Below, in pieces: positions 1-64,000 of a stretch of 64,000 bases of DNA (positions are counted from its first letter, which is position 1; each line of letters starts with the position of its first letter). The notes beneath the pieces are model-generated. The model did no database searches. It saw only the letters and a program-made list of their open reading frames with translations, and was not told where the DNA came from. Source of the stretch: Thalassospira povalilytica (lineage in GTDB: Bacteria > Pseudomonadota > Alphaproteobacteria > Rhodospirillales > Thalassospiraceae). The position numbers and the translations under genes were made by a program. Where the stretch lies: NCBI RefSeq assembly GCF_002844235.1, contig NZ_PGTS01000001.1, positions 248,001 to 312,000 of the forward strand, read 5' to 3'.

Positions 1-967
1 GGGTGCGTTCCATGCGATAGGGTTCGCGACGTCGTGCAATGGCAACACGGTCGGAAATCAGGGCCTGAATGCTGACATCGCCATATTCGCCGCGTTCGCC
101 GTTATAGCGCAGGATATCGGAAAGCGGTGTGCCTTCCTTGACCAGATCACGCGGCAGATTAAGCAACTCGATATAGCGTTCGTTCCAGACCATAAGATTA
201 AGGTCCTGATCAAACAGGCAGATACCCTGACCGATATTGTGAAGGGTCGCTTCGAGAAGGGCCTGCTTGCGCTGGGCTTCTTCCTGTGCCTGACCTTGCA
301 GGGCGACCATTTCGTTATATTCGCGGATCAGAAGGCCAAGTTCGTCCGAACTGTTCCATTCCACCGGACGGCGCAAGCGGCCATGCTTGGTCATGCGAAT
401 GGAATGCAAAAGACGGTTCAGCGGTTCCTTGATCGACCTTTTGTTTGCGATCAGCAGGCTGGCGGCAACCACTGCGATCAGCAATCCAAACAGGATCATG
501 TCAATGGCAATGCGGCGGAACAGAAGGTCCTGAACGCGGGCATCGGTAAAGTAGATGACCAGTTCGCCGACATCGTGGCGCACATTGTTACGTTCGAAAT
601 AGACGCGGCGTGACAGACGCAATGTATCGGCCAGTTCCGATTGCGAAACGCCGGTATGGGCAAATTCGGTGCCGTCCGCACCAAGTGCCTGCACCGCGAC
701 GATATCACGGTCACGCGCCATCGCGTTCAAAGCAGATTCGATATTGTCGACATCAAGATACCAGAACGGGGTTGCCAGAACGCGGGCATTGATGTCTGCG
801 GTCTGTTCAACCTTGCCATTCAGATCATCGCGCAGAACTTTGTAACTGACATAGCCAAACACAATAAACAGGGCGAGCGAGAACAGGGAAACCAGCGGCA
901 ATGCTATGAATAGCAACCGACTGCTCAAAGACTTCCGTTGTAAAAAGCCGTATGATCCGCGCGACAA
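1..967 (-). CDS. membrane sensor protein with HAMP and PAS domains (C-terminus beyond window)
   Basis: Only the first 322 codons are in the window, and the reading frame is open to position 1. A TTG start at 967 is chosen because AGGAGA lies 7 bases upstream and no ATG occurs earlier in frame. Visible order: short basic N-terminus, TM helix about residues 18-41, periplasmic segment of about 110 residues, second TM about 154-176, HAMP linker about 177-228, a short coiled coil, then a PAS fold from about residue 240 (HNIGQGICLFDQDLNL). PAS domains of this form usually precede a histidine kinase or a GGDEF/EAL output, but the output domain is not visible. It is probably a signal-transducing receptor in the inner membrane; the ligand is unknown. 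Confidence 0.8.
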   Translation of the reverse strand, partial: MSRGSYGFLQRKSLSSRLLFIALPLVSLFSLALFIVFGYVSYKVLRDDLNGKVEQTADINARVLATPFWYLDVDNIESALNAMARDRDIVAVQALGADGTEFAHTGVSQSELADTLRLSRRVYFERNNVRHDVGELVIYFTDARVQDLLFRRIAIDMILFGLLIAVVAASLLIANKRSIKEPLNRLLHSIRMTKHGRLRRPVEWNSSDELGLLIREYNEMVALQGQAQEEAQRKQALLEATLHNIGQGICLFDQDLNLMVWNERYIELLNLPRDLVKEGTPLSDILRYNGERGEYGDVSIQALISDRVAIARRREPYRMERT

Positions 968-1192
968 GCGTTCTCTCCTGGACACCCAACTTTTGGCTAG
1001 TCAGATATACTTTACTCGACGTTCTTATAGGAGCCAACACTCCGATGATTGAGTCGACTCAACCCGGAAGTTGGTCGAAACGCAAGTTTGATTTTATTTT
1101 CCTGATAAATAAATAGTTGCAACAACCTGCATCGTCTATTTTGGGGCGAAGTGCTGAAGCTTCAAGCGTTTGTCGGCACAAGACCGAAAATA

Positions 1193-1645
1193 TCACGATT
1201 TTGGAACCGCCATCCGGGCCAGTTCGTCGCATCGTTCGTTCTCGGGATGGCCGGCGTGACCCTTGACCCAGTGCCATTCAACCTTGTGCGGTTTCAGGGC
1301 ATCAAGCAGGCGTTGCCACAGCTCGACATTCTTGACGGGCTTCTTGTCCGCCGTCTTCCAGCCGCGCTTTTGCCAGCCGAAAATCCATTTGGTAATGCCG
1401 TCACGGACATAGCTGCTGTCGGTATAAATATCGACCACGCAGGGGCGTTTGAGCGCCTCAAGCGCGCTGATTGCCGCCATCATTTCCATGCGGTTATTGG
1501 TGGTTTCGGGATCCCCTCCCGAAAGTTCCTTTTCCACACCCTTGAACCGAAGGATCGCCCCCCAGCCACCCGGGCCCGGATTGCCGCTGCATGCGCCGTC
1601 GGTGTAAATCTCGACGTGATTGTCGCCGCCATTTTGTGAATTCAT
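1193..1645 (-). CDS. rnhA: ribonuclease HI
   Basis: This cytoplasmic endonuclease cleaves the RNA strand of RNA-DNA hybrids. The 150-residue length is normal for the family. The opening motif [17 protein letters not shown] carries catalytic Asp16. Glu54 (NNRMEMMA), Asp76 (YTDSSYV), His130 (KGHAGH) and Asp140 (ENERCDELA) complete the catalytic set. The gene begins 12 bases after the thrB stop and lies last in a minus-strand ispH-thrB-rnhA series, so it is probably co-transcribed. The short N-terminal extension before VEIYTDG is not conserved in the family and the start could lie a few codons later. Confidence 0.96.
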
Positions 1646-1657
1646 CTTGTGGTATCC

Positions 1658-2626
1658 TTAGTCAAGTCCATAGGCGGCTGCATTGTCCACCCGTTGATGG
1701 AAACGCAGTTTATTGATGTATTCACGGGGATTTTTGGGCGTAACCAGTGCGTCTTTGGGGGTGTTGACCCAGTCATAAAGACGGGTAAGCAAAAAGCGCA
1801 GGCTTGCACCGCGGGCCAGAACCGGCAAAGCGGCAATTTCGGCATCACCAAGCGACCGTACCTTGCCATATTGCGACAAAAGGTTCTTGGCCTTGGTAAC
1901 GTTAAAGCTGTTGTCAGGTTCGAAGCACCAGGCATTCATGCAGATCGCAATGTCGTAGCAAAGCAGATCATTGCACGCGAAATAGAAATCAATCAGCCCC
2001 GATACGTCTTCCTTGCCCGGGAAGAAGAAAACATTGTCCGGGAACAGATCGGCATGAATGACCCCCTTGGGCAGGTCATGGGGCCAGTTTGCTTCGAGAT
2101 AGTCGATCTCGTCACCGATCATTTTGCCAAGACCGGGTTCGACATCATCGGCATGTTCCCGGCAACTTTCGACCAAACCACGCCATCCCTTGACGCTCAG
2201 CGCGTTGGGAAGATGCATTTCAAAATCCAGGCCGGCGATATGCAGCTTGGCCAATGCGGTGCCAAGACCGGCACAATGATGGGGAAGGATGCGCCGTGGC
2301 GACATGCCTTGTAAGAAGGATGTGATTGCTGCGGGCCGGCCGCACAGGCGACGAAGCGCAACACCGTCAGTGCCATGGATCGGGGTCGGACAGTTCAGCC
2401 CCTTGGCCGACAGATGATCCATCAGGCCCAGATAAAAGGGCAGGTCGTCCGGATTAACGCGTTTCTCATACAGGGTCAGGATGAATGGCGCCTCGGTCGT
2501 TTGAAGCAGGAAGTTGGTGTTTTCGACACCTTCTGCGATGCCCTTGAACGAGACAACATCACCGATGTCATATTCGGCGACAAAACGGGCGATGTCTTCG
2601 TCTGAAACGTCGGTATAGACGGCCAT
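1658..2626 (-). CDS. thrB: homoserine kinase, APH-fold type (ThrB)
   Basis: The enzyme phosphorylates homoserine to O-phosphohomoserine, the substrate of threonine synthase (thrC is at 25147 in this window). The 322-residue protein is of the aminoglycoside-phosphotransferase-like fold (type II homoserine kinase), not the GHMP type of enterobacteria. Evidence is the catalytic loop GVIHADLFPDNVFF (His-x-Asp, then Asn) followed by the metal-binding segment GLIDFYFACNDLL. N-terminal lobe features FKGIAEGVENTNF and FILTLYEKRV fit the nucleotide-binding region. The start ATG lies 47 bases after ispH and the stop is 12 bases before rnhA, consistent with one operon. Confidence 0.94.
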   Translation of the reverse strand: MAVYTDVSDEDIARFVAEYDIGDVVSFKGIAEGVENTNFLLQTTEAPFILTLYEKRVNPDDLPFYLGLMDHLSAKGLNCPTPIHGTDGVALRRLCGRPAAITSFLQGMSPRRILPHHCAGLGTALAKLHIAGLDFEMHLPNALSVKGWRGLVESCREHADDVEPGLGKMIGDEIDYLEANWPHDLPKGVIHADLFPDNVFFFPGKEDVSGLIDFYFACNDLLCYDIAICMNAWCFEPDNSFNVTKAKNLLSQYGKVRSLGDAEIAALPVLARGASLRFLLTRLYDWVNTPKDALVTPKNPREYINKLRFHQRVDNAAAYGLD

Positions 2627-2673
2627 TGGATTTAACGTGGTCCTGAACTTGAAAAGTAAGCAGCTATAATATC

Positions 2674-3621
2674 TTAGCTGGCAAGCTGACGTGGCAATTT
2701 GAATGTCACGTTCTCGTCGGTCAAGGTAATGGTTTCGACCGTGACGTCATAACGTTCACGGCAGGCATCAATAACTTCCTCGACCAGAATTTCCGGGGCA
2801 GAGGCACCGGCCGTAATGCCAAGGGTGCTGATACCGTCAAGCTTGTTCCAGTCAATGTCATGCGCCCGTTCGACCAGAACCGAACGCGTGCATCCTTCGC
2901 GCTTGGCGACTTCAACCAGCCGGTTGGAGTTTGACGAATTCGGCGCGCCGAGAACCAGGATCGCATCGGCCTTTTCGGCAATCAGTTTGACAGCATGCTG
3001 ACGGTTGGTCGTGGCATAGCAGATGTCTTCCTTTTTCGGGACCGAAATCGCCGGGAAGCGGCGCTGAAGGATCTCGATGATCTTGGCCGTGTCATCAAGT
3101 GACAGGGTCGTCTGGGTCACGAAAGCAAGGTTTTCGGGATTTTCGACTTCAAGATTTTCGGCGTCTTCTTCGGTTTCGATCAAGGTCATGCTGCCGACCG
3201 GAAGCTGGCCCATCGTGCCGATGACTTCCGGGTGCCCGGCATGACCGATCAGAAGAATATGTTTGCCATCGGCAAAATGACGTTCCGCACCACGATGGAC
3301 CTTTGATACCAGCGGGCAGGTCGCATCAAGATATTCAAGCTTGCGGGTTTCGGCGGCCTCGGGGACGGATTTCGGGACCCCGTGGGCCGAAAAGATGACC
3401 GGCACACCATCGGGAACCGCGTCCAGTTCATCAACAAAAACAGCGCCCATATCGCGCAGGCGGTCGACGACAAATTTGTTGTGGACGATTTCGTGACGGA
3501 CATAAACCGGCGCACCATATTTTTCGAGCGCCTTTTCCACGATCTCAATCGCACGATCTACCCCGGCGCAGAAGCCGCGCGGGTTGGCAAGAACGATCCG
3601 AAGACTGGCTTTGTCAGGCAT
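2674..3621 (-). CDS. ispH: 4-hydroxy-3-methylbut-2-enyl diphosphate reductase (IspH/LytB)
   Basis: This is the last enzyme of the MEP isoprenoid pathway, converting HMBPP to IPP and DMAPP with a [4Fe-4S] cluster. Cluster cysteines are visible at Cys18 ([12 protein letters not shown]), in [13 protein letters not shown] and in [11 protein letters not shown]. The substrate-binding segments [11 protein letters not shown] and [11 protein letters not shown] are present. The ATG at 3621 gives 315 residues, the usual family length. An in-frame TTG at 3675 would add 18 residues that look non-conserved. Neither start has a strong Shine-Dalgarno, so the start is moderately certain. It is first in the ispH-thrB-rnhA series; ispE of the same pathway lies at 37265. 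Confidence 0.95.
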
Positions 3622-3879
3622 GATACGGGTCCGGTTTCCAAATTGTGCCGGGACAAGCCCGCTGCACTTATTCAAACGTTCTCGTTACATAACCTGCCTG
3701 ACCTTGTGGCGCAATGACTGAGCACCGATCGCCCCGGGAACAATTGCACCCGATTTTGTGTTTTCATTTCGTGGCAATCGTCGAAGCGGGTTGTGCGGCT
3801 TACGGCGAAAGAATAGACTGCGCCACGACAGTGCAGATCATGCATATGTCAGAAAACAGATGGTTTGATAGAGGCTTGG

Positions 3880-4434
3880 ATGACGATCGGTAACGGACTG
3901 CGGCGCGTTTGTGCATTGGGGATGGTCTCGGTTGGGGGATTGCTTGCAGCATGCAGCAGTAACCCGTTTGAAGAGCAGCCTGTTCCGACCTGCCCGGCAG
4001 CCTATCTGCCAAAGGATACGGCAAAGCTTGTTCAGTTCGCCGGCAGTGGCAAGGATCTGACCGATGTGATCGTCGAGGCGGAATTCACCGGATATCTTGG
4101 TGACTGTGGCTATGACCTTGATGACAAGACGCTTGATGTCATCATCAGCCCGATCATTACGGCTGAGCTGGGCCCGGCGGCGCAGGGGCGTTCGGCATCG
4201 TTCAAATATTTCGTCGCCCTTCGCGATCCCGATGGAAAGTTTGTTCAGAAATCGGTGTTTGATGTGACAATGCCGTTTGCGGACAATCTTAATATGGCGC
4301 GTTACCGTGACGAGCAGGTCACCCTGTCTGTTCCGCTTGATGATGTCTGGGCCGGTCCCGACTACGAGATTTATCTCGGATTCCAGCTAAGTGCCGATCA
4401 GCTCGACTATAATCGTCGTTTCGGTACAAACTGA
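3880..4434 (+). CDS. putative outer-membrane or periplasmic lipoprotein, function unknown
   Basis: The 184-residue product starts at the ATG at 3880, preceded by GAGG with 5-base spacing. It begins with a basic n-region, a hydrophobic stretch and a lipobox LLAAC followed by SSNPFE, which predicts lipidation. Two further cysteines lie in the mature part (PTCPAAYLP and GDCGYDL) and could form a disulfide. The remainder looks like a beta-rich domain with no catalytic motif I recognise. It lies upstream of the glycine riboswitch and diverges from ispH. No function is assigned. Confidence 0.8.
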   Translation: MTIGNGLRRVCALGMVSVGGLLAACSSNPFEEQPVPTCPAAYLPKDTAKLVQFAGSGKDLTDVIVEAEFTGYLGDCGYDLDDKTLDVIISPIITAELGPAAQGRSASFKYFVALRDPDGKFVQKSVFDVTMPFADNLNMARYRDEQVTLSVPLDDVWAGPDYEIYLGFQLSADQLDYNRRFGTN

Positions 4435-4532
4435 CAGCGGCGGGTTGAAAACCTGCCCGGGTGATTGCCCGAATTTTGGGGCTGGTCGACCGGGAACGAA
4501 ATACGTATAAGGACGCATACCCAAGTGATCCC

Positions 4533-4745
4533 CGTGGGAGAGTGCCACGGTCCATAACGGATTGCGCGGACGCCGAAGGAGCAACCACCCCGGAAACTCT
4601 CAGGCAAACGGACCGCGGGGAGATGGGACTCTGGAAAGCAGGCGGCATCAATTTGAATTTCCGGTGACCGCCTCGCCGAAGATGTAAGCAGACCGTCACG
4701 ACAAGTCGGCTGTGATTCTTTCAGGCTCCAAGACAGAGGGGGAAT
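4533..4745 (+). promoter_or_regulatory. tandem glycine riboswitch upstream of gcvT
   Basis: Two glycine-aptamer-like units lie between the lipoprotein gene and gcvT. The first (about 4533-4640) has GGGAGAG, GCCGAAGGAGCAA, CTCTCAGGCAAA, GGACCG and GGGACTCTGGAAAG in the expected order. The second (about 4655-4745) has GCCTCGCCGAAGATGTAAGC, TTTCAGGCTCC and AGACAGAGGGGGA. This matches the cooperative two-aptamer class that turns on glycine cleavage genes. A weak -10-like TATAAG lies at 4506-4511, so transcription would begin just before the aptamers. The gcvT start follows about 50 bases later, with its SD (GGGAGA, 4785-4790) as the likely controlled element. Confidence 0.93.
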
Positions 4746-4797
4746 GTGGTTGGCCATTGGTCGGCTATGTTTCGCAACGACTGTCCGGGAGACCTTG

Positions 4798-5910
4798 ATG
4801 GCCGATCATCAGCCAGAACTGCTTAAAACCGCCCTTTATGACCTCCATGTGGAACTTGGCGCCAAAATGGTGCCATTCGCCGGATATGACATGCCGGTTC
4901 AATACCCGCTGGGTGTTAAGGGCGAACATCTTCATACGCGTGCCAAGGCCGGACTTTTTGATGTGTCCCACATGGGACAGGTTCGTCTGACCGGTGAAAA
5001 CCGCGTCGCCGAACTTGAAAAACTGGTGCCTGGCGATATCGCGATCCTGAAACCGGGGCGCACCCGTTATTCGACCTTCACCCAGGACGATGGCACGATC
5101 CTTGACGATCTGATGATCACCAATGCCGGTGACAGCCTGTTTCTGGTGATCAATGCGGCGTGCAAGGATGACGATATTGTTCACATGCGTGCCAACCTTG
5201 GTGACGGCGTTTCCCTTGAAGAAATTGATGACCGTGCGCTGATGGCGCTTCAGGGGCCCGAGGCCGCCAATGTTCTGGCGCGCTTTGCCCCGGCTGTTGC
5301 CGATCTGAAATTCATGAGCTTTGCCGAGATTGATATTGCCGGTATTGCCTGCTTTGTCACGCGTTCGGGTTACACGGGCGAAGACGGCTATGAAATTTCC
5401 GTGCCCAATGATCGCGCCGAAGAGCTTGCGCGCAAATTGCTGGCCGAGGAAGAAGTCGAGGCAATCGGTCTTGGTGCCCGTGACTCCCTGCGTCTGGAAG
5501 CAGGGCTTTGCCTTTATGGCAACGACATTGACACCACCACGACCCCGGTTGAGGCCGATCTGAACTGGATCATCAACAAGCGCCGCCGCGAAGAAGGCGG
5601 TTTCAAGGGCGCGGATGTCATTCTTGATCAGCTGGCAAACGGGGCGGATCGCAAACGTGTTGGCATCAAGCCCGAAGGCAAGGCGCCTGCACGCGAACAC
5701 ACCCAGATTTTGAACAGCGACGGCGAAGAGATCGGCGAAATCACATCAGGTGGTTTTGGCCCGACCGTCGATGGCCCGATTGCAATGGGCTATGTCGCAA
5801 TTGAATTTTCCGAACCGGGCACCAAGGTCGATCTTATGGTGCGCGGCAAGGCCCGTCCGGCAGAGGTGGTTGAACTCCCGTTCGCACCGCATCGCTATTT
5901 CCGCGGCTGA
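4798..5910 (+). CDS. gcvT: glycine cleavage system T protein (aminomethyltransferase)
   Basis: GcvT transfers the methylene group from the aminomethyl-lipoyl arm of GcvH to tetrahydrofolate and releases ammonia. The 370-residue length is standard. Family segments include HLHTRAKAGLFDVSHMGQV, GRTRYSTFTQDDGTILDDL, SGYTGEDGYEI and LGARDSLRLEAGLCLYGND, which build the folate-binding cleft. The ATG at 4798 is preferred over an in-frame codon at 4744 because GGGAGA sits 7 bases upstream and the extra residues overlap the riboswitch region. It is the first gene of the riboswitch-controlled gcvT-H-PA-PB operon. Confidence 0.97.
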   Translation: MADHQPELLKTALYDLHVELGAKMVPFAGYDMPVQYPLGVKGEHLHTRAKAGLFDVSHMGQVRLTGENRVAELEKLVPGDIAILKPGRTRYSTFTQDDGTILDDLMITNAGDSLFLVINAACKDDDIVHMRANLGDGVSLEEIDDRALMALQGPEAANVLARFAPAVADLKFMSFAEIDIAGIACFVTRSGYTGEDGYEISVPNDRAEELARKLLAEEEVEAIGLGARDSLRLEAGLCLYGNDIDTTTTPVEADLNWIINKRRREEGGFKGADVILDQLANGADRKRVGIKPEGKAPAREHTQILNSDGEEIGEITSGGFGPTVDGPIAMGYVAIEFSEPGTKVDLMVRGKARPAEVVELPFAPHRYFRG

Positions 5911-5979
5911 TTGCTGCAAATCTTGAGAATGTGCGGCGTGTGCCGCCTCGCAGACAACCGATCAACAGGGACAAAGATC

Positions 5980-6351
5980 ATGGCTAAGAAATTCTCGCAG
6001 GAACATGAATGGATCGAGCTCGAAGACGGTATCGCAACCGTCGGCATCACCGATTACGCGCAGCAGTCGCTGGGCGATATCGTGTATGTCGAGCTTCCTG
6101 AAATCGGCAAGAAACTGACCAAGGACGGTGATGCAGCCGTTGTTGAATCGGTCAAGGCCGCAAGCGATGTTTATGCCCCGCTTGATGGTGAAGTTGTTGA
6201 AATCAACGAAGAACTTGATGCCAACCCGGCACTGGTGAACGAAGCACCGGAAACCGATGGCTGGTTCTTTAAAATGTCGCTGACTGATGAGTCCCAGCTT
6301 GATGAGCTGATGGATGAAGCAGCCTATAAAGACTTCGTCGAAGGTCTGTAA
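5980..6351 (+). CDS. gcvH: glycine cleavage system H protein (lipoyl carrier)
   Basis: This 123-residue carrier shuttles the aminomethyl group between the P, T and L proteins. The lipoylation lysine is Lys59 within [18 protein letters not shown]. The opening segment [13 protein letters not shown] and the [14 protein letters not shown] strand pair are characteristic of the family. The ATG at 5980 follows AGGGA. The gene begins 69 bases after gcvT and ends two bases before the gcvPA start, so all four genes are tightly coupled. No lipoate ligase or L-protein gene is in the window, so the lipoamide dehydrogenase must be elsewhere. Confidence 0.97.
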
Positions 6352-6353
6352 GT

Positions 6354-7709
6354 ATGCGTTATCTTCCCCTGACACGTGCTGATCGCGCCGCGATGCTTGA
6401 AACCATCGGGGCGTCATCGGTTGATGAACTTTACAGTGACGTGCCCGAAGGCGCGTTGCTTGATGCGCCGGTTGACCTGCCGCATCATCTCGGTGAAATG
6501 CAGGTCGAACGCGACATGCAGGCACTGGCGGCCAAAAATATCGGTACTTCAAGTGCGCCAAGTTTCCTGGGTGCCGGTGCCTATCGCCACCATGTTCCTG
6601 CGACGGTTGACTATGTCATTCAGCGTGGTGAATTCCTGACGGCCTATACGCCCTATCAGCCGGAAATCGCACAGGGTACGTTGCAGTATCTGTTCGAATT
6701 CCAGACCCAGGTGGCATCGATCACCGGCATGGATGTGGCAAACGCATCGATGTGGGATGGCGCAACGTCCTGTGCCGAAGCCGTTCTGATGGCCTGCCGT
6801 GCGACCCGTCGCAAAAAGGCTGTTCTGTCGGGTGGTCTGCACCCGCATTATCGCGAAGTGACCGAAACCTATTGCCAGTATAGCGATACCGAAGTTACCG
6901 GACGTGATGGCAACCCCGAACAGCAGGCAACGGTCGAAGAACTTGGCGAACTGATCGATGATCAGACCGCCTGTGTGGTTGTTCAGTATCCGGACGTTTT
7001 TGGCCGCATTCAGGACCACACCCGTCTTGCCGATCTTTGCCATGCCAAGGGCGCGCTTCTGGTTGTTGTCTTTACCGAAGCAGTTGCATTCGGTGCGATC
7101 AAATCACCGGGCAGCTTTGGCGCAGATATCGTTTGCGGCGAAGGTCAGTCGATCGGTAACGCCCTGAACTATGGCGGGCCGTATGTCGGCCTGTTCGCCA
7201 CCACCCAGAAACTGGTCCGTCAGATGCCGGGTCGTCTTTGTGGTGAAACGGTTGATCAGGACGGCAAGCGTGGCTTTGTTCTGACCCTTTCGACCCGTGA
7301 ACAGCATATCCGTCGTGAAAAGGCGACCTCGAACATTTGCACCAACTCGGGCCTGTGTTCGCTGGCATTCACGGTGCATATGAGCCTGCTTGGCGAAGAC
7401 GGTTATCGCCGTCTGGCAACGTTGAACCATGAAAATGCCTGCAAGGCCGCAGACGCGATTGACGCGGTTCCGGGTGCATCGGTGGTCAATGACAGCTTCT
7501 TTAACGAATTCACCGTCAAGCTGACCAAGCCGGCGGCCGAGGTGGTCGAAGCACTGGTTGCCAAAGGCGTTCTGGGCGGTGTTCCGCTGTCGCGTCTTTA
7601 TCCGAACCGTTCGGATCTTGATAACTACCTTCTGGTTGCGGTTACCGAAACCAATACCGACGAAGATATCGCTGCCCTTGCGGGCGCATTGAAGGAGGTG
7701 CTGGCATGA
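6354..7709 (+). CDS. gcvPA: glycine dehydrogenase (decarboxylating) subunit 1
   Basis: This is the alpha subunit of the two-part P protein. It lacks the PLP lysine and forms a heterotetramer with GcvPB to decarboxylate glycine. The 451 residues match the N-terminal half of single-chain GcvP. Recognisable segments are [50 protein letters not shown] and [18 protein letters not shown]. The ATG lies two bases after gcvH, and the stop overlaps the gcvPB start in an ATGA, suggesting translational coupling and equimolar synthesis. Confidence 0.97.
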
Positions 7710-9202
7710 CGTTCGCAACCCATACCGGCAACCGTGGACTTGTTCTGGAAGAAAAGTTGATCTTTGAACAGGGTCAGCCGGGCCGCACCGGTGTTGATCT
7801 TCCGGAACCCAAAGGAACCAAGTCGCGTCTTGGCGGTCTTGACCGTGACAGCAATGTCGGCCTTCCGGGCCTGTCCGAGCCGCAGGTGGTGCGTCACTTT
7901 ACGCGCCTGTCGCAGAAAAACTTCGGTATTGATTCCGGCTTCTTCCCGCTGGGATCGTGCACCATGAAGCATAACCCGCGTCTGAACGAAAAAGTCGCGC
8001 GTTTGCCCGGCCTTTCCGACCTTCATCCGATGCAGCCCGAAAGCACCGTTCAGGGTGCCCTGGAACTGATTGATACCTGTGCGCACTGGTTGTTGGTTCT
8101 GACCGGCATGCCGGCGGTATCCATGTCACCGGCGGCCGGTGCACAGGGTGAACTGTGTGGCATGATGGCGATCCGTGCCGCCCTTGATGCGCGCGGTGAA
8201 AACCGTCGTCGTGTTCTGGTGCCGGAATCCGCACATGGAACCAACCCGGCAACGGCTGCTGCTTGTGGCTTTACCGTGGACTCGATCCCGGCAACCGAAG
8301 ACGGCCGTGTCGATTTGGCCGCATTCGAAGCCAAGCTTGGCGACGATGTGGCTGGCATCATGCTGACCAACCCGAATACCTGTGGTCTGTTTGAACGTGA
8401 CGTGCGCAAGATTGCCGATCTGGTGCATGCAGCAGGCGGTTACTTCTATTGCGATGGTGCGAACTTCAACGCCATTGTCGGTCGTGTTCGCCCGGCCGAT
8501 CTTGGCATTGATGCGATGCATATCAACCTGCACAAGACCTTCTCGACCCCGCATGGCGGCGGTGGACCGGGTTCCGGGCCGGTTGTGTTTTCCGAGGCAT
8601 TGGCACCCTATGCGCCGATCCCCTATGTCGTGCGCAATGAAAACGGCTTCCATCTGGTTGAAACCGCAGACGAAAATGACGGCATGAAGCCGTTTGGCCG
8701 TCTGAAGGGTTTCCATGGTCAGATGGGCATGTTCATCCGTGCTTTGACTTATATGAAGAGTCACGGTGCAGATGGTCTGCGTCAGGCATCCGGTGATGCG
8801 GTTCTGAATGCCAACTATCTTCTCGCACGTCTCAAGGAAAAGCTCAGCGTGGCTTTCCCGGGCTATTGCATGCATGAAGCCCTGTTTGATGACAGCTTCC
8901 TTAAGGATACCGGTGTTTCGACACTGGATCTGGCCAAGGCGATCATCGACGAAGGGTTCCACCCGATGACCATGTATTTCCCGCTGGTGGTTCATGGGGC
9001 ATTGCTGATTGAACCGACCGAAACCGAAACCAAGGAATCGATCGATCAGTTCTGTGATGCGGTATTGTCACTGGTGGCAAAAGCCGAGTCGGGTGATGCC
9101 GAATTCTTCAAGAATGCGCCGTATCTGACCCCGCGTCGCCGTCTTGATGAAACGGCGGCTGCGCGTAAGCCTGTTTTGCGCTGGCAACCGGAAACGGCTT
9201 GA
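7706..9202 (+). CDS. gcvPB: glycine dehydrogenase (decarboxylating) subunit 2
   Basis: This PLP-binding subunit carries the decarboxylation site. Lys277 in [20 protein letters not shown] is the expected Schiff-base lysine. Other family segments are [48 protein letters not shown] and [15 protein letters not shown]. Its 498 residues are normal for the separate C-terminal-half subunit. It starts inside the gcvPA stop (ATGA) and is last in the riboswitch-controlled operon, followed by a strong hairpin terminator. Confidence 0.97.
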
Positions 9203-9227
9203 TACACAACGCTACTACCTGTTTGCG

Positions 9228-9260
9228 AACACCCCGGCCAATCGCCGGGGTGTTCTTTTT
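9228..9260 (+). terminator. rho-independent terminator of the gcv operon
   Basis: An 11-bp perfect stem (AACACCCCGGC paired with GCCGGGGTGTT) encloses a 5-base loop and is followed by CTTTTT, 25 bases after the gcvPB stop. Confidence 0.93.
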
Positions 9261-9404
9261 CAAGGACTTGTACTTGAAACACATTGGACTTGTTGCAATC
9301 TGCACCCTTATACTTGTTCGAAAGGTAATGAACGACACCGTCAAACGGTGCGTTTGGGGATTTGGTGAATGGGCCTTGCCCGTTCTGGAGGTTTGAAGTC
9401 GATC

Positions 9405-10325
9405 ATGTCGCGTCGTGTTCAGAAGGTGTTTACTGCAGAACGTCGGTTAAAAGAGCGAACAGGTGGGGTCGTTGAAGATTGGTCGGATTCCTTTTTCGAT
9501 CCGACGCTTGAAAGCGGAATGGGTGCAGGCGACGCAATGTCGGCATCCCTGCCATCGCCAAAGCCGGCTGCGGAACCGTCTGAACTGACACAGGCTGTTC
9601 TTGATGAAATCCGCGCGCTGCGTGGGGAAGTATCGCAATTGCGTGAAGCGGTGGCGTCGGGCGGAACCATCAATGCAGATGCGGTTGCCGCAGCACCGGT
9701 GGCCTCAAATGATGCGCCGGTTGACGAACTGCCCGATCCGGTTTCAAGCAACTTCACCCACAGCAACCGTCCCGGTGCTTCCGAGCCCGACCGCGATGAT
9801 CTGGAACTGATCCGGACCCAGATCGCAGAAATGAACGAACATATTCACAAGGCAAAGATCCAGATCGCGTCGCTACGTCATCCAAAGGCGTCTGATGACC
9901 GTCTGATCAGTGCGGCTTCCGAACTTGATGCCATTGTCAAAGATACCGAAATGGCAACCCACACCATTCTGGAATCTGCCGAACAGATTGATGATCTGGC
10001 GATGACGCTGAAGAATTCCGCACCAAGCGAATTCGTGGCCGATCACGTTGAACAGATTGCCTTTATCGTTACCAAAATCTTTGAATCCTGTAATTTCCAG
10101 GACATTACCGGACAGCGCATCAACAAGGTTGTGCGCACACTCGAATTCGTCGAAGAACGCGTCCACAACATGATCCTGATCTGGGGCGAGGATGCATTTG
10201 CAGACCTTCCGGTTCCCGAAAGTTCTGAAAAGGACAATCCGGTCGAAGATGCCGATTTGTTGAATGGTCCGCAACTTGAGGGCGAAGGCATCAGTCAGGA
10301 CGACATCGACAAATTGTTCGATTAG
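9405..10325 (+). CDS. cheZ: CheZ-like chemotaxis phosphatase, copy 1
   Basis: CheZ dephosphorylates CheY-P to reset flagellar switching. This 306-residue protein has an acidic, low-complexity N-terminal third, a long helical region with predicted coiled coil (ELIRTQIAEMNEHIHKAKIQ), and the CheZ core FESCNFQDITGQRINKVV that holds the catalytic Asp/Gln region. The C-terminal tail SQDDIDKLFD resembles the CheY-docking helix. The ATG at 9405 is set by alignment with the second copy at 14943-15758, which begins the same way (FTAE-RL). A GGAG lies about 14 bases upstream, which is rather far. No other che gene is adjacent. Confidence 0.85.
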   Translation: MSRRVQKVFTAERRLKERTGGVVEDWSDSFFDPTLESGMGAGDAMSASLPSPKPAAEPSELTQAVLDEIRALRGEVSQLREAVASGGTINADAVAAAPVASNDAPVDELPDPVSSNFTHSNRPGASEPDRDDLELIRTQIAEMNEHIHKAKIQIASLRHPKASDDRLISAASELDAIVKDTEMATHTILESAEQIDDLAMTLKNSAPSEFVADHVEQIAFIVTKIFESCNFQDITGQRINKVVRTLEFVEERVHNMILIWGEDAFADLPVPESSEKDNPVEDADLLNGPQLEGEGISQDDIDKLFD

Positions 10326-10447
10326 GGATGAATTTCTTGTTTTTATTCCTATATTTGCGGTAACAGACGTACACGATCCTTCCGAAGAAGAAGGTTGACG
10401 GCCGTGACTAAGGATCTGACGTCAACTAATCGTTTACATATGTTGGG

Positions 10448-10463
10448 ATAGGTTTACACCTAT
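10448..10463. repeat. short perfect inverted repeat upstream of the 10535 gene
   Basis: ATAGGT, four bases, then ACCTAT lie in the 209-base gap between the cheZ-like gene and the hypothetical gene at 10535. It may be an operator, but no further copy next to a related gene was seen. Confidence 0.35.
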
Positions 10464-10534
10464 AAGAATAAGAAGCGTTGTTGGGATGCGTGTAACACAC
10501 GGTTGCACGCGTTTTGGCGTGCTTGGAGGTTGCT

Positions 10535-10939
10535 ATGGGATTTTGGTCTCTTGGTGCTATTCGCCAGCCTAAGGCTCAGGATATCAAATGGCGAAAGAGC
10601 CCGCGCGGAGAATATTACCGCCTGTTCATGATCGACGACATCAAGGAGCTCGGTCTGGATGGTGTCGGCGGGGTTTATCTGTTGTGGCATGGCGGTCTGA
10701 AGCCATCATGGCTGGTTGCCGGCGCGACAGAGGATTTGGGGCACAGTTTTGCCGAACTGATGCGCGATCCGGACATTCGTGAATATGACGGCCGTGGTGG
10801 CGTCTTCATGAGCTGGTCGCCGATCAAGGGCAACTTCCGCGAGGGCGTTGTGCATTTCATTGCAAAACACACCAATCCGACCTTTGAATGTGATTACGAC
10901 GAAAGCGAAGATCCGATCCCGGTTCTTTTGCCGCGCTAG
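10535..10939 (+). CDS. conserved hypothetical protein
   Basis: The 134-residue product starts at an ATG with GGAGG spaced 5 bases upstream, so translation is well supported. It has no signal peptide or TM helix, begins MGFWSLGAIRQPK, and is rich in aromatic and charged residues (YLLWHGGLKPSWLVAG, GGVFMSWSPIKGNFREGV). The fold looks like a compact alpha/beta cytoplasmic domain with an acidic C-terminus. I do not recognise a named family. It lies between the first CheZ-like gene and the convergent peroxiredoxin, sharing a bidirectional terminator with the latter. No function is proposed. Confidence 0.8.
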   Translation: MGFWSLGAIRQPKAQDIKWRKSPRGEYYRLFMIDDIKELGLDGVGGVYLLWHGGLKPSWLVAGATEDLGHSFAELMRDPDIREYDGRGGVFMSWSPIKGNFREGVVHFIAKHTNPTFECDYDESEDPIPVLLPR

Positions 10940-10971
10940 TCGCGCGGGCATGATCGTCTGTCATATTGCAT

Positions 10972-11009
10972 GAAAAAGAAAAGCTCCGCAGGTATCTGCG
11001 GAGCTTTCT
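10972..11009. terminator. bidirectional terminator between the hypothetical and peroxiredoxin genes
   Basis: A perfect 11-bp stem (AAGCTCCGCAG with CTGCGGAGCTT) and GTAT loop at 10981-11006. The minus-strand side continues into a T-rich run (TTCTTTTTC), which serves the peroxiredoxin gene best; the plus-strand tail is TCTCTG. Confidence 0.85.
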
Positions 11010-11040
11010 CTGTTGTGGTGATCAGATCGACCGGATCGGA

Positions 11041-11520
11041 TCAGAGTTTCTCAAGAACCGCTTCTGCGCTGGAAACTTCGAACACACCGGGTTCTTCAAC
11101 AGCAAGATGGGTGACTTTGCCGTTATCGACGATCATGGCAAAACGGTTGGCGCGTTTGCCAAGGCCACGACCGGTAAGATCAAGTTCAAGGCCGGTGGCA
11201 TCAACAAATGACAGATCACCGTCCGACAGCATGGTGATGTTGTCGGCCTTTTCGCTTACCGACCATGCCTGAAGTACAAAGGCATCGTTCGATGCCAGGC
11301 AGGCGATTTCATCAACACCCTTTGCCTTGATCTCGTCAGCCTTGGCAACAAAGCCCGGCAGATGCTTTGCCGAACAGGTCGGGGTATAGGCGCCCGGCAC
11401 TGCAAACAGGACCACTTTGCGGCCTGCGAAGAATTCCTTGGAATTGACAGCTTCGGGGCCGTCACTGGTCGCGCGGAACAGGGTAACGTCCGGGATCTCG
11501 TTGCCGACTGTGATGGTCAT
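11041..11520 (-). CDS. peroxiredoxin, Prx5/AHPC-TSA family
   Basis: This thiol peroxidase reduces hydrogen peroxide and organic peroxides, probably using glutathione or thioredoxin. The 159-residue chain has the Prx5 active site PGAYTPTCSAKHLPGF with peroxidatic Cys49, plus a second cysteine at Cys74 (DEIACLASND). The C-terminal half contains GLGKRANRFAMIVDNGKV, typical of the group. The ATG at 11520 is used because GGAGA lies 5 bases upstream; eight extra in-frame codons precede it. It is monocistronic and convergent with the hypothetical gene at 10535. Confidence 0.95.
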   Translation of the reverse strand: MTITVGNEIPDVTLFRATSDGPEAVNSKEFFAGRKVVLFAVPGAYTPTCSAKHLPGFVAKADEIKAKGVDEIACLASNDAFVLQAWSVSEKADNITMLSDGDLSFVDATGLELDLTGRGLGKRANRFAMIVDNGKVTHLAVEEPGVFEVSSAEAVLEKL

Positions 11521-11688
11521 GGGTATCTCCGTTTGATGGCGCAATCCCGTTGACTGCGCGGTGGAACTCTTGGACCTGAATCAAACACCAAATTCGCAGG
11601 ACATTCAATGCCATCGAACAGAGTTTTTAGGAACTTTGATTCAGGCCGATGCATGATGGCGATCATGCATGGTCGCAAACAAATGTGA

Positions 11689-13902
11689 TTACGCACCGCC
11701 TTTTGCGATCTTGGCCCCGTCACCGGCCCCTGCCTTTTGCAGCGCATCCAGGACGGCATCAACGCTTAGCAACTCGGAAAGAAGAATGCCGTCCGGGGCA
11801 TCCGGGCCAAATACCGCATTGAATGGAATGCCAAACCGGCCATAGGAGGCCAGATAATCCGCGATTTCCTGATCCGGGCGAGTCCAGTCAGCCTGCATCA
11901 ACACCACATTGTCTGCACCAAGTGCCCGGGCAACTTCGGATGTTTCAAGCACCAGCTTCTTGTTGACCTGACAGGTCACGCACCATTCGGCAGTAACATC
12001 GACCAGAACCGTTTTGCCATTTGCAATCAATGCTGGAATGGTGTCGGGGGCAAATGCCTGCCATTCAAGCTGACCATTGCTGCGGGCCACGGTTGCCTGT
12101 TGCGGCGGTTTGGCAAATCCCGGGGCAAACAGCGCGACCAGAAATCCGGTCACTGCAAGTGCCGTAAAGGCAAAGCGCGGACGCAATTTTTCTGTGCGCG
12201 AACGTGCCCATACAAACAGACTGCCAGCAACAAGTCCGCCACCGACCGCAATGGCGCCGCCAAACCCGATCTGGACAGAAAGAATACCCAGAAGCCAGAT
12301 GGCTGTTCCGATCAGCGCCAGACCCAGAACAATCTTGACCACATTCATCCAGCGTCCGGGTTTGGGCAGAAGGCGTGCAACACCGGGCCGGATCGCAATG
12401 GCAAGATAGGGCAGGGCAAGTCCGACACCAAGCAGGGTGAAAATCAGAAAAATGTCAAACAGGCTGCCAGCCAGCGCAAAGCCGATTGCCGTTCCAAGAA
12501 ATGGTGCCGAACACGGCGTTGCCAGCAAGGTGGCAAACATGCCGGTCAGGAAGTGGCTGCTCAGATGGCGGCCACGGCTTTGCTGGTCGGTAATGGCATC
12601 ATTTGCCACGTTGCCAAGTTCGCTGGGACCGGAAATCTCAAACAGTCCCCACATATTCAGGGCAAATACCGCAAGGATGATTGTCATCACGGTCAGGAAC
12701 AGTGGCTGCTGGAACTGAATGCCCCAGCCGATTGATCCCCCCGCCAGCTTGATCGCGACCAGGGCGGCGGCAATCAGCCAGAAAGACGTTACGATCCCGG
12801 CTGCACTGGCCAGGAATCCCGATCGGACATGCTTGGTATCCTCGGCCCGCATATTGATCACGGACATGACCTTGATCGACAGAACTGGCAACACACAGGG
12901 CATCACATTCAAAATAAGCCCACCCAAAAGGGCAAATATCGCGATCAGCCAGATACTGGTGGTGTCCGCCGGTGATGCGCCTATCTGGCTCGATGCGGTC
13001 AAGGATTTGACGGTTCCAACCGTGACGGGTTGTTCAATAGACAGCGGCCCGGCAATCACGGTGACGGTCAGGGCGGCCTGATCAAGAGACTGCCCGTCCG
13101 CAAGCCCGAAGACAGGTAATTCGAAATATGACAGGCCCGATGATGATCCTTCTGGCTGCGAAACCGCTGTTGGCATCCCGAACCCGGCACGCAGATCGCT
13201 TTCAATCAGAATGTCATCAACGCTGACGTCGGCATCGGTAAGGCCCGAAATGCCAAGACGCAAAACCGGCTGTTCAGATCCGCTTTGCGCTGTAATGCTG
13301 TTGACCGAGATCGGAAGGTCCGTACCCCGCAACGGTACGCGCGAAACGAACTTTTCGATCTGATGGGCCTGATTGCTGGCAACGGACGCGCTGCTATCGG
13401 CTGCGATCGCCGGAATGTCGAGATTGAAGTTCGCACTTGCCGGGATGCAGATGTCACTGCAAACCAGATAATCCACATTCAGCCGGACGGATACCGGCTG
13501 GTCCGGGTTGGGAATGGCAACATCAATCGGCAGAATGATCTGGTTTTTATAGCCGAATGTTTCCAGCCCGAAGATCGAAAATCGGTGAGGGGCCGGCCAC
13601 AGGATGGTGGCATCGCCAATATTTTCCGATCCGGTCCAGTCAAGTTGCGGCGGGAACCCGGCATCGCCGGCACTGCGCCAATAGATTTTCCAGTCCGGCT
13701 GCAATTCGAATTCAAGCCCCAGACGCAATGTGTCTGAGCCGTTTGTGCGGGTTTGGGCACTGATCAGGCGAACCGATGCAAAATCCTCATCGGTCCAGGC
13801 GGTCGTCATATCCTGTGCCGCATTGGCGGTGCCAAACGAACTGACGGACAGGATCGTCACCGCAAAAAGAACTGTAAAACGAATGATCAGGTGGCGCAGC
13901 AC
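11689..13902 (-). CDS. DsbD/ScsB-like thiol:disulfide interchange protein
   Basis: This is a membrane electron carrier that moves reducing power from cytoplasmic thioredoxin to periplasmic thiols. A GTG start at 13902 with AAGGA 7 bases upstream gives 737 residues and a good signal peptide ending near TANAAQ. Order: periplasmic DsbD-alpha-like domain with a cysteine pair (LVCSDICIP), central multi-helix transmembrane domain (NVMPCVLPVLSIKVM and TPCSAPFLG hold the membrane cysteines), and a C-terminal thioredoxin-like domain with WCVTC. The large N-terminal part fits the ScsB subgroup. It may supply reductant to the CcmG/CcmH system encoded at 53356-54389, but that link is inference. Confidence 0.9.
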   Translation of the reverse strand: MLRHLIIRFTVLFAVTILSVSSFGTANAAQDMTTAWTDEDFASVRLISAQTRTNGSDTLRLGLEFELQPDWKIYWRSAGDAGFPPQLDWTGSENIGDATILWPAPHRFSIFGLETFGYKNQIILPIDVAIPNPDQPVSVRLNVDYLVCSDICIPASANFNLDIPAIAADSSASVASNQAHQIEKFVSRVPLRGTDLPISVNSITAQSGSEQPVLRLGISGLTDADVSVDDILIESDLRAGFGMPTAVSQPEGSSSGLSYFELPVFGLADGQSLDQAALTVTVIAGPLSIEQPVTVGTVKSLTASSQIGASPADTTSIWLIAIFALLGGLILNVMPCVLPVLSIKVMSVINMRAEDTKHVRSGFLASAAGIVTSFWLIAAALVAIKLAGGSIGWGIQFQQPLFLTVMTIILAVFALNMWGLFEISGPSELGNVANDAITDQQSRGRHLSSHFLTGMFATLLATPCSAPFLGTAIGFALAGSLFDIFLIFTLLGVGLALPYLAIAIRPGVARLLPKPGRWMNVVKIVLGLALIGTAIWLLGILSVQIGFGGAIAVGGGLVAGSLFVWARSRTEKLRPRFAFTALAVTGFLVALFAPGFAKPPQQATVARSNGQLEWQAFAPDTIPALIANGKTVLVDVTAEWCVTCQVNKKLVLETSEVARALGADNVVLMQADWTRPDQEIADYLASYGRFGIPFNAVFGPDAPDGILLSELLSVDAVLDALQKAGAGDGAKIAKGGA

Positions 13903-14252
13903 GTCTTGGTCCTTGAATTGCCGATATTCGGTATCCCGAGATTGCACCGCCGATGTGGCGCAATATGGGCAGATATCTTTGACTTGAAGGCGTAATCCTC
14001 TGTGGCGATCAAATCAAGCCACGACTATGTGACCGGTTTATCATTCATGATCGGTCATCGCCCGAATTTGCGGGCTTTGGGCGATCAAAGTTTCGCGAAA
14101 AAAGTTGGCGATCCGGCCTTTGCGTTCCTACATCTTCAATAGGTGGAAAGGGCTTTTGAAATGCATATTATGTCGCCCTTTCCGGGGTTCTTGATGGTAA
14201 TGGAACACCAATCGCGCTAGGCTTGATGAAACAGGACAGAAAGAGTTACGAG
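13903..14252. other. divergent intergenic region with two inverted repeats
   Basis: No gene is seen in these 350 bases between the dsbD-like gene and yqgE. It holds TGACCG-(GTTT)-ATCAT / ATGAT-CGGTCA at 14030-14057 (11-bp arms with a 4-base bulge) and GGAAAGGGC / GCCCTTTCC at 14145-14183 (9-bp arms, 21-base loop containing ATGCAT). Both could be operators or mRNA leader hairpins of the two divergent genes. Confidence 0.5.
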
Positions 14253-14831
14253 ATGGCTGAGCGTATCGATACAGGCGAATATCTTGGTGGGAAGCTGCTG
14301 GTGGCGATGCCCGGCATGCGTGATCCGCGTTTTTCGCAAAGTGTTGTCTATATCTGCGCACATAACCAGGACGGGGCGATGGGACTTGTCATCAACCGTG
14401 TGATTGACAGCATCACATTCCCCGAACTTCTTGAGCAGCTTGGCATTGCCCGGCCTGCGCCCACCATCGAAGACATCCAGGTCCATTTTGGCGGGCCGGT
14501 TGAAAGCAGCCGGGGCTTTGTCCTGCATTCCACCGATTTCTCGAACGAGGCAACCCTGCATGTCGATCCGGGTGTTTCGGTGACGGCGACGGTTGATATT
14601 CTTGAACAGATTGCTTTGGGCGAAGGCCCCAAAAGCCGCATTCTCGCACTTGGATATGCCGGTTGGCGCAGTGGCCAACTTGAAAGCGAAATCCTTGCCA
14701 ACGGATGGCTTCATGTGGATGCCGACCCGGATCTTCTGTTTGATGTCGACTGCGAAGACAAATGGGAACAGGCCTTTTCCAAGCTGGGCTTTGCCCCCGA
14801 ATTGCTGTCGGGCGAAGCCGGACACGCCTGA
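14253..14831 (+). CDS. yqgE: YqgE/AlgH family protein (UPF0301)
   Basis: This is a small conserved protein of uncertain function; family members have been linked to alginate regulation in Pseudomonas. The 192-residue chain has the family's hallmark segments LLVAMPGMRDPRFSQSVVYI, HNQDGAMGLVINR, VHFGGPVESSRGFVLHS and LGYAGWRSGQLESEI. The ATG at 14253 is preceded by a weak GAAAGAG. An in-frame ATG at 14226 would add nine residues and cannot be excluded. It is monocistronic and ends at a bidirectional hairpin shared with the second cheZ-like gene. Confidence 0.92.
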   Translation: MAERIDTGEYLGGKLLVAMPGMRDPRFSQSVVYICAHNQDGAMGLVINRVIDSITFPELLEQLGIARPAPTIEDIQVHFGGPVESSRGFVLHSTDFSNEATLHVDPGVSVTATVDILEQIALGEGPKSRILALGYAGWRSGQLESEILANGWLHVDADPDLLFDVDCEDKWEQAFSKLGFAPELLSGEAGHA

Positions 14832-14885
14832 TCCTTTCCAATGCGCCAATCATGGCCGGGATCAGAGTAACCACAGAGATTTCGC

Positions 14886-14925
14886 AAAAAAAAAGCCTGC
14901 CAGTTTGGCAGGCTTTGTTGTTTTT
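14886..14925. terminator. bidirectional terminator between yqgE and the second cheZ-like gene
   Basis: Ten-bp perfect stem (AAGCCTGCCA with TGGCAGGCTT) and 3-base loop, with an A-run on the left and T-rich DNA on the right, so it can act in both directions. Confidence 0.92.
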
Positions 14926-14942
14926 GTTTGCTCTGTCCCTGA

Positions 14943-15758
14943 TCAGTCGAACAGGGCGTCGATTTCTTCCTGTGAGAAGATCTGATCGACTTCGTCCTGG
15001 CTGACACGTTCGGCGTTTTGCGGTGCCTTGGTGACAGTCTTATCGAGGTTATCGAGCCCTTTGGGATCGGCGGGCAGATCAAATTCGCCGAAGTCGTCAT
15101 CGCCCCAGATCTCGATCACGCGGTTTACGCGTTCCTCGATATATTTCATGGTATTGACGACCTTGGTAATGCGCTGGCCGGTCAGGTCCTGGAAGTTACA
15201 GGATTCAAACACCTTGACCACCAGCTCCACGATGTCGTCTGCCAGACCCTGGGTATATTCATCCGGGGCAGCCGAGCGGATATTGTGGGCAACTGCATCA
15301 ATTTTTTCGACGGTTTCAAGGATGTTTGCCGTTGCGTCCTCGGTCGCGGCAACAACCGAATCAAGTTCACCCTTCACGATATTGATACGCGTGCCGCTGC
15401 TGTCTTCGGGCGCGGTATAAAGGGCTGCGATTTCGCGTTTGGTTTCCTGGATCGAGTTGGCCAGTGCGCGAATTTCGGTTTTCAGAAGTCGCAATTCGGT
15501 TCGCGCATCTTCCTGTTCGCTGTCGGTCGGACGGGCATTGGCCTTTTTCTGCTCCTCGATCATGATGCGAATGTCGGCAAGCAGTTCAAGCTTGAGGTCC
15601 TCGATCGCGGTATGCAGCGATGAAACATCCGCGCTACCACCACCCTGGCCGTCCGTTGGCATCTCGGTCGGGAAAGCGACCATGTCGCTCATGTTCTCAA
15701 GCTTGTTGAGAAGCCGCATCTCGGCGGTAAAAAGTCTTTTGCTGCCTTGACGTGCCAT
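14943..15758 (-). CDS. cheZ: CheZ-like chemotaxis phosphatase, copy 2
   Basis: The 271-residue product is a paralogue of the protein at 9405. Both share the N-terminal FTAE-RL motif, a coiled-coil region (LLKTEIRALANSIQETKREI), the core FESCNFQDLTGQRITKVV and the acidic C-terminal tail ending in IDALFD. The ATG at 15758 has GAGG 8 bases upstream and begins MARQGSKRLF. The C-terminal tail carries two docking-like repeats (SQDEVDQIFSQEEIDALFD), where copy 1 has one. It is expected to act on phosphorylated CheY in the cytoplasm. No receptor or CheA gene is close, so its partner cannot be named. Confidence 0.85.
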   Translation of the reverse strand: MARQGSKRLFTAEMRLLNKLENMSDMVAFPTEMPTDGQGGGSADVSSLHTAIEDLKLELLADIRIMIEEQKKANARPTDSEQEDARTELRLLKTEIRALANSIQETKREIAALYTAPEDSSGTRINIVKGELDSVVAATEDATANILETVEKIDAVAHNIRSAAPDEYTQGLADDIVELVVKVFESCNFQDLTGQRITKVVNTMKYIEERVNRVIEIWGDDDFGEFDLPADPKGLDNLDKTVTKAPQNAERVSQDEVDQIFSQEEIDALFD

Positions 15759-16564
15759 TGGCGAACCTCTGTCTTTTATCTGTCGGCATCCGGTGAGCCG
15801 CGTTGCGAAGTGAATTACTACGGATGAGGGGCAGGATGCATACGTTTGGGTAGAATAGTCCGCAAAGCATATCACGCCAACCAAATTCATTTATCTGATA
15901 TGCGACAATTTCCCTGTGTTTCAAGGTGTCTGACTGTGATTTCCGCACAGGAGCCATCATTGCCGGGTCAACGGGACCGAATTGCGAATCGCGTTCCCAA
16001 ACAGGCGCTTACCCGTTTGATCCGTCGTAATCTGGTGTCGCAAAAGCAAACTTCAATATGACGTAGCGGCAGGATGGAACAAAACACCGCTTTTGGCATG
16101 GCAGCCGATCGCGCGGATGCTTTATCCATTGGTTGAAGGGATTTTAAACTGACTTTCTGATTATATTGCATGGCAGCAATTCACGGTCGCACAGATCATG
16201 TCTGACCGGAATGGCGGTTTTTCTATCTAAGGGTGGGTATTTTCGAACGTTTTTAGTGAAACCAGAGCGATAATTTGAGGTGTTATCAAATACATTTTTT
16301 GTGCATCGCAGCGAGGTTTTTTCTGGAACAGGTGTCGAAGATACGCTATTTGCCTGCCTTACAGATGTACTTTCGGGTGCAGGCTTATTAAGAATAAGAT
16401 ATGTCAGAGGAAATGCTCTGGTCTGATCTGTTGGTAATCTTTGGTTGAGACGTGATAATGTCCTTGAGAGGGGGCGATATATATCGGATCAGCCATCGCA
16501 GGATCAGAGGCAGAGACGATTGAGGCATATCGCCTTGAGATGTAATGCGAGGGGGCAGATTCGC
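15759..16564. other. long gene-free region upstream of coxB
   Basis: About 800 bases without a convincing gene. It is more A+T-rich than the flanking genes, especially 16200-16420, and probably holds the promoter and leader of the cytochrome oxidase operon and the promoter of the second cheZ-like gene. One inverted repeat, ATTTGA-N7-TCAAAT, lies at 16273-16291. I see no tRNA, riboswitch or terminator that I can name. Short open frames here lack a ribosome-binding site and family features. Confidence 0.6.
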
Positions 16565-19008
<2,444 letters not shown>

Positions 19009-19025
19009 GTGACACTGGTTTAAGT

Positions 19026-19051
19026 CCCCCGCAAACCGCGCTTTGCGGGGG
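19026..19051 (+). repeat. intercistronic hairpin between coxA and ctaB
   Basis: CCCCCGCAAA pairs perfectly with TTTGCGGGGG around a 6-base loop, without a following T-run. It is more likely an mRNA processing or stability hairpin that adjusts coxA against downstream assembly genes than a full terminator. Confidence 0.6.
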
Positions 19052-19088
19052 GCGCCTTACCGCCCCAAAAAGAGAAGACCAGAGTTCC

Positions 19089-20015
19089 ATGACCAAGCAG
19101 GTTGCCGACCAGACCCTTGCGCTTGAAAACGCAGCTCAGCTGCCGATTTCCGAGGTGCGCGACTATATAGCGTTGCTGAAACCCGGTGTGATGACCCTTG
19201 TGGTTTTCACCGGTGCTGTTGGTCTGTTGATTGCCCCGGGTTCCATTCATCCGTTTTTGGGACTCGTCGCAATCGCCTGTATCGCTGTTGCCAGCGGTGC
19301 GGCTGCTTCGATTAACATGTGGTACGACCGCGACATCGATATCCACATGAAACGTACCCAGAACCGACCCATCCCGGCCGGGCGGGTTCCGGCAGACGAA
19401 GCCTTGTCACTGGGCATTGCGCTGTCGATCGTTTCGGTAACCGTGATGGCGGTTGCCATCAATATTGCGGCTGCTGTTTTGCTGGCGGTGTCGATCGCGT
19501 TCTACGTGTTCGTTTACACCATGTGGCTGAAACGCAGCACACCACAGAATATCGTCATTGGCGGTGCCGCCGGGGCATTCCCCCCGATGATCGGCTGGGC
19601 GTCGGTGACAGGCGGGATCGATCTGAATTCGATTGCGCTGTTTATGATTATCTTTATGTGGACGCCGCCGCATTTCTGGGCCCTGGCCCTGTTCCGTTGC
19701 GGTGACTACGCAAAGGTCGGTGTGCCGATGATGCCGGTGGTCGCTGGTGAAGCGGCAACCAAAAAGCAGATGCTGATCTATACCCTTTTGCTGTTGCCGG
19801 TAACGTTCGTTCCGGTGGCAACCGGGTTGCTTGGCGTCTTTTATGGTGCGACGGCGGCCTTTACCGGGCTTCTGTTCCTGCGCCATGCGATCCGCGTGCT
19901 GCGCGATGCTGAAGAACGCGCACCGCACAAGATGTTTGGATATTCCATCCTGTATCTGTTTGTCCTGTTCGGGGCGATGGTTGCAGATGTTTGGCTGGTT
20001 GGATTTATGGCATGA
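19089..20015 (+). CDS. ctaB: protoheme IX farnesyltransferase (heme O synthase)
   Basis: The enzyme adds a farnesyl group to heme b to make heme O, the precursor of the heme A used by CoxA. It is a 308-residue UbiA-family membrane prenyltransferase with several TM helices. The first Asp-rich motif is NMWYDRDIDIHMKRTQNRPI; the second polar loop is in MWTPPHFWALALFRCGDYAK. It follows coxA by 80 bases, with a GC hairpin between, and its stop overlaps the coxF start (ATGA). No ctaA (heme A synthase) is in the window. Confidence 0.96.
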   Translation: MTKQVADQTLALENAAQLPISEVRDYIALLKPGVMTLVVFTGAVGLLIAPGSIHPFLGLVAIACIAVASGAAASINMWYDRDIDIHMKRTQNRPIPAGRVPADEALSLGIALSIVSVTVMAVAINIAAAVLLAVSIAFYVFVYTMWLKRSTPQNIVIGGAAGAFPPMIGWASVTGGIDLNSIALFMIIFMWTPPHFWALALFRCGDYAKVGVPMMPVVAGEAATKKQMLIYTLLLLPVTFVPVATGLLGVFYGATAAFTGLLFLRHAIRVLRDAEERAPHKMFGYSILYLFVLFGAMVADVWLVGFMA

Positions 20016-20152
20016 GCGAACAGGCACAGCATAACAAGGCCGAGCTTGAAGCGTTTCTTGCCAAGCGCAAAAAGAAGAACCTTGTCTTCCTGATCATTCT
20101 TGGTGGTCTGGCGGTTCTGTTTTTTGCAATCACGATTTTGAAGATGAGCTAG
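20012..20152 (+). CDS. coxF: CoxF-like small membrane protein of the oxidase operon
   Basis: This is a 46-residue reading frame between ctaB and ctaG. It starts at an ATG overlapping the ctaB stop (ATGA) and ends 13 bases before ctaG. The N-terminal half is highly charged (AELEAFLAKRKKKN), and the C-terminal half is one hydrophobic helix (LVFLIILGGLAVLFFAITIL). A short protein of exactly this form sits at this place in many alphaproteobacterial cox operons and is named CoxF. Its exact role in oxidase assembly is not established. The overlap and the conserved position support translation. Confidence 0.85.
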   Translation: MSEQAQHNKAELEAFLAKRKKKNLVFLIILGGLAVLFFAITILKMS

Positions 20153-20165
20153 GAACCAGGGCACG

Positions 20166-20756
20166 ATGACCGATCAGAAACCGATTGATAAAACAAAGGC
20201 GCAGAACAGGAAAATCCTGTTTAGCTGCGTGTTTGTTGTCGGTGCGATGGTCGGTCTGGCCTATGCGTCGGTCCCGCTTTACAAACTGTTTTGCCAGGTT
20301 ACCGGCTTTGGCGGCACGACCCAGGTCGCAACAGAGGCCCCGGTCGAGGTTTCTGAAAAAACCATCAAGGTGCGGTTCAATGCCGATGTGAATTCGGGCC
20401 TGAACTGGCAGTTCAAACCGGAACAGCGCGAGATCACGGTTCGTCTTGGCGAAGATAATCTGGCCTATTACATGGCCGAAAACATGTCTGTCCAGCCGAT
20501 CACCGGACAGGCGGTTTACAATGTTACACCACTTAAGGCGGGGCAATATTTCAACAAGATCGCATGTTTCTGTTTTGACGAGCAAACCCTTGAACCGGGG
20601 CAGCGCGTCGACATGCCGGTCAGTTTCTATGTTGATCCTGCCATTGCAGAAGACATCAATACCCAGGACGTGAAGACAATTACCCTGTCCTATACCTTCT
20701 TCAAGGCAGAAGCCTCGGTCGAAGCGGCGGACGGGAATGAAGATCAGGGAGGCTGA
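20166..20756 (+). CDS. ctaG: cytochrome c oxidase assembly protein CtaG (Cox11)
   Basis: This copper chaperone delivers copper to the CuB site of CoxA. The 196-residue protein has a single N-terminal TM helix (about 17-37) followed by the signature VPLYKLFCQVTGFGGTTQ. The copper-binding CFCF is in NKIACFCFDEQTLEPGQRVD. The C-terminal beta domain would lie in the periplasm. It is positioned between coxF and coxC, as is usual for alphaproteobacterial oxidase operons. Confidence 0.97.
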   Translation: MTDQKPIDKTKAQNRKILFSCVFVVGAMVGLAYASVPLYKLFCQVTGFGGTTQVATEAPVEVSEKTIKVRFNADVNSGLNWQFKPEQREITVRLGEDNLAYYMAENMSVQPITGQAVYNVTPLKAGQYFNKIACFCFDEQTLEPGQRVDMPVSFYVDPAIAEDINTQDVKTITLSYTFFKAEASVEAADGNEDQGG

Positions 20757-20838
20757 CAGACCCCGTTTTCGGGTGCTGTTGTCTCGGTTTAACAAAGCGA
20801 ACTTGAGTTTCTTTTGTAAGGATTGAGGGGGGCAAGGA

Positions 20839-21639
20839 ATGAGTGATCATGCTCAGAAACATCCGTTCCACCTGGTAGACCCAAGCCCGTGGCCGCTTGT
20901 TGCGGCAGCATCGGCCGGTCTTTTCACTGGTGGCATGGTCATGTTCATGCATTCGGATCGTGCACCGGCCGATTTCTGGCTGGCGGCAATCGGGATTGCA
21001 GGCATCCTGTTTGTGATGTTCCGTTGGTGGAGCAACGTGATCAGCGAGTCAAAGATTTACCATAACAAGGTCGTTCAGATCGGCCTGCGCTATGGCATGT
21101 CGCTGTTCATCGCATCCGAAGTGATGTTCTTTGTCGCTTTCTTCTGGGCATTCTTCCACAACGCCTTTGTGATCTTCAGCCCCGGTGTGACCGAATGGCC
21201 GCCGGCCGGTGTCGAGGTTCTGGATCCCTGGGATCTGCCGTTCCTCAATACCCTGATCCTGCTGTTGTCGGGCTGCACCCTGACCTGGGCGCATCATGGC
21301 ATCATCGAAGGCAAGAAAAAGGACCTGGTACAGGGCCTGGCATTGACGGTGGCCCTTGGCGTAATCTTCCTGTGCCTTCAGGCTTATGAATATAGCCATG
21401 CGGCATTCGGCTTTGCCGACAACATCTATTCTTCGACCTTCTACATGGCGACCGGTTTCCACGGCTTCCACGTGTTTGTCGGAACGGTGTTCCTGGCAGT
21501 TTGCCTTGTCCGCGCGATGAAGGACGGCTTCAAGCCGGACCATCATTTCGGTCTTGAGGCAGCAGCATGGTACTGGCACTTCGTTGACGTTGTGTGGCTG
21601 TTCCTGTTCTTTGCCGTTTACATTTGGGGCGGCGAATAA
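20839..21639 (+). CDS. coxC: cytochrome c oxidase subunit III
   Basis: This non-catalytic core subunit stabilises the aa3 oxidase and supports proton uptake. The 266 residues comprise about seven TM helices and begin with KHPFHLVDPSPWPL, the family's conserved N-terminus. Other markers are FIASEVMFFVAFFWAFFHNA, TWAHHGIIEGKKKD, FYMATGFHGFHVFVGT and WYWHFVDVVWLFLF. The ATG follows GGGGGGCAAGGA closely. It lies 82 bases after ctaG and 33 bases before the DUF983 gene. Confidence 0.97.
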   Translation: MSDHAQKHPFHLVDPSPWPLVAAASAGLFTGGMVMFMHSDRAPADFWLAAIGIAGILFVMFRWWSNVISESKIYHNKVVQIGLRYGMSLFIASEVMFFVAFFWAFFHNAFVIFSPGVTEWPPAGVEVLDPWDLPFLNTLILLLSGCTLTWAHHGIIEGKKKDLVQGLALTVALGVIFLCLQAYEYSHAAFGFADNIYSSTFYMATGFHGFHVFVGTVFLAVCLVRAMKDGFKPDHHFGLEAAAWYWHFVDVVWLFLFFAVYIWGGE

Positions 21640-21672
21640 GCCGCCCTGATCCGCTTTGCCGGGTCAAAGATC

Positions 21673-22038
21673 ATGGATGATTATTATCCGAACATTTCCC
21701 CCATCCGGACCGGGCTGGCATGCAAATGCCCCCGATGCGGTGGGGGAAAATTGTTTCAGGGCTATTTGACCGTTCGCGAACGTTGCGAAGTCTGCGGGCT
21801 GGATTTGCGGGGACATGATGCCGGGGATGGACCGGCGGTGTTTCTGATCTTTATTCTCGGATTTCTGGTCGTTCCCATGGCACTTTGGGTGGAGATGCGC
21901 TATATGCCGCCTTTGTGGTTGCACGCGCTTTTATGGGGCCCTGTGATTGTTGGTGTGACACTGGTCTTGCTACGACCGTTAAAAGGTCTCATGGTGGCGC
22001 TGCAATATCGTCATAGATCGACATCCCAACAGGACTGA
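21673..22038 (+). CDS. DUF983 family small membrane protein
   Basis: This 121-residue protein has two CxxC pairs near the N-terminus (CKCPRCGGGKLF and CEVCGLDL), which form a likely zinc ribbon, followed by two TM helices (about 51-70 and 80-100). DUF983 proteins are regularly found between coxC and surf1 in alphaproteobacteria. A role in oxidase assembly is inferred from position; the biochemical function is unknown. It ends nine bases before surf1. Confidence 0.88.
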   Translation: MDDYYPNISPIRTGLACKCPRCGGGKLFQGYLTVRERCEVCGLDLRGHDAGDGPAVFLIFILGFLVVPMALWVEMRYMPPLWLHALLWGPVIVGVTLVLLRPLKGLMVALQYRHRSTSQQD

Positions 22039-22047
22039 TTTCAGTTA

Positions 22048-22788
22048 ATGCCTTTACTTACTTCGCGCCCAAGTCTGGCGATGAAAATTTGCGTCGGATT
22101 GTCTCTGGTGATCCTGCTGGGTCTTGGAACCTGGCAAATGGACAGACTTTTCTGGAAACAGGGTCTGATTGATCAGCGCCACGCCCAGGCCGAATTGCCG
22201 CCGATCCCGGTTCCGGTGGATACAGCTGTTGATCCCGATATGGCATTCCGTGCCGCCTTTGCCGAAGGCCGCTACCTGAATGATCAGGAAAAATACCTGA
22301 TGGCGCGCACCCGGCGCGGCAATGTCGGTTTCCAGTTGATCACGCCGCTTGAACAGGAAGATGGCCGCATCATTCTTGTCAATCGCGGTTGGGTTCCGAC
22401 CGACTATCGTGATCCGAAAACCCGCCCGGAAAGTTTGATCGAAGAACCGGTACATGTCACCGGTGTGCTGCGTCTGCCCAAAACCAAACACTGGGCACAG
22501 CCCGAAAACGACGCGCTTGCCAATCAATGGTTCTATGTCGATGTTGATCACATGGCCGAAGACAGCGGTGCGGAACTGGCCAGCCGATACTATCTGGAAC
22601 TTGACGAAACGGAGGTTCCCGGCGGGCTTCCGATTGGCGGTCAGGCCAAGGTCGAACTGCCAAACAACCACCTTGAATATGCGATTACCTGGTACAGCCT
22701 TGCGCTGTCGCTGATTGTGATCTTCGTGTTCTATCACCGCCGCCCGGTTGAGAACAAAGAAGATAACAGCAACGGTAATGCCGCCTGA
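22048..22788 (+). CDS. SURF1 family oxidase assembly protein
   Basis: SURF1 helps insert heme a into subunit I. The 246-residue chain has a TM helix near each end (about 10-28 and 212-230) and a periplasmic domain between them. Conserved family features are LGTWQMDRLFWKQGLI, GFQLITPLEQEDGRIILVNRG (spanning about residues 95-115) and NNHLEYAITWYSLALSL. No clear ribosome-binding site precedes the ATG, which lies nine bases after the DUF983 stop, so translation may be coupled. It completes the oxidase assembly group. Confidence 0.93.
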   Translation: MPLLTSRPSLAMKICVGLSLVILLGLGTWQMDRLFWKQGLIDQRHAQAELPPIPVPVDTAVDPDMAFRAAFAEGRYLNDQEKYLMARTRRGNVGFQLITPLEQEDGRIILVNRGWVPTDYRDPKTRPESLIEEPVHVTGVLRLPKTKHWAQPENDALANQWFYVDVDHMAEDSGAELASRYYLELDETEVPGGLPIGGQAKVELPNNHLEYAITWYSLALSLIVIFVFYHRRPVENKEDNSNGNAA

Positions 22789-22934
22789 TCGCCGGTGTCT
22801 GCCGTAATGGTGGTCAGCCGCAAAACTGACCACCGAAATTGCCCTGCTGTCAGGGTATCACTTGCCCGACATTTTCCGTTTACCAAAGACCAAAAGGCGC
22901 GTTGTCCGTACCCGGTCTGCGCACAGGAGCCCCG

Positions 22935-24422
22935 ATGACCAAAGCATATCAACAGCTCGAAGCCCGTTTTCGTCGCATGAATGTGTTGTCCGATGTCAGT
23001 GGAATGCTGCATTGGGATATGGCTGCGATTATGCCAAATGGCGGCGCAGAAGCACGTTCCGAACAGCTTGCGACGCTAAGCGTTCTGAATAACGAGCTCA
23101 TCAATGCGCCTGATATGGGGGACCTGTTGGCGGCGGCCGAAGACGAGGATCTTGATCGCTGGCAGAAGGCCAATCTGGCGGAGATGAAACGCGAATGGGT
23201 ACATGGCACATCGGTCCCTGCTGATCTGGTCGAAAAAATGTCGCGTGCGGAAACCGGCTGCGAAGTTGCATGGCGCACAGCACGCGCCGAAAACGACTTC
23301 AAAGGGCTGCTTCCGAAATTGCAGGAAGTTCTTGATCTGTCGATCGAGGCCGGAAAAGCCAAGGCCGAAGCCCTTGGTACATCGGTTTATGACGCGTTGC
23401 TTGATCAATATGATCCGATGATGCGTTCCGAACGGATTGACAGCCTGTTTGCCGAACTTGAAGCGTTCCTGCCCGACTTTACAGCCGATGTGATCGAACG
23501 CCAGAAGGCCGAAGAAAAGCCGATCTCGCCAACCGGCCCGTTCCCGATTGAAACCCAGAACAAGGTCGGTCTGGATTTGATGAAGGCGGTCGGGTTCGAT
23601 TTCGACCACGGGCGCCTTGATATTTCGCACCATCCGTTCTGTGGCGGTATTCCCGATGATGTACGGATCACCACCCGATATGATGTGAATGATTTTACCT
23701 CGGCGATCATGGGGGTTCTGCACGAAACCGGACATGCCATGTATGAACGTGGGCTTCCCAAGGACTGGCGTAACCAGCCGGTAGGCAAGGCGCGCGGCAT
23801 GACCATGCATGAAAGCCAGTCGCTTCTGGTTGAAATGCAGGCCTGCCGGTCCGAGGAGTTCCTGACCTATGCCGGTCCTGTCTTCAAACAGGCCTTCGGC
23901 GGCGACGATGCGTCCTGGAGTGCATCAAATCTGCACCGCCTTTATACCCGGGTTGAACCGGGGCTTATTCGGGTCGATGCGGACGAAGTTACCTATCCTG
24001 CCCATGTCATCCTGCGTTATCGGCTGGAACGTGCCCTGATTGAAGGGGACATGAAGCTTGCCGATTTGCCCGGTGCCTGGAACGATCTGATGCAGAAGCT
24101 GCTTGGTATCACGCCGCCCGATGATCGCGACGGCTGCTTGCAGGATATCCACTGGCCGTCCGGGGCATGGGGTTATTTCCCGACCTACACGCTTGGTGCG
24201 ATGGCGGCAGCACAGATTTTTGCGGCTGCCAAAAAAGCCAATCCGGAAATCCCGGAAGCTCTGGCCCGCGGGGCGTTTGGTCCGCTGATGCAGTGGCTTG
24301 AACAGAATATCCACAGTCAGGCATCAAGCCGTTCAACCGACGAAATCCTGAAAGAAGCGACCGGAAGTGCTCTTGGTGTTGATGCCTTCAAGGCCCACAT
24401 GATCAGCCGGTACGGTGCGTAA
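22935..24422 (+). CDS. M32 family metallocarboxypeptidase
   Basis: This is a cytoplasmic zinc carboxypeptidase of the thermostable carboxypeptidase 1 type. The 495 residues are the usual length. The zinc motif is HETGH at 263-267 in GVLHETGHAMYERGLP. Other family blocks are HPFCGG, DDVRITTRYDVNDF, TMHESQSLLVEMQ and WASGW-type C-terminal residues (HWPSGAWGYFPTYTLG). The ATG at 22935 has AGGAG 5 bases upstream; an earlier in-frame codon at 22839 lacks one. It lies between surf1 and a cyclic-nucleotide-binding gene, with its own leader of about 146 bases. Confidence 0.94.
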   Translation: MTKAYQQLEARFRRMNVLSDVSGMLHWDMAAIMPNGGAEARSEQLATLSVLNNELINAPDMGDLLAAAEDEDLDRWQKANLAEMKREWVHGTSVPADLVEKMSRAETGCEVAWRTARAENDFKGLLPKLQEVLDLSIEAGKAKAEALGTSVYDALLDQYDPMMRSERIDSLFAELEAFLPDFTADVIERQKAEEKPISPTGPFPIETQNKVGLDLMKAVGFDFDHGRLDISHHPFCGGIPDDVRITTRYDVNDFTSAIMGVLHETGHAMYERGLPKDWRNQPVGKARGMTMHESQSLLVEMQACRSEEFLTYAGPVFKQAFGGDDASWSASNLHRLYTRVEPGLIRVDADEVTYPAHVILRYRLERALIEGDMKLADLPGAWNDLMQKLLGITPPDDRDGCLQDIHWPSGAWGYFPTYTLGAMAAAQIFAAAKKANPEIPEALARGAFGPLMQWLEQNIHSQASSRSTDEILKEATGSALGVDAFKAHMISRYGA

Positions 24423-24540
24423 ATTCGATTGAATGCATGTGGTAATGTGCTAGCATTTTTGCGGCTGCGGATTTCCGAATAATGATAAGCGGTTATCCGT
24501 TGCCTTATCCCTTTTCAGGCGTCATGGGCATTGCAGTCAC

Positions 24541-24960
24541 ATGGGAATAACCGACGGTAACAAGAAGGTCATGGACCGGCAGGTCTTTGCCATGGATCAG
24601 GTTATTTTCCGGGAAGGCAAACCGGGAAACGCGGCCTATGTGGTTCAGGAAGGCAAAGTCGAAGTCTTCAAGACGCTTAATGGTGACGAGGAAGTCATTC
24701 TTGGCACGATCGAAGCCGGCGGACTGTTTGGTGAACTGGCCCTTGTTGATAACAAGCCGCGCATGGCATCGGCACGGGCAACCGAACGCACGGTGCTGAT
24801 TGCGATCAACCGCCAGACATTTGAAAAAAAGATGGCGGGATCGGACCGTTTCATCAAGGCGATCCTGCGAATCCTGCTTGGCAACTACCGGACCGTGGTG
24901 CGGCGTGCCGCCCTTGCCGAGGCCAAACTTAAAGAACACGGCATTCCGATCGACAATTAG
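24541..24960 (+). CDS. cyclic nucleotide-binding domain protein
   Basis: This single-domain protein of 139 residues has a cNMP-binding fold. The characteristic segments are IFREGKPGNAAYVVQEGKVE and the phosphate-binding cassette GLFGELALVDNKPRMASARA, including the conserved Glu and Arg. No DNA-binding helix-turn-helix or kinase domain follows, only a charged C-terminal helix. It may serve as a stand-alone sensor or an adaptor. The start could instead be the ATG at 24571, preceded by AAGAAGG. It is not obviously in an operon with its neighbours. Confidence 0.85.
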   Translation: MGITDGNKKVMDRQVFAMDQVIFREGKPGNAAYVVQEGKVEVFKTLNGDEEVILGTIEAGGLFGELALVDNKPRMASARATERTVLIAINRQTFEKKMAGSDRFIKAILRILLGNYRTVVRRAALAEAKLKEHGIPIDN

Positions 24961-25146
24961 GACGGCATATCAGCCAGCCATGTGACATGCCTTGCGCGAT
25001 AATGCGTATGACACGGCAGACCTGCTTGATTGTCCCTTGACTATATTGGCCCAAACCCTCACTAACTCAGGCGTTGGAGTGTGTTTTGGCGCGATTTGTG
25101 TCCGGACGCACGGAACTGGTATTCGCCTTATGCAGGAGCAGGTCTA

Positions 25147-26544
25147 GTGCGCTATGTCAGCACGCGGGGAAGTGCCCCCGTTTTGCAGTTCGATGAAGTT
25201 CTTCTTGCCGGTCTGGCCCGTGACGGTGGTCTTTATGTCCCTGAAACCTGGCCGACCTTTTCCAAGGATGACATTCGTGCGCTGCGAACTCTGACATATG
25301 CCGAAGTCGCCTTTAAGGTGATCCAGCCATTTGTTGCGGGCACCGTTGATGACGATGCCCTTAAGGCCATTCTTGAAGATACCTATAACGGGTTTGACCA
25401 CGAAGCCGTGGCACCGCTCAAGCAGCTTGGTGCCAATGACTGGGTGATGGAACTGTTCCATGGTCCGACCCTGGCATTCAAGGATTATGCGCTTCAGGTG
25501 GTTGGTCGTCTGTTTGACCATGTTCTGGCCAAACGTGGCGAACGCATCACGATTGTTGGTGCGACGTCCGGTGATACCGGCTCTGCTGCGATCGAGGCCT
25601 GCCGTGATCGTGAAAATATCGATATTTTCATTCTGCATCCCAAGGGCCGCGTTTCCGAAGTCCAGCGTCGTCAGATGACGACCATCCTGTCTGACAACGT
25701 GCACAACATCGCGGTCGAAGGATCGTTTGATGATTGTCAGGATCTGGTCAAGGCGCTGTTCAATGATCACGGCTTCCGGGATGAAGTTGGCCTGTCCGCG
25801 GTCAATTCGATCAACTGGGCACGCATCATGTGCCAGATCGCCTATTATTTCTGGGCGGGTGTGCAGCTTGGATCGCCGGAACGCAAAATTTCGTTCTCTG
25901 TGCCGTCGGGCAACTTTGGCAATGTCTATGCTGGTTATGCCGCGATGCAGATGGGCCTTCCGATCAAGCAGTTTGTTGTTGGTGCAAACCGCAATGACAT
26001 TCTGGCCCGCTTCTTTGAAAGCGGTGTGATGAAGATGGAAGGTGTCGAACCGTCTCTTAGCCCGTCGATGGATATTCAGGTCAGCTCGAACTTTGAACGT
26101 TTGATGTTTGACCTGTATGACCGCGATGGTCTGGCAATCGCCGAAATGCTGACCAAGTTCCGTGAAACCGGTGTGATGGAAATGTCGCAGGGGCAGTTTG
26201 CCCGTGCGCGTGAACATTTTGACGGTTACCGTCTGGATGATGATGCGACCAAGGCCGCGATCAAGGACATCCTTGAAACCAGTGGTGAACTGGTTGATCC
26301 GCATTCCGTGATCGGCATTGTTTCGGGCCGTGAATGCAATCGTGACAAGTCGGTGCCGATGGTGGCACTGGCAACCGCGCATCCGGCGAAATTCCCCGAC
26401 GCGGTAAAGCAGGCATCGGGTATCTACCCGGACTTGCCGCCGCGTCTGTCTGATCTATATGACCGACCAGAAAAGGTCGAACCCATGTCCAATGATGTGG
26501 CGGCCTTGATGGCGCATGTCCGTAAAAACCGGCGTGCGGCCTGA
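25147..26544 (+). CDS. thrC: threonine synthase
   Basis: This PLP enzyme converts O-phosphohomoserine (product of ThrB, encoded at 1658-2626) to threonine. The GTG at 25147 has AGGAG 8 bases upstream and gives 465 residues. It starts with YVSTRGSAPVLQFDEVLLAG, the typical N-terminus of the long (type I) class. The Schiff-base lysine is Lys112 in FHGPTLAFKDYALQ, and the phosphate-binding loop is GATSGDTGSAAIEA. SVPSGNFGNVYAGYAA and ECNRDKSVPMVALATAHPAK are also conserved. Paired with the M16 protease gene 47 bases downstream, as in other alphaproteobacteria. Confidence 0.96.
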   Translation: MRYVSTRGSAPVLQFDEVLLAGLARDGGLYVPETWPTFSKDDIRALRTLTYAEVAFKVIQPFVAGTVDDDALKAILEDTYNGFDHEAVAPLKQLGANDWVMELFHGPTLAFKDYALQVVGRLFDHVLAKRGERITIVGATSGDTGSAAIEACRDRENIDIFILHPKGRVSEVQRRQMTTILSDNVHNIAVEGSFDDCQDLVKALFNDHGFRDEVGLSAVNSINWARIMCQIAYYFWAGVQLGSPERKISFSVPSGNFGNVYAGYAAMQMGLPIKQFVVGANRNDILARFFESGVMKMEGVEPSLSPSMDIQVSSNFERLMFDLYDRDGLAIAEMLTKFRETGVMEMSQGQFARAREHFDGYRLDDDATKAAIKDILETSGELVDPHSVIGIVSGRECNRDKSVPMVALATAHPAKFPDAVKQASGIYPDLPPRLSDLYDRPEKVEPMSNDVAALMAHVRKNRRAA

Positions 26545-26591
26545 AGGTACGCAGACATCGGGAAAGACGTGAAAAACAGGAGTAATGCTAT

Positions 26592-27851
26592 ATGACAGTC
26601 GAGCTTACCCAGCTTGACAATGGGATGATTGTCGCGACGGACCGCCTTGACCATGTGCAGTCTGTCGCCCTTGGTACATGGGTTGATGTTGGTGCACGTA
26701 ACGAGACACCTGATATCAACGGCATTTCCCATATGCTTGAACATATGGCCTTCAAGGGCACGCGCCGGCGTTCCGCACTTCAGATTTCCGAAGAAATCGA
26801 AGCTGTCGGCGGGCAGATGAATGCCTATACGTCGCGTGAAAATACGGCCTATTATTGCAAGGTCCTGCACGAAGACCAGGAACTGGCGATCGATGTGATT
26901 GCCGATATCCTTCAGCATTCCACACTGGATGCCAAGGAACTGGAACGTGAACGTCAGGTGATCTTGCAGGAAATCGGTCAGGCCAACGATACCCCCGACG
27001 ACATCATTTTCGACTATTTCCAGGAAACCGCCCTGCCAAATCAGGCTTTGGGCCGTTCGATCCTGGGCAGTCCGGAAAATGTATCGTCGCTGACACGCGA
27101 TCATTTATTTGACTTCATGTCGCGCCGCTATAGCCCGAAGAACATGGTGTTTTCGGCATCGGGAAAAGTTGAACATAACCGTGTCGTCGATATGGTGGCG
27201 TCGAAATTCGACAGCCTGCCTGCCTATGAAGAACATGAAATCGAGCCGCTCAAATACGAAGGCGGCAGCCGGATCGAAAACCGCAAACTTGAACAGGTGC
27301 ATGTGATCTTCGGTCTTCCGACCGTGTCCTACACCGATGACAGTTTCTATGACCTTCAGGTGTTCAATACCCTTCTGGGCGGGGGCATGTCGTCGCGCCT
27401 GTTCCAGGAAATCCGTGAAAAGCGCGGTCTGGTCTATTCGGTCTATAGTTTCTCGTCGCATTATGTTGATGGGGGGCTGTTCTCGATCTATGCGGGGACC
27501 GGGGCCAATGATATTGGCGAACTGATGCCGGTCATGTGTGACGAGCTGGTCCGTGCGACAGATGATCTGACCGAAGAAGAAGTCACGCGTGCGCGTGCAC
27601 AGCTCAAGGCATCTGTGGTTATGGCGATGGAAAGCAATTCCGGTCGTTGTGAAACCCTGGCCCGTCAGATCCAGATTTTCGGCCGCCCGCAAACCATGGA
27701 AGAAATCGTCGCCAAGATTGACGGGGTTGATCTTGAAAGTGTTCGCCGTTCCGGCAAAGCGCTTCTGGATGGCAAACCAACCATCACCGCCCTTGGGCCG
27801 GTTGACCAGATGCCGGCATATGATGATCTTGCCGCCCGTCTGCGCGGCTGA
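26592..27851 (+). CDS. M16 family zinc protease (processing-peptidase-like)
   Basis: The 419-residue protein belongs to the pitrilysin/mitochondrial processing peptidase family. The inverted zinc motif is HMLEH at 47-51 in GISHMLEHMAFKGT, with the third zinc-ligand region in LERERQVILQEIGQA. The C-terminal half holds FNTLLGGGMSSRLFQEIREK and the RGLVYSVYSFSS segment of the non-catalytic domain. No signal peptide is evident, so it is probably cytoplasmic. It follows thrC by 47 bases and ends at a strong terminator, so thrC and this gene likely form a transcription unit. Confidence 0.93.
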   Translation: MTVELTQLDNGMIVATDRLDHVQSVALGTWVDVGARNETPDINGISHMLEHMAFKGTRRRSALQISEEIEAVGGQMNAYTSRENTAYYCKVLHEDQELAIDVIADILQHSTLDAKELERERQVILQEIGQANDTPDDIIFDYFQETALPNQALGRSILGSPENVSSLTRDHLFDFMSRRYSPKNMVFSASGKVEHNRVVDMVASKFDSLPAYEEHEIEPLKYEGGSRIENRKLEQVHVIFGLPTVSYTDDSFYDLQVFNTLLGGGMSSRLFQEIREKRGLVYSVYSFSSHYVDGGLFSIYAGTGANDIGELMPVMCDELVRATDDLTEEEVTRARAQLKASVVMAMESNSGRCETLARQIQIFGRPQTMEEIVAKIDGVDLESVRRSGKALLDGKPTITALGPVDQMPAYDDLAARLRG

Positions 27852-27875
27852 TTGTATCGGAATATTTGATTTTCG

Positions 27876-27915
27876 ACGGCACATGTCCAATCGGGCATGT
27901 GCCGTTTCTTTTTGC
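27876..27915 (+). terminator. terminator after the M16 protease gene
   Basis: ACGGCACATG pairs perfectly with CATGTGCCGT; the stem extends inward by three pairs (TCC/GGG, one wobble) to a four-base loop, and TTCTTTTT follows. Confidence 0.9.
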
Positions 27916-27970
27916 TGCCCGGCACTTACTGGTGTATCCCCATATCAATCAGGATGACGGGGTAAACTCC

Positions 27971-28903
27971 ATGCAATACGCCTTTGATATTGGTGGTTCT
28001 AAAATCGAATTTGGTGTGTTCGGTGAGGCGGGTGAAGTCCTGCTTCATAGCAAAACCCCGACGCCAAGGGATGATCGTGACGCGTTCGTCGCAACCATCC
28101 GTGATGTTATCGACGACGCAGATCGTGAATTTGGTAGCCGTCCCGATATCGGCATCAGCTTTGCCGGCGGGCTGGACCCACAGACCGGTGCCGTGATTTC
28201 TGCCAACATACCCGCGATTAAGGGATGGTCACTGGCAAGCGAACTTTCAGCAATTCTGAACCGCCATGTTCTGGTTGAAAATGATGCGGACTGCTTTGCA
28301 CTGGCCGAAGCCATCAGCGGTGCGGGCAAAGATGCACACACGGTTTTTGCCATTATCCTGGGCACCGGGGTTGGTGGCGGGATCGTCGTGAATGGTGAAT
28401 TCATCGGCGGGCGCAGTGGCATACGCGGCGAATGGGGGCATGGCAATGACGTGACCGGTACCCTTATTCGCAACGGGTTGGCACCGGTGGTGTGCGGTTG
28501 CGGGCAGACCGGGTGCCTTGATGCCTGGGGCGGGGCACGCGGTCTTGAACATATCTATCGTCAGATCAGTGGCAATCCTGCGTCGAGTTTCGACATTACC
28601 GATGCCTGGCGGACCGGCGACGCCGTGGCCAGCCGTTCGGTTGAAATCTATTGCGAACTGGTGGCGCGCGAATTAGCGCTGATGGTCAATGTCATCGATC
28701 CGGACTGTATTCCGGTCGGTGGCGGAATGGCATCAGAACCGGCATTGATTGCCCGGATCGATGGGCTGGTTCGCGACCGTGTGCTGGGGCGTTATGATGA
28801 TCGGCTGGTTGTTCCCGGTCATTTTGCCAAGGATGGCGGTCTGCGCGGTGCGGCAATGCTGCATGCCAATCAAAGCCCGTCAGCCGCGCAGGGTGGGGTT
28901 TAA
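27971..28903 (+). CDS. ROK family sugar kinase (N-acetylglucosamine kinase-like)
   Basis: The ATP-binding start FDIGGSKIEFGVF, the ROK catalytic segment VENDADCFALAEA and the glycine-rich ILGTGVGGGIVVNGEF are all present in this 310-residue protein. The ROK zinc motif appears as CGCGQTGCLDAWGG, and the segment EWGH matches NagK-type enzymes (EWGHNPL-like). It probably phosphorylates an amino sugar or hexose in the cytoplasm. The ATG at 27971 has only a weak SD. It lies six bases upstream of cutC and is probably co-transcribed. The substrate cannot be fixed from sequence alone. Confidence 0.88.
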   Translation: MQYAFDIGGSKIEFGVFGEAGEVLLHSKTPTPRDDRDAFVATIRDVIDDADREFGSRPDIGISFAGGLDPQTGAVISANIPAIKGWSLASELSAILNRHVLVENDADCFALAEAISGAGKDAHTVFAIILGTGVGGGIVVNGEFIGGRSGIRGEWGHGNDVTGTLIRNGLAPVVCGCGQTGCLDAWGGARGLEHIYRQISGNPASSFDITDAWRTGDAVASRSVEIYCELVARELALMVNVIDPDCIPVGGGMASEPALIARIDGLVRDRVLGRYDDRLVVPGHFAKDGGLRGAAMLHANQSPSAAQGGV

Positions 28904-28909
28904 GCGGAA

Positions 28910-29635
28910 ATGACTTTATCGGAAACACCGGATCGGGTTGCTGGCCGGGTACTTGAAGTTTGTGTTGAAAGTTTTCAGGACGCGGTGCTGGCCGTTGATG
29001 CGGGTGCTGATCGTATTGAATATTGTTCTGCACTGGCACTGGGCGGGCTGACGCCAAGTCCCGGGGCGCTGGCAATGATCGGCAACATCAAGGCCCCATG
29101 CATGGTCATGATCCGTCCGCGTCCGGGCAATTTTTGCTATGACGCCAACGATTGCGCGATCATGAAGCACGAAATCGCAATGGCCCGTGCGTGCGGGGCG
29201 GCCGGTGTTGTCTTTGGGGCAACGGATGATGCGGGCCAGCTTGATACTGACATCTTGCGCGATCTGATGGCCGAATCTGCTGGCTTGGAAGTCACCTTGC
29301 ACCGGGCCTTTGACGAAGTGCATGATCAGTTCGGAGCCTTGGAACAGGCGATCGATCTTGGGTTTGACCGGATATTGACAAGTGGTGGTGCACCCGATGC
29401 CATCACCGGTATTGACCGGATTGCGGCGCTGACTGAACGGGCGGCCGGGCGCATCGTCATTCTTCCGGGGGTGGGGGTATCGTCGGTGAATGCTGCTGAC
29501 ATCCTGAACAAATCCGGCGCGCACGAGCTTCATGCATCATGCAAGACCGATGTCGCAGCAAAAGACGATGGGGCAGGCCGTGTTAGGGTGGCCCCTGATC
29601 GCGTGCGTGCCCTTAAAAACGCGATGGGTATCTGA
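28910..29635 (+). CDS. cutC: CutC family protein
   Basis: This 241-residue TIM-barrel protein matches CutC, historically linked to copper homeostasis, though the direct role in bacteria is debated. The hallmark segments are LEVCVESFQDAVLAVDAGAD, GGLTPSPG, MIRPRPGNFCYD, FGATDDAGQLD, TLHRAFDEV and ILTSGGAPDA. The ATG lies six bases after the ROK kinase gene, so the pair is likely an operon. It is probably followed by a weak hairpin. Confidence 0.93.
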   Translation: MTLSETPDRVAGRVLEVCVESFQDAVLAVDAGADRIEYCSALALGGLTPSPGALAMIGNIKAPCMVMIRPRPGNFCYDANDCAIMKHEIAMARACGAAGVVFGATDDAGQLDTDILRDLMAESAGLEVTLHRAFDEVHDQFGALEQAIDLGFDRILTSGGAPDAITGIDRIAALTERAAGRIVILPGVGVSSVNAADILNKSGAHELHASCKTDVAAKDDGAGRVRVAPDRVRALKNAMGI

Positions 29636-29640
29636 TCACG

Positions 29641-29665
29641 CCAAACGGCCGGTTTGGTTGTTTGA
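29641..29665 (+). terminator. weak candidate terminator after cutC
   Basis: CCAAAC and GTTTGG form a 6-bp stem with a 5-base loop (29641-29657), followed by TTGTTTG. The stem is short, so activity is uncertain. Confidence 0.4.
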
Positions 29666-29835
29666 TGCAGATCTTCGGGACGGAACCCCTATTCATAGGT
29701 ATGATACGGGTCTAATCTTAATAGGGCAGGGCCGGTAATTGTTCGTTAAGGGGGCTGGCCTAAAGCTACGTTTCTGATGCGCGCCATCGCCGACGGGCGG
29801 CTTTGGTGGTAAATGGTGCAACGTTTGGTGAGATA

Positions 29836-30909
29836 ATGAATACAGAACAAAAAGGTGCGGTCACGGGGGCAGCCAATGAAACAGCACACCAGAAGGCAAC
29901 CGAAAACGCCCTGAGTGCGTTGCACCGGATCACGTCATCGCGTGATTTGAATTTTGAACAACGTGTTGATGCAATCCTGAAGCTTGGAACCGGGCATTTC
30001 GGTCTGCCGATTGGCATTTTCAGCAAGATCATCGACGACCAATACGAGATTCAGCAGGCCCTGCATCCGGAAAATGCCCTGACGCCGGGGACCAGTTTTG
30101 AACTTGGGAATACCTATTGCGCCCATGTGGTTCAGGCCGATGACGTTTGCGGTTTCCATCATGTCGGTGAAAGTGACATCAAAACGCATCCCTGCTATCA
30201 GAATTTCGGGCTTGAGGCCTATCTCGGTGCGCCGATCATGGTTGATGGCGAACGCTACGGGACCTTGAACTTTTCAAGCCCGCAGCCGACCCGTCCCTTT
30301 ACCGGCGAAGATATCGAACTGGTTCGCCTGTTTGCATCCTGGCTTGGTCATGCCATTGCCCGTGTGGCGGATTTGCATGCGCTTGAAACCGCGCGAAAGG
30401 AACTTGAACATCTTGCAACCCGTGACAGTCTGACCGGGCTTTATAACCGGCGCTATATGCAAGATTGCCTGAAATCCGAACTCGAACGCACCAAACGCTA
30501 CGGCAAGCAGTTCGTTGTCGGGCTTCTGGATTTCGACAATTTCAAAAAACTTAATGATGATTACGGTCACGATACCGGCGACAAGGCATTGAAGCTGTTC
30601 GCCAAGGTTTCTTCGGCCCTGATGCGTGACACCGATATCATTGCGCGCTGGGGGAATGAAGAATTCCTGATCCTGATGCCAGAAACCGGGGCAGCCGGGG
30701 CGCTCAAATATCTTCAGCGCCTGACCGATCGCGTGCGCGAGTCCGATTTCCATGCCGGTGACGAAGAACTCCAGCTTAGCCTGAGCATCGGACTGGGAAT
30801 TGCCGAACCTGATGACACGGTTGATTCGCTTGTCGCCCGTGCGGATATTGCGATGTATGAATCCAAACAGGCCGGCCGCGACACCATTCGCCAACGCGAA
30901 CTTGATTGA
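29836..30909 (+). CDS. GAF-GGDEF protein with altered GGDEF signature
   Basis: The 357-residue cytoplasmic protein has an N-terminal GAF domain (about 35-195; ILKLGTGHFGLPIGIFSKI, FELGNTYCAHVVQADD, SPQPTRPFTGEDIELVRLFA) linked by a coiled coil to a GGDEF domain (TRDSLTGLYNRRYMQ, LDFDNFKKLNDDYGHDTGD). The signature at 271-277 is RWGNEEF, where diguanylate cyclases have RWGGEEF; Asn274 replaces the second glycine. The enzyme may be weak or inactive, or act as a c-di-GMP or GTP sensor. The ATG at 29836 has GGTGAGA close upstream; an earlier in-frame TTG at 29803 lacks one. It is apparently monocistronic. Confidence 0.9.
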   Translation: MNTEQKGAVTGAANETAHQKATENALSALHRITSSRDLNFEQRVDAILKLGTGHFGLPIGIFSKIIDDQYEIQQALHPENALTPGTSFELGNTYCAHVVQADDVCGFHHVGESDIKTHPCYQNFGLEAYLGAPIMVDGERYGTLNFSSPQPTRPFTGEDIELVRLFASWLGHAIARVADLHALETARKELEHLATRDSLTGLYNRRYMQDCLKSELERTKRYGKQFVVGLLDFDNFKKLNDDYGHDTGDKALKLFAKVSSALMRDTDIIARWGNEEFLILMPETGAAGALKYLQRLTDRVRESDFHAGDEELQLSLSIGLGIAEPDDTVDSLVARADIAMYESKQAGRDTIRQRELD

Positions 30910-30940
30910 TTGCTTGGGGGGCAGGTCGACCAACAATTAG

Positions 30941-31002
30941 AACTCAAAAAAAGACTGCCGTCTTGTTATTTGGTGCAAAGCGATGGTCTTTTTTCTTGAG
31001 TT
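30941..31002. repeat. imperfect long inverted repeat with A/T runs, possible bidirectional terminator
   Basis: AACTCAA-AAAAAGAC (30941-30955) is the near-exact complement of GTCTTTTTTCTTGAGTT (30986-31002), with a 2-base bulge and a 30-base loop. It lies between the GAF-GGDEF gene and the AT-rich cluster, at the point where base composition shifts. Confidence 0.5.
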
Positions 31003-31109
31003 GATTTAAAGTAGAATTATCTAATTTCGATATCAGAAGGATTTTGTCGAATTTAGAAAGCTGTTTGTTTTCGTTTGAGAGAATATTCAGTTAAGTAAGT
31101 CGAGAATAA

Positions 31110-32186
31110 TTAGTCAAAAATAGATGGAAAATCCTGACGAATTCGATCTGATATTTTGGCAGCAATTAGTTTGTTACCGTTTTCTGATAAATGTGAGCCT
31201 TTATCCAGAAAGTAAGTTCCATCTGCAGGCAAAAATTGTGACAGGTCGATAAGCTCTGGGACTTCCATCTCCTTTAAAGCTTCATGATAAAGCTTAAAAA
31301 CATGTTGCTTTGTGGATAGGTGGCTGTGGATGTTTCTGATATCCATTATTGGATCGTTTGGATCATATCCGTCATATGGTGTTGGTAAATATACAAGGTA
31401 AAATGGGATTCCCTGTTGCCTTGCAAAACTTACCGCGTTTTTTACAGCTAAAATAGATTGTTGTACTGCCAAGTTCTGGTTTAATTCTGAATCGCAGATG
31501 AAGTCTTCGTGTTTTTCGATATCACCTTTCCAGAATTTTCTATACAAATTGTAATAAAGATTCTTGCTGTCGTGGTTATTGTTCCTGTTGTTTTGTATGT
31601 TGTAAAATGCAGAACAATTTAATCCGATATCAGTACTTGCACCTGAAATGATAACAAGATCAGGTTTTTTTTCGTTTTGGCTTAAAGAATACCAACGCAA
31701 AACATTCCCGCGTAGGTTCTGCGCAAGTCCAGCATAGTTTTCTACTCGAGTGTTTATCAGATTCCGCTCTAGGTGCGCCGATAATGTCTGGTGATCTGCA
31801 ATCCGATAGCCCCATGCTGGAGATGACCCCAAAAGCAGCACTGTTGATTTTACATCTTGGCGGGGAAGTGGGCCATTAGAGCGCATTCCATCCGCCGAAA
31901 TATTGATTTTCGCAGAATGGTATTCCTTTAGTGCGCCCTCAATACCTGGCATGCGGGAGACAGACAGAGCGGGCCATTTTTCAACTATGTCGTTTACAGA
32001 GCCTGGTTCAACCACCGAAGGCCTTTGAGTTTCAGAAACTTTTTTTTCAATTGCAGACATAGAGTATTCGATGATCGGGATTGTGATATCCGCAAATCCA
32101 CCGACTAGGCATAGGACAATAAAAATTTGGAAAAACCGCGTGCAGACGACGTAGATTTTGGTTTTTGCCTCGTTTTTATTCTTCAT
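31110..32186 (-). CDS. SGNH/GDSL-like membrane-anchored protein of the carbamoyltransferase cluster
   Basis: The 358-residue protein has an N-terminal TM helix (about 10-35) and an extracytoplasmic SGNH domain. The nucleophile block is LLLGSSPAWGYR with Ser122; the usual Asp of GDS is Ser. The catalytic His pair appears in YFLDKGSHLSENGN. It also shows the ISADGMRSNGP segment common in this SGNH group. The ATG lies one base after the carbamoyltransferase stop, so translation is coupled. The coding sequence is much more A+T-rich than flanking genes, suggesting transfer. Related proteins in MBOAT clusters act as O-acetyltransferases or esterases on glycans; that role is inferred here. Confidence 0.8.
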   Translation of the reverse strand: MKNKNEAKTKIYVVCTRFFQIFIVLCLVGGFADITIPIIEYSMSAIEKKVSETQRPSVVEPGSVNDIVEKWPALSVSRMPGIEGALKEYHSAKINISADGMRSNGPLPRQDVKSTVLLLGSSPAWGYRIADHQTLSAHLERNLINTRVENYAGLAQNLRGNVLRWYSLSQNEKKPDLVIISGASTDIGLNCSAFYNIQNNRNNNHDSKNLYYNLYRKFWKGDIEKHEDFICDSELNQNLAVQQSILAVKNAVSFARQQGIPFYLVYLPTPYDGYDPNDPIMDIRNIHSHLSTKQHVFKLYHEALKEMEVPELIDLSQFLPADGTYFLDKGSHLSENGNKLIAAKISDRIRQDFPSIFD

Positions 32187-32187
32187 T

Positions 32188-34017
32188 TTAGTCTGCTTCC
32201 TGATGAAGATGGTACTCGGTTGCAAGCGATTGGTTTTGTTCAGATTTCTTAAGTACGCAGTTGCCAATCACCAGTCGATCCATATCCGTCGCCATAAAAC
32301 AGCGAAACGCCTCTGCCGGGGTGGCGACAATCGGCTCGCCGCGGACATTGAAGCTGGTGTTGATCAGGATAGGGCAGCCGGTTGTCTTTTTAAATGCCTG
32401 TAGCAGTTCGTAATAACGCGGGTTGTCTTGATGGCTCACAGTCTGAAGGCGCGCGGAAAAGTCCGTATGAGTAACGGCTGGAATGTCACTGCGCGGAATA
32501 TCCATATCTATGATATTGTCACGAGCCTGCGCTTCTTGCTCGCCGATGTTGCGGTGTTTCTCTGAAACCGTAGTTACCATCAGCATGTAAGGGGAAGCGG
32601 GGAATGATAAATCAAACCAATCCGCTGCATCCTCTTCGAGAACGCTCGGAGCAAAGGGGCGAAAGCTCTCCCGGAACTTTATCTTCAGGTTCAGCTTCTT
32701 TTGCATGGCCGGGTCACGTGGGTCGGCAAGGATGGAGCGTTGCCCAAGTGCGCGTGGGCCGAATTCCATCCGTCCTTGGAACCAGCCCGTTACTTCTCCG
32801 TTAGCCAGTGCTGTTGCTGTGTCCTGCCAAAGTTCGTTGTCAGGGACTACTAAGAACTTTGCTCCCTCGTGGTTTAATATGTCTTCAATCTCGCTTTGCG
32901 AGAATTCCGGGCCAAGGGCGCAGCTCGCCATTCCATCAGGTTTTAATGGGCTACGAGGAAGTTTAAGGTGCAGATGCGAGGCAGCCAAGGCTGCGCCAAT
33001 TGCACCTCCACTGTCACCGGCAGCGGGCTGGATCCAGATATTTTCAAACAGTCCTTCCGCGGCAATTTTCCCGTTGGCCACACAGTTAAGCGCAACCCCG
33101 CCAGCCAGGCAAAGGTTCTTCTGCCCGGTTTCTTTTGCCATGGCACGACAGATGCTTAGCACAACCGTTTCCGTTACATGCTGTATCGAGGCAGCTATAT
33201 CGGCGTGAAATTGTGTAAGCTGCGCTTCCGGGCGGCGGGCAGGTTCCCCAAACAATTCAGTGAACCGTGTATTGAACATTTTCAGGTCAGTACAATAGCT
33301 GAAATAACGCTGATCAAGGCGGAAGCTTCCATCCGGTCTAAGGTCAATCAGGTTGTCTAAAATCGTCTGAGCAAAACGTGGCTGGCCATAGGGAGCGAGT
33401 CCCATCAGTTTGTATTCGCCAGAATTAACCTTGAACCCTGTGTAGGTTGTAAATGCCGAATAAAGCAGGCCAAGAGAATGAGGAAAATCAAGTTCGCGCA
33501 AGATTTGCAAATCCGCGCCATTGCCAATTCCGACAGAAGTGGTCGATCGCTCACCGACGCCATCCATGGTAATGACAAGTGCATCCTCAAACGGCGACGG
33601 ATAAAAAGCGGACGCCGCGTGACTGAGGTGATGTTCGGAAAACAGTAGTTGCTCCGAAGAAAAACGACCTGGTGCGACCGCCTTCAATTCCTTTAGTAGA
33701 AGAGAACGTTGAAATAGTTTCTCTTTCGCCCATACCGGCAAACCAGCACGGAAAGTTGCAAATCCTTTTGGGGCGAAGCTGAGATAAGTTTCAAGAATTC
33801 GTTCAAATTTCAGGAATGGCTTGTCATAGAATACAACATAGTCGATGGGGGAATTATTAGCCATTTCCATGCAATATTGTACAGCCCTGCTTGGAAAAGC
33901 CGGATCATGCTTGATACGCGAAAAGCGTTCTTCCTGTGCGGCGGCGACGACCCTTCCGTCGCGCACAAGTGCAGCGGCACTATCATGGTAATAGGCGGAC
34001 AGTCCAAGAATTTGCAT
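32188..34017 (-). CDS. carbamoyltransferase (NodU/TobZ-like)
   Basis: The 609-residue enzyme transfers a carbamoyl group from carbamoyl phosphate, through carbamoyl-adenylate, to a hydroxyl of a sugar or small molecule. The Kae1-like N-terminal domain begins ILGLSAYYHDSAAALVRDG, and the metal-binding His motif is SEHHLSHAASAFYPSPF. The nucleotide segments ITMDGVGERSTTSVG and KLMGLAPYG and the C-terminal domain segments CLAGGVALNCVANGKI, EFGPRALGQRSILADPR and ILINTSFNVRGEPIV are all present. No signal peptide is seen, so it is cytoplasmic. It is preceded eight bases earlier by the SxtJ-like gene. The acceptor is unknown. Confidence 0.93.
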   Translation of the reverse strand: MQILGLSAYYHDSAAALVRDGRVVAAAQEERFSRIKHDPAFPSRAVQYCMEMANNSPIDYVVFYDKPFLKFERILETYLSFAPKGFATFRAGLPVWAKEKLFQRSLLLKELKAVAPGRFSSEQLLFSEHHLSHAASAFYPSPFEDALVITMDGVGERSTTSVGIGNGADLQILRELDFPHSLGLLYSAFTTYTGFKVNSGEYKLMGLAPYGQPRFAQTILDNLIDLRPDGSFRLDQRYFSYCTDLKMFNTRFTELFGEPARRPEAQLTQFHADIAASIQHVTETVVLSICRAMAKETGQKNLCLAGGVALNCVANGKIAAEGLFENIWIQPAAGDSGGAIGAALAASHLHLKLPRSPLKPDGMASCALGPEFSQSEIEDILNHEGAKFLVVPDNELWQDTATALANGEVTGWFQGRMEFGPRALGQRSILADPRDPAMQKKLNLKIKFRESFRPFAPSVLEEDAADWFDLSFPASPYMLMVTTVSEKHRNIGEQEAQARDNIIDMDIPRSDIPAVTHTDFSARLQTVSHQDNPRYYELLQAFKKTTGCPILINTSFNVRGEPIVATPAEAFRCFMATDMDRLVIGNCVLKKSEQNQSLATEYHLHQEAD

Positions 34018-34025
34018 GTTCGTAA

Positions 34026-34394
34026 TCAGTATGGCCGAGTAAAGTCGGTGATCTCGTTGCCGTGGGGCTTCCAGTAGCTTTCCTTGCGTCGATCAAATGT
34101 CTTTGACACAGGGTGCCATCCGAAAACTCTGAGAAGCAGCCCCCCAGGCGTGATGAAGGCATAATAAATAATAAAAAGCGCCGTCTCGCTTATCACGATG
34201 TGCATAAAGGCACCAAATTTAGTCCATCCCCGGTTAAGGGGAGACAATGCCTTTGGGATGATTACGGAGACGCATGCGAGTACAACCGATGCTACAGCGA
34301 ATATCCAGCGAGGGTCTTCCGCGTGGCGCAGCGGCAGAAATGCTACAATCATTAAAATGCCACACCAGATGAAACCAAAAATCCTGTTTGACAT
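34026..34394 (-). CDS. SxtJ-like membrane protein
   Basis: This 122-residue protein has three or four hydrophobic helices (about 6-22, 32-48, 63-90) and a polar C-terminus with FGWHPVSKTFDRRKESYW. The pattern matches SxtJ-type proteins, which are found beside carbamoyltransferases, including in cyanobacterial saxitoxin clusters. Its function is unknown. The ATG at 34394 has GGGAGG spaced 6 bases upstream. It is the first gene of the minus-strand arm and lies eight bases before the carbamoyltransferase. Confidence 0.82.
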   Translation of the reverse strand: MSNRIFGFIWCGILMIVAFLPLRHAEDPRWIFAVASVVLACVSVIIPKALSPLNRGWTKFGAFMHIVISETALFIIYYAFITPGGLLLRVFGWHPVSKTFDRRKESYWKPHGNEITDFTRPY

Positions 34395-34534
34395 CAAGCG
34401 CCCTCCCGAAGGCCGTGTTACATTGTTTGTTTCAGGTGTTTAAGTATATGGAAAGGACAATAAATTTATTGCGGAAAATAGGGTTTTTTGGCTAATACCT
34501 GTTGTAGAAAAATAGCGTACTGTGTGGAGCAGGA
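34395..34534. promoter_or_regulatory. divergent promoter region of the carbamoyltransferase/MBOAT cluster
   Basis: The 140-base AT-rich gap separates the two divergent arms of the cluster and must contain their promoters. I cannot assign -35 and -10 boxes with confidence. Confidence 0.5.
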
Positions 34535-34687
34535 ATGAGATTTCTCAGTGATCTTTTCGGATTTCTGTTTAGTAAGAAATCGCGATTAATTTTAATTCCG
34601 TTTTCTTTGCTGATTTTAATATTTGCGGTGGTTTTCGTCGTGCTGGGAAATGCCAGCTGGGCGCCGTTTGTATACGCAGTATTCTGA
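34535..34687 (+). CDS. DUF5989-like 50-residue membrane protein
   Basis: This short gene encodes a hydrophobic protein (MRFLSDLFGFLFSKKSRLIL, one TM helix about 17-39, then a C-terminal NASWAPFVYAVF). The pattern of FL-x-L-F-x-FL, a charged KK/R turn, a TM helix and an APF-Y terminus is what I recall for DUF5989, a family seen next to SxtJ and carbamoyltransferase genes. GGAG lies about 5 bases before the ATG. It begins the plus-strand arm, with its stop three bases before the SGNH gene. Function is unknown. Confidence 0.75.
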   Translation: MRFLSDLFGFLFSKKSRLILIPFSLLILIFAVVFVVLGNASWAPFVYAVF

Positions 34688-34690
34688 TCT

Positions 34691-35668
34691 ATGGCGATTA
34701 AAAAAACTTTAGCAGGACGGTTTCTGTCCAGTTTGGTACTGATCCTGTGTGGTTTGGCCCTTGCTTGTGGGGCTGGGGAAGTCCTGGTGAGGATCGCCAC
34801 AGCTGATCAGAACAATTATCTTATCGAGATGTGGCGCTATGCAACGCTTTTGAAGCGGGAAAGTTCAGATCCGGCAATCGGTCACGAGCATATCCCCGGT
34901 GCCTCTGCGCGTCTGCAAGGGGTGGAGGTTTCCATCAATTCACTCGGTATGCGCGGACCAGAGCCCGACCTGACCACTCGAGATAAAGAACGTGTGGTCA
35001 TTGTCGGGGATTCGATCGCAATGGGCTGGGGGGTGCCGGAAAAAGACACGTTGCGCGGCCAGCTTGCCGAGCGTCTGGGACCAGACGTCGAAGTCATGAC
35101 GACCGGTGTTGGCAACATGAATATGTCCCAGACCGTTCAACATTGGCTGGAATATAGTGAAAAAATTCATCCTGATACTGTAATCCTGCTGGCGACGGCC
35201 CGGGCGCCGATCATCCAGAAAACTGATCAAGCGGGATGGTTGGTCCGCCACAGCCAGCTATATGCACTTATCGTTTCCTTTGTTGAAATGACTACCGGTT
35301 CCGGTTCGGGCGAAGAAGGGCTGGTAGATTCCTATCGAGCCGTTTGGGGTGGCGGACCCGGAAAGGCCGCGATGGACAGTGCGATGGACCGGCTTATGCA
35401 GGATCAGGAAGAGCATGGATATCGTGTCATTGTTCTTTTGGTACCTGAACCTCACAGTTTTGATCCGTATCGTTTCGGCTTTATAAATAGTGTGATGGCG
35501 ACAGAGATCCAAAAACGGGGATGGGTCCTCGTCGATCCTTTGCCAGTGATGGAAGCTGCCCCTGCTGAAAGCTACTGGGTTGCCTCAAATGATGTGCATC
35601 CGAATGCAAAGGCATTCCAAATCTTTGCCGATCTCTTGGTGCCGGAACTTGCGCGTTCGAAGGAATAG
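34691..35668 (+). CDS. SGNH/GDSL hydrolase-type protein, membrane anchored
   Basis: The 325-residue protein has an N-terminal signal anchor (about 11-30) and a periplasmic SGNH domain. The nucleophile block VIVGDSIAMGWGV has Ser108, and the C-terminal Asp-His pair is D301/H303 in NDVHPNAKAF. INSLGMRGPEP precedes the nucleophile, as in the SGNH protein at 31110. It lies three bases after the DUF5989-like gene and six before the MBOAT gene. By analogy with AlgI/AlgJ/AlgX-like pairs it may complete O-acylation of an exported glycan, or act as an esterase. Confidence 0.85.
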   Translation: MAIKKTLAGRFLSSLVLILCGLALACGAGEVLVRIATADQNNYLIEMWRYATLLKRESSDPAIGHEHIPGASARLQGVEVSINSLGMRGPEPDLTTRDKERVVIVGDSIAMGWGVPEKDTLRGQLAERLGPDVEVMTTGVGNMNMSQTVQHWLEYSEKIHPDTVILLATARAPIIQKTDQAGWLVRHSQLYALIVSFVEMTTGSGSGEEGLVDSYRAVWGGGPGKAAMDSAMDRLMQDQEEHGYRVIVLLVPEPHSFDPYRFGFINSVMATEIQKRGWVLVDPLPVMEAAPAESYWVASNDVHPNAKAFQIFADLLVPELARSKE

Positions 35669-35674
35669 GTTGCG

Positions 35675-37039
35675 ATGCTCTTTCAGTTGCCATCGTTTCT
35701 GATTTTCTTTGTCGCATTCTGTGCCTTCTTTGCGATCTGCCCTAAGCGTTTGCGGCTGGTTTATGTTACTTTGGCCAGTCTTTTCTTTTATGCTTGGTGG
35801 TATCCGCCGTATCTTATTTTGCTTGTTGGAATGGTGGTCGGATGTTGGCTGCTTTTACAATTGATCTGGCGCGATAAAGGCTGGCTGACTGTCGCGCTTA
35901 TTTTAGCATTTATGCCGTTGGTGTTTTTCAAATATATGGACTTTTTGTTGGAGTCTGTTGCGGCGTTAACAGGGCTTGAAACACCGCATTTTGGCTGGAC
36001 CGTGCCGCTTGCTGTGTCTTTCGTAACCTTTTCTGTCGTCAGTTACATGGTTGATACGGCGCGGCAGCCTGGGAAAACTCCACCAAGATTCTGGTCAACA
36101 GCGGTTTATGTGACCTTCTTTCCGCATCTGATCGCAGGTCCGATATTGCGGGCTCATCACATTTTGCCGCAGTTGCCGCAACTGCGGCTGGATCGCGCTG
36201 CGTTTGTGTCTAATCTTGCGTTGTTTACAACGGGGATGCTGAAGAAAGTACTGGTCGCTGATCCAGTCGGTGTTTTTGTTGATCAGGCTTATGCCGGGCA
36301 CGCAACGCTTTCCGGCTGGGAGGCGCTTGTTGCGATATTCGGTTTTTCTATCCAGATTTATTGTGATTTTTCTGCATATTCTGATATGGCGATTGCGCTT
36401 GCTGGCATGCTTGGAATCAATTTTCCAGAGAACTTTCGCTCACCATATGGGTCTGCCTCGTTAAGCGAAATATGGCGGCGCTGGCATATGACGCTTAGTT
36501 TCTGGCTGCGCGATTATGTTTTCAAGCCTCTGCATCACCGCTTGCATAAATACGCTCGTCAACTTTCAATCATACTGACCATGACGCTATCAGGTCTATG
36601 GCATGGCGCAGCGTGGACTTTCGTTCTCTGGGGGCTTATCCAGGGGCTGATTATTTCAATCGAAAGTGCCAGCGGCTATTCGAAATATGCCAATAAGGTT
36701 CGTGGCTGGCAGCGTGCTTTTTGTATCGGATTGACTTTTCTGGTCTGGTCTTTCTTGACGGTTATCTTTCGTGCACCAAATCTGTCGGTGGCATATGATG
36801 TGGCAATTGGCGGATTTGTTCATGGGGACTGGATCACCTGGCCAGCAGCGGCGACCATGCCTGTAATCTGGGGGGCAATCCTGCTGGTCTTACACCCGTT
36901 CGATCAGATTGAGAAAATTCGCACAGCGGCGACACGCATTCCGGCGCAATTGCTGGTCCCGGTGTTGTTTATGCTGATTGTAGGCAGTTCGATTCTGGCG
37001 TCGCAGCAACCACAAAACTTCTATTATTTTGATTTCTAG
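35675..37039 (+). CDS. MBOAT family O-acyltransferase (AlgI/PatA-like)
   Basis: The 454-residue integral membrane protein of about ten to twelve TM helices moves an acyl group across the membrane. The AlgI-family segments are YFPHLIAGPILRAHHIL-like (FFPHLIAGPILRAHHILPQL), DFSAYSDMAIALAGMLGI, SEIWRRWHMTLSFWLRDYVF and the catalytic His motif GLWHGAAWTFVLWGLIQG. It ends the plus-strand arm. The final residues are hydrophobic with no cytoplasmic tail beyond YYFDF. A role in O-acetylating a polysaccharide or glycolipid together with the neighbouring SGNH protein is inferred from family biology. Confidence 0.93.
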   Translation: MLFQLPSFLIFFVAFCAFFAICPKRLRLVYVTLASLFFYAWWYPPYLILLVGMVVGCWLLLQLIWRDKGWLTVALILAFMPLVFFKYMDFLLESVAALTGLETPHFGWTVPLAVSFVTFSVVSYMVDTARQPGKTPPRFWSTAVYVTFFPHLIAGPILRAHHILPQLPQLRLDRAAFVSNLALFTTGMLKKVLVADPVGVFVDQAYAGHATLSGWEALVAIFGFSIQIYCDFSAYSDMAIALAGMLGINFPENFRSPYGSASLSEIWRRWHMTLSFWLRDYVFKPLHHRLHKYARQLSIILTMTLSGLWHGAAWTFVLWGLIQGLIISIESASGYSKYANKVRGWQRAFCIGLTFLVWSFLTVIFRAPNLSVAYDVAIGGFVHGDWITWPAAATMPVIWGAILLVLHPFDQIEKIRTAATRIPAQLLVPVLFMLIVGSSILASQQPQNFYYFDF

Positions 37040-37075
37040 GGGTGGCAAGATTTCTTGCTGAAAGACAAAAATAGA

Positions 37076-37107
37076 AAACCGCTTTGAGGAAAACCTCAAA
37101 GCGGTTT
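37076..37107. terminator. bidirectional terminator between the MBOAT gene and tRNA-Gln
   Basis: A perfect 14-bp stem (AAACCGCTTTGAGG with CCTCAAAGCGGTTT) and AAAA loop. The minus-strand side ends in a T-rich run (TTTCTATTTTTG), so it serves the tRNA; it also lies about 37 bases after the MBOAT stop. Confidence 0.92.
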
Positions 37108-37111
37108 GTCT

Positions 37112-37186
37112 TGGCTGGGGCGGTAGGATTCGAACCTACGGTACACGATACCAAAAACCGATGCCTTACCACTTGGCCACGCCCCA
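37112..37186 (-). tRNA. tRNA-Gln (anticodon TTG)
   Basis: On the minus strand the 75-base sequence folds into a cloverleaf. The acceptor stem is TGGGGCG/CGCCCCA, the D-arm is GCCAAGTGGTAAGGC, the anticodon loop is TTTTGGT (anticodon TTG), and the T-arm is GTAGGTTCGAATCCTAC. The discriminator is G and the CCA end is encoded. The outermost pair of the anticodon stem is T-T, which is unusual but compatible with function. Confidence 0.96.
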
Positions 37187-37264
37187 TCAGCGTGTGTGGC
37201 GCGGAAAATAGCGTCCCCGCGACAAGAGTGCAACCCTCTATTTGAAGGTTTTTTTATCCGGGCC

Positions 37265-38194
37265 TCAGTCGGGAAAAGATGCGCCGATATTTGACAGAAC
37301 GCGCGCTTCCTGACACACGATCCGGGTGGGCGAAACCCACCAGTCAGGATGCTGTTCTGCGATGGCCCGCGCGGCTTTTTCGGCCTGTTCGTCGGTGTCG
37401 TAAATCCCGAAACAGGTCGCCCCGCTGCCTGACATCCGTGCAAGAAGACAGCCTTCTTCACGTGCCAGAGCATTCAGCACGTCGCAAATCTCGGGCAGGA
37501 TGCTGGTTGCGGCAAGTGTCAGGTCATTGCCGCATTCCGACAGCGCATCGGCAAGCGATGCGCCGCTTGTGAAGACGCGGCTGACATCCCAAAGCCCGGA
37601 AACAGAAAAACCTTCATCTTCGCGGGCCCGGAAAATTTCCGGTGTCGACACCGCCTTGCCGGGATTGACCAGCAAGATCGGGATGGGCGGCAAATCGGGC
37701 AGATCGGTAAGTGCTTCGCCGATACCCGACATCAGACACGTCTTGCCATGAAGGCAAACCGGAACATCGGCACCAAGCGCCAGGGCAATTTCGGCCAATC
37801 GGTCCTGATCGATATCGAGCTGCCACATGTCGCATAAAAGCCGGATGGCACTTGCCGCATCGGCCGAACCGCCACCAATCCCCGATGCAACAGGAAGACG
37901 CTTATCAAGGACAAGATCCGCGCCAAGTTCGGTACCGCTTTCTGCCTGAAGCATGCGCGCGGCCCGAACCACCAGATTGTTGTCGGTATCTTCAAGTGCC
38001 AAGCTTGCCGACATCGGACCGGTAATGGTCAGGTTGATGGCACCATCGTCACGGCATTCCCCGCTAAGTACATCGCCGGTCGCGGTAAAGCAGACAAGGC
38101 TTTCAAGCAGATGATAGCCATCATCGCGTTTGCCGGTGACATGAAGGAACAGATTGATCTTTGCTGGAGCCTGTTCGCTATAGGTCGCAGACAT
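37265..38194 (-). CDS. ispE: 4-diphosphocytidyl-2-C-methyl-D-erythritol kinase (IspE)
   Basis: This GHMP kinase phosphorylates CDP-ME in the MEP pathway, upstream of IspH (also encoded in the window at 2674). The 309-residue protein has the substrate segment APAKINLFLHVTGKRDDGYH and the ATP-binding PVASGIGGGSADAASAIRLL. The C-terminal MSGSGATCFGIYDT motif completes the family set. The ATG at 38194 has GGAAG about 8 bases upstream. It lies 21 bases after the TPR lipoprotein gene, so the two are likely one transcription unit. Confidence 0.96.
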   Translation of the reverse strand: MSATYSEQAPAKINLFLHVTGKRDDGYHLLESLVCFTATGDVLSGECRDDGAINLTITGPMSASLALEDTDNNLVVRAARMLQAESGTELGADLVLDKRLPVASGIGGGSADAASAIRLLCDMWQLDIDQDRLAEIALALGADVPVCLHGKTCLMSGIGEALTDLPDLPPIPILLVNPGKAVSTPEIFRAREDEGFSVSGLWDVSRVFTSGASLADALSECGNDLTLAATSILPEICDVLNALAREEGCLLARMSGSGATCFGIYDTDEQAEKAARAIAEQHPDWWVSPTRIVCQEARVLSNIGASFPD

Positions 38195-38215
38195 GGATGT
38201 TTCTTCCCGAACTGA

Positions 38216-39931
38216 TTAGTTCACGACAATTGGGGCAACGCTTGGCACCTGGCCATTGATTTTGGCTTCGACGGTGGCGCGAAGTTCTTCTGTCGGATTG
38301 AATGAAAGCGCGCGGTGCCACTGGAAGCGGGCTTCGTGATACCGCCCGATCTGCCAATAGGCATCGCCAAGATGATCATTGATGGTCGGATCATCAGGTT
38401 TAAGCTCCACAGCCTTTTCAAGCTGGATAACCGCGTCTTCGAACCGGCCAAGCTTGTAATAGACCCAGCCGAGACTGTCGACGATATAGCCGTCTTCCGG
38501 TTGCAATTCGACGGCGCGTTTGAGCATGTCTTCGGCCTTGTCGAAATTCATTCCCATATCAACCCAGCTATATCCAAGATAGTTCAGGACATAGGGCTGT
38601 TCGGGTTCAATTTCGAGAGCAAGCAGGAAGTCTGCTTCGGCCTTTTTCCAGTCACCGGCCCGTTCATGGGCAATGCCGCGACGATACAGCAAACGCCATC
38701 CGACAACGGTATCACCGCCAAGACGTTCAATCGCCTTGTTATAGGCATCAGCCGCCTTGGCGTATTCCCCCTGAATGCGCAGGATGTCACCAAGCTGGAT
38801 CAGCGCATCAGGTCTGTCTTTGCGTTCGGAAACCATGTCTTCGAGGATATTGATCGCGCGTTCGGCCTGACCGATCTGCTCAAGACTGGATGCCGTGCGA
38901 AGGCGTGCATTCCAGCTGTGCGGCGAGCTATGCGGGATCGCGCCATAGATCGTGATTGCCGCATCATAGCGTCCCTGGATTTCCATCACTTCGCCGACAA
39001 GCAGTCGGGTAATGTCGTCATAGGGGCGCAATGACAGCGAATATCTGGCCATCAGCAACGCCGGATCAACGGCATTTTCCTGACTAAGAAGGGTCGCAAT
39101 ATCAAGATAGGCCTCCGCCAGACCGGTGGCCGGCGTCAACATGGTTGCAAGCGGCGGTTCACCGCGCTTAAGCCGTTCAAGATGGAACGGCATGGCAAGT
39201 GACTGCGGATGGCGATCCATATAGCTTTGATAAAGCAGGGCAGCCTTCTGGACCTGACCTTTGCGCTCGAATACCGCGCCAAGGGCCTCGGCCGCGCGCA
39301 GCGGCGCATCCGCCGGATCACCATAGGCACTGGCAAGCGCGCGTTCGGCCCCGTCGAAATCATCGAAATAGGCCAGGATCAGGCCGCGATGATATTCCGA
39401 AAGCGGGTTAAGCGCACCATTGCCCTGAATTTCATTCAATGCCGACAGCGCCTTGGACTTTTCATTCAATCCAGCATACAGCCATGCCTTGGCCAGCGGC
39501 GCGATAAGGGCATTGATGCCCCGTTGCGGCAGTTCCGATACTACATCAATTGCATCTTGCAACCTGTCATCGCGGATGGCGGCATCCATGACAGTCAGTG
39601 CCGCAAACAGGTCTTCGGAATTTTCCCGTTGCAGATCGGTCGCGATCGAACTGGCATCGGCAATCCGGCCATCACTGATCAGGGCAAGAAACGCCCGGCG
39701 ACGCAATTCTGCATTGGCAGGTTCAAGTTCATGCGCGCGCAAAAGATATTGCGCAGCATAGCTCGACTGGTTTTCAAGCTGGGCTGCTTTCCCGGCAAGG
39801 AAATTGCCCGAAAAACCATCAGATTGCGGATACTGGAATTCTGCCTGTTCGGGATGCTGTGGCAATGAGCTACAGGCCGAAAGAGCAAGTGCCGTCATCG
39901 GGATGATGATGTGTAACAGTTGACGTTTCAA
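38216..39931 (-). CDS. large TPR-repeat lipoprotein
   Basis: The 571-residue protein starts best at a TTG at 39931, where AGGA lies 6 bases upstream; a further in-frame TTG at 39952 lacks a site. The N-terminus MKRQLLHIIIPMTALALSAC carries a lipobox (LSAC), so it is probably a periplasm-facing outer-membrane lipoprotein. The rest consists of about ten tetratricopeptide repeats, for example ALSALNEIQGNGALNPLSEY and GRFEDAVIQLEKAVELKPDD. TPR lipoproteins of this form upstream of ispE are common in Rhodospirillales. It is likely a protein-interaction scaffold; the partner is unknown. Confidence 0.88.
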   Translation of the reverse strand: MKRQLLHIIIPMTALALSACSSLPQHPEQAEFQYPQSDGFSGNFLAGKAAQLENQSSYAAQYLLRAHELEPANAELRRRAFLALISDGRIADASSIATDLQRENSEDLFAALTVMDAAIRDDRLQDAIDVVSELPQRGINALIAPLAKAWLYAGLNEKSKALSALNEIQGNGALNPLSEYHRGLILAYFDDFDGAERALASAYGDPADAPLRAAEALGAVFERKGQVQKAALLYQSYMDRHPQSLAMPFHLERLKRGEPPLATMLTPATGLAEAYLDIATLLSQENAVDPALLMARYSLSLRPYDDITRLLVGEVMEIQGRYDAAITIYGAIPHSSPHSWNARLRTASSLEQIGQAERAINILEDMVSERKDRPDALIQLGDILRIQGEYAKAADAYNKAIERLGGDTVVGWRLLYRRGIAHERAGDWKKAEADFLLALEIEPEQPYVLNYLGYSWVDMGMNFDKAEDMLKRAVELQPEDGYIVDSLGWVYYKLGRFEDAVIQLEKAVELKPDDPTINDHLGDAYWQIGRYHEARFQWHRALSFNPTEELRATVEAKINGQVPSVAPIVVN

Positions 39932-40127
39932 AGGCTTGTCCTGCGTCCGCAATTCGGGTTCGGTGCCGTCAGGTATTGAACAACACCATGTTGAATTTCG
40001 GGTTTAGCCTACTCAGTCGGCAATTATAAGGCAAAGCATTTGCAACACGTAATCACGTGCAAAGCCGATGCAAAGTCAAAATCACGGAAAAATTGGCAAA
40101 AACCGTTATGGGCAACAGGTCCGGACC

Positions 40128-40751
40128 CTAGCAATAAAGCGGGCGTTTGGCCGGTATATCAAGCTGCTTGCCGATGATTTCGCGCGCCTGTTTGCCAAAT
40201 TGCGATCGCTGACCAACCGGGGCCACTGTTTCAAGGATCGCCATTGCCTTGTCCAGTCCAAGCGCCTTGGCAAGGAACCATCCGGCAAGATAGCCAGATG
40301 ACAGGCAGCCGCCACTGGTGACAATATTGCCCTGTGCAACCAGTGGCCGGTCTTCGACCACGGTATCGGTGCGCGCCAGAAGCGGCCGGGTTTTGGTATC
40401 CGTGGTGATGGTTGCAGGCAACAATCCCATCCGGTACAGGAAAAGCACACCTGAACATTGCGTCCCGATCAGTTGTCGCGACGGATCAAGCGACAATTCT
40501 CCGATCAGGGCAGCGTCATCAATATGTTCGCGGGTATTGATTCCACTTCCTATCAGCACGGCATCTGCTTCCTGAATAAAGGAAAGTGGCTTTTGCACTG
40601 TGACGGAAACACCATTCATTGATGTCACCGTGTCACCGGGGGCTGTGATTGCGGCATTGACGCCATCGGCCTTTGCACGGTTCAGAATGGACAAGGCGAC
40701 AAAACTGTCGATCTCGTTAAAACCGTCAAGTGTCACGATTGCAATCTTCAT
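40128..40751 (-). CDS. DJ-1/PfpI family protein
   Basis: The 207-residue cytoplasmic protein has the class-I amidotransferase-like fold. The nucleophile-elbow Cys lies in LIGTQCSGVLFLYRMGLL. The N-terminal segment IAIVTLDGFNEIDSFVALSI carries the family Asp/Glu. TSGGCLSSGYLAGWFLAKAL forms the second conserved block. The group includes isonitrile hydratase and chaperone/deglycase types, and I cannot separate them. The gene appears monocistronic between the TPR lipoprotein and M20 genes. Confidence 0.88.
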   Translation of the reverse strand: MKIAIVTLDGFNEIDSFVALSILNRAKADGVNAAITAPGDTVTSMNGVSVTVQKPLSFIQEADAVLIGSGINTREHIDDAALIGELSLDPSRQLIGTQCSGVLFLYRMGLLPATITTDTKTRPLLARTDTVVEDRPLVAQGNIVTSGGCLSSGYLAGWFLAKALGLDKAMAILETVAPVGQRSQFGKQAREIIGKQLDIPAKRPLYC

Positions 40752-40847
40752 GTCCGTCTAACCGCTAATGAAAAGGGCGGCTATTGAACGCGCAGATTGA
40801 AAGCTGCACAAGAAAAAACTTGTATACGGCCCCGCGGCTTGCCGGCG

Positions 40848-42041
40848 TCAGGCTGAGCCGAGATATTCATCCACCAGCGTGATCCAGTATGTCACGCCAT
40901 AAGGGATGGCATCGTCGTTAAAATTATAGGCCGCGTTATGCAACAAACAGTTGCCGTCGGTCGGCCCGTTGCCAAGCAAGACATAGCTGCCGGGTTTCGC
41001 ATTGAGCATGAAGGCGAAATCCTCGCTGGCCATTGATGATTCCGGATTGGGATCGACCTTGTCTTCGCCAACGGTCCTGTGGGCCGCGGCTTGGGCAATT
41101 GCGGTTTCGGCTTCACTGTTGATGGTTGCCGGATAACGGCGCTGATACATCACACGCGCGCTGCATCCGAATGCCTCGGCCGTGGCATTTACAACGGTCT
41201 TCAACCGTTCTTCCACCAGATCCTGAACCACGGGTGAGAATGTCCGAACGGTCCCGCGAATGGTTGCGCTATCGGGAATGACGTTCCAGGTGTCACCGCC
41301 TGAAATCTGGGTTGGCGAGATGACGGCACTTTCAAGCGGATTGACGTTGCGTGCCGTAATCGTCTGAAGGGCAAGCAGGACCTGACCGGCCGCCGTGATC
41401 GGATCGCGACCCAGATGGGGCATGGCCGCATGGCAGCCCTTGCCATCGATGTTGATTTCAAAAACGTCGTAACTTGCCATCATCGGCCCGGCTTTCATCG
41501 CCATGGTGCCGACATCGCGCCCGGGCCAGTTATGCATGCCGAAAATTGCATCGACCGGATGGCTGTCGAAAAGACCTTCATTGACCATTTCACGTCCGCC
41601 GCCTTCGTTTTCTTCGGCAGGCTGGAAAATGAAATCGACGGTTCCGGCAAAGTCGGGGGCCTCGGACAGGATTTTGGCGGCACCCAACAGCATCGCCATA
41701 TGGCCGTCATGACCACAGGCATGCATTTTGCCCGGATGTTTGGATGCATAGGGCAGATTGGTCATTTCATGAATATCAAGCGCGTCCATGTCGGCGCGCA
41801 AACCAATCCGTTTGCCGTCACCCTTGTTGCCTTTCAATGTTGCAATCACACCGGTTTTTGCCATGCCGGTTGAAACTTCAAGGCCAAAGGATGTCAGCTT
41901 TTCCGCGATGAAGGCGCTGGTCAGCGTTTCTTCAAATGCGGTTTCGGGGTGAGCATGCAGATGTTGACGCCAGGATTTGAACTCATCAGCAAGTTGGGTG
42001 GCACGAGGATGAGGGGAGCGATTGGAGTCAGTCATCTGCAT
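40848..42041 (-). CDS. M20 family amidohydrolase (hippurate hydrolase/aminoacylase-like)
   Basis: This 397-residue metallohydrolase cleaves N-acyl amino acids or related amides. The metal-binding blocks are LRADMDALDIHE, MHACGHDGHMAMLLGAAKIL and FQPAEENEGGGREMV, and the lid-domain segment is CHAAMPHLGRDPITA. MASEDFAFMLNAKPGSYVLLG is the usual C-terminal block. No signal peptide is seen. It lies 122 bases downstream of the DUF3100 pair on the same strand and is probably the enzyme for the substrate that pair handles. ATG codons at 42041 and 42035 are both possible starts. Confidence 0.92.
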   Translation of the reverse strand: MQMTDSNRSPHPRATQLADEFKSWRQHLHAHPETAFEETLTSAFIAEKLTSFGLEVSTGMAKTGVIATLKGNKGDGKRIGLRADMDALDIHEMTNLPYASKHPGKMHACGHDGHMAMLLGAAKILSEAPDFAGTVDFIFQPAEENEGGGREMVNEGLFDSHPVDAIFGMHNWPGRDVGTMAMKAGPMMASYDVFEINIDGKGCHAAMPHLGRDPITAAGQVLLALQTITARNVNPLESAVISPTQISGGDTWNVIPDSATIRGTVRTFSPVVQDLVEERLKTVVNATAEAFGCSARVMYQRRYPATINSEAETAIAQAAAHRTVGEDKVDPNPESSMASEDFAFMLNAKPGSYVLLGNGPTDGNCLLHNAAYNFNDDAIPYGVTYWITLVDEYLGSA

Positions 42042-42163
42042 ACTCTATAGCGTGTCATCAAGGGCGGGTTTCAGACATTGCCAGGCGGCACATTCTGATC
42101 CGCGATAAACGGGGACAAAGCTGCCCCCGTTTATATGGTCATAAGAAGTGTGTTCGAAGGTGA

Positions 42164-42652
42164 TCAGGCACCCTGAAGGCGCAGGATCAACTCGGCCACC
42201 AGAACAGAACCGGCATAGGTGCCAAGGAACACAAGGCATGCAACCAGTGCCAGCTTCCAGCCGGAATGTTTGGCAACCTCGATTTCCTTCTTGGCGATCG
42301 CAAAACCGGCATAGGCAAGGGCCGGGGTCGCGAGTGCAAGGAAGTTGACCGATTTGGCCTGTGCAACGATCCATTCCGAACCTGGTGTCCAGGGCAGGGT
42401 CGCAACGATCCCGACCAGCGAAATCCAGGCAACACTCGGAAGATAGAACGGTGCAAAACGGGTCAGCAGCAAGCCGACCATGGTGATCAGGTAAATCACC
42501 ACCATGCCGACAAAGCCATCCGCCAGCGGAATGGCCGGACCAACCGTATTCATGACCAGACCGACAAGGCAGACAATGATCAGGGTGACAGCATGATCGG
42601 CAAGATCAATGTTCGGACGGGTGCGTTCCATTGCGATTGCGCTATCGGACAT
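42164..42652 (-). CDS. small membrane protein paired with the DUF3100 protein
   Basis: The 162-residue protein has about four to five TM helices (about 20-36, 44-64, 70-88, 105-122, 132-155). It starts two bases after the DUF3100 stop with AAGGAGG 7 bases upstream, so the two proteins are probably made together and may form one complex. I recognise no named domain with certainty. Combined with the DUF3100 partner it has the size of a split secondary transporter or of an intrinsic membrane protein pair. The role is inferred only from context. Confidence 0.8.
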   Translation of the reverse strand: MSDSAIAMERTRPNIDLADHAVTLIIVCLVGLVMNTVGPAIPLADGFVGMVVIYLITMVGLLLTRFAPFYLPSVAWISLVGIVATLPWTPGSEWIVAQAKSVNFLALATPALAYAGFAIAKKEIEVAKHSGWKLALVACLVFLGTYAGSVLVAELILRLQGA

Positions 42653-42654
42653 GA

Positions 42655-43485
42655 TCAGGCCTCCTTCTTGCTTGCGTTGGCGAGATCGTTCTTGCCCGCA
42701 GTCGCGTTATAAAGTTTTTCAACAATCGGAAGTGCGATGAACAGGCCGGCATACAGCCCGGTCGCATAGGTCAGAAGGTTGCTTGCACCAGCCAGTGCAA
42801 GGATTTCGTCCTTCATTGTCGGAACGACTTCGGTCAGTGCCCCGGTGCAGGCCGCCATCATTGAACCACTGCCAATACCGCAGGCCATTGCAAGTGCACG
42901 CGGATCAAACAGATCGCTGCTGGCGAAAAGCGACGCCAGAATGGCGAAAATAAAGGTGCCAAACAGGGTGCCGATAACATAAACACCCATGACGCCGGTA
43001 CCTTCCGGGCTTTTCAGGGTATAGCGGTCAGCAATAATCGCAAGGTTGGGTTCACGCGCGATCGAGAATGTCGCACCGATTGCCTCGCGGCCCATTTTCA
43101 GGCCCCAAACCGCAAGCGGGAAGGCCAGAACGATGGTGCCTAGGTTGCCCAGTTCCTGCAACAGAAGTGCCGGGCCGGCTTCGATGATGGTTTCGATTGC
43201 CGGGCCGATGGTGGTGCCGAACTTCGCAATGAACGGCATGATCGCAATCACGATCAGGGGCGATGCGGCTTTGACTTCTTTCTGGCGGATGAACTTGCCG
43301 AGTGCCGGTACGACATTCGGGTTCAGCACCGCTGACATCACAAAGGCATACAGCAGCGGCAGCAACAGAATTGCCCCGATGCCAAACGAAATTTTCTGAA
43401 TACCGATCAGTTCGGCGATGGCGCCGAGTACGATAACGGCAAGATGAAGCCGCCAAAGCTCCAACTGTCCCCGAAGCGCGTTCAT
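42655..43485 (-). CDS. DUF3100 family membrane protein
   Basis: The 276-residue integral membrane protein has about seven to eight helices. Recognisable stretches are LIGIQKISFGIGAILLLPLL, FIAKFGTTIGPAIETIIEAG, LKMGREAIGATFSIAREPNL and MACGIGSGSMMAACTGALTE. The ATG at 43485 has AAGGAG about 8 bases upstream; earlier in-frame codons are unlikely because they overlap the regulatory gap. With the small partner and the M20 hydrolase it forms a minus-strand unit. An uptake role for an N-acylated or dicarboxylate-like compound is plausible but unproven. Confidence 0.85.
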   Translation of the reverse strand: MNALRGQLELWRLHLAVIVLGAIAELIGIQKISFGIGAILLLPLLYAFVMSAVLNPNVVPALGKFIRQKEVKAASPLIVIAIMPFIAKFGTTIGPAIETIIEAGPALLLQELGNLGTIVLAFPLAVWGLKMGREAIGATFSIAREPNLAIIADRYTLKSPEGTGVMGVYVIGTLFGTFIFAILASLFASSDLFDPRALAMACGIGSGSMMAACTGALTEVVPTMKDEILALAGASNLLTYATGLYAGLFIALPIVEKLYNATAGKNDLANASKKEA

Positions 43486-43676
43486 TTTCAAGTCTCCTTG
43501 ACGTGGCGTGTTCGACGCAACTTCGCCCGGAGTTCGAAAGAAGCCAGACTGTTGCATCATCCCTGCGGCATCCGGGTATTGGCAGATTTCACATTTTTGC
43601 CATTTTCTGAACCCGGAATTTTGTCTGACAATGAAAACTAGGCGGGGGCTGGGCAAGTGCCATTTTGGGATGCTTC

Positions 43677-43695
43677 TGTTGCCGAAATGGCAACA
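43677..43695. promoter_or_regulatory. operator-like dyad upstream of the DUF3100-M20 operon
   Basis: TGTTGC-N7-GCAACA, with the outer arms extended by one more pair, lies 192 bases upstream of the DUF3100 start. The core TGC-N7-GCA fits the T-N11-A LysR box. It nearly matches the dyad at 44707-44725 when read on the opposite strand. Confidence 0.65.
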
Positions 43696-43707
43696 GGTAT
43701 GTCGGGC

Positions 43708-44637
43708 TCAGACATGTTCTTCGGGATACCAGGCCGATCCGAATGCTTCCATCCGGTCGCGGATCATGCCGGTAACGGCCCTTACAGCGGCAGTTTTCGG
43801 GCGTCCCTTGCGCACCAGAAGATGTGATGGCACGCGCGCCAGAAACGGGTCTGTCATCGGGACTGCGACCACCTCGCCGCGGCGCAATTGGCGCGATACC
43901 GCAAAGGCCGGAAGAAACGTGATCCCGCCACCCGACAGCACGAAATGCACCGCAACATTGATCGAATCGGCGACCAGAAACGCGTCCTGGGCAACCCGGT
44001 TTCCCTGATCGACATTGGCCAGAAGTTTGGCCACACCAAAATGCGGATTAAGGAGCGCGCTGGGATAATTCAGCGTATCTGACAGCGTGCAGCTTTCCTT
44101 GTTGGCCAACTCGAACCCCGGCGGCACAAGTGCGCAAAGCGGTGCGTGGTCTTCTGCCAGAAGTTCAAGCTCGGGCGTTCCGGGCGGGTTGAAGACAAGC
44201 CCCATATCGTAGTCGTCACGCAGGATTCCATGGGTGATTTTTTCCGTTCCGGCGACATCGATTTCAAGGCGGATATCGGGGAACTCGTCCCGCAACGGGC
44301 GCACAACATGATTGACCAGATCGACAACAAACCCTTCGCCCGTGGCAATACGCACAGTACCGGCAATCGCCCCTCGTGCCGCTGCCAGTTCAACCGAAAA
44401 GGCTTCATCCATCTCAAACCGGCGCCGGGCGTGGGCTGCGACCATGTGGCCGGCTTCGGTAAAGATGATGCCGCGTTTGGTGCGTTCCATCAAAAGCGTT
44501 TCGAGATGGGCTTCAAGGGCCGCGATCTGGCGGCTGATGGCCGATGGCGCAATACGCAGATTTTCTGCGGCGGTTCGGATCGATCCGGCTTCAAAAACGG
44601 CCAGGAAATAACGAAGCGGCTTGTCGTCGATCTTCAT
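43708..44637 (-). CDS. LysR-family transcriptional regulator
   Basis: The 309-residue regulator has an N-terminal helix-turn-helix (LRYFLAVFEAGSIRTAAENL, then APSAISRQIAALEAHLE) and a C-terminal effector-binding domain. It lies between the DUF3100-M20 operon and the divergent oxidoreductase-ALDH operon. TGTTGC-N7-GCAACA dyads occur on both sides of its gene, one 70-88 bases upstream of its own start and one 13-31 bases past its stop. It therefore probably controls both units and itself. The inducer is unknown. The ATG at 44637 is well placed. Confidence 0.92.
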   Translation of the reverse strand: MKIDDKPLRYFLAVFEAGSIRTAAENLRIAPSAISRQIAALEAHLETLLMERTKRGIIFTEAGHMVAAHARRRFEMDEAFSVELAAARGAIAGTVRIATGEGFVVDLVNHVVRPLRDEFPDIRLEIDVAGTEKITHGILRDDYDMGLVFNPPGTPELELLAEDHAPLCALVPPGFELANKESCTLSDTLNYPSALLNPHFGVAKLLANVDQGNRVAQDAFLVADSINVAVHFVLSGGGITFLPAFAVSRQLRRGEVVAVPMTDPFLARVPSHLLVRKGRPKTAAVRAVTGMIRDRMEAFGSAWYPEEHV

Positions 44638-44706
44638 GATGAATACTGCGCAAAAGTGGTTGGCCAGCCTGCTGGCGTGATGGTGATCACCTAATCAGAG
44701 CATATG

Positions 44707-44725
44707 TGTTGCTGTTTCGGCAACA
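44707..44725. promoter_or_regulatory. operator-like dyad between lysR and the oxidoreductase operon
   Basis: TGTTGC-N7-GCAACA, within a larger inverted repeat (CATAT outside both arms, with a one-base insertion), lies in the 245-base divergent promoter region. On the minus strand it reads TGTTGC CGAAACA GCAACA. Confidence 0.7.
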
Positions 44726-44882
44726 ATATGTTCCGCCAATTGATCTTGAGTTCGTCGGGTATCCACCGGAAAGTCGACGGGCAAAATCAAAAAATCACAT
44801 CGGACCGCATCGGTGTTGTGGCGGGAAGACCTGGGTCTTAACCGGCTGAGCCCGGCTGTCTGAAACCAAAGAGGCATTTTTC

Positions 44883-45782
44883 GTGAGTAATCCAGAAACC
44901 GGCACCATCGGTGTCATCGGGCTTGGCAATATGGGGCTTGGCATGGCCCGGACCCTGCTGCGCGACGGTTTTCCCGTCATCGGGTTTGATCTGTCTGCGG
45001 AACGCCAGGCGGAAGCCGCACTTGCCGGGGCGACCATTGTTGCCAGTATCGGTGAACTGTATGCAGCCTGCAAAACCGTCATCCTGTCTTTGCCAACGGC
45101 AAATCATGTTCGCATGGTGCTGACCGGTGACGCCGGCCTGACATCCTGTGATATCGACGGGCGACTGGTGATTGACACCACAACGTCCGAGCCCGATGTG
45201 ACCCGTGAAATCGACGGGGTCTTGCGCGGGTTGGGGCATATCCTGATCGATGCCCCGGTCAGTGGCGGTCCGGCGGGTGCCGATAGTGGTCAACTGACCA
45301 TGATGGTTGGTGGCGATGATGCCGATGTTGCGCGCGCCATGCCGATTCTGGAATCGCTGGGTGGCAAGATCACCCATGTCGGACCGGTTGGTGCCGGACA
45401 TGCGGTCAAGATCGTCAATAACATGCTTGTCGCATCCCATCTTTTGACCATGAGCGAGGCCGTAAGGCTCGGCAATGCAGCAGGTGTGACAACGGAAAAC
45501 CTGATTGCAGCCCTGAATGCCGGATCCGGGCGCAGCGCCATCAGCGAAGTCAATTATCCGAAATGGGTGATGAACGGGGCCTTTGACAGCGGCTTTACCA
45601 TGGGCTTGATGCGCAAGGACGTCCGTCTTGCCATGGCCTTGGCCCGGGACAAGGACGTTGCACTGCCGGTTTGTGAACTGGCCGGGCAGATTTGGGCAGC
45701 CAGTTCCGAGCTGTTGGCAGACGGTGCCGATTTCAACCGCATCACCGAATGCGATCCCACCCATGCAGGAGTCAAATCATGA
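44883..45782 (+). CDS. NAD(P)-dependent oxidoreductase, 3-hydroxyisobutyrate dehydrogenase family
   Basis: The 299-residue beta-hydroxyacid dehydrogenase has the Rossmann start IGVIGLGNMGLGMARTLL, the substrate-binding DAPVSGGPAGADSGQLTMMV and the catalytic Lys in GAGHAVKIVNNMLVASHLLT. Family members oxidise or reduce C3-C4 hydroxy acids such as 3-hydroxyisobutyrate, tartronate semialdehyde or threonate. A GTG start at 44883 with GAGG upstream is used. It lies divergent from lysR and overlaps the aldehyde dehydrogenase start by ATGA, so both act in one pathway, probably alcohol or hydroxyacid to acid. Confidence 0.92.
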   Translation: MSNPETGTIGVIGLGNMGLGMARTLLRDGFPVIGFDLSAERQAEAALAGATIVASIGELYAACKTVILSLPTANHVRMVLTGDAGLTSCDIDGRLVIDTTTSEPDVTREIDGVLRGLGHILIDAPVSGGPAGADSGQLTMMVGGDDADVARAMPILESLGGKITHVGPVGAGHAVKIVNNMLVASHLLTMSEAVRLGNAAGVTTENLIAALNAGSGRSAISEVNYPKWVMNGAFDSGFTMGLMRKDVRLAMALARDKDVALPVCELAGQIWAASSELLADGADFNRITECDPTHAGVKS

Positions 45783-47314
45783 CCGGTGAAACCAATCTGA
45801 TTGCCCGCGACTATCACAAGGCAATGAACCCGTTTTTCGGCACGACTGAAATCGGAAGCTGGGTCAATGGTGCGATGATGTCCGGCACAGGCGACATGTT
45901 CGAACTGATCGACCCGGCAACCGGCAAGGCGTTTCTTGCGCTTAAGGATGCGGGGACTGATGTCGTGAATGCCGCGATGGATGCCGCCGTTGCCGGGCAG
46001 AAAGTCTGGTGGGGAATGACCGGGGCAGAACGCGGTCGTATCATGTGGCGCATCGGACAGCTGGTCCGCGATCAGCTCGAAGACCTCGCATTGCTTGAAA
46101 CTGTTTCGGCGGGCAAGCCGATCCGCGATACCCGGGTCGAGGTCCTTAAAGTCGCCGAGATGTTTGAATATTATGCCGGCTGGGCTGACAAGCTTCATGG
46201 AGATGTTATTCCGGTTCCGACCAGCCATTTGAATTATACCCGCCCGGAACCATATGGCGTGGTTACGCAAATCACGCCCTGGAACGCGCCGATCTTTACT
46301 GCGGGCTGGCAGCTTGCCCCGGCGCTTTGCACGGGCAATGCAGCGGTTCTTAAACCGTCGGAAATGACGCCGCTTACCTCGCTTGCACTTGGTGTTCTGT
46401 CCAAAAAGGCCGGACTGCCCGATGGTGTGATCACGGTTCTGACCGGGCTTGGTGCGACCACCGGTGTTGCGGCAACCACCCATGATGCCACCCGCAAGGT
46501 GGTCTTTGTCGGATCGCCGCGGACCGGGGCCATCATTGCGGGGCAGGCCGCACAGAATGTTGTGCCCTGCGTTCTCGAACTTGGTGGCAAGTCGGCCAAT
46601 ATCGTGTTTGGCGATGCCGATCTGAAACGTGCCGTGATTGGCGCACAGGCCGCGATTTTTAGCGGTGCGGGGCAAAGCTGTGTGGCAGGTTCGCGCTTGC
46701 TGGTTCAGCGCACCGTGGTTGATCGTTTTCTTGATATGCTGGTTGCCGGTGCGAACCAGATCCCTGTTGGTGATCCGATGGATGTCGCAACCCAGATCGG
46801 ACCGATCAACAATGATGTCCAGTATCAGACGGTACGTCGACTGGTCGCAAGTGGTCAGGCCGAAGGTGCGCAGTTGCTCGCTGGTGGCGAACGCCCGGAC
46901 GGGGATGCCTATCAGGATGGTTATTTTCTGCGTCCGACCGTGTTGGGCAATGTCCGCAACGATATGAATATCGCACGCGAAGAAATCTTTGGTCCGGTTC
47001 TGTCGGTGATCCCGTTTGATGACGAAGCCGAGGCCGTGGCGATCGCCAATGACAGCAAGTTCGGTCTGGCCGGTGCGGTCTGGACCCGGTCGGTTGACCG
47101 GGCCCATCGGGTTGCGGCCAATGTCCGGGCCGGAACGTTCTGGATCAACAGCTACAAGACGATCAATGTCATGTCGCCATTTGGCGGTTTCGGTGCCAGC
47201 GGCTATGGCCGGTCCAGCGGCAAGGAAGGCTTGATGGAATATATGCAGCCCAAAAGTGTCTGGACCGAAACAGCGGCAAATCCGCCGGCCGCTTTTGGCT
47301 ATGCCCCGGAATAA
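45779..47314 (+). CDS. NAD-dependent aldehyde dehydrogenase
   Basis: The 511-residue ALDH oxidises an aldehyde to an acid with NAD(P). The key segments are GVVTQITPWNAPIFTAGWQL, LELGGKSANIVF (general base Glu) and FSGAGQSCVAGSRLL (catalytic Cys), followed by EIFGPVLSVIPF. It has a short N-terminal extension (GETNLIARDYHKAMNPFFG) before the usual domain. The start overlaps the oxidoreductase stop (ATGA). It ends at a strong bidirectional terminator shared with ETF-QO. The substrate is unknown; the oxidoreductase product is the obvious candidate. Confidence 0.93.
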   Translation: MTGETNLIARDYHKAMNPFFGTTEIGSWVNGAMMSGTGDMFELIDPATGKAFLALKDAGTDVVNAAMDAAVAGQKVWWGMTGAERGRIMWRIGQLVRDQLEDLALLETVSAGKPIRDTRVEVLKVAEMFEYYAGWADKLHGDVIPVPTSHLNYTRPEPYGVVTQITPWNAPIFTAGWQLAPALCTGNAAVLKPSEMTPLTSLALGVLSKKAGLPDGVITVLTGLGATTGVAATTHDATRKVVFVGSPRTGAIIAGQAAQNVVPCVLELGGKSANIVFGDADLKRAVIGAQAAIFSGAGQSCVAGSRLLVQRTVVDRFLDMLVAGANQIPVGDPMDVATQIGPINNDVQYQTVRRLVASGQAEGAQLLAGGERPDGDAYQDGYFLRPTVLGNVRNDMNIAREEIFGPVLSVIPFDDEAEAVAIANDSKFGLAGAVWTRSVDRAHRVAANVRAGTFWINSYKTINVMSPFGGFGASGYGRSSGKEGLMEYMQPKSVWTETAANPPAAFGYAPE

Positions 47315-47338
47315 ACCGCAATCATCAGACTATTATGA

Positions 47339-47365
47339 AAAAGGGCCGCATCACGCGGCCCTTTT
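47339..47365. terminator. bidirectional terminator between the ALDH and ETF-QO genes
   Basis: GGGCCGC and GCGGCCC form the core stem, extended by A-T pairs (AAAA/TTTT), with a 5-base ATCAC loop. The flanking A-run and T-run let it work for both convergent genes. Confidence 0.9.
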
Positions 47366-47389
47366 GTATGAGGATAAGCTTCAAGCAGC

Positions 47390-49027
47390 TTACATGTTGG
47401 GATAGTTCGGCCCACCGCCACCTTCGGGCACCACCCAGACGATGTTCTGGGTCGGGTCCTTGATGTCGCAGGTTTTGCAATGAACGCAGTTCTGCGCATT
47501 GATCTGCAACCGTTTGCCACCCTTGTCTTCGTCTTCGACGAATTCATAAACACCAGCCGGGCAGAACCGTGCTTCCGGTCCGTCATAGACCGCAAGGTTG
47601 GTATTGACCGGTACGCTGTCATCTTTCAGCGTCAGGTGAATGGGTTGGTCTTCGCTGTGGTTGGTGTTTGACAGGAACACCGATGACAGCTTGTCAAAGC
47701 TGATTTTGCCATCCGGTTTCGGATAGTCGATCTTGGGCATTTCGCTTGCCGGTTTCAGGCAGGAATGGTCTTCATGGTTCTTGAAGGTCCAGGGTGCCTT
47801 GCCACCAAACAGGTACGTATCGACCGCACTATAGGCCATGCCGCCCCAGAAGCCCCATTTGGCAAAGCTCGGACGGATGTTGCGGACCTTGTGCAGTTCC
47901 GGATAGACCCAGCTGTTTTCCAAACGCGACGGATAGCTGTCCATCTGTGCCGGAACTTCATCAGCACTCAGGGCCTCAAACGCGGCCTCGGCGGCCAGCA
48001 TCCCGGTCTTCATTGCGGTGTGCGACCCTTTGATCTTGGGCACATTCATGAAACCGGCCGAACAGCCAATCAGGCAACCACCCGGGAAAACAAGATCAGG
48101 GATCGACTGGAACCCGCCTTCGTTCAGGGCACGCGCACCATAGGAAATGCGGCGGCCCTTTTCGAAAATCTTGCGGATTTCCGGATGGGTCTTGAAACGC
48201 TGGAACTCGTCAAACGGGCTTAAATGCGGGTTCTCGTAATCAAGGCCGATGACAAAGCCGACAACCACCTGATTGTTATCGAGATGATACAGGAAGGACC
48301 CGCCATAGGTTTTCTTGTCCAGCGGCCAGCCAACGGTGTGCTGGATCAGGCCTTCCTTATGGACTTCCGGGTCAACTTCCCAAAGTTCCTTGATGCCGAT
48401 GCCATAGGTCTGCGGATCGGAATTCTTGCGCAAATCAAATTTCTTGATCAGCTGTTCGGAAAGCGATCCACGGCAACCTTCGGCAAAGAAGGTATATTTC
48501 GCATGAAGTTCCATGCCCGGTTCATGGTTCGGGCCCGGCGTGCCATCACGCTGCAAGCCCATATCGCCAGTGGCAATGCCCTTGACCGAACCGTCTTCGT
48601 TAAACAGAACTTCGGCGGCGGCAAAACCCGGATACACTTCAACGCCAAGGGCCTCGGCCTGTTCGCCAAGCCAGCGGCACACATTGCCAAGGCTGACAAT
48701 GTAGTTGCCCTTGTTATGCATCTGCGGCGGGGTTGGCAGCTTTTTCGCGCCGGTTTCGCTCAGCATCAGGAACTGGTCTTCGCCAGCCGGAACATTCAGC
48801 GGTGCGCCGCGCTCTTTCCAGTCCGGGAAAAGTTCATTCATGGAGCGGGGCTCCATCACAGCACCCGACAGGGTGTGCGCGCCGACTTCGGAACCCTTTT
48901 CAACCACACAAACGGTGATTTCTTTTTCGTGTTCCTGGGCGAGTTGCATCAGTTTGATGGCAGCCGACAGACCGGATACACCAGCCCCGACGACAACCAC
49001 GTCAAATTCCATGGATTCGCGTTCCAT
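47390..49027 (-). CDS. electron transfer flavoprotein-ubiquinone oxidoreductase
   Basis: ETF-QO passes electrons from ETF (fatty acid, amino acid and choline-type dehydrogenases) to the ubiquinone pool at the inner membrane. The 545-residue protein has an N-terminal FAD motif ([20 protein letters not shown]), [20 protein letters not shown], and a C-terminal [4Fe-4S] domain with CPAGVYEF and [17 protein letters not shown]. The ATG at 49027 follows GGAGAGAGG. It is convergent with ALDH and divergent from the uracil-DNA glycosylase gene across a 22-bp palindrome. No etfAB is in the window. Confidence 0.95.
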
Positions 49028-49143
49028 ATGGCCTCTCTCCTTTGGCTGCCACCTTTTTCGAACTGTTTTCGTCCGTTTGGTTGCAGACCGGTATTCACCG
49101 ATCAGGGTCTCGCCCAAGCCCTGATTTCTCACATTTGTCGCTT

Positions 49144-49165
49144 AATCGGTATAGCTATACCGATT
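49144..49165. promoter_or_regulatory. perfect 22-bp palindrome in the ETF-QO/uracil-DNA glycosylase divergent region
   Basis: AATCGGTATAG is followed directly by its exact complement CTATACCGATT. The right end overlaps TTGACG (49165-49170), a good -35 for the downstream gene, with a TACATA at 49186-49191 as a poor -10. It is a likely repressor operator for one or both genes. Confidence 0.7.
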
Positions 49166-49270
49166 TGACGCGCGTTTGTATATGGTACATATGGACCAAA
49201 ATCGTTAAAGTCGGTCAAAATCCATCGCACCAATCACGCGTGCGCCGCAACATACACCGCCTTTGTGTAG

Positions 49271-50161
49271 ATGAGCAATCCAATTACAGATTTTGATGTA
49301 AATAATCTCGATCCGTTTCAGGCCCTGGTCTGGCAATATGAAATGGGCGTGGACGAAGCAATCGCAGACGAGCCGCTTGATCGTTTCAAGGCATCGGAAA
49401 GCCTGACACGCAATGCTGCCAATCGTCCGGGGTTTGCGCCGCAATCCCCGACCGGCGCGCGCCGTGGTCCGGCACAGGTAGCCCGTCCTGCTGCATTGGC
49501 CGGTGCCGGTCCCGCACCAGTGCCCTCGGGGGCGGATGGCGGGTTTTTGCTGTCAGATACACCGCACGAAGCCCGTCAGTCCGCCCGTGATGCGGCTGCT
49601 GCGGCAAGCAATCTGGACGAATTGAAGGCCGCGATTGAAAAGTTCGAAGGCTGCGCGCTTAAGAAATCAGCAAGTAATACGGTCTTCGGAACCGGAAATA
49701 TTGAAGCCAAGCTGGTTCTGGTCGGCGAGGCGCCAGGGGCGGAGGAGGACCGGCAGGGTCTTCCATTCGTCGGGCCAAGCGGAAAGTTGCTTGATGCCAT
49801 GTTGCGGTCGATCGGACTTGCGCGTGAGGAAGTCTATATCACCAATATTCTGCCCTGGCGTCCGCCGGGCAACCGTCAGCCGACCACAGCCGAGGTCGCG
49901 GTATGTGAGCCGTTTGTACGTCGTCATCTTGAACTGATCGGCCCCAGGGTTGTGGTCTGTCTGGGGGGCAGTTCGGCCAAGACCCTGATGGAAGAGGATC
50001 GCGGCATCACACGGTTGCGCGGAACATGGAAAGAGCTGGTGTTTGGCGATGGGGCAAAGGCCGATCTGACGGCAATGTTCCACCCGGCATATTTGCTGCG
50101 TACGCCCGAACAAAAGCGCCTTGCATGGCGTGATTTGCGCGCGATTGCGCAAAAGCTTTAA
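49271..50161 (+). CDS. uracil-DNA glycosylase, family 4/5 type
   Basis: This iron-sulphur glycosylase removes uracil from DNA. The 296-residue protein has a variable, proline/alanine-rich N-terminal region (to about residue 105), then the UDG domain. Diagnostic blocks are CALKKSASNTVFGTG, LVGEAPGAEEDRQGLPFVGP, ITNILPWRPPGNRQP and MFHPAYLLRTPEQK. Cys residues in CALKK, VAVCEPFVRR and VVVCLGGSSAK are candidate [4Fe-4S] ligands. The ATG at 49271 has no clear ribosome-binding site. Confidence 0.92.
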   Translation: MSNPITDFDVNNLDPFQALVWQYEMGVDEAIADEPLDRFKASESLTRNAANRPGFAPQSPTGARRGPAQVARPAALAGAGPAPVPSGADGGFLLSDTPHEARQSARDAAAAASNLDELKAAIEKFEGCALKKSASNTVFGTGNIEAKLVLVGEAPGAEEDRQGLPFVGPSGKLLDAMLRSIGLAREEVYITNILPWRPPGNRQPTTAEVAVCEPFVRRHLELIGPRVVVCLGGSSAKTLMEEDRGITRLRGTWKELVFGDGAKADLTAMFHPAYLLRTPEQKRLAWRDLRAIAQKL

Positions 50162-50426
50162 GGAAATGGCGATAAATTTGGCGTACGCATGGGTGCTATG
50201 CACCCGTTCGGGTGTCTGAAATCCGTCACGCCAAGTGATTGATTCCAGATAAATGATTTCGCGGTTTGGGCGTTTGCTGGTATAAAAGGCGCCGTTGCAC
50301 CGGGGGGAACACCGCAGGCAACGGGTTGCGAGACCAAACTGCTTCGGGATAAATACGCGGCTTTAAAGCAAAGCCTCGTTGGGGATATTGATTTTGATCG
50401 AAGCAATAAGAACAAGCCTGCCGGGT

Positions 50427-52250
50427 GTGAAACGCACACTAAGGCAGGGCCTCTTAATCGCTATGTTTGGCACCATGACGACGGTCATGGTTGCGCCGTC
50501 ACCTGCTGTTGCTGACACGCAGGAACAGGCTGCTTTGGGCGGGCCGGAACTTGACGATGCGCTGTCGATCCTTATTCCCAAGCCGCTGTCCGATCGTGAC
50601 GCCGAACTTTACGAACAGATTTTTGCTGTTCAGGAACAAGGTCGCTGGAAAGATGCAGACCGCCTGATTTCGCGCCTGTCTGACGATGTTCTGATGGGGC
50701 ATGTGCTGGCGCAACGTTATCTTCATCCGACGGCATATCGTTCCCGCTACAAGGAACTCAAGGATTGGCTGGCAAGTTATGCCGATCTTCCGCAGGCCCC
50801 GCGCATTTACAAGCTTGCCCTGACGCGCCGCGGATCTGCCAGCTATCCGAAAAAGCCGGTCGGAAGCTATGTTTCGGGTGCGGGGTATGATTACGAAGAT
50901 ATTTCGCCCTATTACCACAAATCGACCAAGAAGCTGTCAGCACCACAGCGTTCCCGCCTATCGACGCTTAAAAGTCGTATCCGCCACCGGATTGGCAGTG
51001 GATGGCCGACCGGCGCGCTTCAGGTTCTCGAAAGCCAGGAAGCAAAACGTCTGTTTGATGCCTATGAGCAGGATCAGGCACGCGCATCGATTGCATCGGG
51101 ATATTATTATTTCGGCAAGCCTGACCTGGCGTTGAAACTTGCGGGTGACGCGGCCAAACGGTCGGGCAAATATTTGCCACAGGCTCACTGGACTGCGGGG
51201 CTTACCGCATGGCGTCTGGGCAAGATGGATACCGCACACAAACATTTTGCGGCACTCAGCACCAATAAATATGCATCAAGCTGGACGCGCACAGCCGGTG
51301 CGTTCTGGGCGGCACGTATTGATCTTGCGGCCGGTCGTTTTGAAGATGCCGACAAGATGCTGAACCGTGCGGCGGAATATCCGCGCTCTTTCTATGGGCA
51401 GCTTGCCATGCGTGCCCTTGGTCGGGATGACGTGTTTGACTGGGACAGTCTTGAGCTTGATGAAAACCGCGCCAACAAGCTGAAGCTTGATCCGCATGGT
51501 CGTCGTGCACTGGCATTGTTGCAGGTGGGGCAACGTGATGAAGCCGAACGCGAATTGCGCAAGGCCGCGGCCAAGGATGATGATGGCCTGCGCCGTGCTG
51601 TTCTGGCATTGACCGATACGGCGAATTTCGCGTCGCTGACCATGCGTCTTGGCAGTTATATCGCGCAGAAAACCGGGGACGTGTTTGTGAACGCCCTTTA
51701 TCCGGTGCCGCCATGGTCGCCCGAAGGCGGTTATGAGGTTGACCGTGCGCTGATCTATGCATTCATGCGCCAGGAATCCGGGTTTAACACCGATGCGCGC
51801 AGCCATGCTGGTGCCCGCGGTCTGATGCAGTTGATGCCGGCCACCGCAAGCTATATCGGCAATACCCGCTATCGCGGTGCCAAACGCGCCGAACTGTATG
51901 AACCGGAAATCAACCTGTCGCTCGGGCAGAAATATGTTGATCATTTGCTTGAACAGAACGGCGTTGATAACGGCTTCTTGCAGTTGATGGCGGCCTATAA
52001 TGGCGGGATCGGCAATCTGGGTCGCTGGCAAAAGGCGCTTAAGGACAATGTTGATCCGCTGTATTTCATCGAAAGCATCCCGTCGCGCGAGACGCGTCTG
52101 TTTATCGAACGGGTGATGGCCAATCTTTGGATGTATCGGTCGCGCTTCGGTCAGGAAGCACCGTCGCTTGATCTTCTTGCCGCCGGGCAGTGGCCGACAT
52201 ACCAGCCGCAAGATGGTGAGAGCGATCGTGGCTTGACCGCGCAACGTTAA
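50427..52250 (+). CDS. lytic transglycosylase (SLT domain)
   Basis: The 607-residue periplasmic enzyme cleaves peptidoglycan between MurNAc and GlcNAc, leaving anhydro-MurNAc. A GTG at 50427 gives a good signal peptide (MKRTLRQGLL to PSPAVADTQ), though it has no strong SD and upstream in-frame TTG codons exist. A helical repeat region fills the middle. The catalytic domain is near the C-terminus: AFMRQESGFNTDARSHAGAR with Glu450, GLMQLMPATA and AAYNGGIGNLGRW. It lies 16 bases before a small membrane-protein gene. It is Slt70-like, probably for cell-wall recycling. Confidence 0.92.
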   Translation: MKRTLRQGLLIAMFGTMTTVMVAPSPAVADTQEQAALGGPELDDALSILIPKPLSDRDAELYEQIFAVQEQGRWKDADRLISRLSDDVLMGHVLAQRYLHPTAYRSRYKELKDWLASYADLPQAPRIYKLALTRRGSASYPKKPVGSYVSGAGYDYEDISPYYHKSTKKLSAPQRSRLSTLKSRIRHRIGSGWPTGALQVLESQEAKRLFDAYEQDQARASIASGYYYFGKPDLALKLAGDAAKRSGKYLPQAHWTAGLTAWRLGKMDTAHKHFAALSTNKYASSWTRTAGAFWAARIDLAAGRFEDADKMLNRAAEYPRSFYGQLAMRALGRDDVFDWDSLELDENRANKLKLDPHGRRALALLQVGQRDEAERELRKAAAKDDDGLRRAVLALTDTANFASLTMRLGSYIAQKTGDVFVNALYPVPPWSPEGGYEVDRALIYAFMRQESGFNTDARSHAGARGLMQLMPATASYIGNTRYRGAKRAELYEPEINLSLGQKYVDHLLEQNGVDNGFLQLMAAYNGGIGNLGRWQKALKDNVDPLYFIESIPSRETRLFIERVMANLWMYRSRFGQEAPSLDLLAAGQWPTYQPQDGESDRGLTAQR

Positions 52251-52266
52251 GCACCAGATACCTTTC

Positions 52267-52554
52267 ATGACCGGCAATAACGCCAGCACGCCGCAAGATA
52301 ACGGCAGCAAAAGCAAGAACCGTACCCCGGATGAGGGAACGGTTCTTGACCGTATCAAAATGCCGCCAATGAGCGGCGAAGAAGCCTTGCGCCGGTTTCA
52401 TGAAAACGGTCATTCGTCAGACGGGCAGGGGCCGGAAACCGGTCAAAGCGACTTTGCCGGGCTTCATCCGCTGATGAAGCTGGTATCGCTTGGCGGGACA
52501 TTGTTGATGATCACCGCCCTGCTACTTGGTGTGCTGTATCTGTTCGGGGCGTGA
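52267..52554 (+). CDS. small membrane protein, function unknown
   Basis: The 95-residue product has a long hydrophilic N-terminus rich in Asn, Ser, Asp and Gly (about 1-66) and one C-terminal TM helix (about 69-92). No motif is recognised. It begins 16 bases after the lytic transglycosylase stop and may be co-transcribed. It is convergent with ccmI, whose stop is 38 bases away. No ribosome-binding site better than the general purine content is seen, so the start is moderately certain. Confidence 0.65.
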   Translation: MTGNNASTPQDNGSKSKNRTPDEGTVLDRIKMPPMSGEEALRRFHENGHSSDGQGPETGQSDFAGLHPLMKLVSLGGTLLMITALLLGVLYLFGA

Positions 52555-52592
52555 TGCCGGTTCTGATCTAGTCGATGATAAAGGTCGCTGTT

Positions 52593-53309
52593 TTACTGGG
52601 TGTCGGTTCTGGCATCTGAAACGGCCTGAAGCGTCTTGATTTCGCCCTGGGTGGCGTTGGCCAGCGGATCATCCTTTGGCAAATCCCGATACAGATCACG
52701 AAGCACGCGCAAAGCCTGTTCGGGTTTGTCATTTTGTTTCAGCATCATGCCGTAATAATACCGCGCAAGCAGATGGTTGGGCATCTGACCCAATGCATGC
52801 AGAACCAGATCACGTGACGTACTGTCGATCTGACCGTTCTGGGCGGTAATCCGGGTATCGGCATATTCGATTGCCAGTAACGGATTATGCCCGGAAAGCG
52901 CATAGGCCTGGGCAAAGGCGGCAACCGCACGTTCGATATTGCCAAGTCGCAATGACCCGCGTGCCAGGGCCACCCAGCCCTGAAGATTGCGGGGATTCAC
53001 TTCAAGCGACAGCACGATCTGGTTCAATAGTCGCTGGATTTGCTGATCGGTCTTGTAATTGGGATCGGTCACATTCCCGGCAACAGCGGCGGCGGCGGCA
53101 AGGTTGCGTTCCCCAGCCCGTTCGGCAAACGGCTTGGCGGGCAGGGACGGATTGCCAATGACCAGATAGATACCAAACGCCACCAGCACCGGCGCGACGG
53201 CCATGGTCAGCCGACGAGGTGAAAATACCTTGTCACCGCATTTGGGAAGGCTTGCGTAAAGAATCGCAATTCCGATCAATGCCAGTAAAGACAGACCAAT
53301 CCAGGTCAC
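52593..53309 (-). CDS. ccmI: CcmI/CycH-like cytochrome c maturation protein, short form
   Basis: CcmI presents apocytochrome c to the CcmF-CcmH heme-ligation complex. The 238-residue protein has two TM helices (about 2-20 and 35-52) separated by only about 13 residues, and a periplasmic TPR-like domain (for example NPRNLQGWVALARGSLRLGN). Most alphaproteobacterial CcmI have a longer cytoplasmic loop with a leucine-zipper-like segment, which is absent here. The GTG start has GGAGG upstream. It lies 46 bases after ccmH at the end of the ccm series. Confidence 0.85.
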   Translation of the reverse strand: MTWIGLSLLALIGIAILYASLPKCGDKVFSPRRLTMAVAPVLVAFGIYLVIGNPSLPAKPFAERAGERNLAAAAAVAGNVTDPNYKTDQQIQRLLNQIVLSLEVNPRNLQGWVALARGSLRLGNIERAVAAFAQAYALSGHNPLLAIEYADTRITAQNGQIDSTSRDLVLHALGQMPNHLLARYYYGMMLKQNDKPEQALRVLRDLYRDLPKDDPLANATQGEIKTLQAVSDARTDTQ

Positions 53310-53355
53310 CGGTCACCTCCGGCAGGATGGTGATATTTCCCGACAAGGCACCGCA

Positions 53356-53856
53356 TCAGGATTTCTTATCTCCGTTTGAGGTACCCAAAATCTCGTCAAG
53401 GCGGGCCTGTTCATCACGCGACAGTGATGTTGTCGCGTTTGATGCTTCGCGCTGCTTGCGACGATAAAAGGCAAAAACCGCCAGAAGCGCCAGAATTGCC
53501 AGAACCGCCGGACTTGCCCACAGAATATAGGTTTCCGGTTTCAGCGGCGGGTTGAGCAGAACATAATCCCCGTACCGCGCGACAATGTAATCGATGGCTT
53601 CTTCGTTGGTGTCACCGGCAATCAGGCGTTCACGAACAAGCACACGCAGATCGCGGGCAAGTTCGGCATCTGAATCATCAATTGACTGGTTCTGACAGAC
53701 AAGGCAACGCAGTTCCTGACTGATGTCGCGGGCACGTTTTTCCAGAACCGGGTTCGATAACATTTCATCGGGATTAACCGCCCATGCCGGTGTGCCGGCC
53801 ATAAGCCCAATCACCAGGCCAAATGCACCGATCATGGTCAAAAGACGACGGGTCAT
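53356..53856 (-). CDS. ccmH: CcmH/CycL cytochrome c maturation thiol protein
   Basis: This 166-residue protein reduces apocytochrome c heme-binding cysteines. The signal peptide (GAFGLVIGLMAGTPAWA), the redox motif LRCLVCQNQSI with Cys51 and Cys54, and the single C-terminal TM helix (about 110-128) with charged tail match CcmH of two-gene systems. The start overlaps the ccmG stop by four bases. It receives electrons from CcmG, or from the DsbD-like protein at 11689 (inference). Confidence 0.95.
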   Translation of the reverse strand: MTRRLLTMIGAFGLVIGLMAGTPAWAVNPDEMLSNPVLEKRARDISQELRCLVCQNQSIDDSDAELARDLRVLVRERLIAGDTNEEAIDYIVARYGDYVLLNPPLKPETYILWASPAVLAILALLAVFAFYRRKQREASNATTSLSRDEQARLDEILGTSNGDKKS

Positions 53857-54389
53857 TCTTTTAACTCCGCGATTTTGGGCAGAAGCACATCTTCAAGAAC
53901 ATCTGCGGTTACCGGGCCGACATGTTTGTATCTGATCTGGCCTGCACCATCGATGATGAATGTTTCGGGCACGCCATAGACGCCAAAATCAATTCCGGTG
54001 CGTCCCGACAAATCCATGCCGACCGCGGCGTAGGGATCACCAAGTTCAGCCAGCCACTTGACACCGTCCTGCGGGTCTTTTTCCTTGTAGTTCAGGCCAT
54101 AGACCGGGACATCGGCTTCGCGTGACAGACGTTTGATCAACGGATGTTCGGCACGGCAAGGAATGCACCAGCTGGCAAAGACGTTCAGAACCGAAACTTC
54201 ACCTTTGGTAACATCGGCACGCGACAGTCCGGCTTCACGCCCGGGAAGTGGCGGTAAGGAGAATTCCGGTGCTGGCTTGTCGATCAGGACAGAGGGCACA
54301 ACAGAAGAGTCCTTGTCGATATTCATCAGGAAAACCCCGGCGAGTGCCGCAAACAGAACCAGCGGGATCACGGCGATCGAAAATCTCAT
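53853..54389 (-). CDS. ccmG: CcmG/DsbE thiol:disulfide oxidoreductase
   Basis: CcmG is a membrane-anchored periplasmic thioredoxin that keeps apocytochrome c or CcmH reduced. The 178-residue chain has an N-terminal TM helix (about 3-22), then the thioredoxin fold with WCIPC (Cys75, Cys78) in LNVFASWCIPCRAEHPL, and a cis-Pro segment GVYGVPETFIID. It overlaps ccmF upstream and ccmH downstream by four bases each, so translation is coupled through ccmF-G-H. Confidence 0.96.
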   Translation of the reverse strand: MRFSIAVIPLVLFAALAGVFLMNIDKDSSVVPSVLIDKPAPEFSLPPLPGREAGLSRADVTKGEVSVLNVFASWCIPCRAEHPLIKRLSREADVPVYGLNYKEKDPQDGVKWLAELGDPYAAVGMDLSGRTGIDFGVYGVPETFIIDGAGQIRYKHVGPVTADVLEDVLLPKIAELKE

Positions 54390-56491
54390 GAAGCGGAAAC
54401 TCCGTTCTTCTGAAAACGCAGGAAGATGCGCGTAAGGATGCTGATGGTTCCACCCGTCAGCATCAAAATCATGCCCGCCCAGACCCAGGGCATCATTGGC
54501 AGGAACCGGACCGAAACAACCCGGCCGCCATCATCGCCCCTGTCCCCGATCGAGACATGCAGATCCCCGTCACGGCCATGCCAGATACCGGCTTCGCGTG
54601 TTTCAACGCCGCGGATCGGGTAATACCGGATTTCCGGGAAAAGTTCGGTTACCGGCAGCGCATGTCGATACAGGATAAAGGTCGCCTGACGCGTGGCATA
54701 GTTTTCCCCGGCAAGCAAAGCCACACCTTCATATTGCAGGTTATAGGGGCCAGCCTGGATGCTTTGCCCCGCCCGTGCGGAAACAACAACCTGTTCTTCC
54801 CAGACGCTGCTTGCTGCCCCGCCGGCCAGCATCACGGCCAAGCCGATATGGGCAAGCGTCATGCTCAGATAACGTGGGCCAAGCAGTTGCAGATTGCGGT
54901 ATTTGCTTTCGCCGTGATCGGGCTGGCGCCACAATCTGGCCCACAGATCACTGAGCGACGCTGTCAAAATCCATCCGGCCAGTCCGATCCCGATCAAAGG
55001 TGCCGGTGAGAGGTCAATAAAGCGGATCGATACAAACAGCACGATGATGATCGACAGGATTGCCGCCAGCTTCATGCGCCGTCCGATCATCCACATTTCA
55101 TCCTGTCGCCAGCGCAAGGTCGGGGCAAAGCCCATCAGAAACAGCAACGGAACAACAATCGGCACCAGTACTTCGACATAGAACGGGCCGCCAACCGTGA
55201 TGTTTTCACCATCAAGCCAGCGCAAAACCAGGGGGTAAATCGTCCCTATCAGAACCACAGCAGCAATCAGTGCCAGCATCACACTATTGATGAACATGCT
55301 GCTTTCGCGCGACAGCAATTCAAAAGGACGCGGTTCACCGAGTTCATCGCCCCGGCGCCAGAACAGATAATATGAGCCTGCAAATATCGCGCAGAACCCG
55401 ACCAGAAGCGCAATACTGTCATTGGGCTTCATCAGGGTTTCATTGAGCGGACCAAACAGATCGGACCGCGTCAGATACACCCCGAACCAGCCAACGGCCA
55501 GCGCAGAAAGTCCAAGGAATGCAGTCCAGCCCTTAAGGGTTTCGGTTTTTTCCAGAACCGCCCGGCAATGCACAAGCGCGGTGGTCAAAAGCCATGGCAA
55601 TAACAGGCTGTTTTCTGCTGTGTCCCAATACCACCAATTCCCCCATGCCTGCTGGCTATAGGATCGATAGGCATTGATCGCAATTGCCGCCCCCAGCGCA
55701 ACCCATGATGCAATCACCCAAAACCGCAAGGTTTCTGCAATCCGGCGATCAAATTTGCAGCCCAGCAATCCAGATAGCGTCAGGGCATAAATCACCATGA
55801 GTCCGGCAAGACCCAGATACAAAAACGGTTCACGCAGAACCCGCAGAACATCCTGGCTTTGCGGGTTCATCCCGCGCCCGTCAAGCGGTGCCACGGCAAC
55901 ACGCAGGAACGGATCAGCATCAATCAGGGTCGCAAGGCCAAGCACACCAACCAGCAGGCCAAGCACGGACATCGCATTGTAAAACAGTGTGCGGTCATCA
56001 TCCTGTCCATAGGTCGATTGACCCGCCCCGAAAAGCTGCATGGCCAGAACAACATTGACCAGCGATGCCGCAAGAAGCCACAGGATCATCGCCCCGCCAT
56101 CCGGGGTAAAGGCCGCACCGATCCGGAAAAGAAGCGGGGTGGATGAATGACTGACATTTGCAACAATCGGCAGGCTGAAATCGCTGACGATAAAGGCATG
56201 CAGCAACGCCGCCTGTGCAACGATTGCCATCAGCAACAATCCGGCAGGCAGAACAAGATAGTGCCCCGGTCGCGATATCTGGCTGTCAAATGGCAGCGGT
56301 GCTGAAACGGGCCCGGTTACGTTGAATTCAGGGGTAATGCCGTTGGGGCCGGTCGCTGCAAGAACGGTCGGGCGCCCCTGCAAGGTCGCGCGTATGGACG
56401 ACCGCAGCCAAAGCGGGCTGAACAGCACAGCCTGCCCAAAGCCTGTCACCACAATCAGGAGCAGGGCAAAATGTCCGAGTTCTGCAAGCAT
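54386..56491 (-). CDS. ccmF: cytochrome c heme lyase CcmF
   Basis: CcmF accepts heme from holo-CcmE and joins it to apocytochrome c. The 701-residue integral membrane protein has many TM helices and a WWD-type segment WGNWWYWDTAENSLLLPWL. The usual form is WGGWWFWDPVEN, so the Pro of DPVEN is Thr here. It is separated from ccmE by a 133-base gap, unlike the overlapped ccmF-G-H series. It lies inside the ccm cluster, and the flanking membrane proteins fit the heme-handling core. Confidence 0.95.
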   Translation of the reverse strand: MLAELGHFALLLIVVTGFGQAVLFSPLWLRSSIRATLQGRPTVLAATGPNGITPEFNVTGPVSAPLPFDSQISRPGHYLVLPAGLLLMAIVAQAALLHAFIVSDFSLPIVANVSHSSTPLLFRIGAAFTPDGGAMILWLLAASLVNVVLAMQLFGAGQSTYGQDDDRTLFYNAMSVLGLLVGVLGLATLIDADPFLRVAVAPLDGRGMNPQSQDVLRVLREPFLYLGLAGLMVIYALTLSGLLGCKFDRRIAETLRFWVIASWVALGAAIAINAYRSYSQQAWGNWWYWDTAENSLLLPWLLTTALVHCRAVLEKTETLKGWTAFLGLSALAVGWFGVYLTRSDLFGPLNETLMKPNDSIALLVGFCAIFAGSYYLFWRRGDELGEPRPFELLSRESSMFINSVMLALIAAVVLIGTIYPLVLRWLDGENITVGGPFYVEVLVPIVVPLLFLMGFAPTLRWRQDEMWMIGRRMKLAAILSIIIVLFVSIRFIDLSPAPLIGIGLAGWILTASLSDLWARLWRQPDHGESKYRNLQLLGPRYLSMTLAHIGLAVMLAGGAASSVWEEQVVVSARAGQSIQAGPYNLQYEGVALLAGENYATRQATFILYRHALPVTELFPEIRYYPIRGVETREAGIWHGRDGDLHVSIGDRGDDGGRVVSVRFLPMMPWVWAGMILMLTGGTISILTRIFLRFQKNGVSAS

Positions 56492-56624
56492 CTCCGTCTA
56501 AGGCTTCCCCGAATTGATCCCCGATGACATATCTGGCGGTGTGACGGGACACTGATGGCACAGTTATGTCAAAGACAGGTTTTTCTTACGCGTTTGGTTT
56601 GACTTTATGGCCACAGAATGTGGC

Positions 56625-57113
56625 TTAATTGCGCATCTGTTCCGCATTTTTGGCTTCGATTTCTTCCCAGTAGCCGCTTTTCTTAAGCGATTCTGCGACT
56701 TCGGGCGGCATGTAGTTTTCATCATGCTTTGCCAGAACTTCCGATGCAACAAAGGTCCCGTCAGATGACATGTGGCCTTCGGCGACAACGCCCTGACCTT
56801 CGCGGAAAAGGTCGGGCAAGATGCCGCTATAGGAAATCGGGACGGTTTGCGCCATGTCTGTCACGGCAAAGGCAATGGTTTTGCCGTCCTGAAGCTTTTG
56901 AACAGACCCTTCGACGACCAGTCCTCCGATCCGCAGACGCTGGTCCGGATCAATCGGGGATTTTTCGATGATTTCGGTCGGGCTGAAGAAGAAGACAACC
57001 GAATCTTCAAAGGCGGTCAGTATGAGTGCCGCTGCACCGGCGACGGCCAAAAGAGCCGCACCGATGATATACATGCGTTGGCGTTTGCGGGCTTTTGCAC
57101 GGGAAAGTGACAC
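56625..57113 (-). CDS. ccmE: cytochrome c maturation protein CcmE (heme chaperone)
   Basis: CcmE binds heme covalently in the periplasm and passes it to CcmF. The 162-residue protein has an N-terminal TM helix (about 14-33), an OB-fold domain and the heme-binding His130 in LAKHDENYMPPEV. The C-terminal tail is flexible and acidic. A GTG start at 57113 with GGAGA 7 bases upstream is chosen over longer in-frame codons that run into ccmD. It starts 14 bases after the ccmD stop. Confidence 0.96.
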   Translation of the reverse strand: MSLSRAKARKRQRMYIIGAALLAVAGAAALILTAFEDSVVFFFSPTEIIEKSPIDPDQRLRIGGLVVEGSVQKLQDGKTIAFAVTDMAQTVPISYSGILPDLFREGQGVVAEGHMSSDGTFVASEVLAKHDENYMPPEVAESLKKSGYWEEIEAKNAEQMRN

Positions 57114-57126
57114 AGTTATTCTCCGG

Positions 57127-57324
57127 TCAGGGTGCCTTTGGGGCTTTTTTGTTTCGGCGCGACCGACGCGATTGCAGCACGGCTTCCAGCTGGTCGCGTT
57201 CAATGCGGCTGTTGCGCAGACTGCGCAAGGTCGCCACCAACAAGGCAATCATGGCAATTGCCGTGATGGCATAACTGCCCCAGATATAGCCGCCATATCC
57301 GCCCATTGAGAAGAATTCACTCAT
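57127..57324 (-). CDS. ccmD: heme exporter protein CcmD
   Basis: CcmD is a small membrane protein that helps CcmC-dependent heme loading of CcmE. The 65-residue product has one TM helix (about 14-34) preceded by MGGYGGYIWGSYAI and followed by a basic cytoplasmic tail. Its start overlaps the ccmC stop by four bases and it ends 14 bases before ccmE. The size, single helix and position fit CcmD well. Confidence 0.93.
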   Translation of the reverse strand: MSEFFSMGGYGGYIWGSYAITAIAMIALLVATLRSLRNSRIERDQLEAVLQSRRSRRNKKAPKAP

Positions 57325-58109
57325 TGGCTGGCCTCCGCGTTGTGACCCGCATCATAGCTTGGGGTGTCGGTATTCTGGCCGGGGGATCGTTCATCAAACA
57401 TGCCGGAAAGCTGCAATGCCCGGATACGCCGTTCATTGAGTTCAAGCCTTACCCGCAAAATCAGCATGACAAAGTAATAGCAGGTAAATCCAAGGATCAT
57501 CAGCGCAAGCGGCAATTGCATGCTGGGATCAACCGTCGGGCCGTCCATGCGCACGATAGAGGCCGGCTGATGCAGGGTATTCCACCAGTCGACCGAAAAC
57601 TTGACGATCGGCACATTGACCGCCCCGACCAGTGCCAGTGCCGATCCGGCCTTGGACCCGCGTTCGGGGTCATCAAATGCATTTACCAGCGCGATATAGC
57701 CAAGATACAGGAACAGCAAAATCAGCATCGAGGTCAGGCGCGCATCCCATACCCACCAGGTGCCCCACATCGGTTCACCCCACAATGATCCGGTAATCAG
57801 GCACAATGCGGTAAAGGTGGCACCGATCGGGGCCGTGGCACGCGCGCAGATATCGGCCAGCGGGTGTTTCCAGATCAGGCTCATGGCACCGCACACCGCC
57901 ATGCCGACATAACAGAACAACCCCATCCAGGCCGCCGGGACATGCAGATACATGATCCGGACCGTATCGCCCTGCTGATAGTCACCCGGGGATGCGAAAA
58001 GCGCAAAATAAAGCCCAGCGGCAATCAGGATCGCCGTCGCCCCAGACAGCCACGGCAATAGCGGGTCGGTCAGCTTCAGAAAAACACTTGGTTTGGCAAA
58101 ACGATGCAT
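57321..58109 (-). CDS. ccmC: heme ABC transporter permease CcmC
   Basis: CcmC delivers heme to CcmE on the periplasmic side. The 262-residue protein has six TM helices and the WWD motif in EPMWGTWWVWDARLTSML. The conserved segment VRIMYLHVPAAWMGL is near the N-terminus, and SVDWWNTLHQPASI precedes a later helix. The ATG at 58109 is preferred over an upstream in-frame codon at 58160, which would overlap ccmB heavily. The stop overlaps ccmD by four bases. Confidence 0.95.
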   Translation of the reverse strand: MHRFAKPSVFLKLTDPLLPWLSGATAILIAAGLYFALFASPGDYQQGDTVRIMYLHVPAAWMGLFCYVGMAVCGAMSLIWKHPLADICARATAPIGATFTALCLITGSLWGEPMWGTWWVWDARLTSMLILLFLYLGYIALVNAFDDPERGSKAGSALALVGAVNVPIVKFSVDWWNTLHQPASIVRMDGPTVDPSMQLPLALMILGFTCYYFVMLILRVRLELNERRIRALQLSGMFDERSPGQNTDTPSYDAGHNAEASQ

Positions 58110-58122
58110 ATTCTTCTGTCCG

Positions 58123-58788
58123 TTATTCCATTGCCTGACGCACCGCATGGGCGGTGGCAAATGGCGTTGCTGCCAGTGCGATCAGCAAAATGGCAGCCAT
58201 GATCTGTAACTGTGCGGTGGCCGAAATGCCCAGCAAGGCGGCCTCGACCGCGCCGGCCCCGAAAATCAGAACCGGGATATAAAGCGGCAAGACCAGAAGC
58301 GACACCAGAACCCCGCCACGCCGTGCCCCCAAAATAAGTGCGGCCCCTATCGCCCCGATCAGACTAAGAGCCGGGGTGCCAAGCAGCATGGCAAGCATCA
58401 GGGTAACAAATCCGTCCTGATCCATATTGAGCATCACGGCCATCAACGGGGCTGCAATGATCAATGGCAAGCCGGTGGTCAGCCAATGGGCACATACCTT
58501 GCCGAGGACCAGCAATTCCAGCGAAACCGGCGACAGGGTCAAAAGTTCAAGCGTGCCGTCCTCATAATCGGTCTGAAAAACCCGCTCAAGCGACAGCATC
58601 GCTGCCAGAAGTGCCGATACCCAGATCACCCCGGATGCAATCCGGGCCAGAATATTGGCTTCCGGGCCGACGCCGAACGGAAACAATGTGGTGGTCACAA
58701 TAAAGAAGGCAACCACCATGACCGAATCTGCCCCCTGACGCAGAGCAAGACGCAGGTCGCGCTGTAAAATAGCAAGGAAACCGTTCAT
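58123..58788 (-). CDS. ccmB: heme exporter protein CcmB
   Basis: CcmB is the permease partner of the CcmA ATPase, needed for release of holo-CcmE. The 221-residue protein has six TM helices and the segments FLAILQRDLRLALRQGADS, LFPFGVGPE, FQTDYEDGTLELLTLSP and LILGARRGGVLVSLLVLPLY. The start ATG at 58788 overlaps the ccmA stop by four bases. The stop is 13 bases before ccmC. Confidence 0.95.
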   Translation of the reverse strand: MNGFLAILQRDLRLALRQGADSVMVVAFFIVTTTLFPFGVGPEANILARIASGVIWVSALLAAMLSLERVFQTDYEDGTLELLTLSPVSLELLVLGKVCAHWLTTGLPLIIAAPLMAVMLNMDQDGFVTLMLAMLLGTPALSLIGAIGAALILGARRGGVLVSLLVLPLYIPVLIFGAGAVEAALLGISATAQLQIMAAILLIALAATPFATAHAVRQAME

Positions 58789-59486
58789 TGGGCGGCCTCC
58801 TGTGCGGATATCGGCGCCGATCCGTCCATTTCCGGATGCTCCATCAGCCATTCGACCATCGGAATGGCAAATTCATCCAGATCAAGCACGGTTGGCGCAT
58901 CGACATCCAGATCAATATGTGTCGAATAGATCACAATGCCGCCACGCGCCCGGAATTCGGCAATCAGTCGGGCGACTTCGCCACAGCTTTCGCGGTCCAG
59001 TCCGACGGTCGGTTCATCAAGCAGCCAAAGATCACTTTGACCGATCAGAATACGGGCAAGGGCGGTGCGTCGTTTCTGTCCGCTTGAAAGATAACGGCCA
59101 GCGACCCGTGACAGGTGATGAATATCAAGCGCATCAAGGGCCGCATCAATTTCACCATCAAGGTCATCGACCCCGCGCATCTGCCCCCAAAGGCGCAAAT
59201 TGTCGCGCACCGACAGTACCGGTTTGACGGCATCCTGATGGCCAAGATATTGCAGCCGGGCCTGATGGCCGATGCGGTCTTCGAGGATGTTTTCACCGTC
59301 CCAGCAAATCTGTCCGGCGCGCGGGGACAGCAGTCCGGCCATGACCCGCAACAGGCTGGATTTTCCGGCACCGTTCCGGCCACGCAGCACAATCGCGTCA
59401 CCGGATCGGGCGGCAAAGGATAGGCCGCCAAATACCAGTCGCTCGCCGCGCAGGCAGGTCAAATCAGAACCGCTAAAATCTGCCAT
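58785..59486 (-). CDS. ccmA: heme ABC exporter ATP-binding protein CcmA
   Basis: This cytoplasmic ATPase powers the CcmAB complex. The 233-residue protein has the Walker A motif GRNGAGKSS (Lys42), the ABC signature LSSGQKRRTALARILIG, and Walker B WLLDEPTVGLD. The C-terminus is slightly extended (DGSAPISAQEAAQ). It is the first gene of the nine-gene ccm run. Promoter DNA should lie in 59487-59735, where I see no certain boxes. Confidence 0.96.
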   Translation of the reverse strand: MADFSGSDLTCLRGERLVFGGLSFAARSGDAIVLRGRNGAGKSSLLRVMAGLLSPRAGQICWDGENILEDRIGHQARLQYLGHQDAVKPVLSVRDNLRLWGQMRGVDDLDGEIDAALDALDIHHLSRVAGRYLSSGQKRRTALARILIGQSDLWLLDEPTVGLDRESCGEVARLIAEFRARGGIVIYSTHIDLDVDAPTVLDLDEFAIPMVEWLMEHPEMDGSAPISAQEAAQ

Positions 59487-59735
59487 GTAACCCGTTCAAT
59501 AGTCAGTGTCTCAGCCGTGGTCGCCGTATTCTATAACGCGTTTAGGCTGATTATCCATTCTTTAACCGAGCGCGGCCGCGATGGCTTTGTTTCAAATCAA
59601 TCCAAACAAGGTCGGGAAAGATTGGCACGCACTGATGCGGACATATCAGGGGACGGGTTTCCAACCGGTGAATGTTTGGGCAAATGAAATGACATATAAA
59701 AGGGGGCGTTAAAGGCGTTCGGGGGGCAGCGGATT

Positions 59736-60479
59736 TTAATAGCGGATGACAGATGCCGAGATGATCGGGCCACCATTTCCGTTTTGAACCAGAACAGCAA
59801 TGCCACCGTCACAGGCCTTTGTCATGGCAAACGGAATGTCTTTTGATGATCCGTCCCACGAACCAAGGTCGATCATCTCGCGGACGACATTGGCATGTAC
59901 CAGCCGTTTCCCGGCATTCTCGCCCGATAGAACGTCACGCTGGTGTTCGCGGTCAAAACCGATGATCCAGATACGATGGGCATTTCCCGAGGCCGGCATC
60001 GTGATGTTGCGCAGTGCGACCGTGCCGCGGGCGGGCAGATCAGTGCTGTCTGATGCCAGTGTGATTGCCGAGATGTCCTTTAAACCGGGCAGGGCATCGG
60101 CGGTCGACTCGATACGCCGTTTTGCGGTTGCCTGAACCACATTGTCGCCATTGATAATGACCTGAGGGGTATAGACATACCGTTCGCGCATCCGGTTGGC
60201 ATAGTCGCGTTGCCGGTCGCTGTATCGGGAATCGGAAAACGGATCCGTCCAGCCCAGATAGTTCCAGTAATCGACATGGTATGACAGTGCCAGAAGGTCG
60301 GTATGTTCCTGATTTATCTGATAAAGAACATGATCTGCTGGCGGGCAGGAGTTGCATCCTTGCGAGGTGTAAAGCTCTATCACGGCGTGGGGTGTTGTGC
60401 TTTCGGCGGCATATGCCGGGCCGGAATGTATCATTAGTGCCAGTGCAAGCATGCAGATGATGGGACGAATATGTTTCAT
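59736..60479 (-). CDS. DUF1223 family secreted thioredoxin-like protein
   Basis: This 247-residue protein has a signal peptide (HIRPIICMLALALMIHSG to AYAAES) and a thioredoxin-like domain with a CxxC pair in ELYTSQGCNSCPPADHVLYQ. DUF1223 proteins are widespread in alphaproteobacteria with no assigned function. The ATG at 60479 is chosen because upstream in-frame ATGs add only a few residues with no better signal. It lies 249 bases upstream of ccmA on the same strand, but the gap argues for separate transcription. A periplasmic thiol role is plausible. Confidence 0.86.
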   Translation of the reverse strand: MKHIRPIICMLALALMIHSGPAYAAESTTPHAVIELYTSQGCNSCPPADHVLYQINQEHTDLLALSYHVDYWNYLGWTDPFSDSRYSDRQRDYANRMRERYVYTPQVIINGDNVVQATAKRRIESTADALPGLKDISAITLASDSTDLPARGTVALRNITMPASGNAHRIWIIGFDREHQRDVLSGENAGKRLVHANVVREMIDLGSWDGSSKDIPFAMTKACDGGIAVLVQNGNGGPIISASVIRY

Positions 60480-60761
60480 GCCCATCATCATGCCCGAGAA
60501 CTGCCATCACCCCCTAATCACAAGGCCTTGAAAGCAACAGGAAGACCAAAAGGGCGGATTCTTGCGCTTTTTGGGTGAATTTCGAAATGAGATTTCCAAA
60601 GATTGATGTTAATAGCTGCGGACCAATCGGGACCACCTTGAGGGAACGGTCGCAACGCATCGGGTGAATTCGCCTGTGCGTTAAATGATAAAAATCTGGA
60701 ATCGGTCTGCCGGCGGGAGCTTCATCCGGCAATTCCGGTCCGAAACAAGGTTTGCAGGTTA

Positions 60762-62099
60762 ATGATGAAACGTGAACACTGGGGCTCGCGCCTCGGCTTT
60801 ATTCTGGCAGCTGCGGGGTCGGCCGTCGGACTTGGGAATATTTGGAAGTTCCCGTATATGGCGGGCGAAAACGGCGGTGGCGCCTTCCTGATTATTTATC
60901 TGGCACTGGTCTTTACCATCGGGATTTCGGTTATGTTGGCCGAATTCGTGATTGGCCGCATGTCTGAAAAGAATGCGATTGGCGCGTTCGCCAAGCTCAA
61001 AGGCGGTCTTTGGCCGGTCATCGGGTTCTTTGGTGTGGCTGCTGCCTTTATCATTCTGTCCTTCTATAGCGTCGTCGCTGGCTGGACGATTTCCTATATG
61101 ATCAAGTCGATCACCGGTGCGCTGGCGATCGAAGATCCGGCCGCGCTGGGAAGCCTGTTTGGTGATTTCATTTCCGATCCGGTTTCGCCGCTGATCTTCC
61201 ATGCGATCTTTATGGCGCTGACGATTTTCGTGGTTCTGGCCGGTGTTGGTTCCGGGATTGAACGCGCCTCGAAAATCCTGATGCCGGCCCTGTTTGCACT
61301 TCTGATCATTCTGATCATTCGTTCGGTCACGCTGCCTGGTGGTGGCGAAGGTGTTGCCTTCCTGCTGTCGCCGGACTTTTCCAAAGTGACCTGGGAAACT
61401 GTATCGGGTGCATTGTCGCAGGCATTCTTCTCGCTCTCGCTCGGTATGGGGGCGATGATCACCTATGGCTCGTACCTGTCGAAAAAAGAAAACATCGCCG
61501 GTTCTGCCGGTTGGGTGACGCTGCTTGATACCGCGGTTGCCGTAATGGCGGGTCTTTTGATCCTGCCGGCGGTTTTCGCATTCGGCTTTGATCCGAGTGC
61601 CGGTCCCGGCCTGACCTTTATCACGCTTCCGGCTGTGTTTGCGCATATGCCGATGGGCTCGCTGTTTGCCTTTATGTTCTTCCTGCTTCTGGGCATTGCG
61701 GCTTTGACTTCGGCGGTATCGATCCTTGAAGTGGTTGTGGCCTATTTCGTTGATGACCGTGGTGTCAGCCGCAAAACCGCGGCCATCGTGGTTGGCGTGA
61801 TCATTTTTGCACTGGGTATCCCGTCTTCGCTGTCGCTTGGCGTGATGTCGGATGTCACCATCTTTGGCAAAAGCTTCTTTGATCTGATGGACTTCATCAG
61901 TTCGAACCTGCTGTTGCCGATCGGTGGCCTGTTCATTTCGCTGTTTGTTGGCTGGGTCATCTGGGGCAAGGCCAAAGAAGAAATCGCAGCACATGACGGT
62001 ATCGTCCCGATGTGGATCAATGCCTGGGGACTGATTGTCAAATTCGTTGCCCCGGTTGCGATTGCCTTCATCCTGCTTAAGGGGCTTGGTATCTTCTAG
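60762..62099 (+). CDS. neurotransmitter:sodium symporter (SNF) family transporter
   Basis: This 445-residue secondary transporter takes up amino acids or amines with sodium. The TM1 motif AAAGSAVGLGNIWKFPYMAG, including the unwound segment for Na+ and substrate, is fully conserved. FFSLSLGMGAMITYGSYLSK (TM6) and AALTSAVSILEVVVAYF further support the LeuT fold, with about eleven to twelve helices. ATG codons at 60762 and 60765 are both possible. It is monocistronic with a strong terminator. The substrate cannot be named from sequence. Confidence 0.93.
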   Translation: MMKREHWGSRLGFILAAAGSAVGLGNIWKFPYMAGENGGGAFLIIYLALVFTIGISVMLAEFVIGRMSEKNAIGAFAKLKGGLWPVIGFFGVAAAFIILSFYSVVAGWTISYMIKSITGALAIEDPAALGSLFGDFISDPVSPLIFHAIFMALTIFVVLAGVGSGIERASKILMPALFALLIILIIRSVTLPGGGEGVAFLLSPDFSKVTWETVSGALSQAFFSLSLGMGAMITYGSYLSKKENIAGSAGWVTLLDTAVAVMAGLLILPAVFAFGFDPSAGPGLTFITLPAVFAHMPMGSLFAFMFFLLLGIAALTSAVSILEVVVAYFVDDRGVSRKTAAIVVGVIIFALGIPSSLSLGVMSDVTIFGKSFFDLMDFISSNLLLPIGGLFISLFVGWVIWGKAKEEIAAHDGIVPMWINAWGLIVKFVAPVAIAFILLKGLGIF

Positions 62100-62127
62100 G
62101 ATCAGAAGAACCGGTTCATGAAGTTTG

Positions 62128-62160
62128 AAAGGGCGGGATTATTCCCGCCCTTTTGCTTTT
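62128..62160 (+). terminator. terminator after the SNF transporter gene
   Basis: AAAGGGCGGGA and TCCCGCCCTTT form a perfect 11-bp stem with a TTAT loop, followed by TGCTTTT. It also lies just before the end of the minus-strand EAL gene, whose stop is at 62165, and has an A-rich left flank, so it may serve both. Confidence 0.9.
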
Positions 62161-62164
62161 TGGC

Positions 62165-64000
62165 TTAGCCATCCGTTGCGGTGGCAAGCCTTGAAATATC
62201 CTGTGCGCTCATTGGTCGGCCAAGCAGGTAACCCTGCACAAGGTCGCACCCGGCATCCCGCAGAACTTCAAGCTGACGATCGTTTTCGACCCCTTCGGCA
62301 ATGCAGGTTTTGCCAAGGTTGCGCGCCATATTGATGATGGTGATTGCCAATGTCCGGCCTTCTTCGCCACGATCGATGTCGGTGACAAAACTGCGATCAA
62401 GCTTGATCTGATCAAATGGCAGGGTCCGCAGATAGCTCAGGCTGGAAAAGCCGGTGCCAAAATCATCAAGCGAAATGCGAATGCCCAGATCCTGGATACG
62501 CTGAAGTTTGGCACGCATGTCGGCCATATCGCGCATGAACAGGCTTTCGGTGACTTCGATTTCAAGCCGGTCGGCAGACAACCCCTTGTCGACCAGAATG
62601 GCCCGCAGCTGTTCTGCAAGATCGACCGTGCCATAGAATTGCTGAACTGACACATTCACCGCCAGCCGCAGATTGTGCAGACCTTCGCTGCGCCAGTTGA
62701 CCAGTTGACGACAGGCCGTGCGCATGACCCAGCGACCCAGTTCGCCGATGACGCCGATTTCTTCGGCAACCGGGATAAAGGTCGATGGCGGGATATGTTC
62801 CCCGCTTGCCGTTGTCCATCTTGCCAAGGCTTCGACACCGCACAACTGGCCAGTTTTGGTGTCAAATTGCGGTTGATAGGCAAGATGGAGTTCATTGTTA
62901 TCGAGCGCGCGCCGTAAGGCCGTTTCAAGCGCCAGATCAGCACCCTTCTGACTTTGCAGCGACACGCTGAACCGACCGACCCGGTTGCGCCCCTGTTCCT
63001 TTGCCTGAAGCATGGCAATTTCCACACAGCGCAAAAGATTGCTGGTGTCATTGGCATCCTTGGGAAAAGAGGCAATGCCGATGCTGGCCGAAAGATAAAG
63101 GTCATCACCCTTGCTGGTCAGATGCGGTTCGCCAAGCCGGACAAGAACGCGTTCGGCAAGGTTCAGGGCTTCCTGTTCGGTTTTTATGTCGGGCAGGATG
63201 GCGGCATATTCATCGGCACCGACACGGGCCATGACCGCATCATGGCCAAGTTCGCGGCTGATGCGTCGGGATACTTCGACCAGAACATCATCCCCGGCAT
63301 TGTGGCCCAGTGCGTTGTTAACGCGCTGAAAGTTATCAAGATCCAGCATCATGACAGTCAATGGCCGGCCGTGCTGCCGGGCGCGCCCGACATGAAGCGA
63401 CAGCAATTCCGAAAAACGCCGGCGGTTGGGCATGCCGGTCAGCTCGTCGGTAAAGGCAATCCGAAGGATATCTTCGCGGTTTTTTTCGCGTTCACTGATG
63501 TCGGTAAAGATCGACGCATAATGGCTTATGGTGCCGTCGCTGTCGCGGATGGCCATGATCGAAAGCCATTCCGGGAATGTTTCACCGGATTTGCGACGGT
63601 TCCAGATCTCGCCTTCCCATTTGCCGGTCCGGGCAAGTTCGACCCACATCTGGCTATAGAAATCCTTGCTTTGGCGACCGGACTGCAAAATGCTCGGGTT
63701 TTTGCCAATGACTTCTTCGGCCTGATAACCGGTGACACGGGTAAAGGCGGGGTTGACGGCCTCGATCTCGGCGCGGGCGTTACAGACCATGACGCAGTCT
63801 GGCGAGTTTTCAATCAGCTTGCGGGCAAGCGCAAGTGACTGGCGGGCCTTGACCAGTTCGCTGTCGCTGTCATCATTGATGTTGTTCAGATAGATCAGAT
63901 AGTCCTGCTCGATAAATTCAAGCAGATCGGCAAAGGACAGAACGCCGATGATTTCCCGGTGCTGGTTATGAACAACAAGGTGGCGGATGTTCTTGCGCAA
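62165..64000 (-). CDS. CBS-PAS-GGDEF-EAL cyclic-di-GMP protein (N-terminus beyond window)
   Basis: The gene enters from the right edge. The visible 611 residues show the end of a probable CBS domain pair (HLVVHNQHREIIGVLSFADL), a PAS domain with PAC (about 60-170), a GGDEF domain with signature RVGADEY instead of RVGGDEF, and a full EAL domain (GVEALARW, NVSVQQF, EVTES, DDFGTGFSSLSYL, KLDRSFV, EGVEN). The EAL catalytic residues are intact, so it is probably a c-di-GMP phosphodiesterase with a regulatory or weak GGDEF. No membrane helix is seen. Confidence 0.92.
   Translation of the reverse strand: MRKNIRHLVVHNQHREIIGVLSFADLLEFIEQDYLIYLNNINDDSDSELVKARQSLALARKLIENSPDCVMVCNARAEIEAVNPAFTRVTGYQAEEVIGKNPSILQSGRQSKDFYSQMWVELARTGKWEGEIWNRRKSGETFPEWLSIMAIRDSDGTISHYASIFTDISEREKNREDILRIAFTDELTGMPNRRRFSELLSLHVGRARQHGRPLTVMMLDLDNFQRVNNALGHNAGDDVLVEVSRRISRELGHDAVMARVGADEYAAILPDIKTEQEALNLAERVLVRLGEPHLTSKGDDLYLSASIGIASFPKDANDTSNLLRCVEIAMLQAKEQGRNRVGRFSVSLQSQKGADLALETALRRALDNNELHLAYQPQFDTKTGQLCGVEALARWTTASGEHIPPSTFIPVAEEIGVIGELGRWVMRTACRQLVNWRSEGLHNLRLAVNVSVQQFYGTVDLAEQLRAILVDKGLSADRLEIEVTESLFMRDMADMRAKLQRIQDLGIRISLDDFGTGFSSLSYLRTLPFDQIKLDRSFVTDIDRGEEGRTLAITIINMARNLGKTCIAEGVENDRQLEVLRDAGCDLVQGYLLGRPMSAQDISRLATATDG

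Follow-up and report, generated by a model that had tools for sequence, protein, structure and literature searches.

The six genes analyzed here, from Thalassospira povalilytica, may encode a two-arm system for modifying exported molecules. In the first arm, an O-carbamoyltransferase (CT) and an SxtJ-like protein would load a carbamoyl group on the tyrosine of a DUF5989 microprotein, and an SGNH protein (SGNH_B) would deliver it outside; an MBOAT protein and another SGNH protein (SGNH_A) would form a parallel acyl arm. A probability of about 0.55 is assigned to this reading. The odds appear evenly balanced for its central element, namely, that DUF5989 shuttles carbamoyl: a cytoplasmic CT would load this DltX-like microprotein, the group would cross the membrane as a carbamoyl-tyrosine, and the SGNH proteins would place it on exported molecules.

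Gene Content and Genomic Setting

The stretch of DNA analyzed, called the window below, is 64,000 nucleotides long. Its ORFs include the six genes at 31110-37039, all as intact frames, with SGNH_A, CT, and the SxtJ-like gene on a leftward (-) arm and DUF5989, SGNH_B, and MBOAT on a rightward (+) arm (Table 1). These two divergent arms had been described in the initial annotation, and every gene of them was recovered. The same annotation had stated that no glycosyltransferase, polymerase, or secretion gene is present, and no gene for glycan synthesis was found in the flanks scanned (26.6-30.9 and 37.2-42.0 kb). For SGNH_A, the TTG frame extending to 32267 runs back into the CT gene, so that the ATG at 32186 (358 aa) is the most likely start; the start of the SxtJ-like protein was taken as the ATG at 34394.

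Table 1. Features of the six-gene locus and its border, in window coordinates
Feature	Position	Strand	Description
SGNH_A	31110..32186	-	358 aa, N-terminal TM anchor, Ser122, Asp328, His332; proposed acyl-arm SGNH transferase
NodU/TobZ-type O-carbamoyltransferase (CT)	32188..34017	-	609 aa; Pfam PF02543 + PF16861
SxtJ-like small membrane protein	34026..34394	-	~3 TM (hydropathy); proposed CT anchor / membrane conduit
DUF5989 microprotein	34535..34687	+	50 aa, one TM, basic N-terminus, C-terminal FVYAVF (Tyr47); proposed carbamoyl shuttle
SGNH_B	34691..35668	+	325 aa, N-terminal TM anchor, GDS Ser108, Asp301, His303; proposed carbamoyl-arm SGNH transferase
AlgI/DltB-type MBOAT	35675..37039	+	454 aa, His310, own C-terminal motif FYYFDF (Tyr451)
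Perfect 14-bp inverted repeat, terminator-like	37076..37107	.	between MBOAT gene and tRNA-Gln
tRNA-Gln(TTG)	37112..37186	-	border of variable slot holding the six-gene set

The six genes occupy a slot of 6.2 kb beside the tRNA-Gln gene; this slot is empty at 5 of 11 other Thalassospira sites and holds inserts of different lengths in other strains. An integrative element carried at the tRNA gene and bringing an integrase of its own was considered and rejected, the slot containing the six genes only. A second copy of the tRNA 3' end was looked for within the window and not found; at the same site of another genome (G018), a 19-nt duplicate of this end is present.

The Carbamoyltransferase and the SxtJ-like Protein

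The CT matches Carbam_trans_N (6.9e-100, 335 bits, cutoff 24) and Carbam_trans_C (5.9e-74, 248 bits, cutoff 27), which together span the whole length of the protein, and a phmmer search of the PDB returned NovN (4.9e-100), GdmN, and TobZ as relatives. It therefore shares both family domains with the NodU/TobZ/GdmN/NovN O-carbamoyltransferases and is predicted to transfer a carbamoyl group from carbamoyl phosphate with ATP. TobZ and NodU enzymes form an activated carbamoyl group, and we know of no need for SxtJ or DUF5989 among the characterized NodU, TobZ, GdmN, and NovN enzymes.

The window SxtJ-like protein does not match the Pfam SxtJ model (PF19588), and its putative label comes through relatives only: the model is matched by four of the seven proteins aligned with it. 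A search with this protein gave 35 matches in the ORFs around 36 DUF5989 loci, and one locus (L115) carries a natural CT-SxtJ fusion. In the CT tree, both SxtJ and DUF5989 are nearby for 67 of the 73 rows in the group of the window CT, and of the 21 rows lacking both nearby, 18 fall outside this group, at a fork that is weakly supported.

DUF5989 and Its C-Terminal Tyrosine Motif

The microprotein matches the Pfam family DUF5989 (PF19451) at 42.3 bits (cutoff 27) over positions 1-49 of 49. Among 83 distinct DUF5989 tails, 80 end in F.Y..F and two in L.Y..F, the last being cut by a contig end, and tyrosine is found at position -4 in 82. According to the available part of PMC12148441, FXYXXF is the motif by which DltX and the C-termini of MBOATs act as shuttles. 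The motif was missing from the initial annotation. An [FL].Y..[FL] ending is scarce (165 of 19,599 complete ORFs), and when these 165 ORFs were sorted by tail pattern, all except four (three distinct genes) had MBOAT- or DUF5989-type tails or were DUF5989 themselves.

By its form, DUF5989 fits a DltX-type microprotein, being small, with one TM helix and a C-terminal FxYxxF. At the level of a model comparison only, no DltX model was among the Pfam matches of three DUF5989 proteins at E up to 2. In sequence, DUF5989 also looks like a detached MBOAT tail. Two MBOAT C-termini match its Pfam model, one at 33 bits (cutoff 27) and the other at 24 bits, under the cutoff. Furthermore, MBOAT tails outscore other TM tails in their resemblance to DUF5989 (64 versus 268, p 4e-10), and this excess persists without the last six residues (p 2e-8).

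The MBOAT and SGNH Proteins

The MBOAT has a Pfam match of 6.7e-20 and a His310 that is invariant in an alignment of three rows, and among PDB entries only DltB was returned for it at E up to 0.001. The MBOAT domain, the invariant His, and the C-terminal FxYxxF that mark the PatA/AlgI kind are all present. Of 64 distinct uncut MBOATs, 63 have a C-terminal motif of their own and would therefore have no need of DUF5989; because the MBOAT has its own copy, DUF5989 would be a second shuttle. The combination of MBOAT and SGNH proteins is consistent with extracytoplasmic acyl transfer, as had been proposed.

SGNH_B matches Pfam GDSL_2 at 4.5e-8 and 34.2 bits, just above the cutoff of 32.9, and its Ser108, Asp301, and His303 are invariant in 16 aligned rows. 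For SGNH_A there was no Pfam or NCBIfam match at E up to 0.01. Its G-x-S-x-x-x-G block and D-x3-H columns are kept in 14 of 14 aligned rows, and its AlphaFold2 model is alpha/beta with a mean pLDDT of 79; the predicted assignment to the SGNH proteins rests on these conserved Ser/Asp/His columns and on the model. As to which SGNH protein serves which arm, gene order speaks both ways: SGNH_A adjoins MBOAT in 13 and CT in 10 of the 21 distinct sets, and SGNH_B adjoins MBOAT in 18 and DUF5989 in 13.

Recurrence and Co-occurrence across Genomes

The six-gene set was found in 21 other distinct loci and in nine gene orders, across Alpha-, Beta-, and Gammaproteobacteria and up to one Desulfobacteraceae MAG. 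Because of these counts the set is not attributed to chance, and a comparison of gene neighborhoods, which the initial annotation had suggested as a check, thus bore out its view that the six genes belong together, well beyond close relatives.

Within 100 relatives, all 51 genomes with DUF5989 also have CT, compared with 13 of the 49 that lack DUF5989 (Fisher 1.3e-16, kinship ignored). The same holds for 56 of 56 DUF5989 genomes among 398 of the phylum, where CT occurs in 135 overall (kinship again ignored), and 57 of 63 DUF5989 matches have a CT no more than 3 kb away. The link to MBOAT, present in 34 of 51 genomes with DUF5989 versus 16 of 49 without (p 0.001, kinship ignored), is far weaker than that to CT. 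On a finer scale, CT lies within 250 bp of 53 of 82 distinct DUF5989 genes, same-strand SGNH_B of 24, and MBOAT of 1. Where SGNH_B has no good DUF5989 match nearby, DUF5989 is encoded elsewhere in 18 of 21 genomes (distinct genomes after merging those of 26 entries that agree in contigs, sizes, and coordinates), against a base rate of 56/398. One of these genomes, L120 (the same as G142 and G487), has a weak DUF5989-like match (28 bits) in the SGNH_B locus itself, with a strong one elsewhere.

Proposed Mechanism and Alternatives

In the two-arm reading, CT would activate carbamoyl in the cytoplasm, SxtJ would hold CT at the membrane and might offer the group a path, and Tyr47 in the FxYxxF tail at the C-terminus of DUF5989 would receive it. 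From the resulting aryl carbamate, the carbamoyl would go to the SGNH_B serine, and SGNH_B would move it to a hydroxyl of an exported acceptor. In the second arm, the MBOAT would charge the tyrosine of its own FYYFDF motif from acyl-CoA, and SGNH_A would carry the acyl group, probably acetyl, to the same or a neighboring acceptor. We know of no carbamoyl-tyrosine relay. The association of CT with the membrane protein SxtJ, up to a natural fusion, and with DUF5989 and its DltX/PatA-like tail suggests that carbamoyl is also delivered outside, and these ties make doubtful the earlier proposal that the acceptor is carbamoylated in the cytoplasm.

Several observations speak against this mechanism. 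In a survey of 12 genomes, two of the genus Tistrella (G357 and G132) keep DUF5989-SGNH_B-MBOAT-SGNH_A with no CT match, the comparator G260 having CT beside DUF5989; conversely, G032 and G053 have SxtJ-CT and DUF5989 was not found. Of the DUF5989 matches, 7 of 61 and 6 of 63 lie away from a CT; a single-pass search of 33 canonical SxtJ-DUF5989-CT loci turned up an SGNH relative in no more than 13; and DUF5989 is associated, more weakly, with MBOAT. Lastly, NodU-family enzymes of known function act in the cytoplasm, on soluble or lipid acceptors.

This last point favors a different scheme, along the lines of the initial annotation, in which CT carbamoylates a (possibly lipid-linked) acceptor in the cytoplasm, SxtJ and DUF5989 are mere anchors, and the exported acceptor is acylated by the MBOAT with one SGNH protein, the second SGNH protein removing acyl or carbamoyl; CT is a sequence relative of the cytoplasmic NodU, TobZ, and GdmN. 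A removing SGNH protein would have parallels in SxtL, the GDSL protein of a comparable set, proposed as a carbamoyl cleaver (PMC2679770, in part), and in the esterase Ape1, which the PatAB operon has besides its SGNH transferase (PMC12148441, in part). However, mere anchors leave unexplained the upkeep of FxYxxF in 82 of 83 DUF5989 tails (two with L first) and the presence of DUF5989 in SGNH_B genomes even when it is not nearby, and we regard this scheme as rather unlikely. A poorer prospect is that DUF5989 is an extra acyl shuttle, with the MBOAT tail serving one SGNH protein, DUF5989 bringing acyl to SGNH_B, and CT separate. The likeness of DUF5989 to MBOAT C-termini, the CT-lacking Tistrella genomes, the frequent adjacency of SGNH_B and MBOAT, and the higher frequency of MBOAT with DUF5989 would all agree with it, but 17 of 51 DUF5989 genomes, several listed as 97-100% complete, have no Pfam MBOAT match, a MBOAT gene is almost never within 250 bp of DUF5989 (1/82), and CT accompanies DUF5989 in every genome of both samples. 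Finally, the six genes might merely travel together as mobile cargo, without a joint function. The inserts of other lengths in the tRNA-Gln slot of other strains, the intermixing of alpha- and betaproteobacterial rows in the CT tree, and the 70 genes flanking 12 sets, none of whose Pfam families recurs more than three times, point that way; yet the set persists through nine gene orders, and DUF5989, CT, SxtJ, and SGNH_B are linked at the genome level even when their genes are apart, which makes this explanation very improbable.

Relation to Known Systems and Significance

The two-arm system preferred here shares with the Dlt system (DltB MBOAT, DltX microprotein, DltD SGNH) a one-TM microprotein with a C-terminal FxYxxF (as given for DltX in the available part of PMC12148441), an SGNH protein, and a multi-TM partner. 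Unlike in Dlt, the microprotein pairs with a soluble CT and SxtJ instead of the MBOAT, the MBOAT has its own tail, whereas a DltX-type microprotein goes with an MBOAT that lacks the motif, and the six genes include no DltC-type carrier protein. The PatAB/AlgI-type acyltransferases are similar in their MBOAT ending in FxYFxF and adjoining SGNH proteins, but the present set has in addition CT, SxtJ, DUF5989, and a second SGNH protein.

The closest likeness for the CT part is sxtI-J-K-L of cyanobacterial, saxitoxin-type clusters, where a GDSL gene stands in a row with those for a carbamoyltransferase and for two small proteins whose role is unknown, SxtJ and the product of a 165-nt gene (PMC2679770, in part), and the suomilide cluster has sxtJ,K,L,O-like genes (PMC10157211, in part). 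In contrast to the present locus, these are small-molecule clusters, with no MBOAT in the portion of the gene list covered. Homology between SxtK and DUF5989 is a lead, the two being likened by description and not by sequence. The initial annotation had called the system undescribed; given sxtI-J-K-L (PMC2679770, in part) this is not wholly so for the CT part, but of the six-gene system as a whole no account was found in a literature search conducted mostly outside subscription journals.

The analysis provides a testable role for DUF5989, a Pfam family present in roughly a seventh of the genomes sampled from the phylum (56/398). To our knowledge, carbamoyl groups have so far been linked to cytoplasmic enzymes; the present findings suggest that they may be delivered outside the cell by the same tyrosine relay that is used in teichoic acid D-alanylation and peptidoglycan O-acetylation. 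Such a relay could explain the small proteins of unknown role beside carbamoyltransferases in natural-product clusters. If true, tyrosine-relay tagging would have a third type of donor unit next to MBOAT and AT3, and DUF5989 and SxtJ would gain a role across Pseudomonadota and beyond.

The six genes and their genomic slot

The initial annotation had proposed a six-gene modification cluster at 31110-37039, with carbamoylation in the cytoplasm and acylation or deacylation outside, and all six genes are present there and intact (table). NovN, GdmN, and TobZ are the closest solved structures to the window's carbamoyltransferase (CT). The G+C content is 0.46-0.50 across 30-36 kb, against about 0.55 in the surroundings. 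The set is flanked on the left by GGDEF, CutC, and ROK genes and an M16 peptidase, and on the right by tRNA-Gln, a GHMP kinase, a TPR protein, a DJ-1 protein, and an M20 peptidase; none of the scanned flanking genes of the window is a glycan-making gene.

Features of the six-gene set (window positions) and the small ORFs of the Tistrella genus (positions in fetched loci)
Feature	Position	Direction	Assignment
SGNH_A	32186..31110	leftward	no family match of its own; via relatives
CT	34017..32188	leftward	Pfam
SxtJ-like	34394..34026	leftward	no family match of its own; via relatives
DUF5989	34535..34687	rightward	Pfam
SGNH_B	34691..35668	rightward	Pfam
MBOAT	35675..37039	rightward	Pfam
Tistrella small ORFs	L108 8620-9548 and 13733-13939; also L086, L087, L088

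Eleven same-genus sites were compared. The slot beside tRNA-Gln is empty in five (L206, L207, L210, L212, L213; 50-216 bp from the tRNA to GGDEF or cutC), is filled by other DNA of 1.6-14.6 kb in five (L203, L204, L205, L208, L209), and holds the same set in one (L211, genome G028). Given these differences, the set seems to be a late addition to a slot of variable content. In Thalassospira the slot itself (window 30910-37112; L205, L208, L209) has the appearance of a hotspot for insertions. No duplicate of the tRNA end was found within the window; in genome G018, 19 nt of the tRNA 3' end recur about 9.7 kb away from that gene.

Recurrence and gene orders

A collection of 84,980 species was scanned, the best 80 of 246 confirmed loci being retained, and 133 loci (L032-L067, L086-L182) were fetched by DUF5989 or SGNH_B as a non-random sample. 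Co-occurrence beyond close relatives, which the initial annotation had asked for, is borne out by 23 of these loci with relatives of all six genes, or 21 distinct ones, since two genomes were seen twice. Nine gene orders occur among them. The divergent order of the window is found in six loci, the single operon SxtJ-DUF5989-CT-SGNH_B-MBOAT-SGNH_A in five methanotrophs, and the single operon DUF5989-SGNH_B-SxtJ-CT-MBOAT-SGNH_A in three loci (T. mesophila, Marinomonas, Vibrio ruber), with six further orders making up the remainder. The SGNH_A relative is weaker in the methanotroph, L149, L155, and L166 loci. Hosts include Ancylobacter, Dechloromonas, Roseateles, Janthinobacterium, Sphingomonas, Blastomonas, and Insolitispirillum. 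The set is real and widespread.

DUF5989 is carried by 51 of 100 relatives but by only 5 of 29 same-genus genomes, and the SGNH_B profile, searched in 385 genomes of the class, matches 17; the source genome is included in the last two counts. In the CT tree, the window enzyme falls into a group of alpha- and betaproteobacterial members (7 rows, 99%), which suggests transfer. A survey of 70 flanking genes from 12 sets (a thirteenth, L103, yielded none) found no Pfam family more than three times, and only four or five of the 25 families listed were glycan genes.

Association of DUF5989 with the carbamoyltransferase

The genome and neighborhood counts below take no account of kinship. Among the 100 relatives, CT is found in 51/51 genomes with DUF5989 versus 13/49 others, Pfam SxtJ in 47/51 versus 2/49 (the window's own SxtJ-like protein scores below this model), and MBOAT in 34/51 versus 16/49 (p 0.001), so that 17 of the 51 have no MBOAT. 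The link of DUF5989 to MBOAT is weaker than that to CT. Likewise, DUF5989 scores above cut-off in 56 of 398 genomes of the phylum, all 56 with CT, versus 135/398 overall; this count omits G570 and G593, two genomes with sub-cut-off DUF5989 matches only, and G570 has no CT match. A CT lies within 3 kb of 57/63 DUF5989 matches in the phylum sample and of 54/61 in the relatives, and in 36 DUF5989 loci CT and SxtJ are nearly always alongside (35 matches each). The surroundings of 82 distinct DUF5989 genes, out to 250 bp, contain 53 CT, 50 same-strand SxtJ, 24 same-strand SGNH_B, and one MBOAT; four genes have none of these. Where SGNH_B lacks a good DUF5989 nearby, the genome still carries DUF5989 in 22 of 26 entries (18 of 21 distinct genomes). 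L098 and L177 are probably one contig, their length and gene content being equal; each is short and carries a pair of DUF5989 genes, of which one adjoins CT and the other SGNH_B.

In L115, a locus additional to the 23 above and from a Desulfovibrio MAG, CT and SxtJ are fused (712 aa; SxtJ profile 2e-15), and a cytoplasmic-family enzyme is therefore tethered to a membrane protein. A Woesearchaeota MAG (L153 5099-7876) encodes a 925-aa carbamoyltransferase whose C-terminal half contains an intein-like insert.

The CT half has known counterparts: the published sxtI-J-K-L genes (PMC2679770) comprise a carbamoyltransferase gene, two genes of unknown role (405 nt and 165 nt), and a GDSL gene, SxtI, SxtJ, and SxtK being proposed to carbamoylate together, and the suomilide cluster holds similar sxtJ,K,L genes (PMC10157211). 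This half is therefore an already known grouping of unknown roles; the six-gene set was not found in the literature searched, as far as its text was accessible.

The C-terminal tail

DUF5989 has a basic N-terminus, one TM helix, and F-x-Y-x-x-F at its C-terminal end. Of 83 distinct tails, 80 carry this motif, two have L in first place, and one is cut by a contig end. A copy of the motif is present in 63 of 64 distinct uncut MBOATs. According to the accessible sections of a recent paper (JBC 2025, PMC12148441), D-Ala is borne on the Tyr of the C-terminal FXYXXF motif of DltX, PatA is auto-acetylated on the Tyr of the same motif, PatB accepts acetyl from an FXYXXF-type peptide, and MBOAT pathways besides Dlt have no DltX-like microprotein; here a motif-bearing MBOAT is accompanied by the motif-bearing DUF5989. 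Among 19,599 complete ORFs, 165 end in [FL].Y..[FL]; classed by tail pattern rather than family search, seven fall outside the MBOAT and DUF5989 tail types, of which three are DUF5989 proteins and four (three distinct) look like chance.

The Pfam DUF5989 model matches the C-terminal helix and tail of two MBOATs (L214 1722-3242, FIYMVF; L215 488-1993, FIYMIF), with one match above cut-off and the other below. Descent of DUF5989 from the tail of an MBOAT, or in the opposite direction, is a possible reading of these matches.

Proposed mechanism

CT-SxtJ would place a carbamoyl group on the DUF5989 tyrosine, and SGNH_B would unload it, while MBOAT and SGNH_A would form an acyl arm. Aryl carbamates are good carbamoyl donors to serine hydrolases, as with the carbamate inhibitors of cholinesterase. 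The SGNH_B gene directly adjoins DUF5989 in 13 distinct sets (those of the first five layouts), and MBOAT and SGNH_A are adjacent in 13 of 21. Against the proposed arms, MBOAT is the usual neighbor of SGNH_B (18/21), and SGNH_A adjoins CT in 10/21, the window included; gene order therefore does not settle the assignment.

Other observations also count against a carbamoyl shuttle. Of 11 genomes picked for DUF5989 with no CT in the fetched stretch, nine have one elsewhere, and two, both of the Tistrella genus, retain DUF5989 with no CT. SxtJ-CT of the linked CT group occurs in G053 and G032 (loci L183, L184), where no DUF5989 gene was found. Furthermore, SGNH relatives lie near only 13 of 33 canonical SxtJ-DUF5989-CT triads, whose usual neighbors, among 46 chosen, are RsmB/NusB and heparinase-like genes.

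Several related ORFs of 47-82 aa (W-x-RP-x-L ... ETA ... D ... S) adjoin DUF5989 and SGNH_A in the Tistrella genus; of four scanned, one matches a paeninodin lasso-peptide model, below cut-off. They are possibly a ribosomal peptide acceptor in that genus.

No description of DUF5989 as a shuttle was found in the literature searched, within the portions available. We read the set as a variant among tyrosine-relay tagging systems; the bolder reading, in which DUF5989 would be the carbamoyl shuttle, is directly testable.
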